64,000 nucleotides of DNA, from assembly GCF_019048845.1 (NCBI RefSeq), contig NZ_CP077426.1, positions 2,713,501-2,777,500 on the forward strand. Direction: 5' to 3'. Shown here in pieces: positions 1 to 64,000 of this stretch; the first letter of the stretch is position 1, and every line of letters starts with the position of its first letter. Source of the stretch: Vibrio mimicus (GTDB lineage Bacteria > Pseudomonadota > Gammaproteobacteria > Enterobacterales > Vibrionaceae). Both the position numbers and the translations under genes were made by a program. The notes beneath the pieces were generated by a model that was not told where the DNA came from, made no database searches, and saw nothing but the letters and a program-made list of their open reading frames with translations.

Positions 1-924
1 CCTTGCTGCATCATCGTTACTTTTATCCATCTGTTTCACATCAGCTAAAAGCACTGTGTGATAAATCTTCGACAATTCAATATAGTCATTTTGGCTACGG
101 GCCGTTTGGCATAGCTGAGCAAAAGTCGCATATAAAACACCATCACAGGCTGCATTCACGGGCACAAGACGATGATTCACTTCTATTTGATTCTCAGGCA
201 ATTGCTCCGAACTAACCAACTGTTGGAAATAGCGCTGGAGATTTTCCGTTGCTTTTGCATCAAGAGGGTAATGATAGATTTCGGCTTGCTGCAATGTCCG
301 TAAGCGGTAATCAACCCCACTATCGACATTCAATACGTGACAGTGGGTATCCACCAATGCAATCGCGGGTAAAAAGCGGGCTCGCTGTAACCCATTACGG
401 TACAGTTCTTTGGGGGGAATATTGGAGGTCGCAACCAACACAACGCCTCGTCTAAATAGAGCTTCAAACAAAGTCCCTAAAATCATCGCATCCGTAATAT
501 CCGAAACAAAGAATTCATCAAAGCAGATAATATTGGCTTCGGCACAGAAACGATCAGCAACGATTTCCAGAGGGTCACTCACATCAGATAACGTACGTAA
601 CTCATCATGAACTCGGTACATGAAGCGATGAAAATGAACCCGCAGCTTTTTCTCAGTCGGTAATGCTTCAAAAAAGGTGTCCATCAGATACGTTTTTCCG
701 CGCCCTACTCCACCCCACATATAGAGCCCTTTGGGAGGCTGAGAAACGTGTGCTTTCTTGCCTAGCAATTTCTGCCACACAGAAGGTCGTACCACTGGCT
801 GATTAAGATACTCAATCCATTGATGGTACAAGTTATCCAATGCTTCTACAGCTTTCGCCTGTGCCTCATCACTATAAAAATCAGAACGTTGTAAATCTTT
901 TTCGTATCGTTGCTTCGGTGTCAT
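1..924 (-). CDS. zapE: Cell division ATPase ZapE (AFG1/YhcM family), 3' end cut by window edge
   Basis: The minus strand is open from an ATG at 922-924 to the window edge, giving 308 residues that begin MTPKQRYEKD. A Walker A loop (GGVGRGKT) lies near residues 71-78 and a Walker B box (IICFDEFFVSD) near the middle, as in AFG1-type AAA+ ATPases. E. coli ZapE is about 375 residues, so roughly the last 65 are missing. ZapE is known as an ATPase that associates with the Z-ring under stress or low oxygen. It is divergent from zapG, another division-related gene, as in many gammaproteobacteria. The plus-strand open frames inside this span are antisense shadows. Confidence 0.93.
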   Translation of the reverse strand, partial: MTPKQRYEKDLQRSDFYSDEAQAKAVEALDNLYHQWIEYLNQPVVRPSVWQKLLGKKAHVSQPPKGLYMWGGVGRGKTYLMDTFFEALPTEKKLRVHFHRFMYRVHDELRTLSDVSDPLEIVADRFCAEANIICFDEFFVSDITDAMILGTLFEALFRRGVVLVATSNIPPKELYRNGLQRARFLPAIALVDTHCHVLNVDSGVDYRLRTLQQAEIYHYPLDAKATENLQRYFQQLVSSEQLPENQIEVNHRLVPVNAACDGVLYATFAQLCQTARSQNDYIELSKIYHTVLLADVKQMDKSNDDAAR

Positions 925-1077
925 ACTGGTCTACTACAGTTACAATGAGAGCCTTAAAGGTAAAATGGCATACATGCATTTTGCTTTATCCAACCTAGCT
1001 CTCATAGTAACATGTCCCTCGTACATGTGTAACCGACAGGTAAAAAACATGTTAAATAACAACAATAAGGAGCTGTT

Positions 1078-1521
1078 ATGCCTTGGATCTATGCCATTGC
1101 TGGATTGCTAGTGGGGATTGTTGTCGGGATGCTGATTGCTCGTTTGACTACCCCTCAATACAAGACACAGAAGAATCTACAGAAAGAACTCGAGAGCGCT
1201 AAATTCAATCTAGAGCAACAACGCCAAGAATTGTCTGATCACTTTGCACAGACGGCTGAAATGCTCGATACCCTAGGAAAAGACTACACCAAGCTCTATC
1301 AACATATGGCCAAAACGGCTACTGACCTGATCCCTAATCTGCCAGAGCAAGATAATCCATTTATCAGCAAATTAGCGCAGCAAAAAGAGGAAGAGGGTAA
1401 ACAAGAAGAGGTCTTGGAGCAGCCACCAAAAGATTATGCTTTAGGTGCAACTGGTTTATTGCGCAGCGAGGAAAAGGCCATTATTCGCTCCTCGGATCTG
1501 GTGAATGCCAAAGCTAGTTAA
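1078..1521 (+). CDS. zapG: Z-ring associated membrane protein ZapG (YhcB, DUF1043)
   Basis: The 147-residue protein has one N-terminal membrane helix (about residues 3-21, GLLVGIVVGMLIARL) followed by a charged coiled-coil region and a disordered, Glu-rich tail. This is the YhcB/ZapG layout: inner-membrane anchor with a cytoplasmic coiled coil linked to envelope growth and division. A clear ribosome site (AAGGAG, about 1067-1072) precedes the ATG. It is divergent from zapE and followed by degQ, the usual order. The 153 bases between the two start codons show no other gene. Confidence 0.92.
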   Translation: MPWIYAIAGLLVGIVVGMLIARLTTPQYKTQKNLQKELESAKFNLEQQRQELSDHFAQTAEMLDTLGKDYTKLYQHMAKTATDLIPNLPEQDNPFISKLAQQKEEEGKQEEVLEQPPKDYALGATGLLRSEEKAIIRSSDLVNAKAS

Positions 1522-1649
1522 TCAATTCTCACCATCCTACGGTGAACTTTGTAAAGGTTTTTGAGTCATAACTCGCAGATTGTCAGTTGAAGTTTCTTTA
1601 AATGAACCTATTTCTACTTCAACCAGACGTTAAATTGAACGAGGAGTTT

Positions 1650-3020
1650 ATGATGAAAAAACCTTTACTTGTTTTAACTGCTCTGTCACTTAGCTTGAGC
1701 TCCATTCTCACGCCGTTACCTGCCACAGCAGCCCTCCCCCTTTCTATCAACGGGGAACAAGTTCCTAGCCTTGCACCTATGCTCGAAAAAGTTACTCCAG
1801 CCGTAGTGAGTATTGCAGTGGAAGGAACTCAGGTTTCAAGGCAGCGCTTGCCAGACCAATTTCGTTTTTTCTTCGGTCCTGATTTCCCAACCGAGCAACT
1901 CCAAGAACGACCTTTCCGTGGTTTAGGTTCAGGCGTCATCATTAATGCAGATAAAGGCTATATCGTCACTAACTATCATGTCATTAATGGTGCTGAGAAA
2001 ATCCGCGTCAAACTACATGATGGCAGAGAAATTGATGCAGAGCTCGTTGGAGGTGATGAGATGTCTGACATCGCCTTGTTAAAGCTCAGTAAAACCAAAA
2101 ACCTAACAGAAATTAAAATTGCCGACTCTGACGTCCTGCGAGTCGGTGACTTTGCGGTTGCAATTGGTAACCCCTTTGGCCTTGGACAGACAGTAACGTC
2201 TGGAATTGTTTCCGCTTTAGGCCGTAGCGGTCTAAATATCGAAAATTTCGAGAACTTCATTCAAACCGATGCAGCCATCAATAGTGGTAACTCTGGTGGT
2301 GCCTTGGTCAATCTCAATGGTGAATTGATCGGAATCAACACTGCCATTCTTGGTCCTAACGGCGGGAACGTTGGAATCGGTTTTGCAATCCCCTCCAATA
2401 TGATGAAAAACCTTGCCGATCAGATCTTAGAGTTTGGTGAAATGAAACGCGGCATGCTTGGCGTTCAAGGTGGAGAGATTACTTCCGAGCTTGCCGATGC
2501 TCTAGGCTATGAATCGTCCAAAGGCGCTTTTGTGAGTCAGGTCGTTCAAGACAGTGCCGCGGATAAAGCAGGTATTAAGGCTGGTGATATCATCACCTCA
2601 CTCAATGGCAAAAAAGTAGATACCTTCTCTGAATTACGCGCTAAAGTCGCGACACTTGGTGCAGGAAAAACGATTACGCTTGGCGTATTACGTGATGGTC
2701 AAACAAAAAGTTTTGATGTCACGCTAGGCGAGCAACAAAATGCTAAAACCAAAGCTGAATCGCTGCATCAAGGATTAAGTGGTGCCGAGTTAAGCAATAC
2801 CACTGAGAGCGACCCAATCCAAGGCGTTAAAGTTACTGAAGTTCAAAAAGGCTCAGCAGCGGAATCTTATCAACTACAAAAAGATGACATCATTATTGGT
2901 GTGAACCGTAAACGAGTGAAAAACATCGCTGAACTTCGCAAGATAATGGAGAAATCACCCAATATTTTGGCGCTAAATATCCAACGAGGAGATCGTACGA
3001 TCTATCTTGTCGTTCGTTAA
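1650..3020 (+). CDS. degQ: Periplasmic serine endoprotease DegQ/DegP family
   Basis: Start set at 1650 (MMKKPLLVLT), where GAGGAG at 1641-1646 is the ribosome site; an in-frame start at 1602 adds 16 residues before the signal peptide and is unlikely. The 456 residues match DegQ length (about 455). A signal peptide ending PATA-A is followed by a trypsin-like domain with triad His110 (TNYHV), Asp140 (MSDIALL) and Ser216 (GNSGGAL), then two PDZ domains (about 260-350 and 370-450). DegQ-type proteins degrade and chaperone misfolded periplasmic proteins. The paralogue degS follows in the same direction. The single copy here could equally be called DegP-like. Confidence 0.94.
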   Translation: MMKKPLLVLTALSLSLSSILTPLPATAALPLSINGEQVPSLAPMLEKVTPAVVSIAVEGTQVSRQRLPDQFRFFFGPDFPTEQLQERPFRGLGSGVIINADKGYIVTNYHVINGAEKIRVKLHDGREIDAELVGGDEMSDIALLKLSKTKNLTEIKIADSDVLRVGDFAVAIGNPFGLGQTVTSGIVSALGRSGLNIENFENFIQTDAAINSGNSGGALVNLNGELIGINTAILGPNGGNVGIGFAIPSNMMKNLADQILEFGEMKRGMLGVQGGEITSELADALGYESSKGAFVSQVVQDSAADKAGIKAGDIITSLNGKKVDTFSELRAKVATLGAGKTITLGVLRDGQTKSFDVTLGEQQNAKTKAESLHQGLSGAELSNTTESDPIQGVKVTEVQKGSAAESYQLQKDDIIIGVNRKRVKNIAELRKIMEKSPNILALNIQRGDRTIYLVVR

Positions 3021-3032
3021 ATTCTACCCAGT

Positions 3033-3054
3033 GTTGCCACCTTTAGGTGGCAAC
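3033..3054 (+). terminator. Hairpin after degQ, weak terminator candidate
   Basis: A perfect 9-bp stem (GTTGCCACC / GGTGGCAAC) with a TTTA loop lies 12 bases after the degQ stop. There is no run of T after it, so intrinsic termination would be weak; it could also stabilise the mRNA end. degS starts 157 bases later and may have its own promoter. Confidence 0.45.
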
Positions 3055-3210
3055 ATGCATTCCAGCTCCACAATTAAACTACGTAAACTCAACTAATCTC
3101 TCAAAAAGTTATCCATAACTACCGAGATGCCACTTTGGTGAAAAGGCCTTCCAGTGTTATTCTTGCCCACTCATCGTGAGAAATTTGTTCAATACTGAGT
3201 TGGGGAAATT

Positions 3211-4272
3211 ATGCTGAAATTTTGGGTTCGCTCAATTAGCCTTGGGCTATTGGCTGCGATTATCATCATTTTTGTCACACCCTCACTACGTGTAAAACTA
3301 CTCCCCTCCGCTGACTCTAGCCCAAGTAACATAGGTGCATTACAGATATCCTTTAATGATGCAGTACGTAAAGCAGCTCCTGCAGTAGTTAACATTTACA
3401 ACCGAAAATACAGTGAAAATGATCGCCAAAAACTCTCAACTCAAGGCTTAGGCTCTGGGGTAATTGTCAGTGAAAAAGGCTACATCATTACCAACTATCA
3501 TGTCGTAGCTCAAGCCGATCAAATTGTCGTTGCATTACAAGATGGCAGAGCGGCGGCCGCGCAATTAGTCGGAAAAGATCGTCGTACTGATATCGCAATA
3601 TTACGGGTGGAAGGCACGGGCTTACCTGTAATTCCACTCAATCCGGACTACCATCCCAAAGTCGGCGATGTGGTATTAGCCATTGGAAACCCATACAACT
3701 TAGGACAAACCACGACTTTCGGGATTATCTCAGCCACAGGACGATCCTCCATCAGCGCTGATGGACGCCAAGCGTTTATTCAAACGGATGCTGCGATCAA
3801 TGACGGAAACTCAGGTGGCGCATTGGTGAATACTCAAGGTGAATTGGTTGGGATCAATACCGCCTCTTTTCAGCAGGCAACGGATCTGGAAACTTACGGC
3901 ATATCATTTGCCATACCTTACTCGCTTGCCAGTAAAATCATGGCCAAAATCATTGCCGATGGACGCGTGATCCGCGGTTATATTGGTGTCGATGGGCAAG
4001 ATATTAATTCGATGACTTCACGTCTGCTAGGCAATGAGCATGTCGGCGGGATCATTATTTTAGGGGTAGACCCCAACGGCCCTGCAGCGCGAGCTGGTTT
4101 TTTAGAGCAAGATATCTTACTGAAAATCGATGGAAAGAAAGTAAATGGCCGCCAAAATGTCACGGATACTGTGACCGATTTACGACCAGGTACCGTAGTC
4201 GATTTTACCTTGCTGCGAAAAGGTGAAGAGATCGTCATCCCGGTCACCATAGGGGAAGACACTCGTGAGTAA
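3211..4272 (+). CDS. degS: Membrane-anchored site-1 protease DegS
   Basis: The 353-residue protein has an N-terminal uncleaved membrane anchor (about residues 6-24), a trypsin-like domain with His97, Asp127 and Ser201 in the motifs TNYHV, TDIAIL and GNSGGAL, and a single PDZ domain. One PDZ domain plus an anchor distinguishes DegS from DegQ. In the known pathway the PDZ domain senses unfolded porin C-termini and DegS then cleaves the anti-sigma factor RseA to release sigma-E. rseA and rpoE are not in this window. Catalytic residue numbering agrees with E. coli DegS to within one residue. Confidence 0.95.
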   Translation: MLKFWVRSISLGLLAAIIIIFVTPSLRVKLLPSADSSPSNIGALQISFNDAVRKAAPAVVNIYNRKYSENDRQKLSTQGLGSGVIVSEKGYIITNYHVVAQADQIVVALQDGRAAAAQLVGKDRRTDIAILRVEGTGLPVIPLNPDYHPKVGDVVLAIGNPYNLGQTTTFGIISATGRSSISADGRQAFIQTDAAINDGNSGGALVNTQGELVGINTASFQQATDLETYGISFAIPYSLASKIMAKIIADGRVIRGYIGVDGQDINSMTSRLLGNEHVGGIIILGVDPNGPAARAGFLEQDILLKIDGKKVNGRQNVTDTVTDLRPGTVVDFTLLRKGEEIVIPVTIGEDTRE

Positions 4273-4322
4273 CGAACTAATATTAATTTAACGCGATGCG
4301 ATGAATCGTGATAAAGAACACA

Positions 4323-4352
4323 AAAAAGCGGAGCCCTTGGGCTCCGCTTTTT
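4323..4352. terminator. Bidirectional terminator between degS and rplS
   Basis: A strong stem (AAAAAGCGGAGCCC / GGGCTCCGCTTTTT) with a tiny loop is flanked by A-run and T-run, so it can end transcription of degS on the plus strand and of the rpsP-rimM-trmD-rplS operon on the minus strand. Confidence 0.9.
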
Positions 4353-4376
4353 ACTACGAGAACGAGAGTTCTAGCA

Positions 4377-4730
4377 TTACTTCTTAGCCAGCTTCTCTTT
4401 GATACGAGCAGCTTTACCAGATAGGTCACGCAGGTAGTACAGTTTGGCACGACGTACTGCACCGCGACGCTTAACTTCGATGCTATCAACTACTGGAGAG
4501 TGAGTTTGGAACGTACGCTCAACACCTTCGCCGTTAGAAATTTTACGAACGGTGAATGCTGAGTGCAGACCACGGTTACGGATTGCGATTACGATGCCTT
4601 CAAAAGCCTGTAGACGCTCACGGTCACCTTCTTTTACCTTAACTTGAACCACAACAGTGTCGCCTGGTGCAAATTGAGGCAGGTCTTGTTTCATTTGCTC
4701 TTGTTCTAGAGCCTTGATGATGTTACTCAT
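4377..4730 (-). CDS. rplS: 50S ribosomal protein L19
   Basis: 117 residues starting [12 protein letters not shown], full length for bacterial L19, with the conserved [27 protein letters not shown] core and basic C-terminus. L19 sits at the 30S/50S interface. It is the last gene of the conserved operon rpsP-rimM-trmD-rplS, 41 bases after trmD, and is followed by a strong terminator. Confidence 0.98.
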
Positions 4731-4771
4731 TGTCTAAATTCCTAGAATAAACTGATACTAAATTTAATAGG

Positions 4772-5515
4772 TTACTGATGACGAGTCTCTTTAATGTACT
4801 CGGTCAGTAATTGTTCCTGTTCGTCAGTCAGAGCTAGGTTTTCCAGGAGCTCCGGTCTTCTAAGCCAGGTACGGCCAAGCGACTGCTTGAGTCGCCAACG
4901 ACGAATATCCTCATGATTGCCGGATTTCAGTACCGCTGGTACCTCTTTTCCATCCAACACTTCAGGACGCGTGTAGTGAGGACAATCCAACAAACCATTG
5001 GCAAAAGAGTCTTCTTCTGCTGACGCAAAATCCCCCAATACTCCCGGAATAAACCGCGAGACCGAATCAATCAACGTCATGGCTGGGAGCTCCCCACCCG
5101 TCATTACGAAATCTCCAATTGACCATTCTTCGTCAACTTCAGATTCAATAATGCGTTCATCTACCCCTTCATAGCGACCGCAAATCAGAATCAGGTTCTG
5201 GTTTTGCGCCAGCTCTTCCACACCTTGTTGGTCGAGTTTTCGGCCTTGTGGAGAGAGGTAAATCACTTTCGTCTTACCCGGTGACGCTTGTTTCGCAGCA
5301 TGGATGGCATCGCGCAAAGGTTGCACCATCATCAACATGCCGGGACCGCCACCGTAGGGTTTATCATCGACAGTGCGACGTTTGTCATGAGCGAAATCAC
5401 GAGGATTCCAAGCTTCAACTGACAACAACCCTTTTTTAACCGCCTGACCTGTTACTCCAAAATCGGTAACGCTGCGGAACATTTCAGGAAATAGGCTAAC
5501 AATGCCAACCCACAT
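4772..5515 (-). CDS. trmD: tRNA (guanine37-N1)-methyltransferase TrmD
   Basis: 247 residues from [13 protein letters not shown]. The SPOUT-family trefoil-knot motifs are visible: [21 protein letters not shown] and the [15 protein letters not shown] segment that binds S-adenosylmethionine. The enzyme makes m1G37 in tRNAs reading CNN codons and so prevents +1 frameshifting. It lies 27 bases after rimM in the rpsP operon. Confidence 0.98.
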
Positions 5516-5542
5516 GTTTCCTCGCTTATTCGATTTTAAGAG

Positions 5543-6097
5543 TTAAAACGCAGGATCCCAGTCAACTTCGATCCGTTGAGCTTGGCGATCAACAACTTTG
5601 ATCACTTGCTCTTCAAGAAACGGAATTAACCGTTCCTTTTGGCCGAAAGCATCTTTCAGATTCGCTTTCACCACGAGAACATCGTTGGAGCCAGTTTCCA
5701 TCATATCGGTTACTACACCAAGGTCGTAGCCGTTCGTGGTCACTACTTGCATACCAAACAATTCACGCCAGTAGAATTCATCTTCTGACAATTCTGGTAG
5801 TGATGCGGGGTCAATAGCAATTTCAAAGTTAGTCAGCAGGTGTGCATCTTCACGAACATCAAGCCCTTGAAGTTTTACTACCCAACCTTTGTTGTGGCGT
5901 TTCCAGCCTTCTACTTTGTGCTCAACCCACTCGCCCTTTTGGTCAATAAACCAAGGACTGTAATCAAAAATACTTTCTGGATTGTCTGTGTAGGAAAAAA
6001 CTTTAAGCCAGCCACGAATGCCGTAAGAAGAACCTAATTTTCCCACAACCAATCTTTCGTTTTGCTTGCCCATCGTCTCTTTACCTTTCATCGACAT
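5543..6097 (-). CDS. rimM: 16S rRNA processing / 30S maturation factor RimM
   Basis: 184 residues with an N-terminal RimM domain ([19 protein letters not shown]) and a C-terminal PRC-barrel ([21 protein letters not shown]). RimM binds S19 and helps mature the 30S head. The start [11 protein letters not shown] is kept because it gives the family length; an internal Met nine residues in is possible. Second gene of the rpsP operon. Confidence 0.96.
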
Positions 6098-6124
6098 AAA
6101 CTAGTTACTACTTAACAGTAATAA

Positions 6125-6373
6125 TTAAGCCGCTTTTTGAGCGGTTTTAACTAGCTGTGCTACGCGATCAGACAGAGATGCGCCTTGTGAAACCCAGTGG
6201 TTCACGCGATCTAGGTCTAGACGCAGGCCTTCTTCTTGACCAGTAGCAGTAGGGTTAAAGAAACCTACTTTCTCGATGAAACGGCCAGTTGCTGAGTTGC
6301 GGCTGTCAGCTACAACGATTTGATAGAATGGACGCTTTTTCGCGCCGTGACGTGCCAAACGAATGGTTACCAT
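6125..6373 (-). CDS. rpsP: 30S ribosomal protein S16
   Basis: 82 residues from [17 protein letters not shown], the normal S16 start; an upstream in-frame start would add seven residues (MKSKEDD) that are really the ribosome site region (AGAGGACGAC before the ATG). First gene of rpsP-rimM-trmD-rplS. The 92 bases upstream to the ffh terminator must carry its promoter, which I cannot place confidently. Confidence 0.97.
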
Positions 6374-6465
6374 GTCGTCCTCTTTGCTTTTCAAAAATAA
6401 AATTAACCCCGAAAACCATCTTGCAAAAAATTCACAAAATTTAGTTTAGGGTCTCGTGCCAAAAT

Positions 6466-6500
6466 AAAGCCTCGGAATTCTACTCTTATTCCGAGGCTTT
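6466..6500 (-). terminator. Terminator after ffh
   Basis: A 13-bp perfect stem (AAAGCCTCGGAAT / ATTCCGAGGCTTT) with a 9-base loop. On the minus strand it is followed by a T-rich tract (TTTATTTT pattern), fitting termination of ffh before the rpsP operon. Confidence 0.85.
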
Positions 6501-6609
6501 GCAAGGGGTTTAGCTACTTTTTCACCAGCAAAAAGTGCTACGAATTACCGTGATTCAGCTAACAGATTGAAAAGCTCACTGATCACTCAAGTGGCTGCGT
6601 GCGAGTGGG

Positions 6610-7995
6610 CTAACGCCCGAAGAAACCGCCGCCAAAACCACCACGACCACCGCCACCCATTAGGCCCTGCATGTTACGCATCATGCCTTTCATGCCACCT
6701 TGTTGCATTTTCTTCATCATCTTCTGCATCTGGGTAAACTGCTTGAGCAGGCGGTTTACGTCTTGCACTTGGGTACCTGAACCCGCAGCAATCCGCTTTT
6801 TACGTGAGCCCTTGATGAGATCGGGGTTTTGACGCTCTTTCATGGTCATTGAGTTGATGATGGCTTCCATCTGCTTGAAAACGCGATCATCCACTTTGTC
6901 TTTCATATCCGCAGGCAGTTGAGACATTCCGGGCAGTTTATCGAGCATACCCATCATGCCACCCATGTTTTTCATCTGACCTAACTGCTCACGAAAATCT
7001 TCTAAGTCAAAGCCTTTCTTTTCTTTGAATTTTTTCGCAAGTTTTTCAGCTTTCTCTTGGTCAACATTGCGCTGCAGATCCTCGATCAGCGACAGAACAT
7101 CACCCATACCGAGAATACGTGAAGCAATACGATCAGGGTGGAAAGGCTCTAACGCATCGGTTTTCTCGCCGACACCGATAAATTTGATCGGCTTACCGGT
7201 AATATGACGAACCGACAGCGCCGCACCGCCACGGGCATCACCGTCAACCTTGGTCAGGATGACCCCCGTCAGTGGTAATGCATCGCCAAATGCTTTCGCG
7301 GTATTGGCCGCATCTTGGCCAGTCATCGCGTCAACGACGAACAGCGTTTCAACCGGATTGATCGCTTTATGCAGTGCCTGGATCTCGGCCATCATCTGCT
7401 CATCAATCGCCAAACGACCCGCGGTATCGACAATCAGTACGTCGTAGAATTTCTTCTTAGCGTGATCAATTGCAGCGTTAGCGATATCAATCGGTTTTTG
7501 ATCCGGTGTGGACGGGAAGAAATCAACGCCTAAATCATTGGCTAATGTTTCGAGCTGCTTGATTGCCGCTGGGCGATACACGTCGGCGGAAACCACCAAC
7601 ACTTTCTTCTTATCACGCTCTTTTAGGAGCTTAGAGAGTTTGCCTACGGATGTGGTTTTACCCGCACCTTGCAAACCAGCCATCAAAATAACCGCTGGAG
7701 GCTGAGCGGCAAGATTCAACGCTTCGTTGGATTCGCCCATCACCGCTTCAAGTTGCTGGCGGACGATTTTGATGAACTCTTGACCCGGAGTCAGAGATTT
7801 AGAAACTTCGACACCAACGGCACCTTCTTTGACGCGATTGACGAAATCACGAACTACAGGCAGTGCTACGTCCGCCTCCAACAGTGCCATGCGCACTTCG
7901 CGCAGGGTATCTTTAATGTTGTCTTCAGTAAGACGACCTTTGCCGCTGATATTTTTCAGCGTTTTGGACAATCGATCGGTTAAATTCTCAAACAT
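6610..7995 (-). CDS. ffh: Signal recognition particle protein Ffh
   Basis: 461 residues. An N-terminal helical bundle is followed by the SRP GTPase domain with P-loop GLQGAGKTT (about 107-115), DTAGR and TKVDGDARGGA, then a methionine-rich M domain (about 330-430, MKNMGGMMGMLDKLPGM) that binds signal peptides and 4.5S RNA. The C-terminus is a glycine/phenylalanine-rich tail. With 4.5S RNA and FtsY it targets nascent membrane proteins. It is divergent from ypjD. Confidence 0.98.
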   Translation of the reverse strand: MFENLTDRLSKTLKNISGKGRLTEDNIKDTLREVRMALLEADVALPVVRDFVNRVKEGAVGVEVSKSLTPGQEFIKIVRQQLEAVMGESNEALNLAAQPPAVILMAGLQGAGKTTSVGKLSKLLKERDKKKVLVVSADVYRPAAIKQLETLANDLGVDFFPSTPDQKPIDIANAAIDHAKKKFYDVLIVDTAGRLAIDEQMMAEIQALHKAINPVETLFVVDAMTGQDAANTAKAFGDALPLTGVILTKVDGDARGGAALSVRHITGKPIKFIGVGEKTDALEPFHPDRIASRILGMGDVLSLIEDLQRNVDQEKAEKLAKKFKEKKGFDLEDFREQLGQMKNMGGMMGMLDKLPGMSQLPADMKDKVDDRVFKQMEAIINSMTMKERQNPDLIKGSRKKRIAAGSGTQVQDVNRLLKQFTQMQKMMKKMQQGGMKGMMRNMQGLMGGGGRGGFGGGFFGR

Positions 7996-8199
7996 CTTTT
8001 TTCTCTTCGCTAAGCGGCGATAAATTGGCGTGAGTATACCTTAGACAAACGGACAGGCATACCCGTTACCCAGTGCTCACATTCACGAATGTCACTGTTG
8101 AATGGCTTTTTGTGCTCTAACCTCTCAAAAACGAAGACGATCCAAAGTAGCCCATTAGCGGAGAGCAAGGTATAATTCGCCCACTTAACCCTTATCTAT

Positions 8200-9003
8200 G
8201 TGGCAGGTATGGACAACTTAATCGCGATGGCCGCGGCGATGTTATATCTCTTGTCGATTGCGACTATCGTACCCGGGTTGGTCAATCAAACTGGGATCCG
8301 AGCGAAAACCGTGTTTATCAGTGCAGCGATTGCACTGCTGTTTCATGGCTGGTTACTCAGTGATTTGATTCTGCATGGCGCAGGGCAAAATCTGAGCATT
8401 CTCAATGTGGCGTCTTTGATCAGTTTCATTATCTCTTTGGTAATGAGCATTGCCATGTTTAAAACTCGACTCTGGTTTTTGCTGCCTGTTGCCTATAGTT
8501 TTTCTGCCATTAATCTTTCCGCTGCAACCTTTTTACCGGGGACTTTCATTACTCACCTAGAGAGTGATCCCAAACTACTGTTGCACATTTCATTAGCGCT
8601 ATTCTCCTACTCAACCTTGAGCATCGGCGCCTTATATGCACTGCAGTTAGCTTGGTTAGATCATAAGCTCAAAACAAAAAAGGTATTCTCCATCAATCCC
8701 AATTTACCGCCACTGCTAATGGTGGAGCGTCAGTTATTCAAAATCATTTTGATTGGTAACTTACTGCTCACGGGGACGTTAGTCACCGGGTTTATCTTCG
8801 TGCAGGATATGTTTGCCCAAGGCAAAGCCCATAAAGGAATCCTCTCGTTTGTGGCATGGATTGTGTACTCTATTTTACTGTGGGGTCATTATCGTCAGGG
8901 TTGGCGTGGTAAAAAAGTCACTTGGTTCGCGGTTGCAGGCGCCACTTTACTCACCTTGGCTTACTTCGGTAGCCGTTTTGTACGTGAAATCATTTTGCGC
9001 TGA
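8200..9003 (+). CDS. ypjD: Inner membrane protein YpjD (CcsA/cytochrome c assembly-like)
   Basis: About 265 residues and mostly membrane: around eight hydrophobic helices, with the conserved blocks NVASLISF, YSFSAINL, FITHLESDP and LLWGHYRQGWRGKK that match the CcmC/CcsA-like protein YpjD. Its function is not established; relatives handle haem. Start is ambiguous: GTG at 8200 or ATG at 8209 (MDNLIAM); neither has a strong ribosome site, and the GTG gives only three more residues. It precedes yfjD in the same direction, as in E. coli. Confidence 0.9.
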   Translation: MAGMDNLIAMAAAMLYLLSIATIVPGLVNQTGIRAKTVFISAAIALLFHGWLLSDLILHGAGQNLSILNVASLISFIISLVMSIAMFKTRLWFLLPVAYSFSAINLSAATFLPGTFITHLESDPKLLLHISLALFSYSTLSIGALYALQLAWLDHKLKTKKVFSINPNLPPLLMVERQLFKIILIGNLLLTGTLVTGFIFVQDMFAQGKAHKGILSFVAWIVYSILLWGHYRQGWRGKKVTWFAVAGATLLTLAYFGSRFVREIILR

Positions 9004-9085
9004 ACAAGATTCATCGAGCTGTCATTTGACACTCACAATAAATTCAGCCTTTAATTAGAACTCTGTCATAAGGAAAATTCGCGTT

Positions 9086-10360
9086 TTGGACGACATATCA
9101 ACGGGTATCTTATTTGCGCTACTCGCGTGTCTCATTGTTATTTCTGCCTACTTCTCCGGCTCTGAAACCGGCATGATGGCTCTCAACCGTTACCGCTTAA
9201 AGCATTTAGCCAATAGCGGCCATAAAGGCGCAAAACGGGTTGAAAAGCTCTTGGATCGTCCAGATCGTTTGATCGGCTTAATTTTGATTGGTAATAACCT
9301 CGTCAACATCCTCGCTTCTGCGATTGCCACCATTATTGGCATGCGTTTATATGGTGATTTAGGCGTTGCGATTGCCACAGGTGCGTTGACGCTAGTTATT
9401 TTGGTGTTTGCTGAAGTAACCCCAAAAACCTTAGCTGCGCTTTATCCTGAGCGAGTGTCTTACGCCAGCAGTGTGCTGTTGACGATCTTGATGAAGCTAC
9501 TTTCGCCACTGGTTTTATTCGTCAATGTCATTACTAATGGTTTGATCCGCATCCTCGGGATTTCACCTAAACACGGAAAAGGCGATCACTTAAGCTCGGA
9601 AGAGTTACGAACTGTGGTGAATGAAGCGGGTGGCCTTATCCCACGCCGTCACCAAGATATGTTGCTATCGATCCTCGACCTTGAGCATGTCACCGTGAAT
9701 GACATTATGATTCCGCGCAATGAGATCACCGGCATCAACATCAATGACGATTGGAAGTCGATCACTCGTCAGCTTGCACACTCCCCTCATGGGCGTGTAG
9801 TGCTGTACCGTGACAAGATTGATGAAGTGGTGGGGATCTTGCGCTTACGTGAAGCTTCACGCTTTATGCTTGAAAAAAACGACTTTAATAAAGAAATGCT
9901 GCTGCGCGCAGCAGATGAGATCTATTTTATTCCTGAAGGCACACCGCTCAACGTTCAACTGCTCAAATTCCAACGTAATAAAGAACGCATTGGTTTAATC
10001 GTGGATGAATACGGTGAAATCATCGGCTTAACGACGTTAGAAGATATTTTGGAAGAAATCGTTGGTGAGTTTACTACATCGATGTCACCAAGCTTAGCGG
10101 ATGAAATCACCCCACAAGGCGATGGTAGCTTCTTAATTGAAGGTAGTGCCAATATTCGTGATATTAACAAGAGCTTGAAGTGGAAATTGCCCACCGATGG
10201 CCCACGAACCTTGAATGGTTTAATTCTAGAGCACCTTGAAGAGATCCCCGCGAGCCACCTCAGTGTGAAAGTGGCACAGCATAAAATGGAGATCTTAGAG
10301 CTGGAAGAGAATCGCATTAAGCTAGTCAAGGTTTACCCAAGAAAAGTAAAACTTGTTTGA
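9086..10360 (+). CDS. yfjD: CorB/YfjD-type CNNM membrane protein (DUF21-CBS-CBS-CorC_HlyC)
   Basis: 424 residues. The DUF21 membrane domain (about 1-180, with SAYFSGSETGMM and RLIGLILIGNNLVN) is followed by a CBS pair (about 200-330, DIMIPRNEI, EYGEIIGLTTLEDILEEIVGE) and a CorC_HlyC domain. CNNM/CorB relatives transport or regulate magnesium. The start is a TTG at 9086, with AAGGA at 9070-9074; no in-frame ATG exists before the conserved membrane domain. A terminator follows directly. Confidence 0.93.
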   Translation: MDDISTGILFALLACLIVISAYFSGSETGMMALNRYRLKHLANSGHKGAKRVEKLLDRPDRLIGLILIGNNLVNILASAIATIIGMRLYGDLGVAIATGALTLVILVFAEVTPKTLAALYPERVSYASSVLLTILMKLLSPLVLFVNVITNGLIRILGISPKHGKGDHLSSEELRTVVNEAGGLIPRRHQDMLLSILDLEHVTVNDIMIPRNEITGININDDWKSITRQLAHSPHGRVVLYRDKIDEVVGILRLREASRFMLEKNDFNKEMLLRAADEIYFIPEGTPLNVQLLKFQRNKERIGLIVDEYGEIIGLTTLEDILEEIVGEFTTSMSPSLADEITPQGDGSFLIEGSANIRDINKSLKWKLPTDGPRTLNGLILEHLEEIPASHLSVKVAQHKMEILELEENRIKLVKVYPRKVKLV

Positions 10361-10380
10361 TTTAACTTAATCACCCAAAC

Positions 10381-10408
10381 AAAAGCCCGAACAAACATTC
10401 GGGCTTTT
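10381..10408. terminator. Terminator between yfjD and luxS
   Basis: AAAAGCCCGAA / TTCGGGCTTTT with a six-base loop. It has A and T runs on either side, so it can serve both converging genes. Confidence 0.9.
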
Positions 10409-10448
10409 TACATGGTTAACGTTCACTACAGCCTATACAGCAATCGAC

Positions 10449-10967
10449 TTAGTGAACCTTCAGCTCATTGAGCATGGATTCTGGCAATGCCAACTCATCA
10501 TTGCGGTTAACCGAGATGCCTGCCGCAATCACTTTCTGTGCGATCGCTTTAGCTTCTTCCAATGAGTGCATTGCCGCAGTGCCACACTGGTATTCATTCA
10601 GCTCTGGAATTTTGTCTTGGCTTTCCACTTTCAACACATCCTGCATCGCAGCTAACCAAGCTTGCGCGACTTGTTGTTCTGTCGGCGCACCAATCAAGCT
10701 CATGTAGAAACCCGTACGGCAGCCCATGGGCGAAATATCAATGATCTCCACTTGACCACCATTGAGATGAGCACGCATAAAGCCTGCGTACAGATGCTCT
10801 AAAGTATGGATGCCGCGTTCAGACAAAATATCTTTGTTTGGCATGGTAAAGCGCAAATCAAATACCGTAATGGTATCCCCTTTGGGAGTTTGCATGGTTT
10901 TCGCTACACGTACTGCTGGCGCATTCATTCGAGTATGATCGACGGTGAAACTGTCTAATAATGGCAT
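10449..10967 (-). CDS. luxS: S-ribosylhomocysteine lyase LuxS
   Basis: 172 residues, the normal length. The metal site is complete: His54 and His58 in HTLEH with Glu57, and Cys128 (QCGT); the catalytic Cys83 is in MGCRTGFY. LuxS splits S-ribosylhomocysteine to homocysteine and DPD, the precursor of the AI-2 quorum signal. A good ribosome site (GGAGAAAGGAA) precedes the ATG. It follows gshA by 51 bases on the same strand, so the two are probably co-transcribed, linking sulfur amino acid recycling and glutathione synthesis. Confidence 0.98.
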
Positions 10968-11018
10968 TTCCTTTCTCCTCTCTGGCTCGTTTCATTACGC
11001 GCCAATGTATTGCTAACC

Positions 11019-12593
11019 TTAAACCGCCGCCTGCAAGTACGCAAAATAGTGCGTTAAGTAGGCATCGAAACTCAGCGTATCTTGCGCTTCAATCTGCGCC
11101 TGAGCTTCAGTTGAACGACGGACTTCCTGCTCCATTTCTGGTTGCGAATAAAATTGATACTGGTGCTGTAAATTCGCAGCACGATATTCGTTACCTAAAG
11201 TGCAACCGGTTTTACCTAAACCACCATGCTGCTTAATTTCAGCGAGGATTTTAGCGGAGAGCGTTAACTCGGGGTTATCAATCCAGCTCTCTAACTTCTC
11301 ACACACATCCTGATAAGGCGTTCCACCCAGTGCTGCATCCATCGTCTTAGCAATCAACCGTAAATCGCTAAATACGCGTTTTGCCCACGCTTGCAAAGTC
11401 AACACTTCACCGTGGCAACCAATTTGGAGCTCCAGACCCGGCTTACGCCCTTCTAGCACGACTTTACGCCAATTATCACGCCAGCAGCCGAGTTCACAAC
11501 CATCCATAGGATCTGAATCCGACAGCGCTGTCCAAGCTAAAAACAGATCGAGGAAACGTACCTGATCTTCATCAATGCCAATCGGGCTAAATGGGTTCAC
11601 ATCAAGCGATCGCACTTCAATATATTCTACCCCAGCACGAGCCAAGGCTTGTGAAGGGCGCTCACCACTTTGTGTCACGCGTTTCGGACGGATGGGGGCA
11701 TACAGCTCGTTCTCAATTTGCAGCACGTTGCTGTTAAGCTGACGATATTCTCCTTCAACCTTCACCCCAAGTTTGGCAAACTCTTGTGATGGCGTGCGGA
11801 TCGCCTCATTCAATCCTTGCAGATACTGCTCAATGCTGTTGAAACCAATTTGCAGCACACTTTGTGCACTGTTGGTGTAGCCCAAATCGCTTAAACGCAG
11901 TGATGTGGCATAAGGCAAATAGAGCGTTTTACCAATCGACTCAAACGGTAGGTCGGTTTTACGCCCTTGCAAGAAAGACGAACAGAGTGCCGGTGAAGCA
12001 CCAAACAGATAGGGGATCAACCAACCAAATCGGTAATAGTTACGAATCACGCCAAAATAGGCTGCCGATTTACTTACTTGGCGCGCTTGCGGATCTTGTT
12101 CACCATACAGTGCATCCCAAAAGCTTTCTGGGAATGAAAAATTGAAATGCACTCCCGAAATAATCTGCATCAAACTGCCGTAACGGCGCTTCAAGCCTTC
12201 ACGATACAGTGTTTTCATTTTGCCTGTATTGGAAGATCCGTATTGCGCCAACACTATGCCATCTTCACTGCCGACATAACAAGGCATGGAGAGAGGCCAG
12301 AGTTTTTCCTCTCCCAATTTGGTTTGTGCGAAATGGTGAATATCCGACATCTGTGCGATGAGCGTATCCACTTCATGAGAAACCGGAGTAATGAATTCAA
12401 GCAAAGACTCAGCAAAGTCTGTTGTGATCCAACGATGCGTTAATGCGGCACCCAGCGCTTTAGGATGCGGAGTTTGTGTGAGCGCGCCTTCCGGCGTATA
12501 GCGCAGTGATTCACGCTCCAATCCACGGCCAAACTTTTGAAATACTTCTGGTTTATTTGCAACTGTTTGTAGTCGCTCGACAAATTTACTCAA
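11019..12593 (-). CDS. gshA: Glutamate-cysteine ligase
   Basis: 524 residues, close to E. coli GshA (518). Conserved blocks include RGLERESLR near the N-terminus, [20 protein letters not shown] and [18 protein letters not shown]. The enzyme joins glutamate and cysteine in an ATP-dependent reaction, the first step of glutathione synthesis. Upstream of luxS on the same strand. Confidence 0.97.
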
Positions 12594-12701
12594 AATACGC
12601 TTCGCTTATGTCGGTAGTTATCATCGAATGCCGCCACTGAAATCAACTTCTGGGCGGCATAACGAGTGGGGCGTAAGGTGCCCCATTAATAAATGTGTAC
12701 T

Positions 12702-15560
12702 CTAGCGGATGATTTCAAGCTCTTCTAGCGCGATGCCTAACTTTTCCAACTGGGGTTTCAGTTGTTTTGCATCGCCAACTACGATGATTTGATAGTCATC
12801 GGGATTAAACCACTTCGCCGCCAGTTCATTAAGTGTTGAGCGATCCACGCTTTTGACGATCTCATTGCGCTGCTGTAAATAGTCACGATCTAAGCTATAA
12901 GTCAAAATGCTGGAGATGAGCTGCGCCTTTTGCGCCGGAGTTTCATACATCAATGCATCTTGTTGACCGACCGCTAAGCGTAAAAATTTCATCTCTTCGT
13001 CAGTCATGCCAGATTGGCTAAATTGACGCATCTCTTTGATCATTTCTTGAATCGCTTCCACCGTCACATCAGCACGCACTGGCGCATTAAAGACAACTGC
13101 ACCAATTTCACGGTTGCTAGCAAAATAGCTGCCTGCACCATAGGTATAGCCTTTATCTTCACGCAAGTTGAGGTTAACTCGGCTATTAAAATTACCAGCT
13201 AAGTTAAAGTTAGCTAGCTGAGTTAAGTACAACTCACCAGTCGCGTCAAATGACAGCCCTTTGCGCACCAGACGTATAATACTCTGTGGTGCTCCCGGCT
13301 TATCTACTAAGTAGATTTTTTGTTTGGTTAAATTTGGGACGATTTGAGGGGTGATAAGTGGTGCTGCTTCACCTTTCCAATCGGCAATAAACTGCAATTG
13401 CTGACGAATTTCTCGTGCGCTAATATCACCGACTACCGCAATTTGCGCCCCTTGTGGCGTGTAATGTTGTCGATAAAACTGCTTCACATCTTGCAGCGTT
13501 AACGCGGCTACCGAAGCTTGAGTTCCCTCAGCCGAGCGAGCAAAGAGGCTATTGCCCCACAACACTTGGCGCGTGGCTTGTGAGGCTAACCAACTCGGCT
13601 GCTGATGCTGATACACCAAGCCTTGTAACATCTGCTGCTGTAAGCGAGCAAAGTCCTCCTGATTAAAGGCTGGGGTTAAAAGCATCTCTTGCGCTACTTT
13701 TAACGTTGCTGGCAAGTTTTTCTTCAAACTTGAGACAACGATGCTGGTTGAATAAGGCCCAGCTGCCACTTGAATACTCGAGCCTAACTTATCCAGTTGA
13801 GCTTGAATCTCTTCCGCGCTGCGGTTTTGACTGCCTTCTTGCAATAAGTTGGCTGTTAAATTGGCTAAGCCTTCTTTACCAACTGCGACTTGACGCTCAC
13901 CTGCCGGTAATTCGATTTCAATCAGCACTGTCGGCGTTTCAGTGGTTTGGGTTCCGAGCAGTTGCACACCATTATCAAAATAGACATCGTATAACTTCGG
14001 AGAACGAGCCTGAATCGCTTCAGCCAGTTGTGGCATTTGTGATCGATCAAAGCTGTCTTTCACTTCTCGATATGCCAGCTGATCATCCCCAATTTTTTGA
14101 TGCTCAAGCAGTTGGCGCTCAGGCGTGGTAAAGGTAGCCGGACGCACGGCAAACTCCGTTTTGCCTTTCGCCACCACACTTAAAGTCACTTTCGGTTGAC
14201 CATCAATATAGCGAGTAAATACTTGCTGAAGTGATTGTGGCGTCACTGAACGAATTTTCTCCAATTGGCTTTCAATACGATCCGGTTGATTAAAGAAGGT
14301 TTGATTGGCTGCTAATTGGCTCACTTTACCTTTGACGCTCTCTAAAGCAAATACCGCATTAGCTTCTTCCGAGCCGGTAATCTGCTCTAAGCGTTGGGCA
14401 GAGACCCCTTGCTGCTTAAATTTCTCCAATACTTGCAGGATGTCTTGGTAGAGAGGGGCTAAGTTACCTTGCATACCAGAGGGAGCCATGGCGTACACAT
14501 AAAAGGTACAAGCAAGCTCGGCACAATCTTGAAATGCCCCTGCATCAACGGCTTTTTGTGTTTTGACTAACTCTTGATATAAAAAGCTGTTGTTCCCCCT
14601 GCCCAATACACTCGCTAGTGCATCCAGTGCCACTTCATCCTCTGCCCCTAAATATTGGGTCGGCCATCCAATCAGCAACATCGGCTGCTGCACACGATCT
14701 TCCAACGTAATAAAGCGATCTTCACTCAACCGTGCAGGCTGCTTCGGTGCATCCACCACTTCAGGGCCTTTCGGAATCGAGCCAAAGTATTTTTGCACCC
14801 AAGCTAGGGTCTGTTTCACATCGAGATCGCCCCCTATGGTTAAGACCGCATTGTTTGGGCCATACCAACGTAGGAAAAAGGCTTTAAGATCATTCACATC
14901 AACACGATCTAAATCACTGACATAGCCAATGGTTTGCCAAGAATAAGGGTGCCCTTCGGGATAAAGTGCCTCACCCATTTTTTCCCACATCAAACCATAA
15001 GGGCGGTTGTCATAATTCTGAGCACGCTCATTTTTCACGGTATCACGCTGGATCTCAAACTTGCGCTGCGAAACCGCATCAAGCAAAAAGCCCATTCGAT
15101 CGGCTTCTAGCCATAATATTTTTTCCAGTTGGTTGGCAGGAACCGTTTCAAAATAATTGGTACGGTCGCGGTTTGTGGTGCCATTGAGCGAGCCGCCTGC
15201 TTCAGTGATCAAACGAAAATGCTGCTGATCGCCGACATGTTTAGAACCTTGAAACATCATGTGTTCAAAAAAATGAGCAAAGCCCGATTTACCAATCTCC
15301 TCACGAGCGGAACCCACGTGATAGGTTACATCGACATGCACTAAAGGATCAGAATCATCCGGCGACAAGATCACGGTAAGCCCGTTATCTAAACGATACT
15401 TCGAGTACGGGATCATCACTTTCCCCGGCTCGGCTTTCACCTCTTCGACTAAAGTGACGCCTTTCGGCAGGGAAGAAAACAAAGGCAATGAGGAATCAGA
15501 TGCACTACATCCTGCCAACAACAGCAGAGAAAATCCAAACAACGCGAGTTTTCTCATCAC
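12702..15560 (-). CDS. M16 family zinc metalloprotease lipoprotein
   Basis: 952 residues with a lipoprotein signal (lipobox LLAGC, Cys18). Two M16 halves are present: the N-terminal half has the inverted zinc motif HFFEH (in GFAHFFEHMMFQGS) and a downstream Glu in NERAQNYDN; the C-terminal half (from about 500) is the non-catalytic pitrilysin-like half. It is the double-length insulinase/pitrilysin type, anchored in an envelope membrane; the substrate is not known. Followed on the same strand by gshA, with GC-rich inverted repeats at 12628-12660 between them but no clear T-run. Confidence 0.92.
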   Translation of the reverse strand: MMRKLALFGFSLLLLAGCSASDSSLPLFSSLPKGVTLVEEVKAEPGKVMIPYSKYRLDNGLTVILSPDDSDPLVHVDVTYHVGSAREEIGKSGFAHFFEHMMFQGSKHVGDQQHFRLITEAGGSLNGTTNRDRTNYFETVPANQLEKILWLEADRMGFLLDAVSQRKFEIQRDTVKNERAQNYDNRPYGLMWEKMGEALYPEGHPYSWQTIGYVSDLDRVDVNDLKAFFLRWYGPNNAVLTIGGDLDVKQTLAWVQKYFGSIPKGPEVVDAPKQPARLSEDRFITLEDRVQQPMLLIGWPTQYLGAEDEVALDALASVLGRGNNSFLYQELVKTQKAVDAGAFQDCAELACTFYVYAMAPSGMQGNLAPLYQDILQVLEKFKQQGVSAQRLEQITGSEEANAVFALESVKGKVSQLAANQTFFNQPDRIESQLEKIRSVTPQSLQQVFTRYIDGQPKVTLSVVAKGKTEFAVRPATFTTPERQLLEHQKIGDDQLAYREVKDSFDRSQMPQLAEAIQARSPKLYDVYFDNGVQLLGTQTTETPTVLIEIELPAGERQVAVGKEGLANLTANLLQEGSQNRSAEEIQAQLDKLGSSIQVAAGPYSTSIVVSSLKKNLPATLKVAQEMLLTPAFNQEDFARLQQQMLQGLVYQHQQPSWLASQATRQVLWGNSLFARSAEGTQASVAALTLQDVKQFYRQHYTPQGAQIAVVGDISAREIRQQLQFIADWKGEAAPLITPQIVPNLTKQKIYLVDKPGAPQSIIRLVRKGLSFDATGELYLTQLANFNLAGNFNSRVNLNLREDKGYTYGAGSYFASNREIGAVVFNAPVRADVTVEAIQEMIKEMRQFSQSGMTDEEMKFLRLAVGQQDALMYETPAQKAQLISSILTYSLDRDYLQQRNEIVKSVDRSTLNELAAKWFNPDDYQIIVVGDAKQLKPQLEKLGIALEELEIIR

Positions 15561-15566
15561 GTCTCC

Positions 15567-16028
15567 TTAAAACAAACCGTAATAGAGCGCGGCAAACAAT
15601 GAATAACGCAATGCTTTACCGACTAAAATCATTAAAAATGCAGGAAATGCCTGTAAACGCAACCAACCTGCGGCTAAACAAAGTGGATCACCAATAATAG
15701 GTAACCAACTGCCAAGCAGCGCCCAATAACCGTAACGCTGCAACCAGAGCTTGGCTTTATGACCTTGTTTTTGCGTATGAGTTCGATGCGGAAGCCATAA
15801 ACCGATCCAATAGTTGGTCATGCCACCTAAGGTATTGCCCATCGTTGAGACGGTCACGATAAGCCAAACCGGATGCTGAGCAAGCGATAAACTCGCCAGC
15901 AATGCCGCTTCAGAACCGCCCGGTAATAAAGTAGCACTGAGAAAACCACTCCAAAACAATAAGCTGAGTGGTGATTCAGCCAGTAGAGAAGTCAGTGGAT
16001 CAGAAAAATTATTCAGCCACTCTAGCAT
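15567..16028 (-). CDS. yqaA: YqaA family (DedA/SNARE-like) inner membrane protein
   Basis: 153 residues with four to five hydrophobic helices. LLPGGSEAALL and TMGNTLGGMTNYWIG are conserved signatures of the YqaA branch of the DedA/VTT superfamily, whose relatives are lipid transporters. It overlaps the upstream oxidoreductase gene by 7 bases (stop of one at 16022, start here at 16028) and precedes the M16 protease gene by 6 bases, so the three look like one operon. Confidence 0.9.
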   Translation of the reverse strand: MLEWLNNFSDPLTSLLAESPLSLLFWSGFLSATLLPGGSEAALLASLSLAQHPVWLIVTVSTMGNTLGGMTNYWIGLWLPHRTHTQKQGHKAKLWLQRYGYWALLGSWLPIIGDPLCLAAGWLRLQAFPAFLMILVGKALRYSLFAALYYGLF

Positions 16029-16978
16029 TTCATATCAAGAAGCAACTTGCCTCGGGTGTGCCCTGATTCGATCTGCTGATGAGCGAACATCGCCTCGCTA
16101 AGCGGATAAATCTGCTGAATTTCCAATTTAAGTAAACCGACACTAACCATGTAGAGCATGGTATCAAGCTGCTCTGGATTTGGGTCAACTAACATGCCGG
16201 TGGCGTCAAAGCCAAGTAACTTGGCTTTTTCGCAGATGAGCTCAGCGGTTAACGTTGGTACTGTAATGACACGAGCGTTATCTTTCAGGCATTTAAGCGC
16301 ATCCAACGCAGCATCGCCGCCAACCAAATCAATCAGCACATCCACCTCTTCTAAACGTTGAGAGACTGGCGCAAATTGGTAATTGATGGCATGTGCTCCA
16401 AGCGTAGCGAGGTAATCTAAATTTGCCTCACTACAGGTCGTAAAGACTTCGGCTTTAGCTGCTAGTGCAATTTGCACTGCAATATGCCCCACTCCACCCG
16501 CGCCTGCCAAAATCAGAACTCTCTCACCTTCCTGAACTTGCGCTTTACTCAATGCTTGTGCTGCCGTTTGGCCAGCTAAAGGCAGAGCTGCAGCTGCCTC
16601 AAGAGTCACGGCATCTGGCACTAAACTCAGTTCTTGCTCAGGTACACAAATGTATTGGCTATAACCTCCACCTCGCAGTGGAAATCCAATAAACCCCGCT
16701 ACGTTATCACGCTCTTTGAGGCGGCTAACTCCCTCACCTAACGCCACAACTCGCCCGGAGATATCGTAGCCAGGCGTCCACGGCAACTTATCTTTGTTTT
16801 GCACAGCCGCCCAACCTAAACCAGCGCGGGTTTTCACATCGATAGGGTTAACACTCGCGAAAGCGACTTTCACTAAAACTTCCCCCGCTTTAGGCGTTGG
16901 GAGCGGTGAAGAGTGTAAAGCTAACACCTCCGGTGTTCCAAATTGGGGAATGACGATCTGTTTGTTTTCCATTTCCAT
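16022..16978 (-). CDS. NADPH:quinone reductase-like MDR-family oxidoreductase
   Basis: Start chosen at 16978 (MEMENKQIVIPQF), preceded by AGGGATA; a start at 17035 would add 19 residues unlike the family and overlap the terminator after oadB. The 318 residues have a GroES-like N-terminal domain and a Rossmann fold with ILAGAGGVGHIAVQIA (about 148-163). Catalytic zinc cysteines of alcohol dehydrogenases are absent, pointing to the zinc-free quinone oxidoreductase/zeta-crystallin group. Substrate unknown. Confidence 0.88.
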   Translation of the reverse strand: MEMENKQIVIPQFGTPEVLALHSSPLPTPKAGEVLVKVAFASVNPIDVKTRAGLGWAAVQNKDKLPWTPGYDISGRVVALGEGVSRLKERDNVAGFIGFPLRGGGYSQYICVPEQELSLVPDAVTLEAAAALPLAGQTAAQALSKAQVQEGERVLILAGAGGVGHIAVQIALAAKAEVFTTCSEANLDYLATLGAHAINYQFAPVSQRLEEVDVLIDLVGGDAALDALKCLKDNARVITVPTLTAELICEKAKLLGFDATGMLVDPNPEQLDTMLYMVSVGLLKLEIQQIYPLSEAMFAHQQIESGHTRGKLLLDMKC

Positions 16979-17002
16979 TATCCCTATCGTGTGAATAAAA
17001 AA

Positions 17003-17018
17003 GGATGCCGAAGCATCC
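17003..17018 (-). terminator. Terminator after oadB
   Basis: On the minus strand a GGATGC stem closes on a stable TTCG tetraloop with GCATCC and runs into TTTTTT. It lies 77 bases after the oadB stop and just before the MDR gene start. Confidence 0.85.
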
Positions 17019-17094
17019 CTTTGAATATATACCAATTTCTTTTAAGTCGTTAACTTTGCATTGTGGTTTTGAGCATAAGATAACCAATAGAACT

Positions 17095-18225
17095 TTAACC
17101 GACTAAAGCTAACAACACCCCAGCTGCAACTGCTGAACCTAAAACCCCTGCTACGTTTGGCCCCATAGCATGCATCAACAAGAAGTTTTGTGGGTTCGCC
17201 TCCAAACCAACTTTGTTCACCACACGAGCCGCCATCGGAACGGCTGAAACCCCAGCAGCACCAATCAGTGGGTTGATATCCTCTTTGGAAAATTTATTGA
17301 GAATTTTCGCCATAATCACCCCACCCGCAGTACCAATACTGAATGCCGCTGCACCGAGAGCAAGAATACCTAGCGTTTCCAAATTCAAGAATTTATCCGC
17401 TTGCAGTTTTGACCCAACACCAAGCCCAAGGAAGATGGTCACAATGTTGATCAACTCGTTTTGGGCGGTTTTGGATAAACGATCCACCACTCCCGATTCA
17501 CGCATTAAGTTTCCTAAGCAGAACATGCCCACTAGAGGCGTTGCTGCCGGTAAAAACAGAATGGTCATCAAAAGCACGACCAGCGGAAATACGATCTTCT
17601 CCGTTTTGCCCACATGGCGCAGTTGAGCCATCTTGATTTTGCGCTCTTCTGGCGTGGTAAGTGCTTTCATGATCGGTGGCTGAATGATCGGAACCAGTGC
17701 CATGTAGCTATACGCCGCCACTGCAATGGCACCTAGCAAATCCGGAGACAAACGACTAGCGAGGAAGATGGCTGTAGGACCATCCGCACCACCGATAATC
17801 GCAATCGATGAAGCGTCCGCCATGGTAAACTCCATGCCTGGTACAAAGTTCAGCAAGATCGCACCAAATAGAGTAGCGAAAATACCTAGCTGAGCTGCCG
17901 CCCCTAGCCACAAGGTTTTAGGGTTGGCAATCAACGCACCGAAATCCGTCATTGCCCCCACACCCATAAAAATCAGCAGAGGGAAAACCCCCGACTCAAT
18001 ACCTACGTGATAAATGTAATACAGCAAACCGCCCGGTTCGGTAAATCCTGCTTCAGGGATATTGGCAAGCACAGCGCCAAAACCTATCGGTAACAGCAGC
18101 AATGGCTCAAAGCCTTTGCGGATCGCCAAAAACAACAGCAGACAGCCGACCATGATCATGATGATCTGACCTAGCTCAAAGTTAGCAATCCCAGTTTCTT
18201 GCCATAAGGTGATTAATCCGTCCAT
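17095..18225 (-). CDS. oadB: Oxaloacetate decarboxylase beta subunit (sodium pump)
   Basis: 376 residues, nearly all membrane helices. Signatures include [34 protein letters not shown] and the sodium-site motif [10 protein letters not shown]. OadB carries out decarboxylation of carboxybiotin coupled to export of sodium ions. Last gene of oadG-oadA-oadB, 9 bases after oadA. V. cholerae carries two such operons; this one is outside the citrate cluster. Confidence 0.97.
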
Positions 18226-18234
18226 GATTTTCCC

Positions 18235-20019
18235 TTACGCTAGACTTAGCAGTGATGCGCCAACACGAACGCTGTCACCTTCTTTGACATGCAACTCATA
18301 AACGACCCCACCACGCGCTGCGCGAATTTCGGTCTCCATTTTCATCGCTTCTAGCACGATCAACACATCGCCTTCAGCCACTTCAGCGCCTTGTTCCACT
18401 TCAATTTTGAAAATAGTTCCAGCAAGTGGTGCTGCAACCGCTTCCGCAGATTGCAAACGGGTTGATACTGGCGCCTGGGGGGCTGCTTTTTGAGCTGCAG
18501 GTGCAACCGAGGTCAATTGACCTTGTGGACCAACTTCAACGTCATACACCACACCGTCGACTTTCACGCTATAAGTTTCGATACCCGCCGCAGGTTTGGC
18601 AATAACTGGAGCTTCCGCTAATACTGGCTCTTTACCTGGCGCAGGCTCAAATGCATCTGGATTGTGGCGATTTTTCAGAAACTTAAGCCCAACTTGTGGG
18701 AACAGCGCATAAGTCAGCACATCATCAACGGACTCTTCCGCTAAGGTGATCTTTTCCGCTTGCACTTTTTCAAGCAACTCTTTGGTCAAAAGCTCCAATT
18801 CAGCTTGCAATAAATCCGCAGGACGGCAAGTAATCGCTTGTGCCCCCTCTAACACTCGCGCTTGCAACTCGGCATTTACACTAGCAGGAGTCGCACCATA
18901 TTCTCCTTTCAGCACACCGGCGGTTTCTTTGGTGATGCTCTTATATCGCTCACCCGTTAAAACGTTTATGACCGCTTGAGAACCGACAATCTGAGAGGTA
19001 GGCGTCACTAATGGGATAAAACCTAGGTCTTGGCGTACACGTGGGATCTCTTCCAATACCTCATCAATCCGATGGGCTGCACCTTGCTCTTTCAACTGGC
19101 TTTCCATATTGGTCAGCATACCCCCCGGCACTTGCGCGATCAGGATCCGTGAATCAACACCTTTTAACTGACCTTCAAACTTCGCGTATTTCTTGCGTAC
19201 TTCACGGAAATAAGCCGCGATCGGTTCAAGTTGCTCCAACTTGAGTTGAGTATCGCGCGGTGTGTCTTGCAGCATGGCAACCACAGTTTCCGTTGGCGTA
19301 TGGCCATAAGTTTGGCTCATTGATGAAATCGCGGTGTCTAGGATATCAATCCCCGCTTCAACCGCTTTAACCGCCGTTGCCGTAGAAAGTCCAGTTGTGG
19401 CATGACAATGCAAAGCGAGAGGTACCGCGCAAGATTCTTTAATACGCGTGATTAACTCTTCAGCTTCGTACGGTTTTAATAGACCTGACATATCCTTAAT
19501 ACACAGAGAATGACACCCCAGATCTTCCAAACGTTTCGCCAAGTCGACCCAAGTCTGCGTATTGTGAACTGGGCTCGTGGTATAAGAGAGCGTACCTTGC
19601 GCATGTGCTCCTACATCAATCGTCGCTTTTACCGCTTTTTCAAAATTGCGCACATCGTTCATCGCATCAAAAATACGGAACACATCCATACCATTAGCGT
19701 GGGCACGCTCGACAAACTTTTCGACCACATCATCGGCGTAATGGCGATAACCTAGCAAATTTTGTCCGCGCAGTAACATTTGCATCGGGGTATTGGGCAT
19801 TGCTTTTTTCAAAGCGCGTAGACGTTCCCATGGATCTTCCCCCAAGAAACGAATGCAGGCATCAAATGTAGCGCCACCCCAAGTTTCCAAAGACCAGTAA
19901 CCGATTTTATCCAGCTCAGCCGCGATTGGTAACATATCTTCAATACGCATACGCGTAGCAAAGAGTGATTGATGGGCGTCTCGTAGGACGACATCTGTGA
20001 TGGCTAGTGGTTTCGACAT
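18235..20019 (-). CDS. oadA: Oxaloacetate decarboxylase alpha subunit
   Basis: Start at 20019 ([18 protein letters not shown]); two further codons upstream (MI) are possible. About 594 residues: a carboxyltransferase TIM barrel with [10 protein letters not shown] and the metal motif LHCHATTG, a linker rich in Ala/Pro, and a C-terminal biotinyl domain with the biotin-attachment lysine in EAMKMET. It moves CO2 from oxaloacetate to biotin, giving pyruvate. It sits between oadG and oadB. Confidence 0.97.
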
Positions 20020-20054
20020 GATCATTAACTCCTTTTAATCCTTGTAATCCAGAT

Positions 20055-20315
20055 TTACTGTTTCATTGTCTCAGCACGGTGCTGATGCACTGCCGCAGAA
20101 ATTGCAGCCACAACTTGTGGGCTAACTGAATCAGTTGCTGGTTGAATTTTTTGACTTTTCTTGGGCGTTACAGCAGCCTCGGGGGCCTCTTGAGGTACCA
20201 CACGGGACATAAACTGAACGAGATAAACGAGAAGAGTAAGAAATAGGAACACCACAGCCATTCCGGTGACCATCAGAGTGGCGGCATCCATAAGTAAACT
20301 TCCAATATGTGTCAT
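20055..20315 (-). CDS. oadG: Oxaloacetate decarboxylase gamma subunit
   Basis: Start at 20315 (MTHIGSLLMDAATLMVTGM), preceded by AAGGAAG; the longer open frame from 20351 adds 12 residues without a ribosome site. The 86 residues have one membrane helix (about 15-37), then a Pro/Ala-rich cytoplasmic linker and C-terminal His that fit the zinc-binding gamma subunit that assembles alpha with beta. First gene of the operon. Confidence 0.93.
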   Translation of the reverse strand: MTHIGSLLMDAATLMVTGMAVVFLFLTLLVYLVQFMSRVVPQEAPEAAVTPKKSQKIQPATDSVSPQVVAAISAAVHQHRAETMKQ

Positions 20316-20390
20316 GTTGCTTCCTTTGCGTGTCATCCTGACATTCTTCACACAACGTACAACTTTTGTTCATCGCATCGAAGAACAGGG

Positions 20391-20418
20391 ATTATCTCGA
20401 CTCGACAATAATTGTCAA
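20391..20418 (-). promoter_or_regulatory. Promoter of oadGAB with overlapping palindrome
   Basis: On the minus strand TTGACA (20413-20418) and GATAAT (20391-20396) are 16 bases apart, predicting a start about 70 bases before oadG. A perfect 13-base palindrome, GACAATAATTGTC (20404-20416), covers the -35 end and spacer and may be an operator; the regulator is unknown. The rest of 20419-20647 shows no gene. Confidence 0.7.
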
Positions 20419-20647
20419 TTTGGTTACAAGCACTCTTTTAGCTTGGACACAAACTGGAACAAAAAATCACCAATTCCAGTTCCTTAAATAACTAAGGGGT
20501 CACCATATGAGGTCGCTTTTTCACCTATTTCAATTAAGTTACCGTGGAAACAGAGAAAATACTGCGATGAGGTTAATATAGCGGCAAATATCCTCAACAA
20601 AACAACACGTTGTAAAGTGGGAATAAATAGAGTGAACGATAGATGTA

Positions 20648-20679
20648 AAAAAGCCCTGCATTTACATGCAGGGCTTTTT
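20648..20679. terminator. Terminator after the tRNA array
   Basis: A 14-bp stem (AAAAAGCCCTGCAT / ATGCAGGGCTTTTT) with loop TTAC, A and T runs on both sides. It ends the minus-strand tRNA transcript. Confidence 0.92.
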
Positions 20680-20685
20680 CTAATA

Positions 20686-20762
20686 TGGCGCGCTCGAGAG
20701 GATTCGAACCTCTGACCGCCTGGTTCGTAGCCAGGTACTCTATCCAGCTGAGCTACGAGCGC
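20686..20762 (-). tRNA. tRNA-Arg(ACG)
   Basis: 77 bases with encoded CCA; anticodon loop CTACGAA gives ACG. Acceptor 5' strand GCGCTCG (type A) pairs with CGAGCGC. Last gene of the array in transcription order. Confidence 0.98.
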
Positions 20763-20835
20763 GCAATTTTTTTAATGATTCGACACCGAAATTTCAGCAT
20801 CAGGGAATTACCCTTCTATCTTAACGAGATAAGAG

Positions 20836-20912
20836 TGGCGCGTCCGAGAGGATTCGAACCTCTGACCGCCTGGTTCGTAGCCAGGTACTCTATCCAGCTG
20901 AGCTACGGACGC
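20836..20912 (-). tRNA. tRNA-Arg(ACG)
   Basis: 77 bases with CCA and ACG anticodon. Acceptor GCGTCCG (type B) differs from the neighbouring copy by compensated changes only in the acceptor stem. Confidence 0.98.
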
Positions 20913-20967
20913 GCAGGCTTTGATTGTTTTCACAATCGACTCCCGAAACTTCAGGAGTTTTAAATAG

Positions 20968-21044
20968 TGGCGCGCTCGAGAGGATTCGAACCTCTGACCG
21001 CCTGGTTCGTAGCCAGGTACTCTATCCAGCTGAGCTACGAGCGC
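20968..21044 (-). tRNA. tRNA-Arg(ACG)
   Basis: 77 bases, ACG anticodon, type A acceptor (GCGCTCG). Sequence identical to the copy at 20686, 282 bases away. Confidence 0.98.
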
Positions 21045-21117
21045 GCAATTTTTTTAATGATTCGATACCGAAATTTCAGTATCAGGGTATTACCCTTCTC
21101 TCTTAACGAGATAAGAG

Positions 21118-21194
21118 TGGCGCGTCCGAGAGGATTCGAACCTCTGACCGCCTGGTTCGTAGCCAGGTACTCTATCCAGCTGAGCTACGGACGC
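21118..21194 (-). tRNA. tRNA-Arg(ACG)
   Basis: 77 bases, ACG anticodon, type B acceptor (GCGTCCG). Identical to the copy at 20836, again 282 bases away. Confidence 0.98.
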
Positions 21195-21248
21195 GCAGGC
21201 TTTGATTGTTTTCACAATCGACTCCCGAAACTTCAGGAGTTTAAATAG

Positions 21249-21325
21249 TGGCGCGCTCGAGAGGATTCGAACCTCTGACCGCCTGGTTCGTAGCCAGGTA
21301 CTCTATCCAGCTGAGCTACGAGCGC
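21249..21325 (-). tRNA. tRNA-Arg(ACG)
   Basis: 77 bases, ACG anticodon, type A acceptor; the third type A copy, 281 bases from the second. Confidence 0.98.
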
Positions 21326-21391
21326 GCAGGTTGTGAACTATATCACAAATATTTTCTTCTAGAACAAAAAAATTGACCATAGGCCAATAAA

Positions 21392-21484
21392 TGGCGGTGA
21401 GGGAGGGATTCGAACCCTCGATACGGCTATAAACCGTATACTCCCTTAGCAGGGGAGCGCCTTCAGCCTCTCGGCCACCTCACC
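21392..21484 (-). tRNA. tRNA-Ser(GCT)
   Basis: 93 bases with CCA, long variable arm typical of class II tRNAs and anticodon GCT in loop CTGCTAA. Acceptor GGTGAGG pairs fully with CCTCACC. Confidence 0.98.
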
Positions 21485-21506
21485 ACTTTCATATTCTAGA
21501 AGAATA

Positions 21507-21583
21507 TGGCGCGTCCGAGAGGATTCGAACCTCTGACCGCCTGGTTCGTAGCCAGGTACTCTATCCAGCTGAGCTACGGACGC
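21507..21583 (-). tRNA. tRNA-Arg(ACG)
   Basis: 77 bases, ACG anticodon, type B acceptor; lies between the two tRNA-Ser genes. Confidence 0.98.
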
Positions 21584-21616
21584 GCTGTGGCTTATCGAAA
21601 TAAGCATTGCAAGAAA

Positions 21617-21709
21617 TGGCGGTGAAGGAGGGATTCGAACCCTCGATACGGCTATAAACCGTATACTCCCTTAGCAGGGGAGCGCCTTCAGCCTCTCGGC
21701 CACCTCACC
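21617..21709 (-). tRNA. tRNA-Ser(GCT)
   Basis: 93 bases, anticodon GCT. It differs from the other tRNA-Ser copy by one base in the 3' acceptor strand (CTTCACC), making a G-U pair. First gene of the array after the promoter. Confidence 0.98.
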
Positions 21710-21724
21710 GTCTTGCGGAGGCAC

Positions 21725-21752
21725 ATATTACGATTTACCAAAAATATGTCAA
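21725..21752 (-). promoter_or_regulatory. Promoter of the tRNA array
   Basis: Minus-strand TTGACA (21747-21752), 16-base spacer, TAATAT (21725-21730), followed by the GC-rich stretch GTGCCTCCGC just before the first tRNA-Ser. A GC-rich discriminator is typical of stable RNA promoters under stringent control. Confidence 0.75.
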
Positions 21753-21854
21753 ACACTTTCTTGGAGAAAACTGGGCAAAACAGCTCAACCGTTGGCAAAT
21801 TAACCAAAGCGATGAGAATTTGCACTTTATAAGTAAAAACACGGGGATAAACAA

Positions 21855-21881
21855 AAAGGTCGGCGTTTACTGCCGACCTTT
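21855..21881 (-). terminator. Terminator after csrA
   Basis: Stem AAAGGTCGGC / GCCGACCTTT with a 7-base loop, followed on the minus strand by further T residues. Confidence 0.88.
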
Positions 21882-21890
21882 CTTCGATAA

Positions 21891-22088
21891 TTAGTAGTTG
21901 CCTGACGCAACACCACCATTACCTTTTTCAGCTTGAATGCGCATGTAGATTTCTTCACGGTGCACAGACACTTCTTTTGGTGCATTCACACCGATACGGA
22001 CCTGGTTACCTTTTACGCCCAATACTGTTACGGTCACTTCGTCACCGATCATCAGGGTTTCGCCAACACGGCGAGTCAAAATAAGCAT
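21891..22088 (-). CDS. csrA: Carbon storage regulator CsrA
   Basis: 65 residues, normal size. It begins [16 protein letters not shown] and holds [14 protein letters not shown], the RNA-contacting parts of the small dimeric beta-sheet protein that binds GGA motifs in mRNA leaders. In Vibrio it acts in the VarS/VarA-CsrB/C/D circuit upstream of quorum sensing and virulence. A strong site (AAGGAG) precedes the ATG and itself carries a GGA, so self-regulation is plausible. It lies between lysC/alaS and the tRNA array, the classical gammaproteobacterial position. Confidence 0.98.
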
Positions 22089-22179
22089 TCTTAGCTCCTT
22101 GAGTAATCTCTGTATTTTTTTGCAACCACACTATTATCCATCAAAAGTCATGACATCGTAAACTCTCAATGGAGCCCGT

Positions 22180-23367
22180 TTAACCTAAAAAGGTTTGTTT
22201 TACACCAAACTCTTGAGTGATTTCCGATGTCACATAGGTGTCGTGCAAAATATTAGCAGCACGATCCACATGTGCAGGATCCAACATTAGCATAGATGAT
22301 TGTTCCGAGGCCGAGACATAACGCACACCGATGCCATGTTCAGCTAAGGTTGTACGAGCGTGAGTCACAAGTGCTCCAGCTTGTAAACCGACCTTAGTGA
22401 TTAGGCTTATTGATTCTGAGCCACGGATTTTATCAGCGCAAACCAATTCTAGCTTAGCATAAGCATCTCGCTTAATGACCAGTGCACTATTTTCAGGCCC
22501 TTCCAGTGTAGTGCAGACTTCCACACCGAGCATCTGGCACTGCTTGATAGTGCTAGCCAGAGATTCACTTGCAACCATAACCAAAGTCATCTCCCTTTGA
22601 ATTGCGATGCCACAAACAGCGTGGGTAACGGCATCCCCCTTAATGAGGCTACCTTGATTCAGTTCAAACGTTGACAGTACACGCAGTGGAACAGAATGTT
22701 TCCAAGCATACTGCACACAAGGCAGATGTAATACTTTCGCGCCTTTGCGCGCCATCTCTTCCATAGATGGAAAGTCAATCACATCCAGCTTACGCGCGGT
22801 AGGCACAACTCTTGGGTCACAAGTGTATACACCATCAACATCGGTAAAAATCTGACACTCATCCGCTTTCAGCGCACCCGCCAATGCTACTGCACTGGTA
22901 TCTGAGCCACCACGACCCAAAGTGGTGATATCCCCATTTTCATTAATCCCCTGAAAACCGGCGACTATCACAATAAAATCTTGATCCAGTAGCTCGGTAA
23001 TCGTTCGAGTATCAATATGTTTAATCGTTGCGTCATTGTGTTGATTATCCGTCACAATTTTCGCTTGAGCTCCGGTTAGTGAGCGGGCTGCATAGCCCAT
23101 TTTATGCAGTGTCATCGCCACCAAGGCCATCGACACCTGCTCACCAGCAGAGAGCAAAACATCAAGTTCCCTAGCATTTGGCACACTATCGACTTGTTGA
23201 GCTAAACTCACCAGTCGATTGGTTTCTCCTGCCATGGCAGAAACTACCACAACAACTTGATTACCATCATTCTTCGCCTTAATGATGTGTTCAGCTACGG
23301 TTTGCATTCTTTCAATTGAACCCACCGAAGTTCCGCCGAACTTTTGCACGATAAGGGGCTTTTTCAC
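22180..23367 (-). CDS. lysC: Aspartate kinase
   Basis: 395 residues with the kinase signature KFGGTSVGS at the N-terminus, LGRGGSDTSAVALA in the catalytic domain and two C-terminal ACT domains (about 250-395). It phosphorylates aspartate at the entry to lysine, threonine and methionine synthesis. It is a monofunctional enzyme without a homoserine dehydrogenase domain. No lysine riboswitch is evident in the 200 bases upstream. Confidence 0.95.
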   Translation of the reverse strand: MKKPLIVQKFGGTSVGSIERMQTVAEHIIKAKNDGNQVVVVVSAMAGETNRLVSLAQQVDSVPNARELDVLLSAGEQVSMALVAMTLHKMGYAARSLTGAQAKIVTDNQHNDATIKHIDTRTITELLDQDFIVIVAGFQGINENGDITTLGRGGSDTSAVALAGALKADECQIFTDVDGVYTCDPRVVPTARKLDVIDFPSMEEMARKGAKVLHLPCVQYAWKHSVPLRVLSTFELNQGSLIKGDAVTHAVCGIAIQREMTLVMVASESLASTIKQCQMLGVEVCTTLEGPENSALVIKRDAYAKLELVCADKIRGSESISLITKVGLQAGALVTHARTTLAEHGIGVRYVSASEQSSMLMLDPAHVDRAANILHDTYVTSEITQEFGVKQTFLG

Positions 23368-23522
23368 CAGTATTCACCTTCCCAAGACCAAAGTCTCATC
23401 GGGATCAAAGTGCTCTGACATTCTTGTCGGACAACATTTGATCGTTACTAAAATAAAACCAAGCAGCTAATTGGCTTCGTCTATTTCTGGGCCAATTAAA
23501 CCACTTGGTTTGCTCGATAAAA

Positions 23523-23556
23523 TTATGCTCAATCAAAAAATATTGATTGAGCATAA
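23523..23556 (-). terminator. Terminator after alaS
   Basis: A 13-bp stem (TTATGCTCAATCA / TGATTGAGCATAA) followed on the minus strand by TTTTAT, 15 bases after the alaS stop. The remainder of 23368-23522 shows no gene. Confidence 0.85.
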
Positions 23557-23570
23557 AGTATTTATCGCAG

Positions 23571-26153
23571 TTATAGACGCTCGGTAATCCAAGCGTCAAC
23601 AGACTCTAAGGCCGATGGCAGAGCTTGAGCATCTGTCCCTCCAGCTTGAGCCATATCAGGGCGACCACCGCCTTTACCACCGACTTGCAAGGCAACCATG
23701 TTCACCAATTCACCCGCTTTGACTTTGCTGGTTAAATCGTTGGTCACACCAGCGATCAAGCCCACTTTGCCATCCGCCACGTTGCCTAGCATGATGATAC
23801 CGCTGCCTAGTTGATTTTTCAGATCGTCAACCATGCCACGCAGTGCTTTGTTGTCAGCGCCATTCAACCCGGCAACCAACACATTCACACCCGCGATCTG
23901 CTTAACTTGATTGATTAGTCCTGCGCTCTCTTTAGCGGCCAGTTTATCTTTCAGTTGCTGAATTTCTTTCTCTAGCAATTTGGCTTTAGCGGCCATCTCA
24001 ACAACTTTTGCGTCATGCTGCGCTTGCTGCGCTTCGATATAATCAAGCGCACCTTCACCAGTCACCGCTTCAATACGGCGAATACCCGCAGCAATACCAC
24101 CTTCAGAGATGATCTTAAACAGTCCAATATCACCCGTGTTGCTCGCGTGGATACCACCACACAGCTCAGTTGAGAAATCTCCCATTGAGAGCACACGAAC
24201 TTGGTCGTCATATTTCTCACCAAACAGCGCCATCGCACCTTTCGCTTTCGCTTCATCAATATTCATGATGTTGGTTTCGATGCTGTGGTTACGACGAACT
24301 TCTTGGTTCACTAAACGTTCTACTTCTTTGATCTCAGCAGCAGTCATCGCTTCCAGATGTGAGAAGTCAAAACGCAGTGTTTCAGCACGAACCAGAGAGC
24401 CTTTCTGTGCAACATGTTCACCCAACACTTTACGGAGTGCCGCATGCAGCAAGTGAGTCGCAGAGTGGTTAAGTGAAATTGCGGCACGGCGCTGTTCATC
24501 GACAATCGCATCAACTTGATCGCCTTTGGCTAACACACCTTGTGCCAAAACACCGTGATGCGCAATTGCGTTACCCAACTTGTGCGTGTCTTCCACATGG
24601 AAGATTCCCGCTTCGGTTTTTAGCACGCCAGTATCGCCACATTGGCCACCAGATTCAGCGTAGAATGGCGTGTTGTCCAATACGATGATCGCTTTATCAC
24701 CGGCTGACAGCGCAGAAACTTCTGCACCTTCAACGAACATCTCGCGCACCACGCTTTGGCCACGGCTCGCCGTGTAACCGCAGAACTCAGTATTGGTTGC
24801 CGATTTGATCAGCGAGTTATAGTCAGTCCCAAACTGGCCCGCCTCACGAGCACGCTGGCGCTGCTCTTCCATCGCTTTTTCAAAACCGGCTTCATCAATG
24901 CTAAAGCCACGCTCACGCGCCACATCATTAGTTAAATCCGCAGGGAAACCGTAGGTGTCGTAGAGTTTGAAGACGGTTTCACCGTCTAGCACCTTGCCCG
25001 ACAGTTGATCCAGTGCGTCATTCAGAATGCTCATACCGCGATCGAGCGTACGACCAAAGTTTTCTTCTTCAATGCGAAGGACTTTTTCAACCAGAGCTTG
25101 CTGCTTTTTCAGCTCAGCGCCAGCGGTGCCCATCACTTCTGCCAATGGCCCCACCAACTTGTGGAAGAATGCACCTTGCGCACCGAGCTTATTGCCATGA
25201 CGAACTGCACGACGAATGATACGGCGCAGCACATAACCACGACCTTCATTCGAAGGCATCACGCCATCCACAATCAAAAAGGCACATGAACGGATGTGAT
25301 CCGCGACAACACGCAGTGATTGATTAGTCAGATCTTGGTACCCAATTGCGTCTGCGGCTGCTTTGATCAGTGTTTGGAATACGTCGATTTCGTAGTTGGA
25401 GTGCACGCCTTGCATGATCGCGGAAATGCGCTCAATACCCATACCCGTATCTACAGATGGCTTAGGTAGCGGCTCCATCGTGCCATCCGCATGACGGTTG
25501 AACTGCATGAAAACGTTGTTCCAGATTTCGATGAAGCGATCGCCATCTTCTTCAGGTGAACCCGGAGGTCCGCCCCAAATGTGCTCGCCGTGGTCATAGA
25601 AGATTTCGGTACATGGGCCGCAAGGACCAGTGTCACCCATCTGCCAGAAGTTGTCAGAATCGAACTTCTTGCCACCTTTTTTATCGCCGATACGAATAAT
25701 GCGGTCAGCAGGAATGCCGACTTTTTTATTCCAAATATCAAAGGCTTCATCATCGGTTTCATAAACCGTCACAAGCAAGCGCTCTTTCGGCAGTTGCAGA
25801 ACGTCAGTCAGAAACTCCCATGCATACTGGATCGCATCTTCTTTGAAATAGTCACCGAAACTGAAGTTTCCCAGCATTTCGAAGAAAGTGTGGTGACGTG
25901 CGGTGAAACCGACGTTTTCTAGGTCATTGTGCTTACCGCCCGCGCGGACACAACGTTGAGCGGTCGTGGCGCGAGTGTAGGCGCGCTTTTCCAAGCCCAA
26001 GAAACAGTCTTTAAATTGGTTCATTCCTGCGTTGGTAAACAGCAGGGTCGGATCGTTAGCAGGCACCAGAGAAGAACTTTCTACAATTTGGTGACCTTTG
26101 CTTTCAAAGAATGAGAGGAACGCGCGGCGCACCTCATCCGTGCTCATAAACAT
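23571..26153 (-). CDS. alaS: Alanine-tRNA ligase
   Basis: 860 residues from [16 protein letters not shown] eight bases before the ATG at 26153 supports this start over the Met two codons later. Class II core: [15 protein letters not shown] (motif 2 region) and the N-terminal catalytic domain. The editing domain has the zinc motif HSATHLLH and [15 protein letters not shown]-terminal coiled coil and DHHA1 domain ([15 protein letters not shown]) end the protein. It charges tRNA-Ala and clears mischarged Ser/Gly. Confidence 0.98.
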
Positions 26154-26313
26154 GCAGCTCTTCCTGAAATACTCAAGTTAGAATTTTGCGCTATTGTAAA
26201 GCAAGGATAACAGTTCGCCTAGTTTCTTCTCTTCAGCAAACTGAATGTGTGTCGAGCAGCAGCTCCGCCAAGATGAGCGGGATTAATAAGAGGTATGTAG
26301 AGGATGAAAGCGA

Positions 26314-26772
26314 TTACTCATCACTCTCACTGGCTTGAAGCGCATAACGGATTTGGTCAAAGTTGAAACCACGGTACTGTAAGTACCGAACTTGTTTGGC
26401 GTATTGCGATCGCTCGTGGCTGATGCCGCTTTTGAATTTCTTGTGTGCGACTTCTTTCGCTAGTTCAAACCAATCTATCGTTTGCTCGGCGAGAATTTGC
26501 TCAATCACCTCTTCCGCGATCCGCTTTTCTTTGAGTTGCTGGCGCAAACGCTGCTCACCGTAACCTTTATGAACGATTTGTCGAGCCTGACTGGCTGCGT
26601 AACGGGCATCACTCAAATACCCTAGCTCTAAAACATACTTCACAACCTCATCAATCACTTCAGCAGGATGACCTTTGAGCGCTAATTTTTGGTGTAGCTC
26701 ATATTCGCTATGATCGCGGCGACTCAGAAGTTGCAAGGCACTTTGTCGGCAAGTAGCTAAGTCGAGGCTCAC
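26314..26772 (-). CDS. recX: RecA regulator RecX
   Basis: 152 residues, mostly alpha-helical three-helix repeats with the RecX motif YELHQKLALKGH and LGYLSDARYAAS. RecX caps and modulates RecA filaments. It follows recA on the same strand beyond a terminator, so some read-through likely expresses it, as known in E. coli. Confidence 0.95.
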   Translation of the reverse strand: MSLDLATCRQSALQLLSRRDHSEYELHQKLALKGHPAEVIDEVVKYVLELGYLSDARYAASQARQIVHKGYGEQRLRQQLKEKRIAEEVIEQILAEQTIDWFELAKEVAHKKFKSGISHERSQYAKQVRYLQYRGFNFDQIRYALQASESDE

Positions 26773-26831
26773 GGAATTCTCCTGTTAGACTAAAAGTGAG
26801 TTTGGATTCACTCACAATTTGCAGCCAAAAA

Positions 26832-26854
26832 GAAGCCCTGCATTGCAGGGCTTC
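26832..26854 (-). terminator. Terminator after recA
   Basis: Stem GAAGCCCTG / CAGGGCTTC (extendable to 11 bp) with TTTTT on the minus strand, between recA and recX. Confidence 0.88.
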
Positions 26855-26902
26855 ATAAAATCGATATTTAGACGCTGAAACTCTCTGAGTTCAGCCGGTC
26901 GA

Positions 26903-27967
26903 TTAAAACTCTTCTGGCACTGCACCAAATTCTACATCATCAGCGGCAGAAGCCGTTTCACCAGTCAGTTGCATGTTTTCTGGGTTAAGCAGCATTTCAC
27001 GCAGTTTTTTGTCTAGCGTCTTAGCAATTTCTGTGTTTTCTTTCAGATATTTGCACGCATTCGCTTTACCTTGGCCGATTTTATCGCCGTTGTAGCTGTA
27101 CCAAGCACCTGACTTTTCAACCATTTTGTGTTTCACACCAAGATCGATCAATTCACCTTCACGATTGAAACCTTGACCGTACATGATCTGAGTGTTGGCT
27201 TCTTTAAACGGCGCCGCAATCTTGTTCTTTACTACTTTGATGCGCGTTTCGTTGCCTACCACTTCTTCGCCTTCTTTAATTGCGCCAGTACGGCGAATAT
27301 CAAGACGAACAGAAGCGTAGAATTTCAGTGCGTTACCACCAGTGGTAGTTTCTGGGTTGCCAAACATCACACCAATCTTCATACGAATTTGGTTGATGAA
27401 GATACACATACAGTTGGATTGCTTCAGATTACCCGTCAGTTTACGCATCGCTTGCGACAACATACGCGCTTGAAGACCCATGTGGCTATCGCCCATTTCG
27501 CCTTCAATTTCCGCTTTTGGTGTCAAAGCCGCGACTGAGTCGACAACAATCACATCCACGGCACCAGAGCGAGCCAGTGCATCACAAATTTCCAGTGCTT
27601 GCTCGCCGGTATCTGGCTGAGAAACCAGTAGCTCATCGATATTCACGCCCAATTTTTTGGCATAAACCGGATCCAGTGCGTGCTCGGCATCGATAAACGC
27701 ACAGGTTTTACCTTCACGTTGTGCAGCAGCAATCAGTTCCAGAGTCAGTGTCGTTTTACCCGAAGATTCAGGGCCAAAGATCTCAACGATACGCCCCATT
27801 GGTAGACCACCCGCACCCAACGCGATATCCAGAGACAGAGAACCGGTCGAAATGGTTTCTACATCCATCGCGCGGTTGTCGCCTAAGCGCATGATGGAGC
27901 CTTTACCAAATTGCTTTTCAATTTGACCGAGGGCGGCCGCAAGTGCCTTCTGTTTATTCTCGTCCAT
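26903..27967 (-). CDS. recA: Recombinase RecA
   Basis: Start at 27967 ([14 protein letters not shown]) gives 354 residues, the V. cholerae RecA length; the longer frame to 28141 runs across the promoter and LexA box. Walker [20 protein letters not shown], and the C-terminal acidic tail are present. RecA does strand exchange and triggers LexA self-cleavage in the SOS response. Flanked by pncC upstream and recX downstream. Confidence 0.98.
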
Positions 27968-28054
27968 TACTCTCTCCGGATAGTCACTCTCAGGTGATAG
28001 GTAATTGTGTCGAAATCGGGTCGACGCTGATTTGTCATGTTGGGGTTCATTATA

Positions 28055-28070
28055 CTGTTGATTTGTACAG
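28055..28070 (-). promoter_or_regulatory. LexA (SOS) box of recA
   Basis: CTGT-N8-ACAG (CTGTTGATTTGTACAG), matching the gammaproteobacterial LexA consensus, 88 bases before the recA start. It sits in the recA-pncC gap, so SOS control of recA is expected. Confidence 0.9.
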
Positions 28071-28100
28071 TGTCCACCCCTGTATAGAAAAAAGTTTGGC

Positions 28101-28607
28101 TCAGTTAACGTTTTGAACCTGATCTGCTGCGAGATGCTCAATCAAGCTTTGCAACACATGCGCTATGGCTTGCTGACGCACTTGTTCGCGATCACCCGTA
28201 AAGTGGCACGTTTCCACTTTGAGCCAACCTTGAACACTGGCAAAGCCAAAGCAGACGGTGCCAACTGGCTTTTCTGCACTACCGCCACCGGGACCAGCAA
28301 TGCCACTAATCGCAGCCGCTAGCGTAGCCTTTGAATGCAAGAGTGCACCGAGCGCCATCTCTTCAACGGTCTGTTCAGAAACCGCACCAAATTGTTGTAA
28401 CGTTGCTTCTCGAACGCCGATCATCTCTTGTTTGGCTTCATTACTGTAAGTCACAAAACTGCGATCAAACCATGCAGAGCTTCCGGCCACTTCAGTCACC
28501 CAATAAGCCACTCCACCGCCGGTGCAAGATTCCGCCGTGGTAAGGATCTGCTGCTGCTTGGCAAGTAAGAGTCCTAGCTGTTGACTCATTAATAATGGTG
28601 TTCTCAT
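28101..28607 (-). CDS. pncC: Nicotinamide-nucleotide amidase PncC (CinA C-terminal domain)
   Basis: 168 residues: a stand-alone CinA C-terminal domain with [25 protein letters not shown] active-site region and [10 protein letters not shown]. It turns nicotinamide mononucleotide into nicotinate mononucleotide in pyridine salvage. Start could be the Met at 28589 instead. It is upstream of recA on the same strand, a common arrangement. Confidence 0.93.
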
Positions 28608-28649
28608 GCTCAGTTTTCTCGTCTGTTTAGCATTAGCCCAAAAACACGC

Positions 28650-29501
28650 CTAGGCCTTCACTGTTTTTTGTTTATTCCATGCAATTAAAATGACCGCCGG
28701 AAGGTTCATCAGCACACCATATAATAAAGGCGTTAATGCCAATTCGGGTTGCTGAAGTTGGACAATCGCGACAAAAATTGCAGTGCCCGCGTTTTGTATC
28801 CCCACTTCAATGGCAAAGGTTTTGGTTAGTTTCGCATCACCAGACAGAAGCTTAGCGCAAACCACCCCAAGCCCCATGCCTAAGAGGCAAAGCAGCAGTA
28901 CCATTAATGCGGCAACGGAAAATAGCTGTGTAAAAACGGGGGTATTCGCCGCCAGAGTCACGGCAACGGTAAAGAACAATGCCCACAACGCCGTTTTTCC
29001 GGCGAATGCCGAGAACTGGTGAAAGCGCACATCTTTGCAGAAATGGTGTAACAACATGCCCAAAGTGACAGGCAACAGAGTCACGACCATCAGCTGTAAG
29101 ATGGCGGTTTTTAAAGGAATGATCGTAGAGACATCGGTTAGCACCAGAGGTAATAGCAACGGCAAACTGAAAGGAATAATTAAGCTACTCACAGCCGTCA
29201 TCGTGATCGAAAGTGCCGCATCCCCTCCTGCTAAGTGGCTAATCGCATTTGATGATGCCCCACCCGGAGCCAAAGCTAAAATCCACAATCCAACGGCCAC
29301 CACTTCTGGCAAAGCGAAAGTATGGATCAGCAGATAAGCGATAAGTGGTAACCCAACCAGCTGCGCGGTAAGCCCAAGGGCAATTTTGCCTGGGTATTCA
29401 CTCACTCGCTTGAAGTCTGCCACTGATAAGGTAATACCGACACAAAACATCATCCAAGCGAGCGCGATAGGAAGCCCAATTGTTAACATTAATTGCGCCA
29501 T
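28650..29501 (-). CDS. Bile acid:sodium symporter (BASS) family transporter
   Basis: 283 residues with about nine or ten membrane helices; the characteristic ALAPGGASSNAISHLAGGD and EVGIQNAGTAIFVA motifs match the crossover sodium-site regions of BASS/YocS-like proteins. The family moves organic anions with sodium; the substrate here cannot be read from sequence. It lies downstream of the sulfate operon but beyond its terminator. Confidence 0.88.
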   Translation of the reverse strand: MAQLMLTIGLPIALAWMMFCVGITLSVADFKRVSEYPGKIALGLTAQLVGLPLIAYLLIHTFALPEVVAVGLWILALAPGGASSNAISHLAGGDAALSITMTAVSSLIIPFSLPLLLPLVLTDVSTIIPLKTAILQLMVVTLLPVTLGMLLHHFCKDVRFHQFSAFAGKTALWALFFTVAVTLAANTPVFTQLFSVAALMVLLLCLLGMGLGVVCAKLLSGDAKLTKTFAIEVGIQNAGTAIFVAIVQLQQPELALTPLLYGVLMNLPAVILIAWNKQKTVKA

Positions 29502-29608
29502 ACTGTCCCCCTTCAGGTTTGCTTTTTCACAAAATTTGAATGTTATTGGGTAAAAACATCAGCAAAACTACCGGATTAAGAGGGAATTGCAATCTTCATA
29601 AAAACAAA

Positions 29609-29626
29609 GAGTGCCTTTTGGCACTC
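29609..29626 (-). terminator. Terminator after cysA
   Basis: GAGTGCC-TTTT-GGCACTC stem followed on the minus strand by TTTGTTTTT, 8 bases after the cysA stop. Confidence 0.85.
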
Positions 29627-29633
29627 CTCTCAA

Positions 29634-30764
29634 TCAGATTTCAAACATCAAACTACCCGGAGCCAAGAATGGCCAGCGTAGGACGCTCGGGCTACTTTGC
29701 CCTTCACTGGCAAAGAAATAGCCCACTTGTGGTGTGGCGAAGACTTGATCGCCGCGACTCAAGCGCTTTTCGCTTAAAGAGCGATGTGAAAGTTTGGCTT
29801 CCCACAGCTCTTGGCTTTGCCAACCGACAGGCGCTAACTCAACGCGCACTTCTGCCCCAACCGGGTTAATCGAGACCACTTCAAACGGCAATGAGGCTTG
29901 GCTGTTCTCTTTATCTGACAGCGCCAACTCATGGCTGCGCACATACAGCAAACCACTTTGACGCGTCGCGTCACTCTCTGGTGGCTGAATAAAGGCAGAG
30001 CCATTGACCCACTGGCCATTTTGCCACTCACCCGCAAACTGATTAACGTTCCCAAAGAAATCAAACACAAAGCGGCTATTGGGCTGAGCGTAAAGCTCAA
30101 CGGGTGAATCAATCTGCTCAATGCGGCCATTGCTCATCACCACTACGCGATCGGAAAGCTCCAACGCTTCATCCTGATCGTGAGTCACAAACACACTGGT
30201 AAAGCCTAACTCATCATGCAGACTGCGCAGCCAACGGCGCAACTCTTTACGCACTTTGGCATCCAAAGCGCCAAACGGCTCATCCAACAGTAGCACTTCA
30301 GGTTGGGTTGCCAGTGCGCGAGCCAGAGCAATACGCTGTTTTTGACCACCAGAAAGCTGCTCTGGATAACGATGCGCCAAATGGCCAAGCTGTACGATTT
30401 CAAGCAGTTGCTTCACACGCTTTTGAATTTCCGCCGGATTTGGACGCTGAGCACGCTCCATCACCTGCAAGCCAAACGCTACGTTATCGGCCACCGTCAT
30501 ATGACGAAACAGCGCATAGTTTTGGAACACAAAGCCGACTCGACGATCGCGCACATGCACATTCGTTACGTCACGATTTCGAAAATGAATCGTGCCAGAA
30601 TCCGCCCCTTCCAACCCCGCAATAATACGCAGCAAAGTGGTTTTTCCTGAACCAGATGGCCCTAACAAACCAATCATTTCGCCATCTTCAATCTTGAGAG
30701 AAAGCGGGGCAAGCGCCTGAAACTGGCCAAAATGTTTAGAAATATTATCTAGACGAATGCTCAT
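29634..30764 (-). CDS. cysA: Sulfate/thiosulfate ABC transporter ATPase CysA
   Basis: 376 residues. Walker [10 protein letters not shown], signature LSGGQKQR, Walker [13 protein letters not shown], then a TOBE-like C-terminal regulatory domain. It energises sulfate import with CysT and CysW. Its start overlaps the cysW stop by four bases, showing translational coupling. The sbp-cysT-cysW-cysA order is normal. Confidence 0.97.
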
Positions 30765-31624
30765 AAGGTTCCCTGCTCATTATGCTCGACCGCCTGAAGG
30801 CGCTCTTGACGCCACTCGACCAAAGCTTTCAGTAATAGTGTTAATAGGGCGATAAACGCCAGTAGCGAAGCGCTAGCAAAGGCCGCTTGCGACTGATAAT
30901 CCTCGTACAGAAGCTGTACATGCAAAGGCAAGGTATTGGTTTCACCACGAATGTTGCCTGAAACCACCGCTACCGCGCCAAACTCCCCCACCGCGCGAGC
31001 ATTGGTGAGGATCACGCCATAAATCAGCGCCCACTTAATGTTAGGCAGAGTGACTCGGCGAAACAGTTGCCACCATGATGCGCCCAAAATCACTGCGGCT
31101 TCTTCATCCGAACGTCCTTGCTGCTGCATAAGTGGAATTAGCTCACGCGCCACAAACGGACAGGTCACAAACACAGTCACCAGTACAATGCCCGGCCAAG
31201 CAAACATGATTTGCAGATCGCGCTCATACAACCATTCACCCAACCAGCCACTGGTGCCATAGAGCAGCAGGTAAAGTAACCCCGCCACCACCGGAGAAAC
31301 AGCGAACGGAATATCAATCAAGGTGATCAAAAACTTGCGACCAACAAATTCAAAGCGGGTCACTAGCCAAGAGAGCAGCACACCAAACACCAGATTGATT
31401 GGCACTGTCAGTAGCGCCACCACCAGCGTTAACCCTATCGCGTGGCGCGTATCGGGGTCATTAAAGTAACTAAAATAAGCGCCAATGCCGTTGGCAAACG
31501 CTTGTTGGAAAATGCTCAGCAGTGGGATCAGCAGCAGTACGGCCACCAATAGCAGAGCCAATGCGATCAAACTCCATTTCACCCACGGCTTTTCACCGAC
31601 ACGTAAAGGCTGAGAATGTGCCAT
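30761..31624 (-). CDS. cysW: Sulfate ABC transporter permease CysW
   Basis: 287 residues with six membrane helices and the EAA loop ([22 protein letters not shown]) that contacts CysA. Pairs with CysT. 10 bases after cysT, 4-base overlap with cysA. Confidence 0.96.
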
Positions 31625-31634
31625 AAACTGATTC

Positions 31635-32486
31635 CTATCGTCCGTGAATGCGACGCAGATAAGCGCCTTGCCAGAGGTTAATCATCAGCAGTAACAAAAG
31701 TGAGGTCAGCAGCACAACCGAGGCAATCGCACTCGCCGCTGGGAAATCAAACTCTTGCAGACGCACGAAGATCATTAACGAGGTAATTTCGCTGATGTAA
31801 GGCATGTTGCCGGCAATAAAGATCACCGCTCCGAACTCCCCTAAACTGCGCGTAAAAGACAACGCCGTTCCGACCAATAAAGCGGGTTTGAGTGAAGGGA
31901 GAATCACTTTCCAAAATACGGCAGCGTCGGATGCGCCTAACGTCATGCCCGCTTCTTCTTCTTCACGGGAAATTTCTTCTAACACAGGCTGAACCGTGCG
32001 CACCACAAAGGGAATACTGGTAAAGGCCATCGCCACAATAATACCAAGTGGCGTATAAGCGACCTTGATCCCTAACTCAGCAACTACGCTACCAATCCAG
32101 CCATTGGCCGAATACAGCGTTGCCAAGGTAATCCCAGCAACCGCAGTGGGCAGCGCAAAAGGAAGATCGACCAGTGCATCAAGAATGCGTTTGCCGGGAA
32201 AAGTGTAACGCACCAACACCCAAGCAAGCAGCAAACCAAACAAGCCATTAAACAGTGAAGCAATCAAGGCCGAGCCAACCGTCACTTTATAACTTGCCAC
32301 AACACGAGGGTCGGCAATCACTTGCCAATACTCGCTAAAGGTCATGTTGCTGGTCTGCATGATAAGCCCAGTGGCAGGCAGCAGCAGGATCAAGCTGACA
32401 AACAGCAAAGAGACACCGAGGCTCAACGCAAAACCGGGTAAAACCCGTTGCTGGCGCGGGCGAGAGTGTGCAAGCGTTTGACCCAT
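31635..32486 (-). CDS. cysT: Sulfate ABC transporter permease CysT (CysU)
   Basis: 283 residues, six membrane helices; EAA loop EEEAGMTLGASDAAVFWKV. It precedes cysW and follows the sulfate-binding protein gene by 76 bases, forming one operon. Confidence 0.96.
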   Translation of the reverse strand: MGQTLAHSRPRQQRVLPGFALSLGVSLLFVSLILLLPATGLIMQTSNMTFSEYWQVIADPRVVASYKVTVGSALIASLFNGLFGLLLAWVLVRYTFPGKRILDALVDLPFALPTAVAGITLATLYSANGWIGSVVAELGIKVAYTPLGIIVAMAFTSIPFVVRTVQPVLEEISREEEEAGMTLGASDAAVFWKVILPSLKPALLVGTALSFTRSLGEFGAVIFIAGNMPYISEITSLMIFVRLQEFDFPAASAIASVVLLTSLLLLLMINLWQGAYLRRIHGR

Positions 32487-32562
32487 AAAACCTCTTTCGA
32501 TACATCAGGGTGGAATTAAGGTTGCCCATCCATTGGGCAACCTAGAGAAATGTCAGACAAGA

Positions 32563-33564
32563 TTAGCGGCGCAGCAGTTGATCCAACTTTGCCCCATTGG
32601 CAAACTGGGTTTTCATCGCTTGTTCCCAACCACCAGCAATCCCTTCTACGGTCAGCAACTCAACAGTAGGGAAACGCTCAGCAAATTCAGCTTGTACCTT
32701 GGCATCGTGCACTCGGTAGTTGAACTGAGCTAACAGGCGTTGTGCTGGTTCACTGTACAGGTATGAAACGTATTCGGTCGCCACATCATAAGTCCCATTA
32801 CGTTTTGCCACTTTCTCCACTACCGCGACTGGGAATTCAGCCAAAATCGAGGTTTTCGGCACCACGACTTGGTAATCATCCGCACCGTATTGCTGACGAA
32901 TGTTATTCACTTCCGATTCAAAGGTGATCAGCACATCGCCAATCCCACGCTCAACGAATGATGTGGTTGCACCACGACCGCCAGTATCAAATACCGCGAC
33001 GTTAGCCAGAAACTTCTTCAAAAACTCATCTTGCTGCGCTTGGTTATCCTGACCAAATTGTTTTTGTGCAAAGCCTAGCGCTGCCAAGTAGGTGTAACGC
33101 GCATTACCTGAGGTTTTCGGGTTCGGGAATACACTTTTCACATCATCACGTACCAAATCACTCCAATCTTGGATGTTTTTGGGGTTGCCTTTGCGCACCA
33201 AAAATGCCGTGGTGGAGTAATAAGGCGAGCTCGCGTTTGGTAGCAGGGTTTGCCAGTTTGCTGGGATCAGCTTGCCTTTGTCGTGCAGAATTTGCACATC
33301 AGTCACTTGGTTAAACGTCACCACATCTGCCGCTAGGCCTTGCAGAATAGAACGCGCTTGAGCCGATGATCCAGCGTGCGACTGTTTAATTTCGACCGTC
33401 TTCCCTGTTTTTTGTTGCCAATGCTCAGCAAACACAGGGTTGTAAGCCACAAACAGCTCACGAGCAATATCATAAGATGAGTTGAGAATGGTTTGATCGG
33501 CCGCAGAGGCTTGGAACGAGCCTGCTAGCAGTAACGCTGTTAATGTCGATTTAATTCGGTTCAT
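32563..33564 (-). CDS. sbp: Periplasmic sulfate-binding protein
   Basis: 333 residues with signal peptide (cut after QASA-A) and the family blocks [29 protein letters not shown] ([15 protein letters not shown]) and [20 protein letters not shown]. It delivers sulfate (or thiosulfate) to CysTWA. Sbp and CysP are paralogues; I call Sbp, but cannot exclude CysP. First gene of the operon, divergent from cysM. Confidence 0.93.
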
Positions 33565-33822
33565 GTTGTTCTACTCCAGAATCACAAGTGCCAAGATGGC
33601 TTCCTTTATGCTGCTAGATTATGAGGAAAATCGTTTATAAAAAAGCACATTAATAGAACGTTTTGGAATAATTTCTAGCAATAAATTGTATGCCGAAGAT
33701 AAAGTCGTTCTTATACTGCTGACATGAAAATAACGCCGCTGGCAAAGAGTCGTCTTACGCTTGCGCCGTCAATCAACAGAAGCTTTATCGGTTGTCACTA
33801 TTAGAAATAGAAGGATCGCTCT
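33565..33822. promoter_or_regulatory. Divergent control region of sbp operon and cysM
   Basis: 258 AT-rich bases between two divergent cysteine-assimilation genes. By family knowledge both should be driven by CysB, but CysB sites are too degenerate for me to place. No coding frame or strong hairpin is seen. Confidence 0.5.
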
Positions 33823-34710
33823 GTGTCTGATTTCCCCACTCTTGAAGATTATGTAGGTCAAACGCCCTTGGTGCGTTTACAGCGCCTCAATGCAGGCCGC
33901 TCTACGGTATTGGTAAAGCTCGAAGGCAATAATCCAGCGGGTTCCGTGAAAGATAGACCAGCCCTTAATATGATTGTGCAAGCCGAAGCGCGCGGCAGTT
34001 TGCAGCCCGGCGATACCATCATCGAAGCCACCAGTGGTAATACTGGCATAGCGTTGGCGATGGCCGCCGCCATCAAAGGCTACAAGATGATTCTGATCAT
34101 GCCCGATAACGCCACTCAAGAGCGCAAGGATTCGATGCGCGCGTATGGTGCTGAGCTGATTTTGGTTAGCAAAGAACAAGGGATGGAAGGCGCACGCGAT
34201 TTAGCCTTACAGATGCAGCAAGAAGGTAAAGGCAAGGTATTGGATCAATTCAATAACTTGGATAACCCTGACGCGCATTATCGCTCAACCGGGCCGGAAA
34301 TCTGGCAGCAGAGCCAAGGCAAAATCACCCATTTTGTTTCAAGCATGGGCACCACAGGCACCATCATGGGCGTCTCTCGCTACCTGAAACAGCAAAATCC
34401 GCAGATCCAGATCATCGGCTTACAACCCTCGGAAGGCAGTGCGATTCCCGGTATTCGCCGTTGGCCACAAGCCTACCTCCCCGGCATTTTTGATGCTGCA
34501 CGAGTCGATCAGGTACTGGACGTGACTCAAACTGACGCCGAACAGACCGCACGCGCCCTTGCGCGTGAAGAAGGAATTTGCGCTGGCGTCAGCTCTGGCG
34601 GAGCCGTGTTTGCCGCTTTGCAGATTGCCCAGCAAAATCCGGGATCCGTAGTGGTAGCGATTGTGTGCGATCGTGGCGACCGTTATCTATCCTCAGGATT
34701 ATTTTCCTAA
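33823..34710 (+). CDS. cysM: Cysteine synthase B (CysM)
   Basis: 295 residues starting at GTG (33823, MSDFPTLEDYVG) with AAGGA at 33811-33815. PLP-lysine motif PAGSVKDRPALNM, substrate loop EATSGNTG and phosphate-binding GTTGTIMG are present. CysM makes cysteine from O-acetylserine and sulfide, or S-sulfocysteine with thiosulfate, fitting the divergent sulfate/thiosulfate transporter. Confidence 0.96.
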   Translation: MSDFPTLEDYVGQTPLVRLQRLNAGRSTVLVKLEGNNPAGSVKDRPALNMIVQAEARGSLQPGDTIIEATSGNTGIALAMAAAIKGYKMILIMPDNATQERKDSMRAYGAELILVSKEQGMEGARDLALQMQQEGKGKVLDQFNNLDNPDAHYRSTGPEIWQQSQGKITHFVSSMGTTGTIMGVSRYLKQQNPQIQIIGLQPSEGSAIPGIRRWPQAYLPGIFDAARVDQVLDVTQTDAEQTARALAREEGICAGVSSGGAVFAALQIAQQNPGSVVVAIVCDRGDRYLSSGLFS

Positions 34711-34977
34711 CTGAGCTTTCCGACACTCGGCTTAAGCTGAGTGTCGAAACCTCTTTGACTTGGTATCCATATCACGCTCCCTACGCGCTTTTCGGTAAAC
34801 CTCTTGCGGCGATGGTCTAATGCCCCGTAAGGTCTCCACCATCTAGAGAAAGAGCTCAATTGCCCCGCCCTAGTCAGGTTTGCTATGCTCTGTAACCGTT
34901 TTTAAGTGACCCATGCCCGCCTTGTAATGAAACACCGCAAGGCCTGCGCAGATGATGATAAGCAGCGATATAAGATT

Positions 34978-37566
34978 ATGATGAAATCGAACGCCTCACC
35001 GAGCGAGTCTCTTTCGCACCACACCCCGATGATGCAACAGTATTTAAGACTCAAGGCGGAAAACCCAGACATTCTGCTGTTTTATCGCATGGGGGATTTT
35101 TACGAACTGTTTTATGACGATGCCAAACGCGCCTCTGAACTACTGGACATTTCCTTAACCAAACGCGGTGCATCGGCGGGTGAACCCATTCCTATGGCGG
35201 GTGTGCCTTTCCATGCGGTGGAAGGTTATTTGGCGAAACTCGTCCAGATGGGGGAATCGGTCGCGATCTGCGAACAGATTGGCGATCCTGCCACCAGCAA
35301 AGGCCCCGTTGAGCGCAAAGTGGTGCGGATTGTGACACCGGGAACAGTGACCGATGAGGCCCTGCTCTCAGAGCGAGTCGATAACCTGATCGCGGCGATT
35401 TATCACCATAACGGCCGTTTTGGCTACGCGACCATGGATATCACCTCCGGCCGTTTTCAGCTTAGTGAGCCGCAAACCGAAGAAGAGATGGCCGCCGAGC
35501 TGCAACGCACTTCGCCTCGTGAACTCTTGTTTCCTGAAGATTTCGCACCTGTGCATTTAATGGCAAATCGCCAAGGCAACCGCCGCCGTCCGATTTGGGA
35601 GTTTGAACTCGCCACCGCGAAACAGCAGCTCAATCAACAATTTGGCACTCGTGATTTAGTCGGTTTTGGCGTTGAGCAAGCACAATTAGGCTTATGCGCG
35701 GCAGGCTGTTTGATCCAATACGTGAAAGATACTCAGCGTACGGCTCTACCGCATATCCGCTCACTGACTTGGGATCGCCAAGATCAATCGGTGATTTTGG
35801 ATGCCTCGACGCGGCGCAACCTTGAGCTCACTTATAACTTGGCGGGTGGAACGGATAACACGCTCGCTGATGTACTCGACCATTGTGCGACCCCGATGGG
35901 TAGCCGCATGCTCAAACGTTGGATCCATCAACCGATGCGCGATAACGCCACACTCAATCAGCGTTTAGATGCCATTGGCGAGCTGAAAGAAACCGCTTTG
36001 TATGGGGAACTGCATCCCGTGCTCAAACAGATTGGCGATATTGAACGGATCCTCGCCCGTCTAGCGCTGCGCTCAGCGCGGCCGCGCGATTTAGCTCGCC
36101 TACGCCACGCCATGCAGCAGTTGCCAGAATTACACTCGGTCATGAGCGAGCTTAATCAACCTCACCTTACCGAACTACGCACCCATGCCGAGCCGATGGA
36201 TGAATTGTGCGATTTACTCGAACGTGCGATCAAAGAAAATCCACCCGTGGTAATCCGCGATGGTGGCGTGATCGCCGATGGTTACAGTGCTGAACTCGAT
36301 GAGTGGCGCGATTTGGCCAACGGGGCAACCGAATTTCTGGAACGCTTGGAAGCCGAAGAGCGTGATCGCCACGGGATCGACACCCTAAAAGTCGGCTATA
36401 ACAATGTGCATGGCTTCTACATTCAGGTTAGCCGTGGTCAAAGCCACTTAGTGCCGCCACATTATGTGCGTCGTCAAACCTTAAAGAATGCCGAACGTTA
36501 CATCATCGAAGAACTCAAGCAGCACGAGGATAAGGTACTCAACTCCAAATCTCGTGCTCTCGCGGTCGAGAAACAGTTGTGGGAAGAGTTGTTTGATTTG
36601 CTGCTACCGCATCTTGAGCAATTACAACAACTGGCGGCTTCCGTTGCCCAATTGGACGTACTGCAAAACCTCGCAGAACGCGCGGAAAGCTTGGAATACT
36701 GCCGCCCCACTTTGGTGAAAGAGGCAGGAATTCGTATTATTGGTGGACGTCACCCAGTGGTTGAGCAAGTGATGAATGAGCCGTTTATCGCCAACCCGAT
36801 TGAGCTTAATCCACAGCGACGCATGCTGATCATCACCGGCCCCAACATGGGCGGCAAATCGACTTACATGCGCCAAACCGCGTTGATTGCACTGATGGCG
36901 CATATCGGCAGCTATGTGCCGGCGGAATCTGCGCACGTTGGTCCTTTGGATCGCATTTTTACCCGTATCGGTGCTTCGGATGATCTCGCCTCTGGCCGCT
37001 CAACCTTTATGGTTGAGATGACGGAAACCGCCAACATACTGCACAACGCCACCAGTCATAGCTTAGTATTAATGGATGAAATCGGCCGCGGCACCAGTAC
37101 CTATGATGGTTTATCACTGGCTTGGGCCAGTGCGGAATGGTTAGCGCGTGAAATTGGTGCACTCACCCTCTTCGCGACTCACTACTTTGAACTGACAGAG
37201 CTACCCAACAACTTGCCACATTTAGCCAATGTCCACCTTGATGCGGTAGAGCATGGCGACAGTATTGCCTTTATGCATGCGGTACAAGAAGGGGCCGCTA
37301 GTAAATCGTTCGGTTTGGCAGTAGCAGGGCTCGCGGGGGTACCAAAACCTGTGATCAAAAATGCACGCGCCAAACTTCAGCAACTCGAGCTGTTAAGTTC
37401 ACAACCTGCCGAGACTCGTAAACCTAGCCGAGTGGATATCGCCAACCAACTGAGCTTAATTCCGGAACCAAGTGTTGTTGAACAAGCATTAGCAGAGCTC
37501 GATCCCGATGAACTAACGCCACGTCAGGCACTCGATGTGTTGTATCGTTTGAAAAAAATGCTTTGA
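34978..37566 (+). CDS. mutS: DNA mismatch repair protein MutS
   Basis: Start at 34978 ([13 protein letters not shown]) gives 862 residues, the usual Vibrio length; a longer frame from 34906 adds 24 unconserved residues. The mismatch-contacting motif [11 protein letters not shown] lies near residue 35, followed by connector, lever and clamp domains, and the ATPase with [18 protein letters not shown] and [16 protein letters not shown]. The 267 bases before it hold only an inverted repeat at 34721-34746 after cysM. Confidence 0.98.
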
Positions 37567-37594
37567 TCCTACTTTTCTCTGCACCAGAAAAACT

Positions 37595-37618
37595 AAAGGC
37601 ACTCTTAGGAGTGCCTTT
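37595..37618. terminator. Terminator between mutS and rpoS
   Basis: AAAGGCACTC / GAGTGCCTTT, loop TTAG, between converging genes. Confidence 0.85.
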
Positions 37619-37643
37619 AAGTTCAAATAAGGAATAAAAAGGG

Positions 37644-38654
37644 TTAGTTGATGTCGTATTCAACGTTAAACAGAGCTTCCATATTCAAACCTTGTTTGAC
37701 CAGAATCTCACGCAGTCGACGTAAGCCTTCCACTTGAATTTGACGCACACGTTCGCGAGTTAGATTGATCTCACGACCGACTTCTTCGAGTGTTGATGGT
37801 TCATACCCCAACAACCCAAAACGACGAGCAAGAACCTCTTTCTGTTTTGGATTGAGCTCATCCATCCAACCCAGTAGTGATTCACGAATATCATCGTCTT
37901 GAGTCGAAAACTCAGGATCCGCATTGTGAGAATCAGGCAGGATATCCAAGAGCGCTTTATCACCATCGCCACCAATCGGTGTATCAACAGAGCTGATACG
38001 CTCGTTGAGTCGCAGCATTTTGGTCACATCATCAACGGGGCGATCCAGCTCAAGTGCAATTTCTTCTGGCGTAGGTTCGTGGTCAAGACGTTGTGACAAT
38101 TCACGCGCAGTGCGCAGATAAATGTTCAGCTCTTTGACAACATGGATCGGTAGACGGATGGTGCGCGTTTGATTCATCAGCGCACGTTCGATGGTTTGAC
38201 GGATCCACCATGTCGCGTAAGTTGAAAAACGGAAACCGCGTTCTGGGTCGAATTTTTCAACCGCACGAATTAAACCCAGATTACCTTCTTCAATCAGATC
38301 GAGCAGTGCTAATCCACGGTTACTGTAACGACGTGAAATTTTAACGACTAAACGCAAGTTACTTTCAATCATGCGTTTACGCGCCGCTTCATCGCCACGT
38401 AAAGCACGACGAGCATAAAGCACTTCTTCTTCGGCAGTCAGTAGAGGTGAAAAACCAATCTCGCTGAGATACATCTGGGTCGCATCGAGGCTTTTCGCAG
38501 AAGCATCAAACTCTTCACGAACCTCATCACTTGCCCCTTCAACAGCAACTAATTCTTCATCATTGGTAAGCTCGTCATCCGCTTCTAGCACTTCCAGTGC
38601 TTCATCTTCAAAATCGAACTCTTCTACTTTGGTTACGGTATTGCTGACACTCAT
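37644..38654 (-). CDS. rpoS: Stationary-phase sigma factor RpoS
   Basis: 336 residues. An acidic N-terminus is followed by region 1.2 ([16 protein letters not shown]), region 2 ([38 protein letters not shown]), region 3 and region 4 helix-turn-helix ([20 protein letters not shown]). The truncated region 1.1 and TIRLPIHV separate it from RpoD. Ribosome site GGGGGAGG precedes the ATG. It lies downstream of nlpD, inside which its main promoter lies in E. coli. Confidence 0.98.
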
Positions 38655-38727
38655 AGCGGCCTCCCCCTGGCAACTTTGCGAGTCATTGCGAGATACAACC
38701 TTTGCAGTATGACATTAGCAATATGAG

Positions 38728-39663
38728 TTAAGGTAAGTAGCGTTTAGGATTCACTGACTTCCCTTGATAACGGATCTCAAAGTGCAAGCGTACACTATTG
38801 GTTCCAGAACTTCCCATGGTGGCGATTTTCTGGCCTGCTTGCACTGTTTGTCCTTCCTTTGCTAGCAGCTGATCATTGTGGGCATAGGCACTTAAATAGT
38901 GCTCATTATGTTTTATGATGATTAGGTTGCCATAACCACGTAATGCATTGCCCGAATACACTACGGTTCCTTCTGCAGTAGCAACGACAGCCTGACCACG
39001 TTGGCCAGCGATGTCTATCCCTTTGTTGCCTTGATCGCCCGCAGAAAAATTCTTTATGACTCTACCCTTTGTCGGCCATAGCCACTTCGCCACCTTATCA
39101 TTCGAAGGTTTAGAATCTACTACATTAACATTAACATTTTGTTTACCGACAGGTTCAACATACTCCTTTGTTTTTGTTTGATCAACCGCCTTAACTGGAT
39201 CTTTTTTAGTCATATTTTGACTATTGTTTGAGCCTTTTTGTGCTTTTTTGGCATTAGAGCTTTTACTCACAGGCTGCGTAGCACTGGTCGCCGCTGCCGT
39301 TTTGCCAACCGCAGAACCAAGGCTTGAAGCCGCCGCCACCGTAGCGACACCGCCAGTACCACCATAAGCGGGAGGTGTATAGTTAGGGAGCCATAACTTC
39401 AGTTTTTGCCCAGGATGAATGGTATAAGGGGCGGAAAGATCGTTGTAACGGATAAGATCGTTTACATCTTTATCTGTGAGGTAGGCAATAAAATAGAGCG
39501 TGTCACCTTTTTTAACTTCATAGTAACTTCCGCGATAACTACCACGCTCAATTGCATTGTAATCTTTACCCAATCCGGAAACTGGCGCAGGGGATTGTGC
39601 AACACAGCCAAATAATAGGCTGCTGAGCAGCAAGAGCACCAGACGGAAAGAGTAAAGAGTCAT
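38728..39663 (-). CDS. nlpD: Amidase activator lipoprotein NlpD
   Basis: 311 residues: lipobox LLFGC, a LysM domain (about 47-91, YYEVKKGDTLYFIAYLT), an Ala/Ser/Lys-rich linker and a LytM/M23 domain. The LytM zinc ligands are degenerate (NKGIDIAG where active enzymes have H-x-GIDI), as expected for an activator of the AmiC/AmiB amidase in cell separation. Between pcm and rpoS in the conserved order; its stop-start junction with pcm shares one base. Confidence 0.95.
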   Translation of the reverse strand: MTLYSFRLVLLLLSSLLFGCVAQSPAPVSGLGKDYNAIERGSYRGSYYEVKKGDTLYFIAYLTDKDVNDLIRYNDLSAPYTIHPGQKLKLWLPNYTPPAYGGTGGVATVAAASSLGSAVGKTAAATSATQPVSKSSNAKKAQKGSNNSQNMTKKDPVKAVDQTKTKEYVEPVGKQNVNVNVVDSKPSNDKVAKWLWPTKGRVIKNFSAGDQGNKGIDIAGQRGQAVVATAEGTVVYSGNALRGYGNLIIIKHNEHYLSAYAHNDQLLAKEGQTVQAGQKIATMGSSGTNSVRLHFEIRYQGKSVNPKRYLP

Positions 39664-40289
39664 CAGGCGAGATCTCCTGAGACTAAAGGCACGAAACGGA
39701 CTGCTTCAATTTGCTCAGAAATAAATTGATCGCCTTGACGTACAATTCTGTAGAGATGCTGCTCATTTTCTCCCACTGGAATTACCATGCGACCACCTTC
39801 TGCGAGCTGCTCCAATAAACCTTGTGGCACTGTAGCCGCAGCAGCAGTGACCAAAATTGCATCAAAGGGAGCTCGTGCTGACCAACCTTGCCAACCATCA
39901 CCATGCTTGGTTGAAACATTGTAGATATCGAGCTGCTTCAAGCGTCGTTTGGCATCCCATTGCAGGGTCTTAATCCGCTCGACCGTAAAAACATGGTTTA
40001 CCAGTTTGGCGAGAACCGCAGTTTGATACCCAGACCCCGTACCAATTTCCAACACTTTGGTTTCAGGGGTCAAAGCCAGCAACTCTGTCATCTTCGCCAC
40101 AATGTAGGGCTGTGAAATGGTTTGCCCTTGACCAATCGGTAGCGCATTGTTGTCATAGGCTTGGTGCATCATGGCGGGTGCCACGAAAAACTCGCGTGGC
40201 AGTGCATGGATTGCCGTCAACACAGGTTGAGAGGTAATCCCTTGCTCTGTTAAAAATTGAATCAGTCTGTTGGCTTTTGGGTTAGCCAT
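39663..40289 (-). CDS. pcm: Protein-L-isoaspartate O-methyltransferase
   Basis: 208 residues with methyltransferase motif [18 protein letters not shown], preceded by [13 protein letters not shown], the family signature. It repairs isoaspartyl damage in aged proteins. It overlaps surE by 8 bases and abuts nlpD, forming surE-pcm-nlpD-rpoS. Confidence 0.97.
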
Positions 40290-41034
40290 TCACCTTTTCC
40301 TTTAACCAATTATCCATGCTGCGCAGTGACTCATGTGCCGTCAGGTCGACCTGCAGTGGCGTTAGTGACACCAAACCGCGTTCAATAGCATTAAAGTCGG
40401 TTCCTAGCCCTGCATCTTGCTCTTTACCCGGAGGGCCAAGCCAATAAATATCATGCCCACGAGGATCTTTCTGCTTTATCATGCTTTCTGCGTGATGCCG
40501 CGCACCTAAGCGAGTGACTTCAATACCTTGAATTTGTTCTAAAGGCCGATCCGGAATATTCACATTAAGCAAGCGATTGGTTGGAATTGGGTTAGCGAGA
40601 TGTTGCTCGACCAGTTGACGCACAAAGTGTACCGCCGTAGCAAAATGCGTCGAGCCCGTAAGGGAGAATGCGATCGACTGCACGCCAAGAAAATGCCCTT
40701 CCATCGCTGCAGCAACCGTTCCCGAATAAAGCACATCATCACCCAAATTGGCACCGTGATTGATCCCACTCAGCACCAAATCAGGTAAATCATCTTTCAT
40801 CAGTTCGTTGAGTGCAAAATGCACGCAATCGGTCGGGGTACCTTGTACGGAATAGGTGTTGTCGGCGATTTTCGAAACACGCAATGGATGCTCTAGGGTC
40901 AGTGAATTGGAAGCGCCACTGCGGTTACGATCCGGCGCGACAATCACAATCTCCGCTAAATCACGTAATACATCCGCCAAAGCATGAATGCCTTGTGCGT
41001 AAACGCCATCATCGTTACTGAGCAGAATCTTCAT
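40282..41034 (-). CDS. surE: 5'/3'-nucleotidase SurE
   Basis: Start at 41034 ([13 protein letters not shown]) gives 250 residues, the family length; an upstream start at 41073 adds 13 residues. Metal-binding LSNDDG and [16 protein letters not shown] are intact. It hydrolyses nucleoside monophosphates and short polyphosphate. It starts one base after truD ends and overlaps pcm. Confidence 0.96.
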
Positions 41035-41035
41035 C

Positions 41036-42121
41036 TTAATCTTCACTCTCAGAATCGCGGTTTTCTTGCTCATTACCTTGATCGTAATGACGCACTACAG
41101 GGATCTCTTCAATCAATTCACGCACCAAGGAAGTCGCAAAACTGCCTGCATCGAGTGAGAAGCGCAGTGTGATTTGATCCTCTTGTACTTGCCAGCTTAA
41201 GTTTTGTGCCTTGAGAGCAATGGCACGACGATCATGGCGCATACGGTTACCACGGATCAAGGCCATTAAATCGGGCTCGGCATCGAGTTCAGCTTGTTCA
41301 AGTTGCAAGGTTTGGCCGGAAGTCGGCAGCGCATTATCGCCCGCCAAAGCCGCAGAAATCGCCGCTTCTCCAGCTTGCAAGCGCTGATCCCAAAGAGCGA
41401 AATCATCTTCCACGTTGAACATTTGCTGCTCGGCTAAAGCAATGTCACCTTCGATAAAGCGAGCAAAACAGCCTTGCTCAATCCGCTTAGAGACAATCTG
41501 ATTGAAAATCCATGAACGAGCGGCTGAAAGATACAAACTGCGTTGATTCTGATTGCGCGAACGGACATTGTCACGCCCCCAACGGCGAGCCTCACTGAGG
41601 TTATTGCCATGACGACCAAAACGCTGACTACCAAAGTAATTGGGAACGCCCAATTCAGCAACCGTTTCTAAACGGTTTAATACCGCTGCAACATCGCTTA
41701 CTTCCGATAGGGTGACGACAAATTCATTGCCTTGCAAATCACCCGGACGAAGCTTTTTGTCGTGGCGAGTCACCTCAAGAATTTCAATGCTAGGGTATTG
41801 CGCCAGAAACGCAGAGAAATCCGGCGTTTCGCCATTCGGCAGATGCACACTCAACCACTGCTCGGTAACGGCATGCCTGTCTTTTAAACCCGCCCAGCTC
41901 ACCGCGCGTGAAGGTACGCCACAGGCTTTGGCTAATTCATTGGCCACAAAGCTGGTGTTTTCCCCTGTCTTACGAATACGCACCATCAAGTGCTCGCCGT
42001 GTCCCGTTAAGGAGTAGCCCAACACTTCATTGACTTGGAAGTGTTCTGGCAGCGCTTTGAGTTTGGCCTTCGCAGTCGGTTTACCGCACAAATAAGCCAG
42101 AGGAGAGAGAATATCAGTCAT
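41036..42121 (-). CDS. truD: tRNA pseudouridine synthase TruD
   Basis: 361 residues; catalytic Asp81 in [11 protein letters not shown] and family blocks [15 protein letters not shown] and [11 protein letters not shown]. It makes pseudouridine 13 in tRNA-Glu and others. Part of the ispD-ispF-truD-surE run. Confidence 0.97.
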
Positions 42122-42150
42122 CTTAATTCCAAAATTTTTTATAGGCTGAG

Positions 42151-42627
42151 TTAAGCTTTGCGCAAAAGTACAACCGCTTCACAGGCAATACCTTCTTTAC
42201 GTCCGGTAAAACCCAGTTTTTCTGTCGTGGTCGCTTTGACATTGATGTTGCCCAGATCGGTTTCCAAATCTTCGGCAATCGCCGCGCACATCGCCTGAAT
42301 ATAAGGAGCCATTTTCGGCGCTTGGGCAATGATCGTGACATCGGCATTACCGAGCACATAGCCTTGCTCTTTCACTCGACGATACACATCTTTGAGAAGC
42401 TCACGGCTGTTTGCCCCTTTCCATTTATCATCGGTGTCAGGGAAGTGGCGGCCAATGTCTCCCGCGGCAATCGCGCCGAGCAAGGCATCACTTAACGCGT
42501 GCAGTGCCACATCGCCATCAGAATGGGCAATCAATCCTTGCTCATAAGGGATCTTCACTCCACCAATAATGATGGGACCTTCGCCGCCAAAACGGTGTAC
42601 ATCAAAGCCCTGGCCAATTCTGATCAT
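42151..42627 (-). CDS. ispF: 2-C-methyl-D-erythritol 2,4-cyclodiphosphate synthase
   Basis: 158 residues. Metal ligands in GFDVHRFG near the N-terminus; [20 protein letters not shown] is the family signature. Fifth step of the MEP isoprenoid pathway. Overlaps ispD by 4 bases, 29 bases before truD. Confidence 0.98.
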
Positions 42628-43322
42628 GATTTTTCCTTATTACGACTTAAATAGAACTCGGCCAACGCGAGATCTTCAGGTTGAGTGATTTTAAGGTTAT
42701 CGGCACGCCCCGTCACTAAGGCCGGATTTTCACCACGCCATTCAAAAGCGGAAGCTTCATCGGTAATCGACACCTTATTTTGTAGCGCTTCAATCAAAGC
42801 ACTGCGCAGCGGCTCGGCACGAAACATTTGTGGCGTAAGGGCGTGCCACAAGGCTGTGCGATCAACGGTATGATCAATCTGCTGTGTATTGTCGCCTCGC
42901 TTCATGGTATCGCGCACTGGGGCGGCAAGAATCGCCCCGACTGGGTGCTTTAAAGCCGTGGCGATCAATTGAGAAATATCAGCGTGAGTCACACAAGGGC
43001 GCGCGGCATCGTGCACCAATACCCACTCACTAAGCGCATGTTGGCAAATATAGTTAAGTGCGGATAAGACGGAATCAGCACGCTCTTTTCCTCCCGCAAC
43101 CCGAGTTACACGAGGATTCTGCGCGAGTGACAAGGTGGAAAAATAAGGGTCATCGACACTAATGGCGACCACCACTTGCACGATTTGCGGGTGTCCTAAA
43201 AGATGTTCAATGGTATGTTCGAGAACCGTTTTACCGAGCAAGGTTAAATACTGCTTGGGTCGGTCGGCTTTCATTCGACTCCCCACACCTGCGGCTGGCA
43301 CAATCGCAATCATCTTGTTCAT
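42624..43322 (-). CDS. ispD: 2-C-methyl-D-erythritol 4-phosphate cytidylyltransferase
   Basis: 232 residues with nucleotide-binding [17 protein letters not shown] and VHDAARPCV. Third step of the MEP pathway. Four-base overlaps with both ftsB and ispF indicate a coupled operon. Confidence 0.98.
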
Positions 43323-43603
43323 TGACGTGATTCCTCACCGATGATGCGGTAAAAAGTCTCACCCTCTTTGACCATACCGAGTTCATTACGGGCGCGTTCT
43401 TCAATGGCATCTAGCCCTTGGCGTAGATCGTCAATTTCAGCAAACATCTCTTGATTGCGCAGATGTAAGTTGGCATTCACTTGCTGCTGCACCTCAATTT
43501 CTGACTGCACAGCCCGAAAATCCATCACACCGTTTTTTCCCCACATCAGGGTATAAAGCAGCCAGACCAGTAGTAGGCTTAGGGTCAAAGCAAAGACTCG
43601 CAT
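43319..43603 (-). CDS. ftsB: Cell division protein FtsB
   Basis: Start at the ATG at 43603 ([14 protein letters not shown]); a TTG two codons earlier opens the longer frame. The 94 residues have one membrane helix (about 3-20) and a periplasmic coiled coil ([16 protein letters not shown]) that forms the FtsQLB complex. First gene of the run to rpoS. Confidence 0.94.
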
Positions 43604-43626
43604 AACCAATCCATCTTTCTTTCAAA

Positions 43627-43654
43627 ACCAACGCCACAAGATCGTGGCGTTGGT
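43627..43654 (-). terminator. Terminator after uppP
   Basis: An 11-bp stem (ACCAACGCCAC / GTGGCGTTGGT) with a six-base loop; on the minus strand it is followed by TTTTG. It separates uppP from ftsB. Confidence 0.8.
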
Positions 43655-43717
43655 CATTTGTTCGAATACCGCCTATTTATACCATAAAGCCCAGAAAATG
43701 AGCCCGCGGGCTAGTGA

Positions 43718-44521
43718 TTATTGAGTTAATAAAAACGCAAACAAGCCAGCACCGAGCAATAAACGGTAGATCACAAATGGAGTCATTCCCATGCGAGAAA
43801 TCAGCTTCAGGAAGAAATGAATACAAATATAAGCACTAACAAATGAAGTGATAATGCCGGTAAGCAAAAAGCCAGCATGGATAGGTTCACCACTGGTGAC
43901 TAACTTCAAGCCAAGATAACTGCCCGCCAACACAATAATCGGGATCGACATCAAGAATGAAAAACGCGCCGCTGCTTCACGAGTAAAGCCGAGATAGAGC
44001 GCTGCGGTAATGGTTGCACCGGAGCGCGATGTACCTGGAATGATCGCCACCGCTTGCGCTAAACCAATAAACAGCGCTTTTTTCCAATCCGCTTGATATT
44101 CATCCGCTTTAAGTTCTGAGTTTTTATCGGCGTACCACAGCAATAGACCAAATATGATGGTGGTAGTTGCGATAACCCAAGCACTGCGCAAGTACAACTC
44201 AACAATGTCTTTCATCAGGAAACCAAATACACAAGCGGGAATGGTAGCTAATACAATCAACCATGCCAATTTGGCTTCTTTACTGCGATCACCTTTAAAA
44301 ATTGAGGCAAAAAAAGCGCTCAACAAAGCGATCACTTCTTTACGGAAATAGATAACCACTGCGGCTAAAGTGCCGACATGCACTGCCACATCAAAGGCTA
44401 AGCCTTGATCTGCCCAACCTAAAATTGCCGAAGGCAAGATAAGGTGAGCGGAACTCGAAATCGGTAAAAACTCAGTAAAACCTTGAATTAAAGCCAGAAT
44501 GAATGACTCAAAATAACTCAT
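43718..44521 (-). CDS. uppP: Undecaprenyl-diphosphatase UppP (BacA)
   Basis: 267 residues, about eight membrane helices; catalytic motifs [11 protein letters not shown] (about residues 17-27) and [10 protein letters not shown]. It recycles undecaprenyl diphosphate for cell-wall synthesis and gives bacitracin resistance when abundant. Four-base overlap with folK. Confidence 0.97.
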
Positions 44522-45024
44522 GATTGTTTCTTCTCTTCAATAGAAAACCAAATAGGTACTGGAGTGAGTGTTGCTAAATCCTGCGCTTGCTGCCAAATCT
44601 GCTCAACAGTTCGGCCATCGCCAGCAATCACTCGCAGTGGACAGAGCTCGTATAAAGGTTGGATCACAAATGGGTAACGATAGATATCTGGGCGAGGTAA
44701 CACAGGATCCCTCTCCGATACACAATCACCGTACAAAACAATATCAAGATCCAGTGTTCGATCTTGATACTTTTGCGCATTTGGCAAACGGCCATACTGC
44801 AGCTCTATCGCTTTCAAATGTGCAATAAGCTCTGATAGAGATAATTTCGTTTCTATCTCTACCATCAAATTAAAAAAGGGGTGACTGGCAAAACCTACTG
44901 ACGGGCACTCATAAATGGTTGAGATGCGTGAAGTGCTCGCGAGCTGAGTCAGCGCTCGCACTCCAGCTTCAATCGACCGATGGCGATCTTGATTTGATCC
45001 CACACCAATATAAGCGGTGATCAT
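44518..45024 (-). CDS. folK: 2-amino-4-hydroxy-6-hydroxymethyldihydropteridine diphosphokinase (FolK)
   Basis: 168 residues with ATP/magnesium motif [12 protein letters not shown] and [13 protein letters not shown]. Folate pathway enzyme after FolB; overlaps folB and uppP by four bases each. Somewhat divergent from the canonical FolK, so it may be a second copy in this genome. Confidence 0.94.
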
Positions 45025-45374
45025 CCACGCGCTCGCTCGATGATCACACCCACACCTTTGGCTTGTGGCACCGCGCCCGGTTTAGTCAAACGGATGCGGA
45101 TCCAAGGCACAGCAAAACGAGTCATGATCAGCTCTGCGACTTCTTCGGCAACTCGCTCAACCAGCAGAAAGCGACCTTGCTCAATATGCTCAATCACCGC
45201 TTGGCTGACTTGGGCATAATCCAAAGCATCTGCCACATCATCACTTTTACCCGCAGGACGGTTGTCGTGCGCCATTTCCAGATCCAGCACTAATTTCTGC
45301 TTGATCTGCTGTTCCCAGTCGTAGACACCGATCGTGGTGATCACTTCCAACTGCTCAATAAAGACTTTATCCAT
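45021..45374 (-). CDS. folB: Dihydroneopterin aldolase
   Basis: Start at 45374 (MDKVFIEQLEVITTIGVYDWE); 117 residues, normal for FolB. The longer frame from 45410 adds 12 residues. GVYDWEQ and VERVAEEVAELIM are family motifs. Converts dihydroneopterin to the FolK substrate. Confidence 0.96.
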   Translation of the reverse strand: MDKVFIEQLEVITTIGVYDWEQQIKQKLVLDLEMAHDNRPAGKSDDVADALDYAQVSQAVIEHIEQGRFLLVERVAEEVAELIMTRFAVPWIRIRLTKPGAVPQAKGVGVIIERARG

Positions 45375-45562
45375 GCTCAATCGCTTCCTGTTCACAGGTC
45401 GGATACCCAAACCGATGAAAAAATCGTACTATCCGCTCAATCGCGATATGATATACCCAAACCTGTTCAAGATGCTAAATCCTAAAAGATTTTTTCTTAT
45501 TCGGCAGGGAATACAAACACTTATTCGAGATAACTTTTCGAAACACGCACTTTGAGGCTGTT

Positions 45563-46165
45563 ATGACTCCACTGGCGCTCAGCATGATCATTTTTGCCTA
45601 TCTACTGGGGTCAATCTCCAGTGCGGTGCTGATCTGCCGAGTATTGCGCCTGCCTGATCCACGTGATGTGGGTTCACAAAACCCCGGAGCGACCAATGTG
45701 CTGCGTATCGGCGGCAAAAAGGCCGCAGTCGCCGTTTTATTGTGTGACATGCTCAAAGGCACCATCCCAGTCTGGGGCGGCTACTTCCTCAATATTGAAC
45801 CTTTTATGTTGGGATTGGTGGCAATCGCCGCTTGTCTTGGGCATATGTACCCGATTTTTTTCCATTTCAAAGGTGGAAAAGGCGTGGCAACCGCGTTAGG
45901 TGCAATAGCACCGATTGGGCTCGATTTAACCGCTATGGTGATGGCCACCTGGCTTGTCGTGGTCGTACTGTTTCGCTACTCGTCGCTTGCAGCCTTAGTG
46001 ACTGTGTTGCTGGCGCCGCTCTACACTTGGCTTATCAAACCGCAATATACGCTTCCAGTTGCGATGCTGTGCTGCTTGATCGTGCTGCGCCACCACCAAA
46101 ACGTAAAACGTCTGTTTGCTGGGACGGAGCCAAAAGTGGGCGAGAAAAAAAGCCATCAATCCTAA
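45563..46165 (+). CDS. plsY: Glycerol-3-phosphate acyltransferase PlsY
   Basis: 200 residues with five membrane helices. Family motifs [12 protein letters not shown] and [12 protein letters not shown] are intact. It moves acyl groups from acyl-phosphate to glycerol 3-phosphate, starting phospholipid synthesis. Divergent from folB; convergent with the hydrolase. Confidence 0.97.
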
Positions 46166-46190
46166 CGCTGATTTCCAATGTGTAAAAAAG

Positions 46191-46223
46191 AAAGCCGCTT
46201 AAGCGTAAATACTCAGCGGCTTT
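46191..46223. terminator. Terminator between plsY and hydrolase gene
   Basis: AAAGCCGCT / AGCGGCTTT, 15-base loop, A run before and TTTT after, serving both converging genes. Confidence 0.85.
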
Positions 46224-46239
46224 TCAAAAATGGATTAAT

Positions 46240-47049
46240 TTACACAGTAGCGAAGAATGTACTCAGATGATGAGTGACTTGATCTGCTTGCTCAAGGCTG
46301 CTGATATGCCCAGCCCCCTCAATGACTTCGAGTCGGCTACCACTAATCGCATCCTGCATCAGATAGGATTCTAAAACTGGGCGAGGAGTATCTTCACTAC
46401 CCACCATGATCAACACTGGCAGCGTTAAGTTTTCAATCTCATCCATCAAATCGCGACGTCCAAAAATCATGCGCCCTAAACGCGCCACTTCTACTGCGCG
46501 CTCACCGGATAACTTTTGAAGTGCAGAACGGAACTGAGTAACCACAGGCAACTCATTTTTCAGGGTGTTTGATGCAAAAAACATCGGCACAACAGCATCA
46601 ACAATCGGTGCTGGCACAGCTTGAAGCTGAGCAATCGCATCAAGCATCGAAAAATATTTTTTATGCGTGACTTCAGGTTCAAGCCCCACAAAGGTGTCCA
46701 TCATCACCAGTGATTTAACGCGCTCTGGCGCTAACACAGCTAATTCTGCGCCCCACATGCCGCCAACAGACAGACCAACGATTGAGAATTGCTCTATCTG
46801 TAAATGATCCATCAGCGCAAGAATATGCTGCGCATAATCTTTGAGATTGCTCATCGCAGCAGGGGCGGCATCTGAATCACCATGCGCCCAAAAATCCGGC
46901 ACGATACAGCGATAGTGTTGGCTCAACTCCGCAATTTGCGGAGCCCACATTTGATGATCCCACAAATAACTGTGCCCAAACACCAGCACATCCCCTTCCC
47001 CAGCATCAAGGTAAGCCATTTTTTGGCCATCAATAAACAACGAATTCAT
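46240..47049 (-). CDS. Alpha/beta hydrolase
   Basis: 269 residues. Nucleophile elbow GLSVGG (Ser near 94), oxyanion region FGHSYLWD, acid in VGSEDTP and catalytic His in GAGHIS complete the fold. Substrate unknown; the sequence resembles esterase/lactonase-like enzymes. Stand-alone gene. Confidence 0.9.
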   Translation of the reverse strand: MNSLFIDGQKMAYLDAGEGDVLVFGHSYLWDHQMWAPQIAELSQHYRCIVPDFWAHGDSDAAPAAMSNLKDYAQHILALMDHLQIEQFSIVGLSVGGMWGAELAVLAPERVKSLVMMDTFVGLEPEVTHKKYFSMLDAIAQLQAVPAPIVDAVVPMFFASNTLKNELPVVTQFRSALQKLSGERAVEVARLGRMIFGRRDLMDEIENLTLPVLIMVGSEDTPRPVLESYLMQDAISGSRLEVIEGAGHISSLEQADQVTHHLSTFFATV

Positions 47050-47159
47050 TTTAGTTATACATCCATCAATAAAACAGACAATGAATCTATCATGGAGAAT
47101 TCAACTGACAAGTCTGAGCAGAATGTAAGCATTAGCTAATTCATTCTTTTGTTTAGAAA

Positions 47160-47183
47160 AAACGGCCGCAAATGCGACCGTTT
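47160..47183 (-). terminator. Terminator after tsaD
   Basis: AAACGGCCGC / GCGACCGTTT with one mismatch and short loop, then TTTTCT on the minus strand. Confidence 0.7.
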
Positions 47184-47202
47184 CAATACAACTTCGTAGT
47201 GC

Positions 47203-48222
47203 TTACTTTTGAATGGGGGTTAATTGATCAATCGGCCAACGTGGGCGAGCTTGTAAGCCAAGCTCTGACACATCGCCATTCTTCAAACGCTGCATTCCGG
47301 CATAAGCAATCATTGCACCGTTATCGGTGCAAAACTCAGTGCGTGGATAGTAAACTTCGCCGCCGATTTTTTTCGCAAGCTTTTCCAAATCCGCACGCAG
47401 CTGCTTATTGGCACTCACACCACCTGCAATCACCACTCGTTTTAAGCCAGTTTCTTCCAACGCACGCTTACACTTAATGACCAAAGTATCACACACCGCT
47501 TCTTGGAAAGCGCAGGCAATATCAGCGCGCGTCTGTTCATCATCACCATTGGCGGCAATCGTGTTAGCAGTAAACGTTTTTAAACCAGAGAAACTCATAT
47601 CAAGTCCTGGTCTGTCCGTCATTGGACGCGGGAATTTAAAGCGCCCAGCGGTTCCTTTTTCCGCCAACTTCGCCAGTAGAGGTCCACCAGGGTAATCCAG
47701 CCCCATCAACTTGGCCGTTTTATCAAAGGCCTCGCCTGCGGCATCATCAATTGACTCACCCAAAATACGGTATTCACCAATATTTTTTACTTCCACCAGC
47801 ATGGTGTGCCCACCTGATACCAGCAAGGCGACGAAAGGAAATGGCGGTGGATTGTCTTCCAACATAGGGGCGAGCAAGTGCCCTTCCATATGATGAACCG
47901 GCACCGCAGGCACATTCCATGCGTAAGCCAAACTACGTCCGATCGTTGCTCCAACCAACAGAGCGCCCACTAAACCAGGGCCTGCGGTAAAAGCAACACC
48001 GTCTAAATCCTGTGGCGTCACATTCGCTTCTTCCATTGCCGCTTTGATCAGCGGAATGGTTTTTTTAACATGGTCACGTGATGCCAACTCCGGCACGACA
48101 CCACCGTAATCGGCGTGAAGTTTTACCTGACTGTAGAGCTTATGAGACAGCAGTCCTTTTTCGTCATCGTAAATCGCGACACCCGTTTCATCACAAGAGG
48201 TTTCAATACCAATAATGCGCAT
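47203..48222 (-). CDS. tsaD: tRNA N6-threonylcarbamoyladenosine transferase TsaD
   Basis: 339 residues. Metal-binding [10 protein letters not shown], nucleotide motifs [12 protein letters not shown] and [12 protein letters not shown]. With TsaB, TsaC and TsaE it makes t6A37 on ANN-reading tRNAs. Divergent from rpsU, the standard arrangement. Confidence 0.98.
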
Positions 48223-48462
48223 AGTTTTCTCAGCACGCTGCCATTAAAAATCAAATATGGCGTCATGTTACCTCGCCTTGGCGCGACAAACAAACCTTGT
48301 CCAGAATGTAAGCGACAAAGTGCTTTACAAAGGAAGGACGATCGGATTAAAATTCCGCACCATTTTGATCTGGCTGATTATCGACTTGGCGCACAAGAGT
48401 TCTTGCTGCTCGGGTCACCAAAATATCAGCATTAACGAATTAACCCCTGAGGTGAAAGGCAT

Positions 48463-48678
48463 ATGCCAGTAGTTAAAGTACGTGAAAACGAACCGTTCGA
48501 CGTAGCTCTGCGTCGTTTCAAACGCTCTTGCGAAAAAGCAGGTATCCTTTCTGAAGTGCGTCGTCGTGAGCACTACGAAAAGCCAACTACCGTTCGCAAA
48601 CGCGCTAAAGCAGCTGCTCAAAAGCGTCACGCTAAGAAGCTGGCTCGCGAAAACGCACGTCGCGTTCGTCTGTACTAA
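48463..48678 (+). CDS. rpsU: 30S ribosomal protein S21
   Basis: 71 residues, [19 protein letters not shown], Arg/Lys-rich C-terminus; full length. First gene of the macromolecular synthesis operon. The 240 bases between tsaD and rpsU hold its promoter but no convincing gene; open frames there lack family signals. Confidence 0.98.
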
Positions 48679-48707
48679 TAACAGTTTCCTAAACTAAGGA
48701 ATTTGTT

Positions 48708-49151
48708 ATGGCTCTGATTGATAATCTCAAAGAAGAGCAAAAACTAGCGATGAAAGCCAAGGATAAACAACGCCTTGGCGCTATCCGTTTAGTGTTGGCC
48801 GCAATTAAACAACGTGAAGTCGATGAGCAGATCACTCTGAGCGATGACGATATTGTTGGCGTGTTAACCAAAATGGTCAAACAACGTCGCGACTCTGTAA
48901 GTCAATATGAAGCAGCAGGTCGTCAAGACTTAGCTGATGTGGAAAAAGCAGAAATCACTGTGCTTGAGGAATTTATGCCTCAACCTTTGAGCGATGATGA
49001 AGTGAGTGCACTGATTGACAGTGCGATTACGGAATCAGCAGCCTCTGGCATGCAAGACATGGGCAAAGTGATGGCTGTACTGAAACCGCACATTCAAGGG
49101 CGTGCAGACATGGGTAAAGTAAGCGGTTTAGTCCGCGCTAAACTGGCTTAA
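48708..49151 (+). CDS. yqeY: GatB/YqeY domain protein
   Basis: 147 residues of the YqeY family, resembling the tail domain of GatB; LGAIRLVLAAIKQREVD and MGKVMAVLKPHIQGRADM are conserved. Proposed role in tRNA-dependent amidation or tRNA binding, not proven. Lies between rpsU and dnaG, an insertion typical of Vibrio but absent in E. coli. AAGGAATTT precedes the ATG. Confidence 0.95.
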   Translation: MALIDNLKEEQKLAMKAKDKQRLGAIRLVLAAIKQREVDEQITLSDDDIVGVLTKMVKQRRDSVSQYEAAGRQDLADVEKAEITVLEEFMPQPLSDDEVSALIDSAITESAASGMQDMGKVMAVLKPHIQGRADMGKVSGLVRAKLA

Positions 49152-49169
49152 TCCCAACCCAATTACAGC

Positions 49170-49200
49170 AAGCCGTGCAATCCTTTGGAACGCACGGCTT
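49170..49200 (+). terminator. Attenuator-like terminator before dnaG
   Basis: AAGCCGTGC / GCACGGCTT hairpin followed by GTTTGTATTTG. In E. coli a terminator at the equivalent place limits dnaG expression relative to rpsU. Confidence 0.75.
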
Positions 49201-49241
49201 GTTTGTATTTGACCCTCTCGTTTTCGGTGCACGCAAGATTT

Positions 49242-51005
49242 ATGGCAGGACACATCCCACGCAGTTTTATTGATGGTCTCCTCGCTCGACTCGATATTGT
49301 CGACGTCATTGACGCACGCGTAAAACTGAAGAAAAAGGGCAAAAACTACGGTGCTTGCTGCCCTTTCCATAACGAAAAAACCCCTTCATTCAGTGTCAGT
49401 CAGGAAAAACAGTTCTATCACTGCTTCGGCTGTGGTGCGCATGGTAATGCCATCGACTTTGTCATGGAATTCGAACGAATGGAGTTTCCTGAAGCCATTG
49501 AAGAACTTGCCTCGACAGTAGGGCTGGAAGTGGAGCGTGAAGAACGCACGCCTTCAAGCCCGTTTGCCAAGAACACCCCAACGGTAAAAAGTGAAGAGAA
49601 ACGCAGCCTGTATGACCTTATGGGCAGCATCGCACAGTTCTATCGACAACAACTGAAAATAGCGGCCAATAAACACGCAATCGATTATTTGAAAAACCGT
49701 GGTTTGTCAGGCGAAATCGTCCAAAAATTTGGTATCGGTTATGTTGCTGATGAATGGGATCTGGTACGTCGCAACTTTGGTCAACAGCGTAGCAGCGAAG
49801 ATATGCTAGTGACCGCCGGCATGTTGATTGAGAGCGATAATGGCCGCCGTTATGACCGTTTTCGTGGCCGAGTGATGTTCCCGATCCGCGATCGTCGTGG
49901 CCGAGTGATCGGCTTTGGCGGACGGATTACCGAGCAAGGCACGCCAAAATACCTAAACTCACCAGAAACACCGATTTTTCATAAAGGCAAAGAACTATAT
50001 GGCCTATATGAAGTCCTACAGGCTTATCGTGAGCCACCACAAATCTTAGTGGTGGAAGGTTATATGGATGTCGTGGCACTGGCTCAATATGGGGTGGATT
50101 ATTCCGTCGCCTCTCTTGGCACATCCACGACAGGTGATCATCTTCAATTACTGTTTCGTCAAACTAACCAAGTGGTGTGTTGTTACGATGGTGACCGAGC
50201 TGGGCGTGATGCAGCATGGCGTGCATTAGAAAATGCACTGAGCTATCTCAAAAGTGGAAATATCTTAAAGTTTTTGTTTTTGCCGGATGGTGAAGACCCT
50301 GACAGCTACGTACGTAAATACGGTAAAGCAGATTTTGAACAGCAGCTTGCTAACGCAACGCCGCTTTCACAATACTTGTTTGATAACCTTATTGAACTTC
50401 ACCAGCTCAACTTGGGATCCCATGAAGGAAAATCGGCATTACGCGCATTAGCAACACCACTTATCGACAAGATACCGGATCCTTTTTTACAAGAGATCCT
50501 AGAAAAGTTGCTCGATGAACGGACGGGATTTGATCACCAGCTACGCCGTAAAAAAGCGCGTAATTCAGAAAATCGACCCGCACCACATAAAGCAATAAAA
50601 CGCACGCCGATGCGTGATGTTATTGCACTCTTGGTACAAAATCCAAGCTATGCTGAATTGGTACCCGACCTCGCTAGTCTTCGTCATTTAATGATCCCGG
50701 GGTTAGATACCTTCAGTGAAGTACTTGAGAAATGTCGTCAATATCCCCATATCACTACGGGTCAATTGCTCGAACATTGGCGAAACTCAAAAAATGAGGC
50801 ACTTCTGTCTCGTCTAGCAAGCTGGGAGATCCCCCTTGTTGAAGACAACCAAGAAGAACTATTTTTAGACTCATTGGACAAAATTCTTGCCCAGTGCGTA
50901 GAAAAACAAATTGAAAATTTGCAGGCTAAAGCGCGAAGTGTCGGTTTATCAACCGAAGAAAGAAGGGAGCTCCAAGATTTGATCTTAAAAGGCTTGAAAG
51001 CGTAA
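49242..51005 (+). CDS. dnaG: DNA primase
   Basis: Start at 49242 (MAGHIPRSFIDGLLA), 587 residues; a longer frame from 49185 starts within the attenuator hairpin. CHC2 zinc ligands Cys40, His43, Cys61, Cys64; TOPRIM domain with VVEGYMDVVAL and CYDGDRAGRDAAWRAL; C-terminal helicase-binding domain. Makes RNA primers for replication. Confidence 0.98.
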   Translation: MAGHIPRSFIDGLLARLDIVDVIDARVKLKKKGKNYGACCPFHNEKTPSFSVSQEKQFYHCFGCGAHGNAIDFVMEFERMEFPEAIEELASTVGLEVEREERTPSSPFAKNTPTVKSEEKRSLYDLMGSIAQFYRQQLKIAANKHAIDYLKNRGLSGEIVQKFGIGYVADEWDLVRRNFGQQRSSEDMLVTAGMLIESDNGRRYDRFRGRVMFPIRDRRGRVIGFGGRITEQGTPKYLNSPETPIFHKGKELYGLYEVLQAYREPPQILVVEGYMDVVALAQYGVDYSVASLGTSTTGDHLQLLFRQTNQVVCCYDGDRAGRDAAWRALENALSYLKSGNILKFLFLPDGEDPDSYVRKYGKADFEQQLANATPLSQYLFDNLIELHQLNLGSHEGKSALRALATPLIDKIPDPFLQEILEKLLDERTGFDHQLRRKKARNSENRPAPHKAIKRTPMRDVIALLVQNPSYAELVPDLASLRHLMIPGLDTFSEVLEKCRQYPHITTGQLLEHWRNSKNEALLSRLASWEIPLVEDNQEELFLDSLDKILAQCVEKQIENLQAKARSVGLSTEERRELQDLILKGLKA

Positions 51006-51103
51006 CCCTGTTGAGATAGTCAGCAAAGAATAAATTTGTTAGTATACGTGGTTTGCATTGCGCATACTTATTCCTTCACCAGATACGAAGTTGGATACCG
51101 TCT

Positions 51104-52987
51104 ATGGATCAAAATCCGCAGTCACAGCTTAAACAACTTGTCCTTCGCGGCAAGGAACAGGGCTATCTGACCTACGCCGAAGTAAATGACCACTTGCCTG
51201 CTGAAATCGTTGATTCAGAGCAGGTGGAAGATATTATTCAGATGATTAATGACATGGGTATCAAGGTAGTTGAAACTGCTCCTGATGCCGATGATCTTGC
51301 CCTCAGCGATGATACTACCATCACTGACGAAGATGCGGCTGAAGCAGCCGCCGCGGCACTTTCTAGCGTAGAGAGTGAGATTGGCCGCACCACCGACCCA
51401 GTACGTATGTACATGCGTGAAATGGGAACGGTTGAGCTTTTGACACGTGAAGGTGAAATCGATATCGCCAAGCGCATTGAAGATGGTATCAACCAAGTTC
51501 AAAGTGCGATTGCTGAGTATCCTGGAACCATCCCTTATATTCTTGAACAGTTTGATCGTGTTCAGGCTGAAGAATTGCGCCTAACGGATCTGATTGCTGG
51601 TTTCGTTGATCCTAACGACATGGAGACCGAAGCACCTACGGCAACTCACATCGGTTCCGAACTGACTGAAGCCGATCTTGCCGATGAAGATGACGAGATC
51701 GCCGCTGAGGAAGACGAAGACGAGGATGAAGACGGAGAAGGCAACAGCGAAAGCAGCAATACTGAAGAAGAAGTTGGTATCGATCCTGAACTTGCTCGTG
51801 AAAAATTCAATGAACTGCGCGGTAAATTCCAAAATCTGCAGCTAGCGGTCAACGAATTTGGTCGTGACAGTAATCAAGCTTCTGAAGCTTCAGGCTTGGT
51901 ACTGGATATCTTCCGTGAATTCCGCCTAACACCAAAGCAATTCGACCATTTGGTTGAAACGCTACGCACCTCAATGGATCGCGTTCGTACCCAAGAGCGC
52001 TTGGTGATGAAAGCGGTAGTTGAAGTCGCGAAAATGCCAAAGAAATCGTTTATTGCTCTGTTTACAGGTAATGAATCAAACGAAGAGTGGCTGGATAAAG
52101 TGCTTGCTTCTGATAAACCTTATGTACAAAAAGTACGTGAGCAAGAAGAAGAGATTCGTCGCTCAATCCAAAAGCTACAGATGATCGAACAAGAGACTTC
52201 ACTGTCTGTTGAACGTATTAAAGACATCAGCCGTCGCATGTCAATCGGTGAAGCAAAAGCTCGTCGTGCGAAGAAAGAGATGGTAGAAGCCAACTTGCGT
52301 TTGGTTATTTCGATTGCTAAGAAATACACCAACCGCGGTCTGCAATTCTTGGATTTGATCCAAGAAGGTAACATCGGCCTGATGAAAGCTGTAGACAAGT
52401 TTGAATACCGCCGTGGTTATAAGTTCTCAACTTATGCAACTTGGTGGATCCGTCAAGCGATCACCCGTTCGATTGCAGACCAAGCTCGTACAATTCGTAT
52501 TCCAGTACACATGATCGAAACGATCAACAAACTGAATCGAATTTCGCGTCAAATGCTGCAAGAGATGGGCCGTGAGCCGCTGCCAGAAGAATTGGCAGAA
52601 CGCATGCAAATGCCTGAAGACAAGATCCGTAAAGTGCTAAAAATCGCGAAAGAACCCATCTCCATGGAAACACCTATCGGTGATGATGAAGATTCGCATT
52701 TGGGTGATTTTATCGAGGATACCACCCTTGAACTGCCACTGGATTCTGCGACAGCAACCAGCCTTAAAGCTGCAACCCGCGATGTATTAGCAGGCCTGAC
52801 ACCTCGTGAAGCAAAAGTGCTGCGTATGCGTTTCGGCATCGATATGAATACCGACCATACTCTGGAAGAAGTAGGCAAGCAGTTTGATGTAACCCGTGAG
52901 CGTATCCGTCAGATTGAAGCTAAAGCGCTGCGTAAGCTGCGTCATCCAAGCCGTTCAGAAGTTCTGCGCAGCTTCTTGGATGAATAA
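51104..52987 (+). CDS. rpoD: Primary sigma factor RpoD (sigma 70)
   Basis: Start at 51104 ([13 protein letters not shown]), 627 residues. Region 1.1 is followed by region 1.2 ([16 protein letters not shown]), a very acidic non-conserved region (about 200-225), region 2 ([31 protein letters not shown]), and region 4 helix-turn-helix ([20 protein letters not shown]). Last gene of the operon. Antisense open frames here are low-complexity shadows. Confidence 0.98.
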
Positions 52988-53008
52988 TTCAAGTTGGTTA
53001 TGAACTGA

Positions 53009-53034
53009 AAAAGGTGAGCTCACGCTCACCTTTT
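53009..53034 (+). terminator. Terminator after rpoD
   Basis: AAAAGGTGAGC / GCTCACCTTTT, loop TCAC, then CTTTTTTTT: a strong intrinsic terminator. Confidence 0.93.
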
Positions 53035-53089
53035 CTTTTTTATATAAGCTAAGTGAATAAATTATAAGCACTATTGAACCTGCTTTGGC

Positions 53090-53118
53090 TAGACACACCT
53101 AACCCCTTCCCCTATAAT
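53090..53118 (+). promoter_or_regulatory. Promoter of the tRNA-Ile2 gene
   Basis: TAGACA (53090-53095), 17-base spacer, perfect TATAAT (53113-53118), 13 bases before the tRNA. The tRNA thus has its own promoter after the rpoD terminator. Confidence 0.75.
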
Positions 53119-53131
53119 CTGACACCTGTTT

Positions 53132-53207
53132 GGCCCCTTAGCTCAGTGGTTAGAGCAGGCGACTCATAATCGCTTGGTCCCCAGTTCGAACCTGGGAGGG
53201 GCCACCA
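53132..53207 (+). tRNA. tRNA-Ile2(CAT, lysidine type), island insertion site
   Basis: 76 bases with encoded CCA; anticodon loop CTCATAA. The body (GGCCCCTTAGCTCAGTGG..., anticodon stem GGCGA/TCGCT) matches E. coli ileX, the minor isoleucine tRNA whose CAT is modified by TilS to read AUA, and ileX also lies after rpoD in E. coli. In V. cholerae it is often listed as tRNA-Met and is the VSP-II insertion site. Its 3' end is kept intact by the island. Confidence 0.93.
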
Positions 53208-53317
53208 CTTTCTCTTCTACATATATCTACCAACGTCTATCTACCCCAGTAAAATCAATACTTAACAAGCAATCTTTGTCTATAGCAGTCTATGCTCATC
53301 TTGTAACATCCGCGTTT

Positions 53318-53373
53318 TGATGTACCATCGAATGTACCAACGGCTAAATATCGACTATTTTGGTGGTACATCA
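53318..53373. repeat. Three TGTACCA elements before the integrase gene
   Basis: TGATGTACCA (53318-53327) and its exact reverse complement TGGTACATCA (53364-53373) flank a third copy ATGTACCA (53332-53339). The last element overlaps the integrase start codon. They may be arm-type integrase sites, excisionase sites or an autoregulatory operator. Confidence 0.65.
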
Positions 53374-54614
53374 TGGCAAAAAGAGTAGTCCCTTTAACTA
53401 ACACCCAAGTTAAACAAGCTAAAGAATCCGACAAAGAATACACTCTCTCTGATGGTGATGGCCTTCAATTGCGTGTTAAAACGAATGGCACAAAGTTATG
53501 GATTCTGAAATACACTCATCCAATAACCAAAAAAAGAAACAACATAAGCTTTGGTAGTTTTCCTGATGTCTCTCTTGCCGAGGCAAGGAAAAGACGTTCT
53601 GAAGCAAAAACTCTTTTAGCTCTCAATATCGATCCAAAACAGCATAAAGATGAACAGCTTTTAAAAGAAAGAGCAGAGCTTGAAAATACCTTTGGTAAAT
53701 TTTCTGATAGATGGTTGGCACTCAAGAGAGAGAGCGTAAAACCAGAAACAGCAGATAAAGCTTATCGTGCTCTTGAGAAACATATCCTACCTAAACTTGG
53801 GAATGTCCCCATCCAAGACATCAAACCCAGAACGGTACTCAGTATTCTTGAGCCAGTAAAAGCACAAGGAACTCTAGAAACAGTTAAAAGACTCTGCCGT
53901 ATAATCAACGAGGTTATGCGTCTTGCTGTAGCTTCAGGTGACATTGAAGTAAACTACTTAGCAGACATCACCAAGCTCTTTCCGGCCCCTAAACGCCAGC
54001 ATATGGTAACTATCGAACCAGAAAGACTACCAGAGTTGATGCAAGCTATAGCTGGTGCAAACATTACACTATCTACTCGTTGCTTGCTTGAGTGGCAGCT
54101 ACACACGATGACAAGGCCAATTGAAAGCGCTACAGCACGTTGGCAGGATATCGATTTTGAAAATAAAGTGTGGGTTGTTCCTGAGGAAAGAATGAAGATG
54201 AAGCGTCCCCACACAATCCCTCTCACAGAGCAAACTTTGGCACTTTTAGAAATAATGAAGCCAATCAGTGGTCATAGAGAATTTATTTTCCCAAGTAACA
54301 AAAATCCCAAAAGCCATGTAAATAGTCAGAGCGCTAATATGGCACTAAAAAGAATGGGGTTTGAAGGACAGTTGGTTTCTCATGGGCTAAGAGCATTAGC
54401 AAGTACCACTCTTAACGAGCAAGGATTTAATCCTGACGTTATTGAAGCTGCATTAGCTCATGTTGATAAGAATGAAGTTAGGAAAGCTTATAATCGAGCA
54501 GAGTATCTTGAGCAACGCAGAAAACTCATGTGCTGGTGGAGTGATCATATAACCGCTTCTGCTGAGGGGAATGTATCACTCGCATGTCGAAAAGGGCTTA
54601 AATTGGCAGGGTAA
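53373..54614 (+). CDS. P4-type tyrosine recombinase/integrase
   Basis: 413 residues. An N-terminal DUF4102-like arm domain (about 5-90, TLSDGDGLQLRVKTNGTKLWILKY-like), a core-binding domain (about 100-200) and a catalytic domain with Arg in TMTRPIE, HGLRALAS (His/Arg), LAHVDKNEVRKAYNR with the tyrosine nucleophile. All catalytic residues are visible, so it is probably active. It follows the tRNA by 165 bases, reads away from it, and matches the VSP-II integrase position. Confidence 0.93.
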   Translation: MAKRVVPLTNTQVKQAKESDKEYTLSDGDGLQLRVKTNGTKLWILKYTHPITKKRNNISFGSFPDVSLAEARKRRSEAKTLLALNIDPKQHKDEQLLKERAELENTFGKFSDRWLALKRESVKPETADKAYRALEKHILPKLGNVPIQDIKPRTVLSILEPVKAQGTLETVKRLCRIINEVMRLAVASGDIEVNYLADITKLFPAPKRQHMVTIEPERLPELMQAIAGANITLSTRCLLEWQLHTMTRPIESATARWQDIDFENKVWVVPEERMKMKRPHTIPLTEQTLALLEIMKPISGHREFIFPSNKNPKSHVNSQSANMALKRMGFEGQLVSHGLRALASTTLNEQGFNPDVIEAALAHVDKNEVRKAYNRAEYLEQRRKLMCWWSDHITASAEGNVSLACRKGLKLAG

Positions 54615-54690
54615 CAGCCCATAATTCCACCAAAGGAAATAGACGTAAGATTTAGTGGGAAGAAAAGATATGGAATATTCCATCCAAGAG

Positions 54691-55082
54691 AATGAAAGAA
54701 TAAGAGAGCACCGCATCCCGCTCACAGAGCAGATGCTGGCGCTATTGGAAGTAATGAAACCGATAAGTGGTCATCGCGATTATGTTTTTCCGTCAGATAG
54801 AGTAACAGCCAAACAGCTAACATTGCCCTTAAACGTATGGTCTTTAAAGACCGTTTGGTTTCCTATGATCTAAGAGCTCTGGCTAGCACGACACTAAATG
54901 AAACTAAACTCTTTCATAATGACGTCATTGAACTAGCACTAGCTCACGTGGACAAAAACCAAATTCGAGGTATTTACAACCGGGCTTTATATCTTAATCA
55001 ACGTCGAGAAATGCTACGCTGGTGGAGTAACTATATCGAGGAGGCTTCTAAGGGTAGCTGGTCGGTTTGTGCGGCAAATTAA
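54691..55082 (+). pseudogene. Truncated, frameshifted second integrase (C-terminal part)
   Basis: Translation shows REHRIPLTEQMLALLEVMKPISGH, close to the upstream integrase; the match continues in another frame from about 54800 (SNSQTANIALKRMVFKD, LRALASTTLNE, LAHVDKNQIRGIYNR) to a stop at 55082, so one frameshift near 54795-54805 splits it. The N-terminal two thirds, including the first catalytic Arg, are missing, and box HGLR has become YDLR. It is a dead relic of a second related island or a duplication. Confidence 0.88.
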
Positions 55083-55101
55083 TCAATAACGTTCAAAGCG
55101 C

Positions 55102-55132
55102 ATGAAGCTGTCAGCAATGTTGACAACTTCAT
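55102..55132. terminator. Hairpin between integrase relic and qatD
   Basis: A 12-bp stem with one mismatch (ATGAAGCTGTCA / TGACAACTTCAT), 7-base loop, in the 82-base gap between converging frames. No long T-run, so a weak terminator of the qat operon at best. Confidence 0.45.
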
Positions 55133-55164
55133 TCATATATTCTGGTGGATGCTACCAAGCCTAA

Positions 55165-55890
55165 CTACATCAGAAGTGTTCGAAGATTTATCGCTAGTTG
55201 TGAATGAACTTCTCTTTCTGTCATCCCCCAAAGATCGCACAAATAATTTATAACTACCCTCACATCTGATGGATAACATGACCTTTCACCCAATTTAGCA
55301 AATGGCCCATCAGATTCTAACAGCATCTTATCCTTAGGGATCCACCCAACCACCTTTCTACCTCTAGCGCTTAGGAGCATCGCTGGACCAACTGAAAAAA
55401 AACCACTTAGCTGGACAGCTTTATCAATTTGTTTCTTAGTCCCAAGAAACCAGTGAAAAATAGGCACCCCTGATCCAGGATACATTGCCAAACAATCCAA
55501 TACTTCTTCAACGGCACCTAGACTGTGAATTGTTAGAATTTTATCCTCAAATCGCTGACACAGTTTTAATACCTCAGTAAAAACTTTTGTTTGGATTGCA
55601 AAATATGCTTTGAAACCTCTGGAGCCATCTAAGCCAACCTCTCCAATATAACGAGTCTCAGCGATTAAATTTTCAAATAAAGCTAATTCATTTTCACGCA
55701 AATGTGCAACTTGAGGATGGAAACCTAAAGCAGTCTTAACCCGGGGGATATCCTTAGTTAGATTTTTCGTCCCTTCCCAAGCAGAAGGGACTGTTGTAAC
55801 AGACAAGATATAGAACCCAGTATCTTTGATATCTTTGAGCACCACTTCAAAATCAGGATAGAGATCAACGTGGCAGTGCAAATCCATCAT
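55165..55890 (-). CDS. qatD: QatD, TatD-like metal-dependent nuclease
   Basis: 241 residues (start could be the second Met). The TatD/amidohydrolase metal ligands are all in place: HCHVD at the N-terminus, Glu in YIGEVGLDGS, His in TIHSLG, His in FHWFLG and Asp in LLESDGP. Housekeeping TatD is usually about 260 residues, and this copy is divergent. Its ATG overlaps the qatC stop (ATGA). As the last gene of the four-gene operon it matches QatD, the presumed nuclease of the Qat anti-phage system; its target is not evident. Confidence 0.92.
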   Translation of the reverse strand: MMDLHCHVDLYPDFEVVLKDIKDTGFYILSVTTVPSAWEGTKNLTKDIPRVKTALGFHPQVAHLRENELALFENLIAETRYIGEVGLDGSRGFKAYFAIQTKVFTEVLKLCQRFEDKILTIHSLGAVEEVLDCLAMYPGSGVPIFHWFLGTKKQIDKAVQLSGFFSVGPAMLLSARGRKVVGWIPKDKMLLESDGPFAKLGERSCYPSDVRVVINYLCDLWGMTEREVHSQLAINLRTLLM

Positions 55891-57221
55891 TTAACTTTCC
55901 TGCTCTTTAAGAACTGTTCAACTTCCAGCAAACCTCTCTTTGCAACATCAGCAAGCTGGTCCCTTAGCTGTCTATCCTGAGGTAACGATCCACTCTGCCG
56001 GATCCAAGCTTTGAAATCTTCAGTCTTGCGGTACTTATTAATTGCCATCGAAACAGCAAGCAAGTCATCTCGCTCACCTTTGTATTTTTTTACAATACCT
56101 AGATTCTCAGCATCATAGGGGGCATCTTTGGTAAATCCGGCTTTGAACACGGCCGCTCTTCTTATTAAACATGGCACACATCTACCACATTGGATATGTT
56201 TTCTATGCCAATTACTACATGAAACGCTTAAAACAACAGCTTTCTTAATAGCTACCTTGTCAACACATTCAGAGACCATTTCGCCTTTAGTCTTCATTTG
56301 GTAGGGATTTTCAAGTGAAATATTAAAACCAACTTTGTTTAGTAAAAGTTCCAATCTCGATATATAGAAAGGGTGGGTTGTTCTAGTGCTATGGGAACCT
56401 ATCCGTCTTCGCGTAAGCGGAGGGTTAAGTGAAATATAACCATTTTCAGGAATGACTATCCTAGAGATTGAATCATCATTGTTTGCGGACCTGAGTGCAT
56501 TAACACCTAACACCGCTAACGCAATAAAATTAAAACTTCTCCCTCTCATAGACACATCTGTTTTTCCGCGTCTACTTTTAATTATCTTAGGAGATATATC
56601 AAAAGAAAACTCACTAAATTTCCCTCTTAACAAAGACTTAATATCTTTTTGTTTCTTACCATCACCTTTATAGCTATGACTGATCAACAATGGTTTATCA
56701 ACATTACTGCCATTAATCATATCGATAGCACCAACCGCACTATCTAAACCACCAGAAAAAAGACTGACACAATTTAAGCCGACAAGAGATTTAGCTTTGT
56801 CTTTGGCCTTTTTGCTCGTTTTAGGTTGAGGTAATTCTAACTGTGTTGTTTCAAAGTTTAATTTCCAGCTATCCCCTGTAAGATAACCAAGCACTGAAGC
56901 TAACTCTTCAGCGACACCCTGCCACAATTTTTTATCATATACAGGTATAAATAGCTCTAATTGCCGCGACCACGCATCTGGTGCATCTTTTCTCAAAACA
57001 AACGTCTCAGCAGATGTGACAGCTGTGGCAATTGTTAGCAAGTCCAACGACTTAGAATCGATGTTAACGCCTAAATCTCGAATTTTGTTTATTAGACTTC
57101 TAGATGCCAGACTTGATTTATCAGGATCATATGGATGGGTTCCATATATCTGAACAGGATAACAGTCTATCGTATGATCAGGTAAATGCTCAGGATTACT
57201 ATCAAAATAACATTGTTGCAT
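55887..57221 (-). CDS. qatC: QatC, QueC-like ATP-dependent enzyme
   Basis: Start chosen at 57221: the ATG shares a base with the qatB stop (TAATG) and has GGGAG eight bases ahead, inside qatB; a start at 57236 lacks this. The 444 residues have an N-terminal domain of about 145 residues not found in QueC, a PP-loop SGGLDS (about 156-161), ENGYISLNPPL near 259 and a zinc cluster Cys335, Cys345, Cys348, Cys351 (CGRCVPC). QueC makes preQ0, but here there are no queE/queD partners. Family knowledge says QueC-like proteins in defence operons modify a partner protein; I infer QatB is the partner. Confidence 0.92.
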   Translation of the reverse strand: MQQCYFDSNPEHLPDHTIDCYPVQIYGTHPYDPDKSSLASRSLINKIRDLGVNIDSKSLDLLTIATAVTSAETFVLRKDAPDAWSRQLELFIPVYDKKLWQGVAEELASVLGYLTGDSWKLNFETTQLELPQPKTSKKAKDKAKSLVGLNCVSLFSGGLDSAVGAIDMINGSNVDKPLLISHSYKGDGKKQKDIKSLLRGKFSEFSFDISPKIIKSRRGKTDVSMRGRSFNFIALAVLGVNALRSANNDDSISRIVIPENGYISLNPPLTRRRIGSHSTRTTHPFYISRLELLLNKVGFNISLENPYQMKTKGEMVSECVDKVAIKKAVVLSVSCSNWHRKHIQCGRCVPCLIRRAAVFKAGFTKDAPYDAENLGIVKKYKGERDDLLAVSMAINKYRKTEDFKAWIRQSGSLPQDRQLRDQLADVAKRGLLEVEQFLKSRKVK

Positions 57222-58078
57222 TAATAACTCTCCCATTCTTCAATTGTTTTGGCTATCACATTTATCTGAATCTGAGCGATTGTATCCCTTGTCATAACGG
57301 AATAATTCCCTCCAGTAACATTGTGGAGTTGTGTTTGAGTAACAACTTTTACCAACTCCCGTAGCTCAGTCTCCATCTCAAGTTGTTTTAAATGCGTTTC
57401 AGCATGAAGCCAAGCGTCTCCCATATCATTTAGAACTTCTTGAAAAACTAAATCAGTCAAATAATTGGCTACAATATCACCAACTAAATCAGGTGAGAAC
57501 GCACTCTCATCAAACTCATCTTGGTCCTGTAAAGCCTCTGTTAGGGCATAATCCACCGCAATTCTTATCTGATCTGAATCAGAAGCCTCCGGACATAAAT
57601 GTTCTGATATTCGATCAATCGCTTGATCAACTGACAAACCGGATAGATCAGAGAGATTCAGTATTTTGTCTCCAGCTTTTACTGAGTCTCCACTTACTAA
57701 GCTAAACAAAGCTGAACCAGCAGTTATCCCTCCTGCCAGCTTGCGAGCCATGTTACTACCACCACCTTTGGAGCTAGTTGAATACTTCTTCAGTGCTCGG
57801 TGTAACTCTTTTTCACCTCCTCCTGATTTGGCATAATCACCAAATGCTCTTCTTGCTCCCGAAAAACGAGAACTAGGTAATGTTGGAGCTTTAGGGCCAG
57901 GAATAAGCTCCTGAATAGAACCATTATCTATTTCATGTGAATCATTTGGTTGATTACCATCAGACTCCTCCCCATCACTATTCCCAGGAATGATCTCCAA
58001 TGGTTCACTATGTTCCGCCCATGGTGGAATAAGCGGGCTACTATTATTTGGACCAGAACTAGATGCCGATGTACCCAT
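57221..58078 (-). CDS. qatB: QatB, Qat defence protein of unknown biochemical role
   Basis: 285 residues. The N-terminus MGTSASSSGPNN then PLIPPWAEH is the hallmark of this family; after Met removal it exposes Gly. A low-complexity acidic and Pro-rich stretch (about 22-70) leads to a folded part from about residue 70 (SGARRAFGDYAKSGG) with a Gly/Ala segment (about 108-125) and an acidic helical C-terminus. No enzyme motif is visible. It is 3 bases after qatA and its stop is joined to the qatC start. Confidence 0.9.
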   Translation of the reverse strand: MGTSASSSGPNNSSPLIPPWAEHSEPLEIIPGNSDGEESDGNQPNDSHEIDNGSIQELIPGPKAPTLPSSRFSGARRAFGDYAKSGGGEKELHRALKKYSTSSKGGGSNMARKLAGGITAGSALFSLVSGDSVKAGDKILNLSDLSGLSVDQAIDRISEHLCPEASDSDQIRIAVDYALTEALQDQDEFDESAFSPDLVGDIVANYLTDLVFQEVLNDMGDAWLHAETHLKQLEMETELRELVKVVTQTQLHNVTGGNYSVMTRDTIAQIQINVIAKTIEEWESY

Positions 58079-58081
58079 ATC

Positions 58082-59842
58082 TTATTTACTCTCCATACTT
58101 TTTATTAGCGATGTTATCCATCGTTGTTTCGGCAATGAGATTAAAAACTCCTTAAACAGTGCCTTACATTTCTCATCATGATCAGCGAGCAATACTCCTC
58201 CCATTACACCGCTAGGCATCTTGGTATAATCTTCAATGTGCCCTAAGTTTTCAATCAACCCCTCCATTACAGCCATGTATTCTTCTTTCGGAGTCTCATT
58301 GATTAATCTTGTATTAGCTTTACTTGTTCGATTCGCTTGCTTTATTAAAGCGATTAGCAGATTCTGTGCAGCAGCAGATATAACGGTGTTAATTTGGCCA
58401 AGTGGTATACTTTCTCTACTCAAGTAAGCTGCTGGTAGGAGGTTCTTGTCTGAAAATGAAGGAGGAAGTCTAGCCCAAGCCATAATAAAATCCTTTTCGC
58501 TGAGCCATTCATCAGGCCAATCAAATGAGCTATCACCTTCCTCTAACTTCAATAGTAAGTCGGGCTTTCCGTCTTCGGTTTCTATTAGCTGATATAGGTA
58601 TCGTGCTGCATTAGTTCCGACACAACGTTCAAAAATAACTAACTTAGTTAACGTTGCTTCATCAAGTAGCATTCCCCTCCTTGAAGCTATTTTCTTCCTC
58701 ATTTTTATCTGATTCAATAAGCGCTTAACAATTCTAGGGTTACCATTGATGTTTGGCGAAGTCGCCAATATTGGCGCTAGCTTTTCTGCCGTTTTCAAGA
58801 CGAGAACCGCTTTTTCTTTCTCATTAAAATCCATTCCATTGAAGAGCTCATCTATCGTTCTCTGCTCGCCTTTCCATGCCTCACGCAGATCCTTTTCAAG
58901 TCTCGATCTCAATTGGTTTAAAACAACATCTTCCAAAGCCAAATCTTGAGCCATTAGCATCAACACGTATGCTCGAATCTCTAATTGACCAGGTTTAGGA
59001 ACGTGAATTGGTACTTGAATCAGCTTATCCAGATAATCGGTTTGATGCCTTTTACTAGAACCTTTATGGTATTCCTGCACAGCTGTTCGGATCATATCTA
59101 CATCTGCAGCAACAACAAAAGCAGTATTAGGCAAAAAGAGAAACAACCGTATAGCCTCTAACGTAGATATCGCATTTACGGGAGAGCATCGATCTAAGTT
59201 GTCTACATAGACAATCAAAGGAGAATCCAGCGCTTCCAACAATGACGCATACTCATCTCTAAACGCCATAATCTCTTCTGGTGGAGAAAGTTTTTTTTCC
59301 GCCATTAGTAGATTTTGACTATCTCTCACTAGCTTTTGCCCGGCGGCAATAGCCCCTTGGGTATCACTGTCTTCATTAATACCATCCTCATCAGTTGCAT
59401 CCCTAGCAAAACCGATTAACTTTGATATTGCACCTCCGGTAGGAATACCAAATGCAGTTGCTCCGATATCCATTGCCATACCTAAGGCTCTAATTTTATC
59501 GACTCTCTTATAAACCTTATTAGCTCTAGATATAACCGTTTGATTTCCTCTAGCTTCAGCCACGCTAATTAATTCTCTAGCGATAGCTTCTAGTAGAGCA
59601 GCTTTTGCATCGTCGTAACCTTGAAACAGCCATGCATCAAAATGAATTTGAATATGACCAGAATTCTCCGCAGCTATGCGATCTTTAGTTAGCTCTAGAA
59701 CTGAGGACTTTCCTGCACCCCAGTCTCCAAATACACCTATGCTTAGAGGTAAGAGATCTTCTTCGACAATTAAGTCTCTAATAGACTCAGACAATTCACT
59801 AAAATTGAGAAAGTCAATACTCGACTCTTTATCAGACCACAC
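58082..59842 (-). CDS. qatA: QatA, KAP-type P-loop ATPase
   Basis: Start set at GTG 59842 (MWSDKESS), with AAGG nine bases upstream; a TTG three codons earlier directly abuts that site. The 586 residues have Walker A GDWGAGKSS (about 39-47), FDAWLF (70), a weakly hydrophobic segment (about 120-147), Walker B LIVYVDNLDRC (about 209-219) and sensor-like NPRIVKRLLNQI near 385. This is the KAP NTPase pattern. First gene of qatABCD; the ATPase is likely the sensor or motor. Confidence 0.92.
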   Translation of the reverse strand: MWSDKESSIDFLNFSELSESIRDLIVEEDLLPLSIGVFGDWGAGKSSVLELTKDRIAAENSGHIQIHFDAWLFQGYDDAKAALLEAIARELISVAEARGNQTVISRANKVYKRVDKIRALGMAMDIGATAFGIPTGGAISKLIGFARDATDEDGINEDSDTQGAIAAGQKLVRDSQNLLMAEKKLSPPEEIMAFRDEYASLLEALDSPLIVYVDNLDRCSPVNAISTLEAIRLFLFLPNTAFVVAADVDMIRTAVQEYHKGSSKRHQTDYLDKLIQVPIHVPKPGQLEIRAYVLMLMAQDLALEDVVLNQLRSRLEKDLREAWKGEQRTIDELFNGMDFNEKEKAVLVLKTAEKLAPILATSPNINGNPRIVKRLLNQIKMRKKIASRRGMLLDEATLTKLVIFERCVGTNAARYLYQLIETEDGKPDLLLKLEEGDSSFDWPDEWLSEKDFIMAWARLPPSFSDKNLLPAAYLSRESIPLGQINTVISAAAQNLLIALIKQANRTSKANTRLINETPKEEYMAVMEGLIENLGHIEDYTKMPSGVMGGVLLADHDEKCKALFKEFLISLPKQRWITSLIKSMESK

Positions 59843-60128
59843 TCTACACAACCTTATTCGATTACCTTAATTAGAGGACTAATCTAGCAAAAACATATGG
59901 TTATTTGTTGTGATAGCAACTACATATTCATCGACTCCCAGTGAAACCAATGATGTAAGAAAGATCAAAAAAGCAACCTAAGCACATGATTTATAGTGAT
60001 TTGATTATTATCTCTCTTTATTTTTCACTTTAAAATTATGATTAGGAAACTAAAGCCCTAAATCCAAAAATCTTCAGGCATATGTCATCAATGTGAAACC
60101 CCATCATTGATTCCGGCAGGAGCTTGAA
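59843..60128. promoter_or_regulatory. Divergent AT-rich region between qatA and radC
   Basis: 286 bases, very AT-rich, between the divergent qat operon and the RadC module. Promoters for both must be here, but no -35/-10 pair is strong enough to name. The radC ribosome site CAGGAGC is at about 60117-60123. No small gene is evident. Confidence 0.55.
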
Positions 60129-60602
60129 ATGAATCCCAAAACTTCCGATTACCAAAAGCAGCAACGCTATCAGGAAAATGAAATCCTAGAGCATGCGGCT
60201 GAGATACTGGCTACACGCTACGTGCGTGGTGATGCCCTCACCAACCCTGATGCCACCAAAGAGTATGTGCGCTGTAAGCTAGGCAGCTATGAGCGTGAAG
60301 TGTTTGCCTTATTGCTACTGGATAACCAAAACCGACTGATTGAATTTAAAGAACTGTTTCAAGGAACGGTGGACGCCGCCAGCGTCTACCCGCGAGAAGT
60401 GGTGAAAGCAGTGTTAGAAGTGAATGCCGCAGCGGTGATATTTGCCCATAACCACCCATCCGGTGATTCAACGCCGTCTCAAGCCGATAGACGCATAACC
60501 GAAAGACTCAAGGACGCTTTAGCGCTGGTGGACGTTCGCGTACTTGACCATATCGTGACAGGTGATACCTGCACCTCGTTTGCTGAAAGGGGGTGGTTAT
60601 GA
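60129..60602 (+). CDS. RadC family JAB/MPN domain protein
   Basis: 157 residues, mostly the JAB1/MPN domain. The metalloprotease-like motif [14 protein letters not shown] and a preceding Glu (LIEFKELF) are intact; the helix-hairpin-helix region of chromosomal RadC (about 220 residues) is missing. Short RadC proteins are common on islands and plasmids; the biochemical role is unknown, and a role in DNA repair has been withdrawn. It overlaps the next gene by 10 bases. A RadC gene lies in VSP-II at a similar place. Confidence 0.92.
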
Positions 60603-61036
60603 TTGAGCAACATTACGGTGAGCTTTCTATTGATGACGCTTTACATACGTCACTGGAAGCCCTTTTGGACCGATACACTCTCCCAGAGAACGCTGAACGA
60701 CTCGTGCTCAACTGCCGCCAAATGAGTTACTACCGACATCGACAAGGTTTGCATCCTATAGAGGTACAGTTTAAACGAGAGTCAGCCTCAAGCCCTTGGC
60801 TGGTGGTGTTCTTTGCCAGCTTCTCTTATCCCGATGACCACAGCACAACTGTTGAGCCTGAATTGTACTTTCACCTTGCTAATCGCTGGTGCTATCAACC
60901 TGATGTGGGGAGCACGGATTTATCCCACCCAGAGGTACAAGAGCTACTCTCGGTATGGATGAAAGCCTTTGCTCGTCACCTTTCCAGAAACCTCTTTGAT
61001 GACGTGCAACTGACGATGGTCGCTACGTTCAACTAA
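60593..61036 (+). CDS. DUF2787-like protein, first copy
   Basis: 147 residues of unknown function. The core [21 protein letters not shown] and the pattern of aromatic residues are shared with the next gene, so the two are paralogues; I recognise the DUF2787 family found mainly in Vibrio near radC. The start could be the ATG at 60599 (MIEQHYGEL) rather than 60593. It overlaps radC by 10 bases, so is translationally coupled. No signal peptide or membrane segment. Confidence 0.8.
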
Positions 61037-61085
61037 ATCCACTCTTTCTTTTCTTATTTGAATCCTTAAACAAGGAGGACTCACT

Positions 61086-61529
61086 ATGTCCAAATTAAAC
61101 TTCACAGCATCATTACTACCTGTATCAAAGAAACTGCATAAGCTGTTAAGTGAGCAACTTACCGCTCATTTGCTGAGTAATGAAGCACTGACCACCAGCC
61201 GCTATCTGGTGTTTAACTTTCGTGATAAAAGTTACAGCGCGGATGAAGGCGGCTTCCATCCGGTTGAGATGGCAATTTGCCAAACCTCAACAGGAGAATG
61301 GAGCATTGAGTACATCACCGACTTTGCTTACATGGGGAACTACTATCCAGAGCTAGAGCGCAACTTGGATTTTGATTTTCGGGTTGGACAGTTCTTTGTT
61401 GCTTATCGTGGTTGGCTACCAATGCAAGGTAGCTGTGATGCCAAAGAGCTGTATCGACTATGGGAGAATAACTTTCTGACCTATGTCGATATGGACGCTT
61501 ACGATGAGATAGCCGTCACTCCGCAATAA
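61086..61529 (+). CDS. DUF2787-like protein, second copy
   Basis: 147 residues, same length as the neighbour; shared core LVFNFRDKSYSADEGGFHPVE followed by a beta-rich part. A strong AAGGAGG precedes the ATG. It is acidic and has no membrane segment. Function unknown; the tandem pair suggests a heteromer or duplication. Confidence 0.82.
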   Translation: MSKLNFTASLLPVSKKLHKLLSEQLTAHLLSNEALTTSRYLVFNFRDKSYSADEGGFHPVEMAICQTSTGEWSIEYITDFAYMGNYYPELERNLDFDFRVGQFFVAYRGWLPMQGSCDAKELYRLWENNFLTYVDMDAYDEIAVTPQ

Positions 61530-61532
61530 CTC

Positions 61533-61709
61533 ATGACTTCCCTTCTTCTACAAATCATCACACTTGTCACTGCCCTCATCACGTTGTTTTCACTGTCTCC
61601 GTTCTTCGGTGCCATCGGAGCCCTATCTACTTTAGGGTTTCTGGTGGTGCTGTTGATTGGGTTATTGGCAACCGTTGCAGAGCTCAGTGATAAGCATAAG
61701 CCTCGTTAA
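61533..61709 (+). CDS. Small hydrophobic membrane protein, 58 residues
   Basis: ATG at 61533, four bases after the previous stop, so coupled translation is likely. The protein begins MTSLLLQIIT and has two hydrophobic stretches (about 4-22 and 26-48) around a short SPFFGAIG turn, ending with a charged tail (ELSDKHKPR). Unknown function; could be a two-helix membrane peptide or toxin-like. No Shine-Dalgarno of its own is clear. Confidence 0.65.
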   Translation: MTSLLLQIITLVTALITLFSLSPFFGAIGALSTLGFLVVLLIGLLATVAELSDKHKPR

Positions 61710-61761
61710 TGTTAATCGGCTCACGCTTTGGTGATGCCGATTGATGCTGTTTTCACCGTTG

Positions 61762-61807
61762 GACATTATGTGTCTGACCCACCTCTATTCTCCCGACATT
61801 AAATGTC
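61762..61807. promoter_or_regulatory. Paired operator-like palindromes before the WYL regulator
   Basis: GACATTATGTGTC (61762-61774) and the perfect palindrome GACATTAAATGTC (61795-61807) match at 10 of 13 bases and start 33 bases apart, about three helical turns. They lie 41 bases before the regulator gene, fitting autoregulation by a dimeric HTH protein. Confidence 0.7.
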
Positions 61808-61847
61808 CGACTCCAGTGTGGAGCTTTGATGTATTGAGAGCGTAGTC

Positions 61848-62582
61848 ATGAGCAATAAAACCAGCATTGAAGGGTTATCCGCTTTGCTGCACACGCTGAT
61901 GCTTATTCCTCAACATCGATGGATCACCGTTAGGGAGTTGCAGCAACAGTTAGCTCTACTCGATATCCACCGCACCACGCGCAGCATTAAACGCTACCTC
62001 GATGACATCATTGTGGACGTGTTTAACGTAGAGTGTGATTCGATGAGCATGCCCCATGTTTATCGCAAAACCTCAGAGCAATTACTGAAGCTCAACAAGC
62101 AGGAAATGCTCTATTGGCAACTGACCAACAAGTACTTACTGCCGCTGGTTCCTGATGCACTGAATTATGGGCAAGGGTCCTCCTCGGAGAGAGACAAACC
62201 CTTTCCCCACAAGGGTTCAGCACATTCAAAAGAGCAAGCATGGTTAGCCAAAGTACATGTGGCTTTGCCCACCATTCGCGAGTGGAGTGACGAGCAACGG
62301 CAAGTATTGAATGCGGTACACACGGCATTACTGCACAACCGTATGCTCAAGATATCGAGCCAAGTATTGCAGCAAGAGAAGGCGCTCATTGAGCCACTGG
62401 GACTCTCGGTTCAGTGTGACGCGCTCTTGCTGCTCTTTCGTTTAACCGGTCAAAACAAGATACGCACCCTAGCCTTGCCTTTGATTGATGAGGCTAGTGT
62501 ATCGACGTTTTCTTTTACCTATCCGACTGATTTCAATCTTGAGCGGTTCATGCGTGAACACGATGGAATCAGTACACCCTGA
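61848..62582 (+). CDS. WYL-domain transcriptional regulator (HTH plus WYL)
   Basis: 244 residues. An N-terminal winged helix (about 5-65, HRWITVRELQQQLAL, RTTRSIKRYLDDI) resembles YafY/DeoR-type regulators; the C-terminal half has the WYL layout (ALIEPLGLSVQCDALLLLFRL, RTLALPLIDEASVSTF, PTDFNLERFM). WYL regulators often sense nucleic acids or nucleotides and control phage defence islands, for example BrxR and CapW. Palindromes upstream suggest self-control. It may repress this module or the qat operon. Confidence 0.82.
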   Translation: MSNKTSIEGLSALLHTLMLIPQHRWITVRELQQQLALLDIHRTTRSIKRYLDDIIVDVFNVECDSMSMPHVYRKTSEQLLKLNKQEMLYWQLTNKYLLPLVPDALNYGQGSSSERDKPFPHKGSAHSKEQAWLAKVHVALPTIREWSDEQRQVLNAVHTALLHNRMLKISSQVLQQEKALIEPLGLSVQCDALLLLFRLTGQNKIRTLALPLIDEASVSTFSFTYPTDFNLERFMREHDGISTP

Positions 62583-62612
62583 ATTTCCCTCACCGATAAG
62601 GAGAGCACCGTT

Positions 62613-62981
62613 ATGACATTAACCAACACCCTACTCCGATACGCCGCTATGACCATCCTGTTTATCGGGCTCACCGCTTGTGGCGACCAAAAAGAAACTC
62701 AAGCAGCAACGGCAGATATTGAAGTGTCGATATCAGCTAACCCTCACTGGGGAACATTGGTCTTTGACCTACAAGCTATCACCAACAACACCGTAATACA
62801 CGATGTAGTGATTAACCGTGGCAACTGCCGATTACCCGCAGGAACAGCCTCAGAGCTATCAAGAAACGTTTCATTGAAGTTCGGCCAAACCTATACCGGA
62901 TATAGCAACAACTGCACAGTAGACAGCGTGAAAGAAATCGAAGTCACCTCCAGTGCTGGCACCTTTGTCTACACCTTCTAA
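62613..62981 (+). CDS. Small predicted lipoprotein
   Basis: 122 residues with a lipoprotein signal peptide and lipobox LTAC (Cys near residue 23). The mature part is beta-rich (VFDLQAITNNTVIHDVVINRGNC) with two further Cys that could form a disulfide. No known family is recognised. The gene follows the regulator by 30 bases with AAGGAGAG before the ATG, suggesting co-transcription. Confidence 0.75.
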   Translation: MTLTNTLLRYAAMTILFIGLTACGDQKETQAATADIEVSISANPHWGTLVFDLQAITNNTVIHDVVINRGNCRLPAGTASELSRNVSLKFGQTYTGYSNNCTVDSVKEIEVTSSAGTFVYTF

Positions 62982-63028
62982 CTTTCAACTCCCAAATAAC
63001 ATACTCAACCAACTTGTAAGGATAAACT

Positions 63029-63256
63029 ATGAAAAAGTCAACTCTACTCATCACAGCAGCGTTAGTTTTCTCAACCTCTTCCGCATTTGCTGGTGGAACA
63101 CTGGGCGGTAACCCATCCGCACATTCGGGAGCCGTTAACGTCAGTGTAGGCAAATGTACTCAATACAAAATGGATGTAAAAACAGCGCAACAGGAAGGTA
63201 AGGATGTATCGACCATCACCGTTCCTGAAGGCTGTGAACCAGCCAAAGAAAAGTAA
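63029..63256 (+). CDS. Small secreted protein
   Basis: 75 residues. Signal peptide MKKSTLLITAALVFSTSSAFA-like is cut after AFA, leaving about 54 residues with two Cys (GKCTQY, EGCEPAKEK) that may pair in the periplasm. Glycine-rich start (GGTLGGNPSAHSG). No family recognised. It follows the lipoprotein gene by 47 bases, and a terminator follows. Confidence 0.72.
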   Translation: MKKSTLLITAALVFSTSSAFAGGTLGGNPSAHSGAVNVSVGKCTQYKMDVKTAQQEGKDVSTITVPEGCEPAKEK

Positions 63257-63282
63257 TACCACCAGCAACAGTAAAAAATGAC

Positions 63283-63308
63283 AATGGGGAGCAATTACGC
63301 TCCCCATT
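63283..63308 (+). terminator. Terminator closing the RadC-WYL module
   Basis: AATGGGGAGC / GCTCCCCATT with a six-base loop, followed by CTTTTTTT. Strong intrinsic terminator after the secreted protein gene. The region 63309-63494 has no gene that I can support. Confidence 0.92.
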
Positions 63309-63494
63309 CTTTTTTTGCTTCTATACGCAAACCGTACAATCAATAAGTTGGCCTTCTCAACTCATTTTGGACATTTATGAGTTAGAGTTAACACTCAATA
63401 AAACCATAACATTCACAAAAACTGACTACTTATTCAAAGGTGAAGTGGTTAAGTTTTATTGACCACTAACTTAGAATCTAGCCAATATCTCTGC

Positions 63495-64000
63495 TCACCC
63501 GTTTGCCCCTGCTCTAGAATCTTTCTTCAATACTTCTATCATTTTCTGTTCATGTTCAAGGATCTGCTGTACTCCCCATTCCCCACTGTGATTAAGGTGC
63601 TGGATCATTTCGTACAGTTTCAATGTATCTATATTTTTATCGTTGATGGCAGATTTAAAGTGATCACGCTTTGCCGAAGGTAGTAGATTGCTTAACTTCG
63701 AGTTTTTACTATGGCTGATAAGGCATAAGTTACCAAAACGATGCAGCTCGCTATTATTCAGCTTTTTATGGCCATCTAATGGGTGTTGTGGGTAAAAGTG
63801 CTCGACTGAACTGCGGAAGGTAAACTCAAACTGGTTTATAACAGCATCGGTACTGCTTTCTATACCATTGCACCAAAGCAGGTAATCTAGGTAGTTGAAT
63901 ACCAAGTTATTCTCAATCGCGCCATACCTTAGTAAATCCATCACCGAACCATCATAATTATCCAAGGATCGATAACCCGTCCCCTGGTAAATCATGGCGA
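63495..64000 (-). CDS. DUF1524/HNH-type nuclease C-terminal part (GmrSD-like), runs off the window
   Basis: The frame stays open to the edge (Ala codon before the Met at 63995), so this is the C-terminal 167 or so residues of a longer protein. The HNH-like pattern of DUF1524 is visible: VEHFYPQHP, then [18 protein letters not shown] and SAKRDHF. DUF262-DUF1524 proteins such as GmrSD and SspE-like nucleases cut modified or foreign DNA, so a restriction role is plausible. The N-terminal domain is not in the window. Confidence 0.7.

Follow-up and report, generated by a model that had tools for sequence, protein, structure and literature searches.

Island context and gene content

Toward the end of the window (the whole 64,000-nucleotide stretch analyzed) begins a VSP-II-like island of ~28 kb, which adjoins rpoD and a tRNA-Ile2(CAU) gene. 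The insertion site is this CAU tRNA, downstream of rpoD; the island includes an integrase, and a Qat operon lies between that integrase and radC (Table 1). ARAGORN labels the tRNA Met(CAT), and the VSP-II literature speaks of tRNA-Met; however, the five best E. coli matches listed, 88 to 90% identical, are all annotated tRNA-Ile, so the name tRNA-Ile2 given in the sequence-only reading of this DNA is correct.

Table 1. Features of the island's left portion, the first cargo slot, and the adjoining backbone
Feature	Position	Strand	Evidence or remark
tRNA, anticodon CAU (tRNA-Ile2; tRNA-Met in VSP-II literature), island insertion site	53132..53207	+	Homology to four empty-site relatives stops at the last base
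Intact P4-like tyrosine integrase, 413 aa	53373..54614	+	NF007246, 520 bits; Pfam Phage_integrase
Cargo slot 1, integrase stop to a point ~73 bp before radC	54615..60056	.	DNA blocks homologous to several other islands stop and restart here
Mosaic scar from the 3' ends of related integrases other than the intact one, stops inside, no working gene	54650..55088 (about)	+	NF007246 match of an 81-aa ORF
qatD	55165..55890	-	TatD-family nuclease-like protein, 241 aa
qatC	55887..57236	-	QueC-like PP-loop enzyme, 449 aa; 444 aa if the start is that in TAATG, 57221
qatB	57221..58078	-	MGTS-starting partner of QatC, 285 aa
qatA (likely start)	58082..59842	-	KAP P-loop ATPase, 586 aa from GTG (ORF list: TTG 59851, 589 aa)
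radC-like gene, first backbone gene past the slot	60129..60602	+	Pfam RadC, 152 bits
Rest of the backbone block	60593..62981	+	DUF2787 protein, second same-size protein, 244-aa protein, short lipoprotein-like protein
GmrSD-like pair, first gene; cargo slot 2	63495..64000	-	Continues past the window

By Pfam, the island encodes the integrase, RadC, DUF2787, RNase H, a YagK/YfjJ-domain protein, and a pilin-like protein. Five of 12 relatives examined carry an empty site, with a VC0489-like gene directly after the tRNA and no island, and four of these five were used to place the island junctions. Gene order and the empty sites indicate that the island ends before the VC0489-like gene, the gene beyond the right end being one that we take to resemble VC0489. 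The VSP-II-like gene set at the rpoD-tRNA site and the empty-site relatives bear out the earlier claim that this is the locus that carries VSP-II. Near the right junction, we found no second copy of the tRNA end (an attR-type direct repeat), and the 130 to 150 bp that follow the tRNA in the four empty sites are absent at that junction.

The island resembles VSP-II of seventh-pandemic Vibrio cholerae and its WASA variant (GrwAB, Shedu) in its integrase, radC-like DNA repair, RNase H, and pilin genes, and also in its insertion point (there tRNA-Met) and in the variable cargo between the integrase and VC0510, as far as these are described in PMC12409362, PMC8248653, and PMC12146696. A GmrSD-like pair is also shared; unlike those islands, slot 1 is filled here by Qat, the GmrSD-like pair lies in a second slot, and TerY-P genes are present. 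In VSP-II, the integrase-radC position is taken by VC0511 to VC0515 (VC numbers in part after PMC8248653 and PMC12409362). No DdmABC match was found in the 10 other island proteins scanned, a set that does not extend to three further ORFs (110 aa or longer) close to the right end.

Full-length copies of the integrase that are at least 90% identical occur in six other Vibrio genomes. The radC-like gene is 94 to 98% identical in three comparison genomes (G003, G023, and G109), in two of which (G003 and G023) the gene order of the rest of the backbone block is kept. The scar DNA is 89% identical to G034 C35 and 94% identical to a G054 integrase end. The operon had been placed directly after the integrase, but because the scar intervenes before qatD, it is not strictly next to the intact gene.

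Organization and family membership of the qat genes

All four minus-strand ORFs are complete and tightly coupled over 55165 to 59842, and their best PADLOC matches are QatA (669 bits), QatB (195 bits), QatC (393 bits), and QatD (280 bits), which substantiates the complete four-gene Qat operon proposed beforehand; the ATPase and the MGTS-starting protein match QatA and QatB best, so one outcome named beforehand as refuting the proposal, best matches to other families, did not occur. The coupling was also as described: qatA and qatB are separated by 3 bases, qatC and qatD overlap in ATGA, and the qatB/qatC junction reads TAATG, provided that translation of qatC begins at codon six (57221), the position equivalent to the RefSeq start of its counterpart in the nearest relative. 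Of the outer bounds previously given (55165..59851), the qatD end is right, but qatA likely starts at the GTG at 59842 rather than at the TTG at 59851. This start is favored by comparison with the seven other Vibrio operons that have an uninterrupted qatA: in six of these, QatA starts no more than two codons from WSD(K/Q)ES, and in one it starts at LWPDNES.

The NCBIfam models for QatC (411 bits) and QatD (308 bits) pass their cut-offs of 280 and 230; the QatA equivalog (377 bits) and QatB (71 bits) models stay under theirs, 600 and 100. Because QatA and QatB miss these cut-offs, the operon is, on its profile scores, a diverged Qat subtype. Divergence in these two proteins sets it apart from the QatABCD systems of E. 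coli and Pseudomonas aeruginosa (QatBC structures 9zee/9zef and 9vlk/9vll), with which it shares the four gene families, the QatB MGTS tail, the SGGxDS, Thr-x-Thr, and zinc cysteines of QatC, a TatD-like QatD, and a KAP ATPase as QatA. Pfam KAP_NTPase matches QatA with 166 bits, and a search for a solved structure related to QatA found none (best E value, 0.11). QatC matches crystallized QatC (9zee and 9vlk) with E values of 7.8e-61 and 6.6e-60, QatB matches crystallized QatB only weakly by sequence (8e-8 and 1.2e-6), and 9xsn and 3gg7 are solved TatD-like relatives of QatD. Profile matches and aligned residues thus agree with the KAP ATPase, MGTS start, and QueC-like enzyme with zinc cysteines first read from the DNA, and the metal ligands claimed in full for QatD are present, as judged by motif presence.

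Chance similarity is excluded by PADLOC scores in the hundreds of bits. We also rejected plain QueC/TatD housekeeping genes: the general TatD models score under their own cut-offs for QatD, and a separate QueC gene lies elsewhere in the host genome, which has both QueC and QueE genes.

Conservation and selection

Residues of QatC were mapped by alignment to crystallized QatC. The SGGxDS motif, the ATP-site Arg and Phe, the four zinc cysteines, and both threonines of the Thr-x-Thr that stands in place of the QueC Tyr/Asp pair are invariant among nine aligned Vibrio QatC sequences. QatB residues M1, G2, T3, S4, P18, and W20 are likewise invariant (9/9 aligned Vibrio sequences), and one of the nine qatB genes uses a GTG start. 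Among the seven QatB sequences of one subtype, pairwise identity is 87% over residues 1 to 22, 40% over the linker (residues 23 to 66), and 63% over the core; such a pattern would be expected of a tail that docks in an active site. Comparison with the nearest relative gives dN values of 0.089 for qatA, 0.114 for qatB, and 0.106 for qatC, and the corresponding dS values of 2.8, 1.3, and 2.7 are saturated and qualitative only. The dN/dS figures cover these three genes, the ratio for qatD not being computable. A working operon is suggested by the conservation of catalytic residues, the low dN, and the MGTS tail of QatB.

Silent or decaying cargo, made up of Qat homologues that hitchhike on the island, is an improbable reading of these genes. 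It would fit a promoter signal not above chance (12 promoter-like sites found versus 13.4 expected, with 6 terminator-like sites versus 3.6 expected in the same scan), the marks of decay elsewhere in the island, namely the integrase scar and a slot 2 kinase gene apparently split by insertion, and a right end without the tRNA-end repeat. However, all four ORFs are intact with their catalytic motifs, and dN is far below dS for qatA, qatB, and qatC.

Proposed mechanism

In other bacteria, the QatB-QatC complex is reported to protect by itself against some phages, to depend on the N-terminal glycine of QatB and on the active site of QatC, and to gain a broader phage range through QatA and QatD (PMC13279940, PMC13329287). 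The Qat system and its MGTS/QatC requirement are already published. The structural study states that QatC chemistry could not be reconstituted and that the CDG-reading residues are replaced (PMC13279940). Type IV CBASS Cap9/CD-NTase offers a likeness in that a QueC-like enzyme works on its partner's N-terminal glycine motif, MGGS there and MGTS here (PMC13279940); unlike that system, the operon here lacks a CD-NTase, and QatC has extra domains and Thr-x-Thr instead of the base-reading Tyr/Asp.

For this operon, we infer that the initiator Met of QatB would be removed, that the MGTS tail would then enter the QatC ATP site, and that QatC would attach a small group (deazaguanine-like or other) to Gly2, leaving QatB armed. 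The ATPase QatA and the TatD-like nuclease QatD would adjust range or output. We see very little chance that the main targets of the cluster are plasmids or other mobile DNA instead of phages, as might be supposed from the DdmABC system of VSP-II, which is described as both anti-plasmid and anti-phage (PMC12409362), or that the product of QatC is a free nucleobase and not modified QatB. Profile searches do place QatC in the QueC superfamily, but E. coli QatC reportedly failed to substitute for QueC (PMC13329287), the host has its own QueC, and conservation of the QatB tail points to a protein substrate. Judged from sequence, it is highly probable that the slot 1 cargo of this VSP-II-like island, at tRNA-Ile2(CAU) beside rpoD, is a complete and probably working QatABCD anti-phage operon.

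A variable cargo slot between integrase and radC

The homology block at the right edge of slot 1 starts at 60056 to 60061 in four of nine comparison loci (G003, G023, G109, and G123) and was not found in G218 or G074. G219 and G055 match only within radC, which is inverted in G055, and no radC was found in the 13-kb stretch of G034. Arrangements also vary: in G109, the integrase and the matching radC are ~17 kb apart, with additional genes in that interval; the radC block of G123 is broken; G055 has a different layout; and the G023 island is located elsewhere than this tRNA. No repeat linking the two slot 1 edges rose above shuffles.

Slot 1 cargo was scanned with PADLOC in four of the six relatives with a close full-length integrase. 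Three carry clear defense cargo (IetAS; type I RM; type I RM plus PrrC), and the fourth (G219) gave weak matches with no system named. The G034 cargo resembles that of G109 by gene sizes only, with its first gene on the plus strand. WASA strains are described as having other defense genes in this slot (PMC12409362, PMC12146696).

A pocket with near-fixed edges in several islands and with varied defense cargo is the modest new part of these observations. To us it seems an even chance that the interval from the integrase to radC in VSP-II-like islands acts as a docking site with fixed borders. Whole defense operons, mostly antisense to the integrase, would then be exchanged between Vibrio species, with the integrase stop and a conserved point ~73 bp upstream of radC as edges and with Qat, IetAS, type I RM, type I RM plus PrrC, and (by the literature) GrwAB/Shedu as fillings. 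Such interchangeable fillings would make the island a shuttle with a standard socket. The Qat operon probably arrived in the slot by exchange at these near-fixed borders, which would have left the foreign integrase-end scar beside qatD.

The position of the operon had been put forward as its novelty. Our literature search found no paper naming Qat in VSP-II or at this site, a search for VSP-II together with radC gave nothing, and a further search listed a single Acinetobacter paper; however, VSP-II modularity, this tRNA as a defense hotspot, and other defense systems in the slot are already in print (PMC12146696, PMC12409362), so the positional novelty is smaller than claimed. The Qat system itself is known, and what is new is mainly its location. 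The locus also contributes a diverged Qat subtype, with QatA and QatB under the NCBI naming cut-offs, and it locates, with a precision of a few bases, a candidate socket of defense operon turnover in relatives of the pandemic VSP-II island. The integrase end and the radC upstream region could serve as a simple marker for surveying defense cargo across Vibrio strains.

Distribution and nearest relative

QatC scores over the cut-off in 9 of 227 Vibrio genomes (one genome per species), and only the one here is at this tRNA, although G047, G089, and G163 consist of many contigs, so that separate contigs do not strictly exclude closeness to the tRNA, and in G210, given a circular contig, the distance is ~210 kb. 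With one such case in nine, the idea that Qat regularly occupies this tRNA locus is rejected. An order-level survey placed QatC over the cut-off in 8 of 394 genomes, our own included. A QatC search of contigs gave at least four loci, none of them Vibrio among the matches listed, from which near records may be left out, and phage records gave two partial Listeria phage matches (29%).

The nearest relative is a Qat operon on plasmid p251 of Vibrio tubiashii ATCC 19109 (QatC, 84%), which we infer to be the Qat locus of G218. The two operons share 77% DNA identity over 55262 to 59929, and their proteins are 77 to 84% identical; unlike the operon in the chromosomal tRNA island here, that of p251 is plasmid borne. 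RefSeq names the QatB counterpart "hypothetical protein" and the QatA counterpart "P-loop NTPase fold protein." On p251, a DRT1a-like gene adjoins qatD, and on the other side Hhe is found three genes upstream of qatA.

Identity and limits of the Qat genes

The ORF listing of the window confirms the four Qat genes claimed in the sequence-only reading, all intact and on the minus strand, and profile searches of the proteins support the same assignment, with PADLOC scores of 669 bits for QatA, 195 for QatB, 393 for QatC, and 280 for QatD. Against the NCBIfam models, QatC (411; cutoff, 280) and QatD (308; cutoff, 230) score above their cutoffs, and QatA (377; cutoff, 600) and QatB (71; cutoff, 100) score below theirs. 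In the nearest relative (genome G218), RefSeq annotation gives Qat names to qatC and qatD alone. Overall, the operon is a well-supported member of a known defense family. Comparison with seven other Vibrio QatA sequences indicates that qatA probably starts at a GTG at 59842, a correction. An eighth qatA (genome G210), in a diverged operon, is split by a 403-aa opposite-strand ORF, apparently an insertion.

Island borders and variable cargo

The rpoD-tRNA query matched all 227 Vibrio genomes, and of 12 relatives inspected, 5 (G211, G092, G091, G095, and G173) lack an island, the tRNA being followed by the VC0489-like gene. Homology to the four closest empty sites (rpoD-tRNA DNA 91 to 95% identical) ends at the last tRNA base and restarts at the right junction, giving an island of approximately 28.15 kb. 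A repeat of the tRNA end was looked for at this junction and not found, so the far attachment site may have been lost.

Layout of the island, left to right, followed by compared loci in relatives (L numbers are DNA stretches)
Feature	Coordinates
dnaG, rpoD	
tRNA(CAU), last base	53207
Intact P4-like tyrosine integrase	53373..54614
Scar (3' ends of other integrases)	54650-55088
qatDCBA, minus strand	55165-59842
Conserved stretch before radC	60056-60128
radC	
DUF2787 gene, second gene of equal size, 244-aa gene, lipoprotein-like gene	
Direct repeat, left copy	63263-63317
GmrSD-like pair (GmrSD_N/GmrSD_C and GmrSD_N/DUF7834)	63495 onward; L002:12496-16033
TerY-P defense genes: TerY, PP2C, IS3-like insertion (by eye) and larger STK_OB piece	L002:16941-19900; L003:378-1574
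Direct repeat, right copy	L003:1847-1901
LysM protein (852 aa), small 133-aa ORF just downstream	L003:1947-4899
RNase H	
YagK/YfjJ-domain gene, two similar-sized neighbors, 283-aa gene, pilin-like gene	
Right junction	L003:10461 (window coordinate 81361)
G003, OloA and OloB	L078:12596-16040
G210, diverged Qat operon	L055:5681-8739

An integrase at least 90% identical over its full length occurs in 6 of 226 other Vibrio genomes (G034, G055, G003, G123, G219, and G109), directly after the rpoD-linked tRNA, judged by coordinates, in five of them and about 17 kb downstream in G034. The G003 island has a near-identical backbone (RadC, 98%; two DUF2787-type proteins, 92 and 95%; LysM, 95%; RNase H, 97% across the 76-aa portion lying in the compared stretch) and differs from the window's island in the cargo of both slots. 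PADLOC scans of the first slot, which holds Qat here, covered four relatives and found IetA and IetS in G003, type I restriction-modification plus a PrrC-like protein in G123, type I restriction-modification in G109, and no clearly named system in G219. The slot edges are nearly fixed in several islands: on the left, homology ends at 54602-54623 in five of the six integrase relatives (54580 in G219), and on the right, in four of nine loci compared, it restarts at 60056 (G023 and G109), 60057 (G003), or 60061 (G123).

The sequence-only reading had placed Qat directly after the integrase; the integrase is indeed nearby, but strict adjacency does not hold, as integrase debris separates the intact gene from qatD. 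This scar is a mosaic, with one part 89% identical to a stretch of G034 and the other 94% identical to the terminal part of an integrase from G054. Upstream of radC, the sequence at 60056-60128, which includes TTCAGGCATATGTCATCAATGTGAA and a TTCA...TGAA inverted pair, hardly differs among five compared Vibrio islands and is possibly a regulatory site.

The second slot is bracketed by a 55-bp near-perfect, terminator-like direct repeat. Its GmrSD-like pair is reminiscent of GrwAB of WASA V. cholerae; PADLOC names OloA and OloB in the same slot of G003. The STK_OB kinase gene is apparently split by the insertion, and the scan covered the larger piece.

Section 12 of PMC12146696 describes VSP-II as modular, cites reports of the tRNA-Met site as a defense hotspot, and notes replacement of VC0511-VC0515 in Peruvian-outbreak strains; the replacement carries GrwAB and Shedu, according to PMC12409362. 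The term "Qat" is absent from the main text of PMC12409362 and, by term search, from PMC12137116, and the open-licence papers searched yielded no report placing Qat in VSP-II or a Vibrio genomic island. The locus is already known for changeable defense cargo, and the new part is modest: the placing of the slot borders and the variety of systems found between them.

Distribution of Qat

QatC scores above the cutoff in 9 of 227 Vibrio genomes, including our own. Among the other eight, none was seen to carry Qat near the rpoD-linked tRNA: QatC lies on a different contig in G039, G047, G089, G218, and G163 and far away on the same contig in G023, G081, and G210. In G023, Qat (52 to 60% identical) adjoins a copy of this backbone (RadC, 94%) that lies at another site, suggesting either that distinct Qat alleles arrived independently next to radC or that Qat has diverged faster. 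Among 72,556 plasmid records, 142 hold QatC relatives, 11 of them from Vibrio.

Predicted function

As shown in PMC13279940, Pseudomonas aeruginosa QatBC forms a 1:1 complex sufficient for lambda defense; Qat requires QatB Gly2, a stretch of the QatB tail, the QatC ATP site, and Thr278/Thr280; QatA binds DNA, and deletion of QatA and QatD alters the range. That study did not identify the QatC reaction, and Escherichia coli QatC is reported in PMC13329287 to be unable to substitute for QueC. The window's operon would work by the same scheme, and the evidence from it consists of sequence features. Residues 48 to 445 of QatC align with two crystallized QatC sequences (E values of 7.8e-61 and 6.6e-60). 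Nine aligned Vibrio QatC sequences, seven of which have the complete HSTRTTHP motif, show no variation at the SGGxDS residues, at two threonines, at R228 and F232, or at four cysteines. By our mapping on the crystallized-QatC alignment, these threonines would be those that PMC13279940 found essential and invariant. M1, G2, T3, S4, P18, and W20 are likewise invariant in nine aligned Vibrio QatB sequences (the copy on L057 starts with GTG), and within one subtype (n = 7) pairwise identity is 87% over the first 22 residues, 40% in the linker, and 63% in the core. Relative to G218, dN is 0.089 for qatA, 0.114 for qatB, and 0.106 for qatC, and dS (2.8, 1.3, and 2.7, respectively) is saturated, making the dN/dS contrast qualitative only; qatD was not computable. 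The host genome encodes both QueC and QueE, so 7-carboxy-7-deazaguanine should be available.
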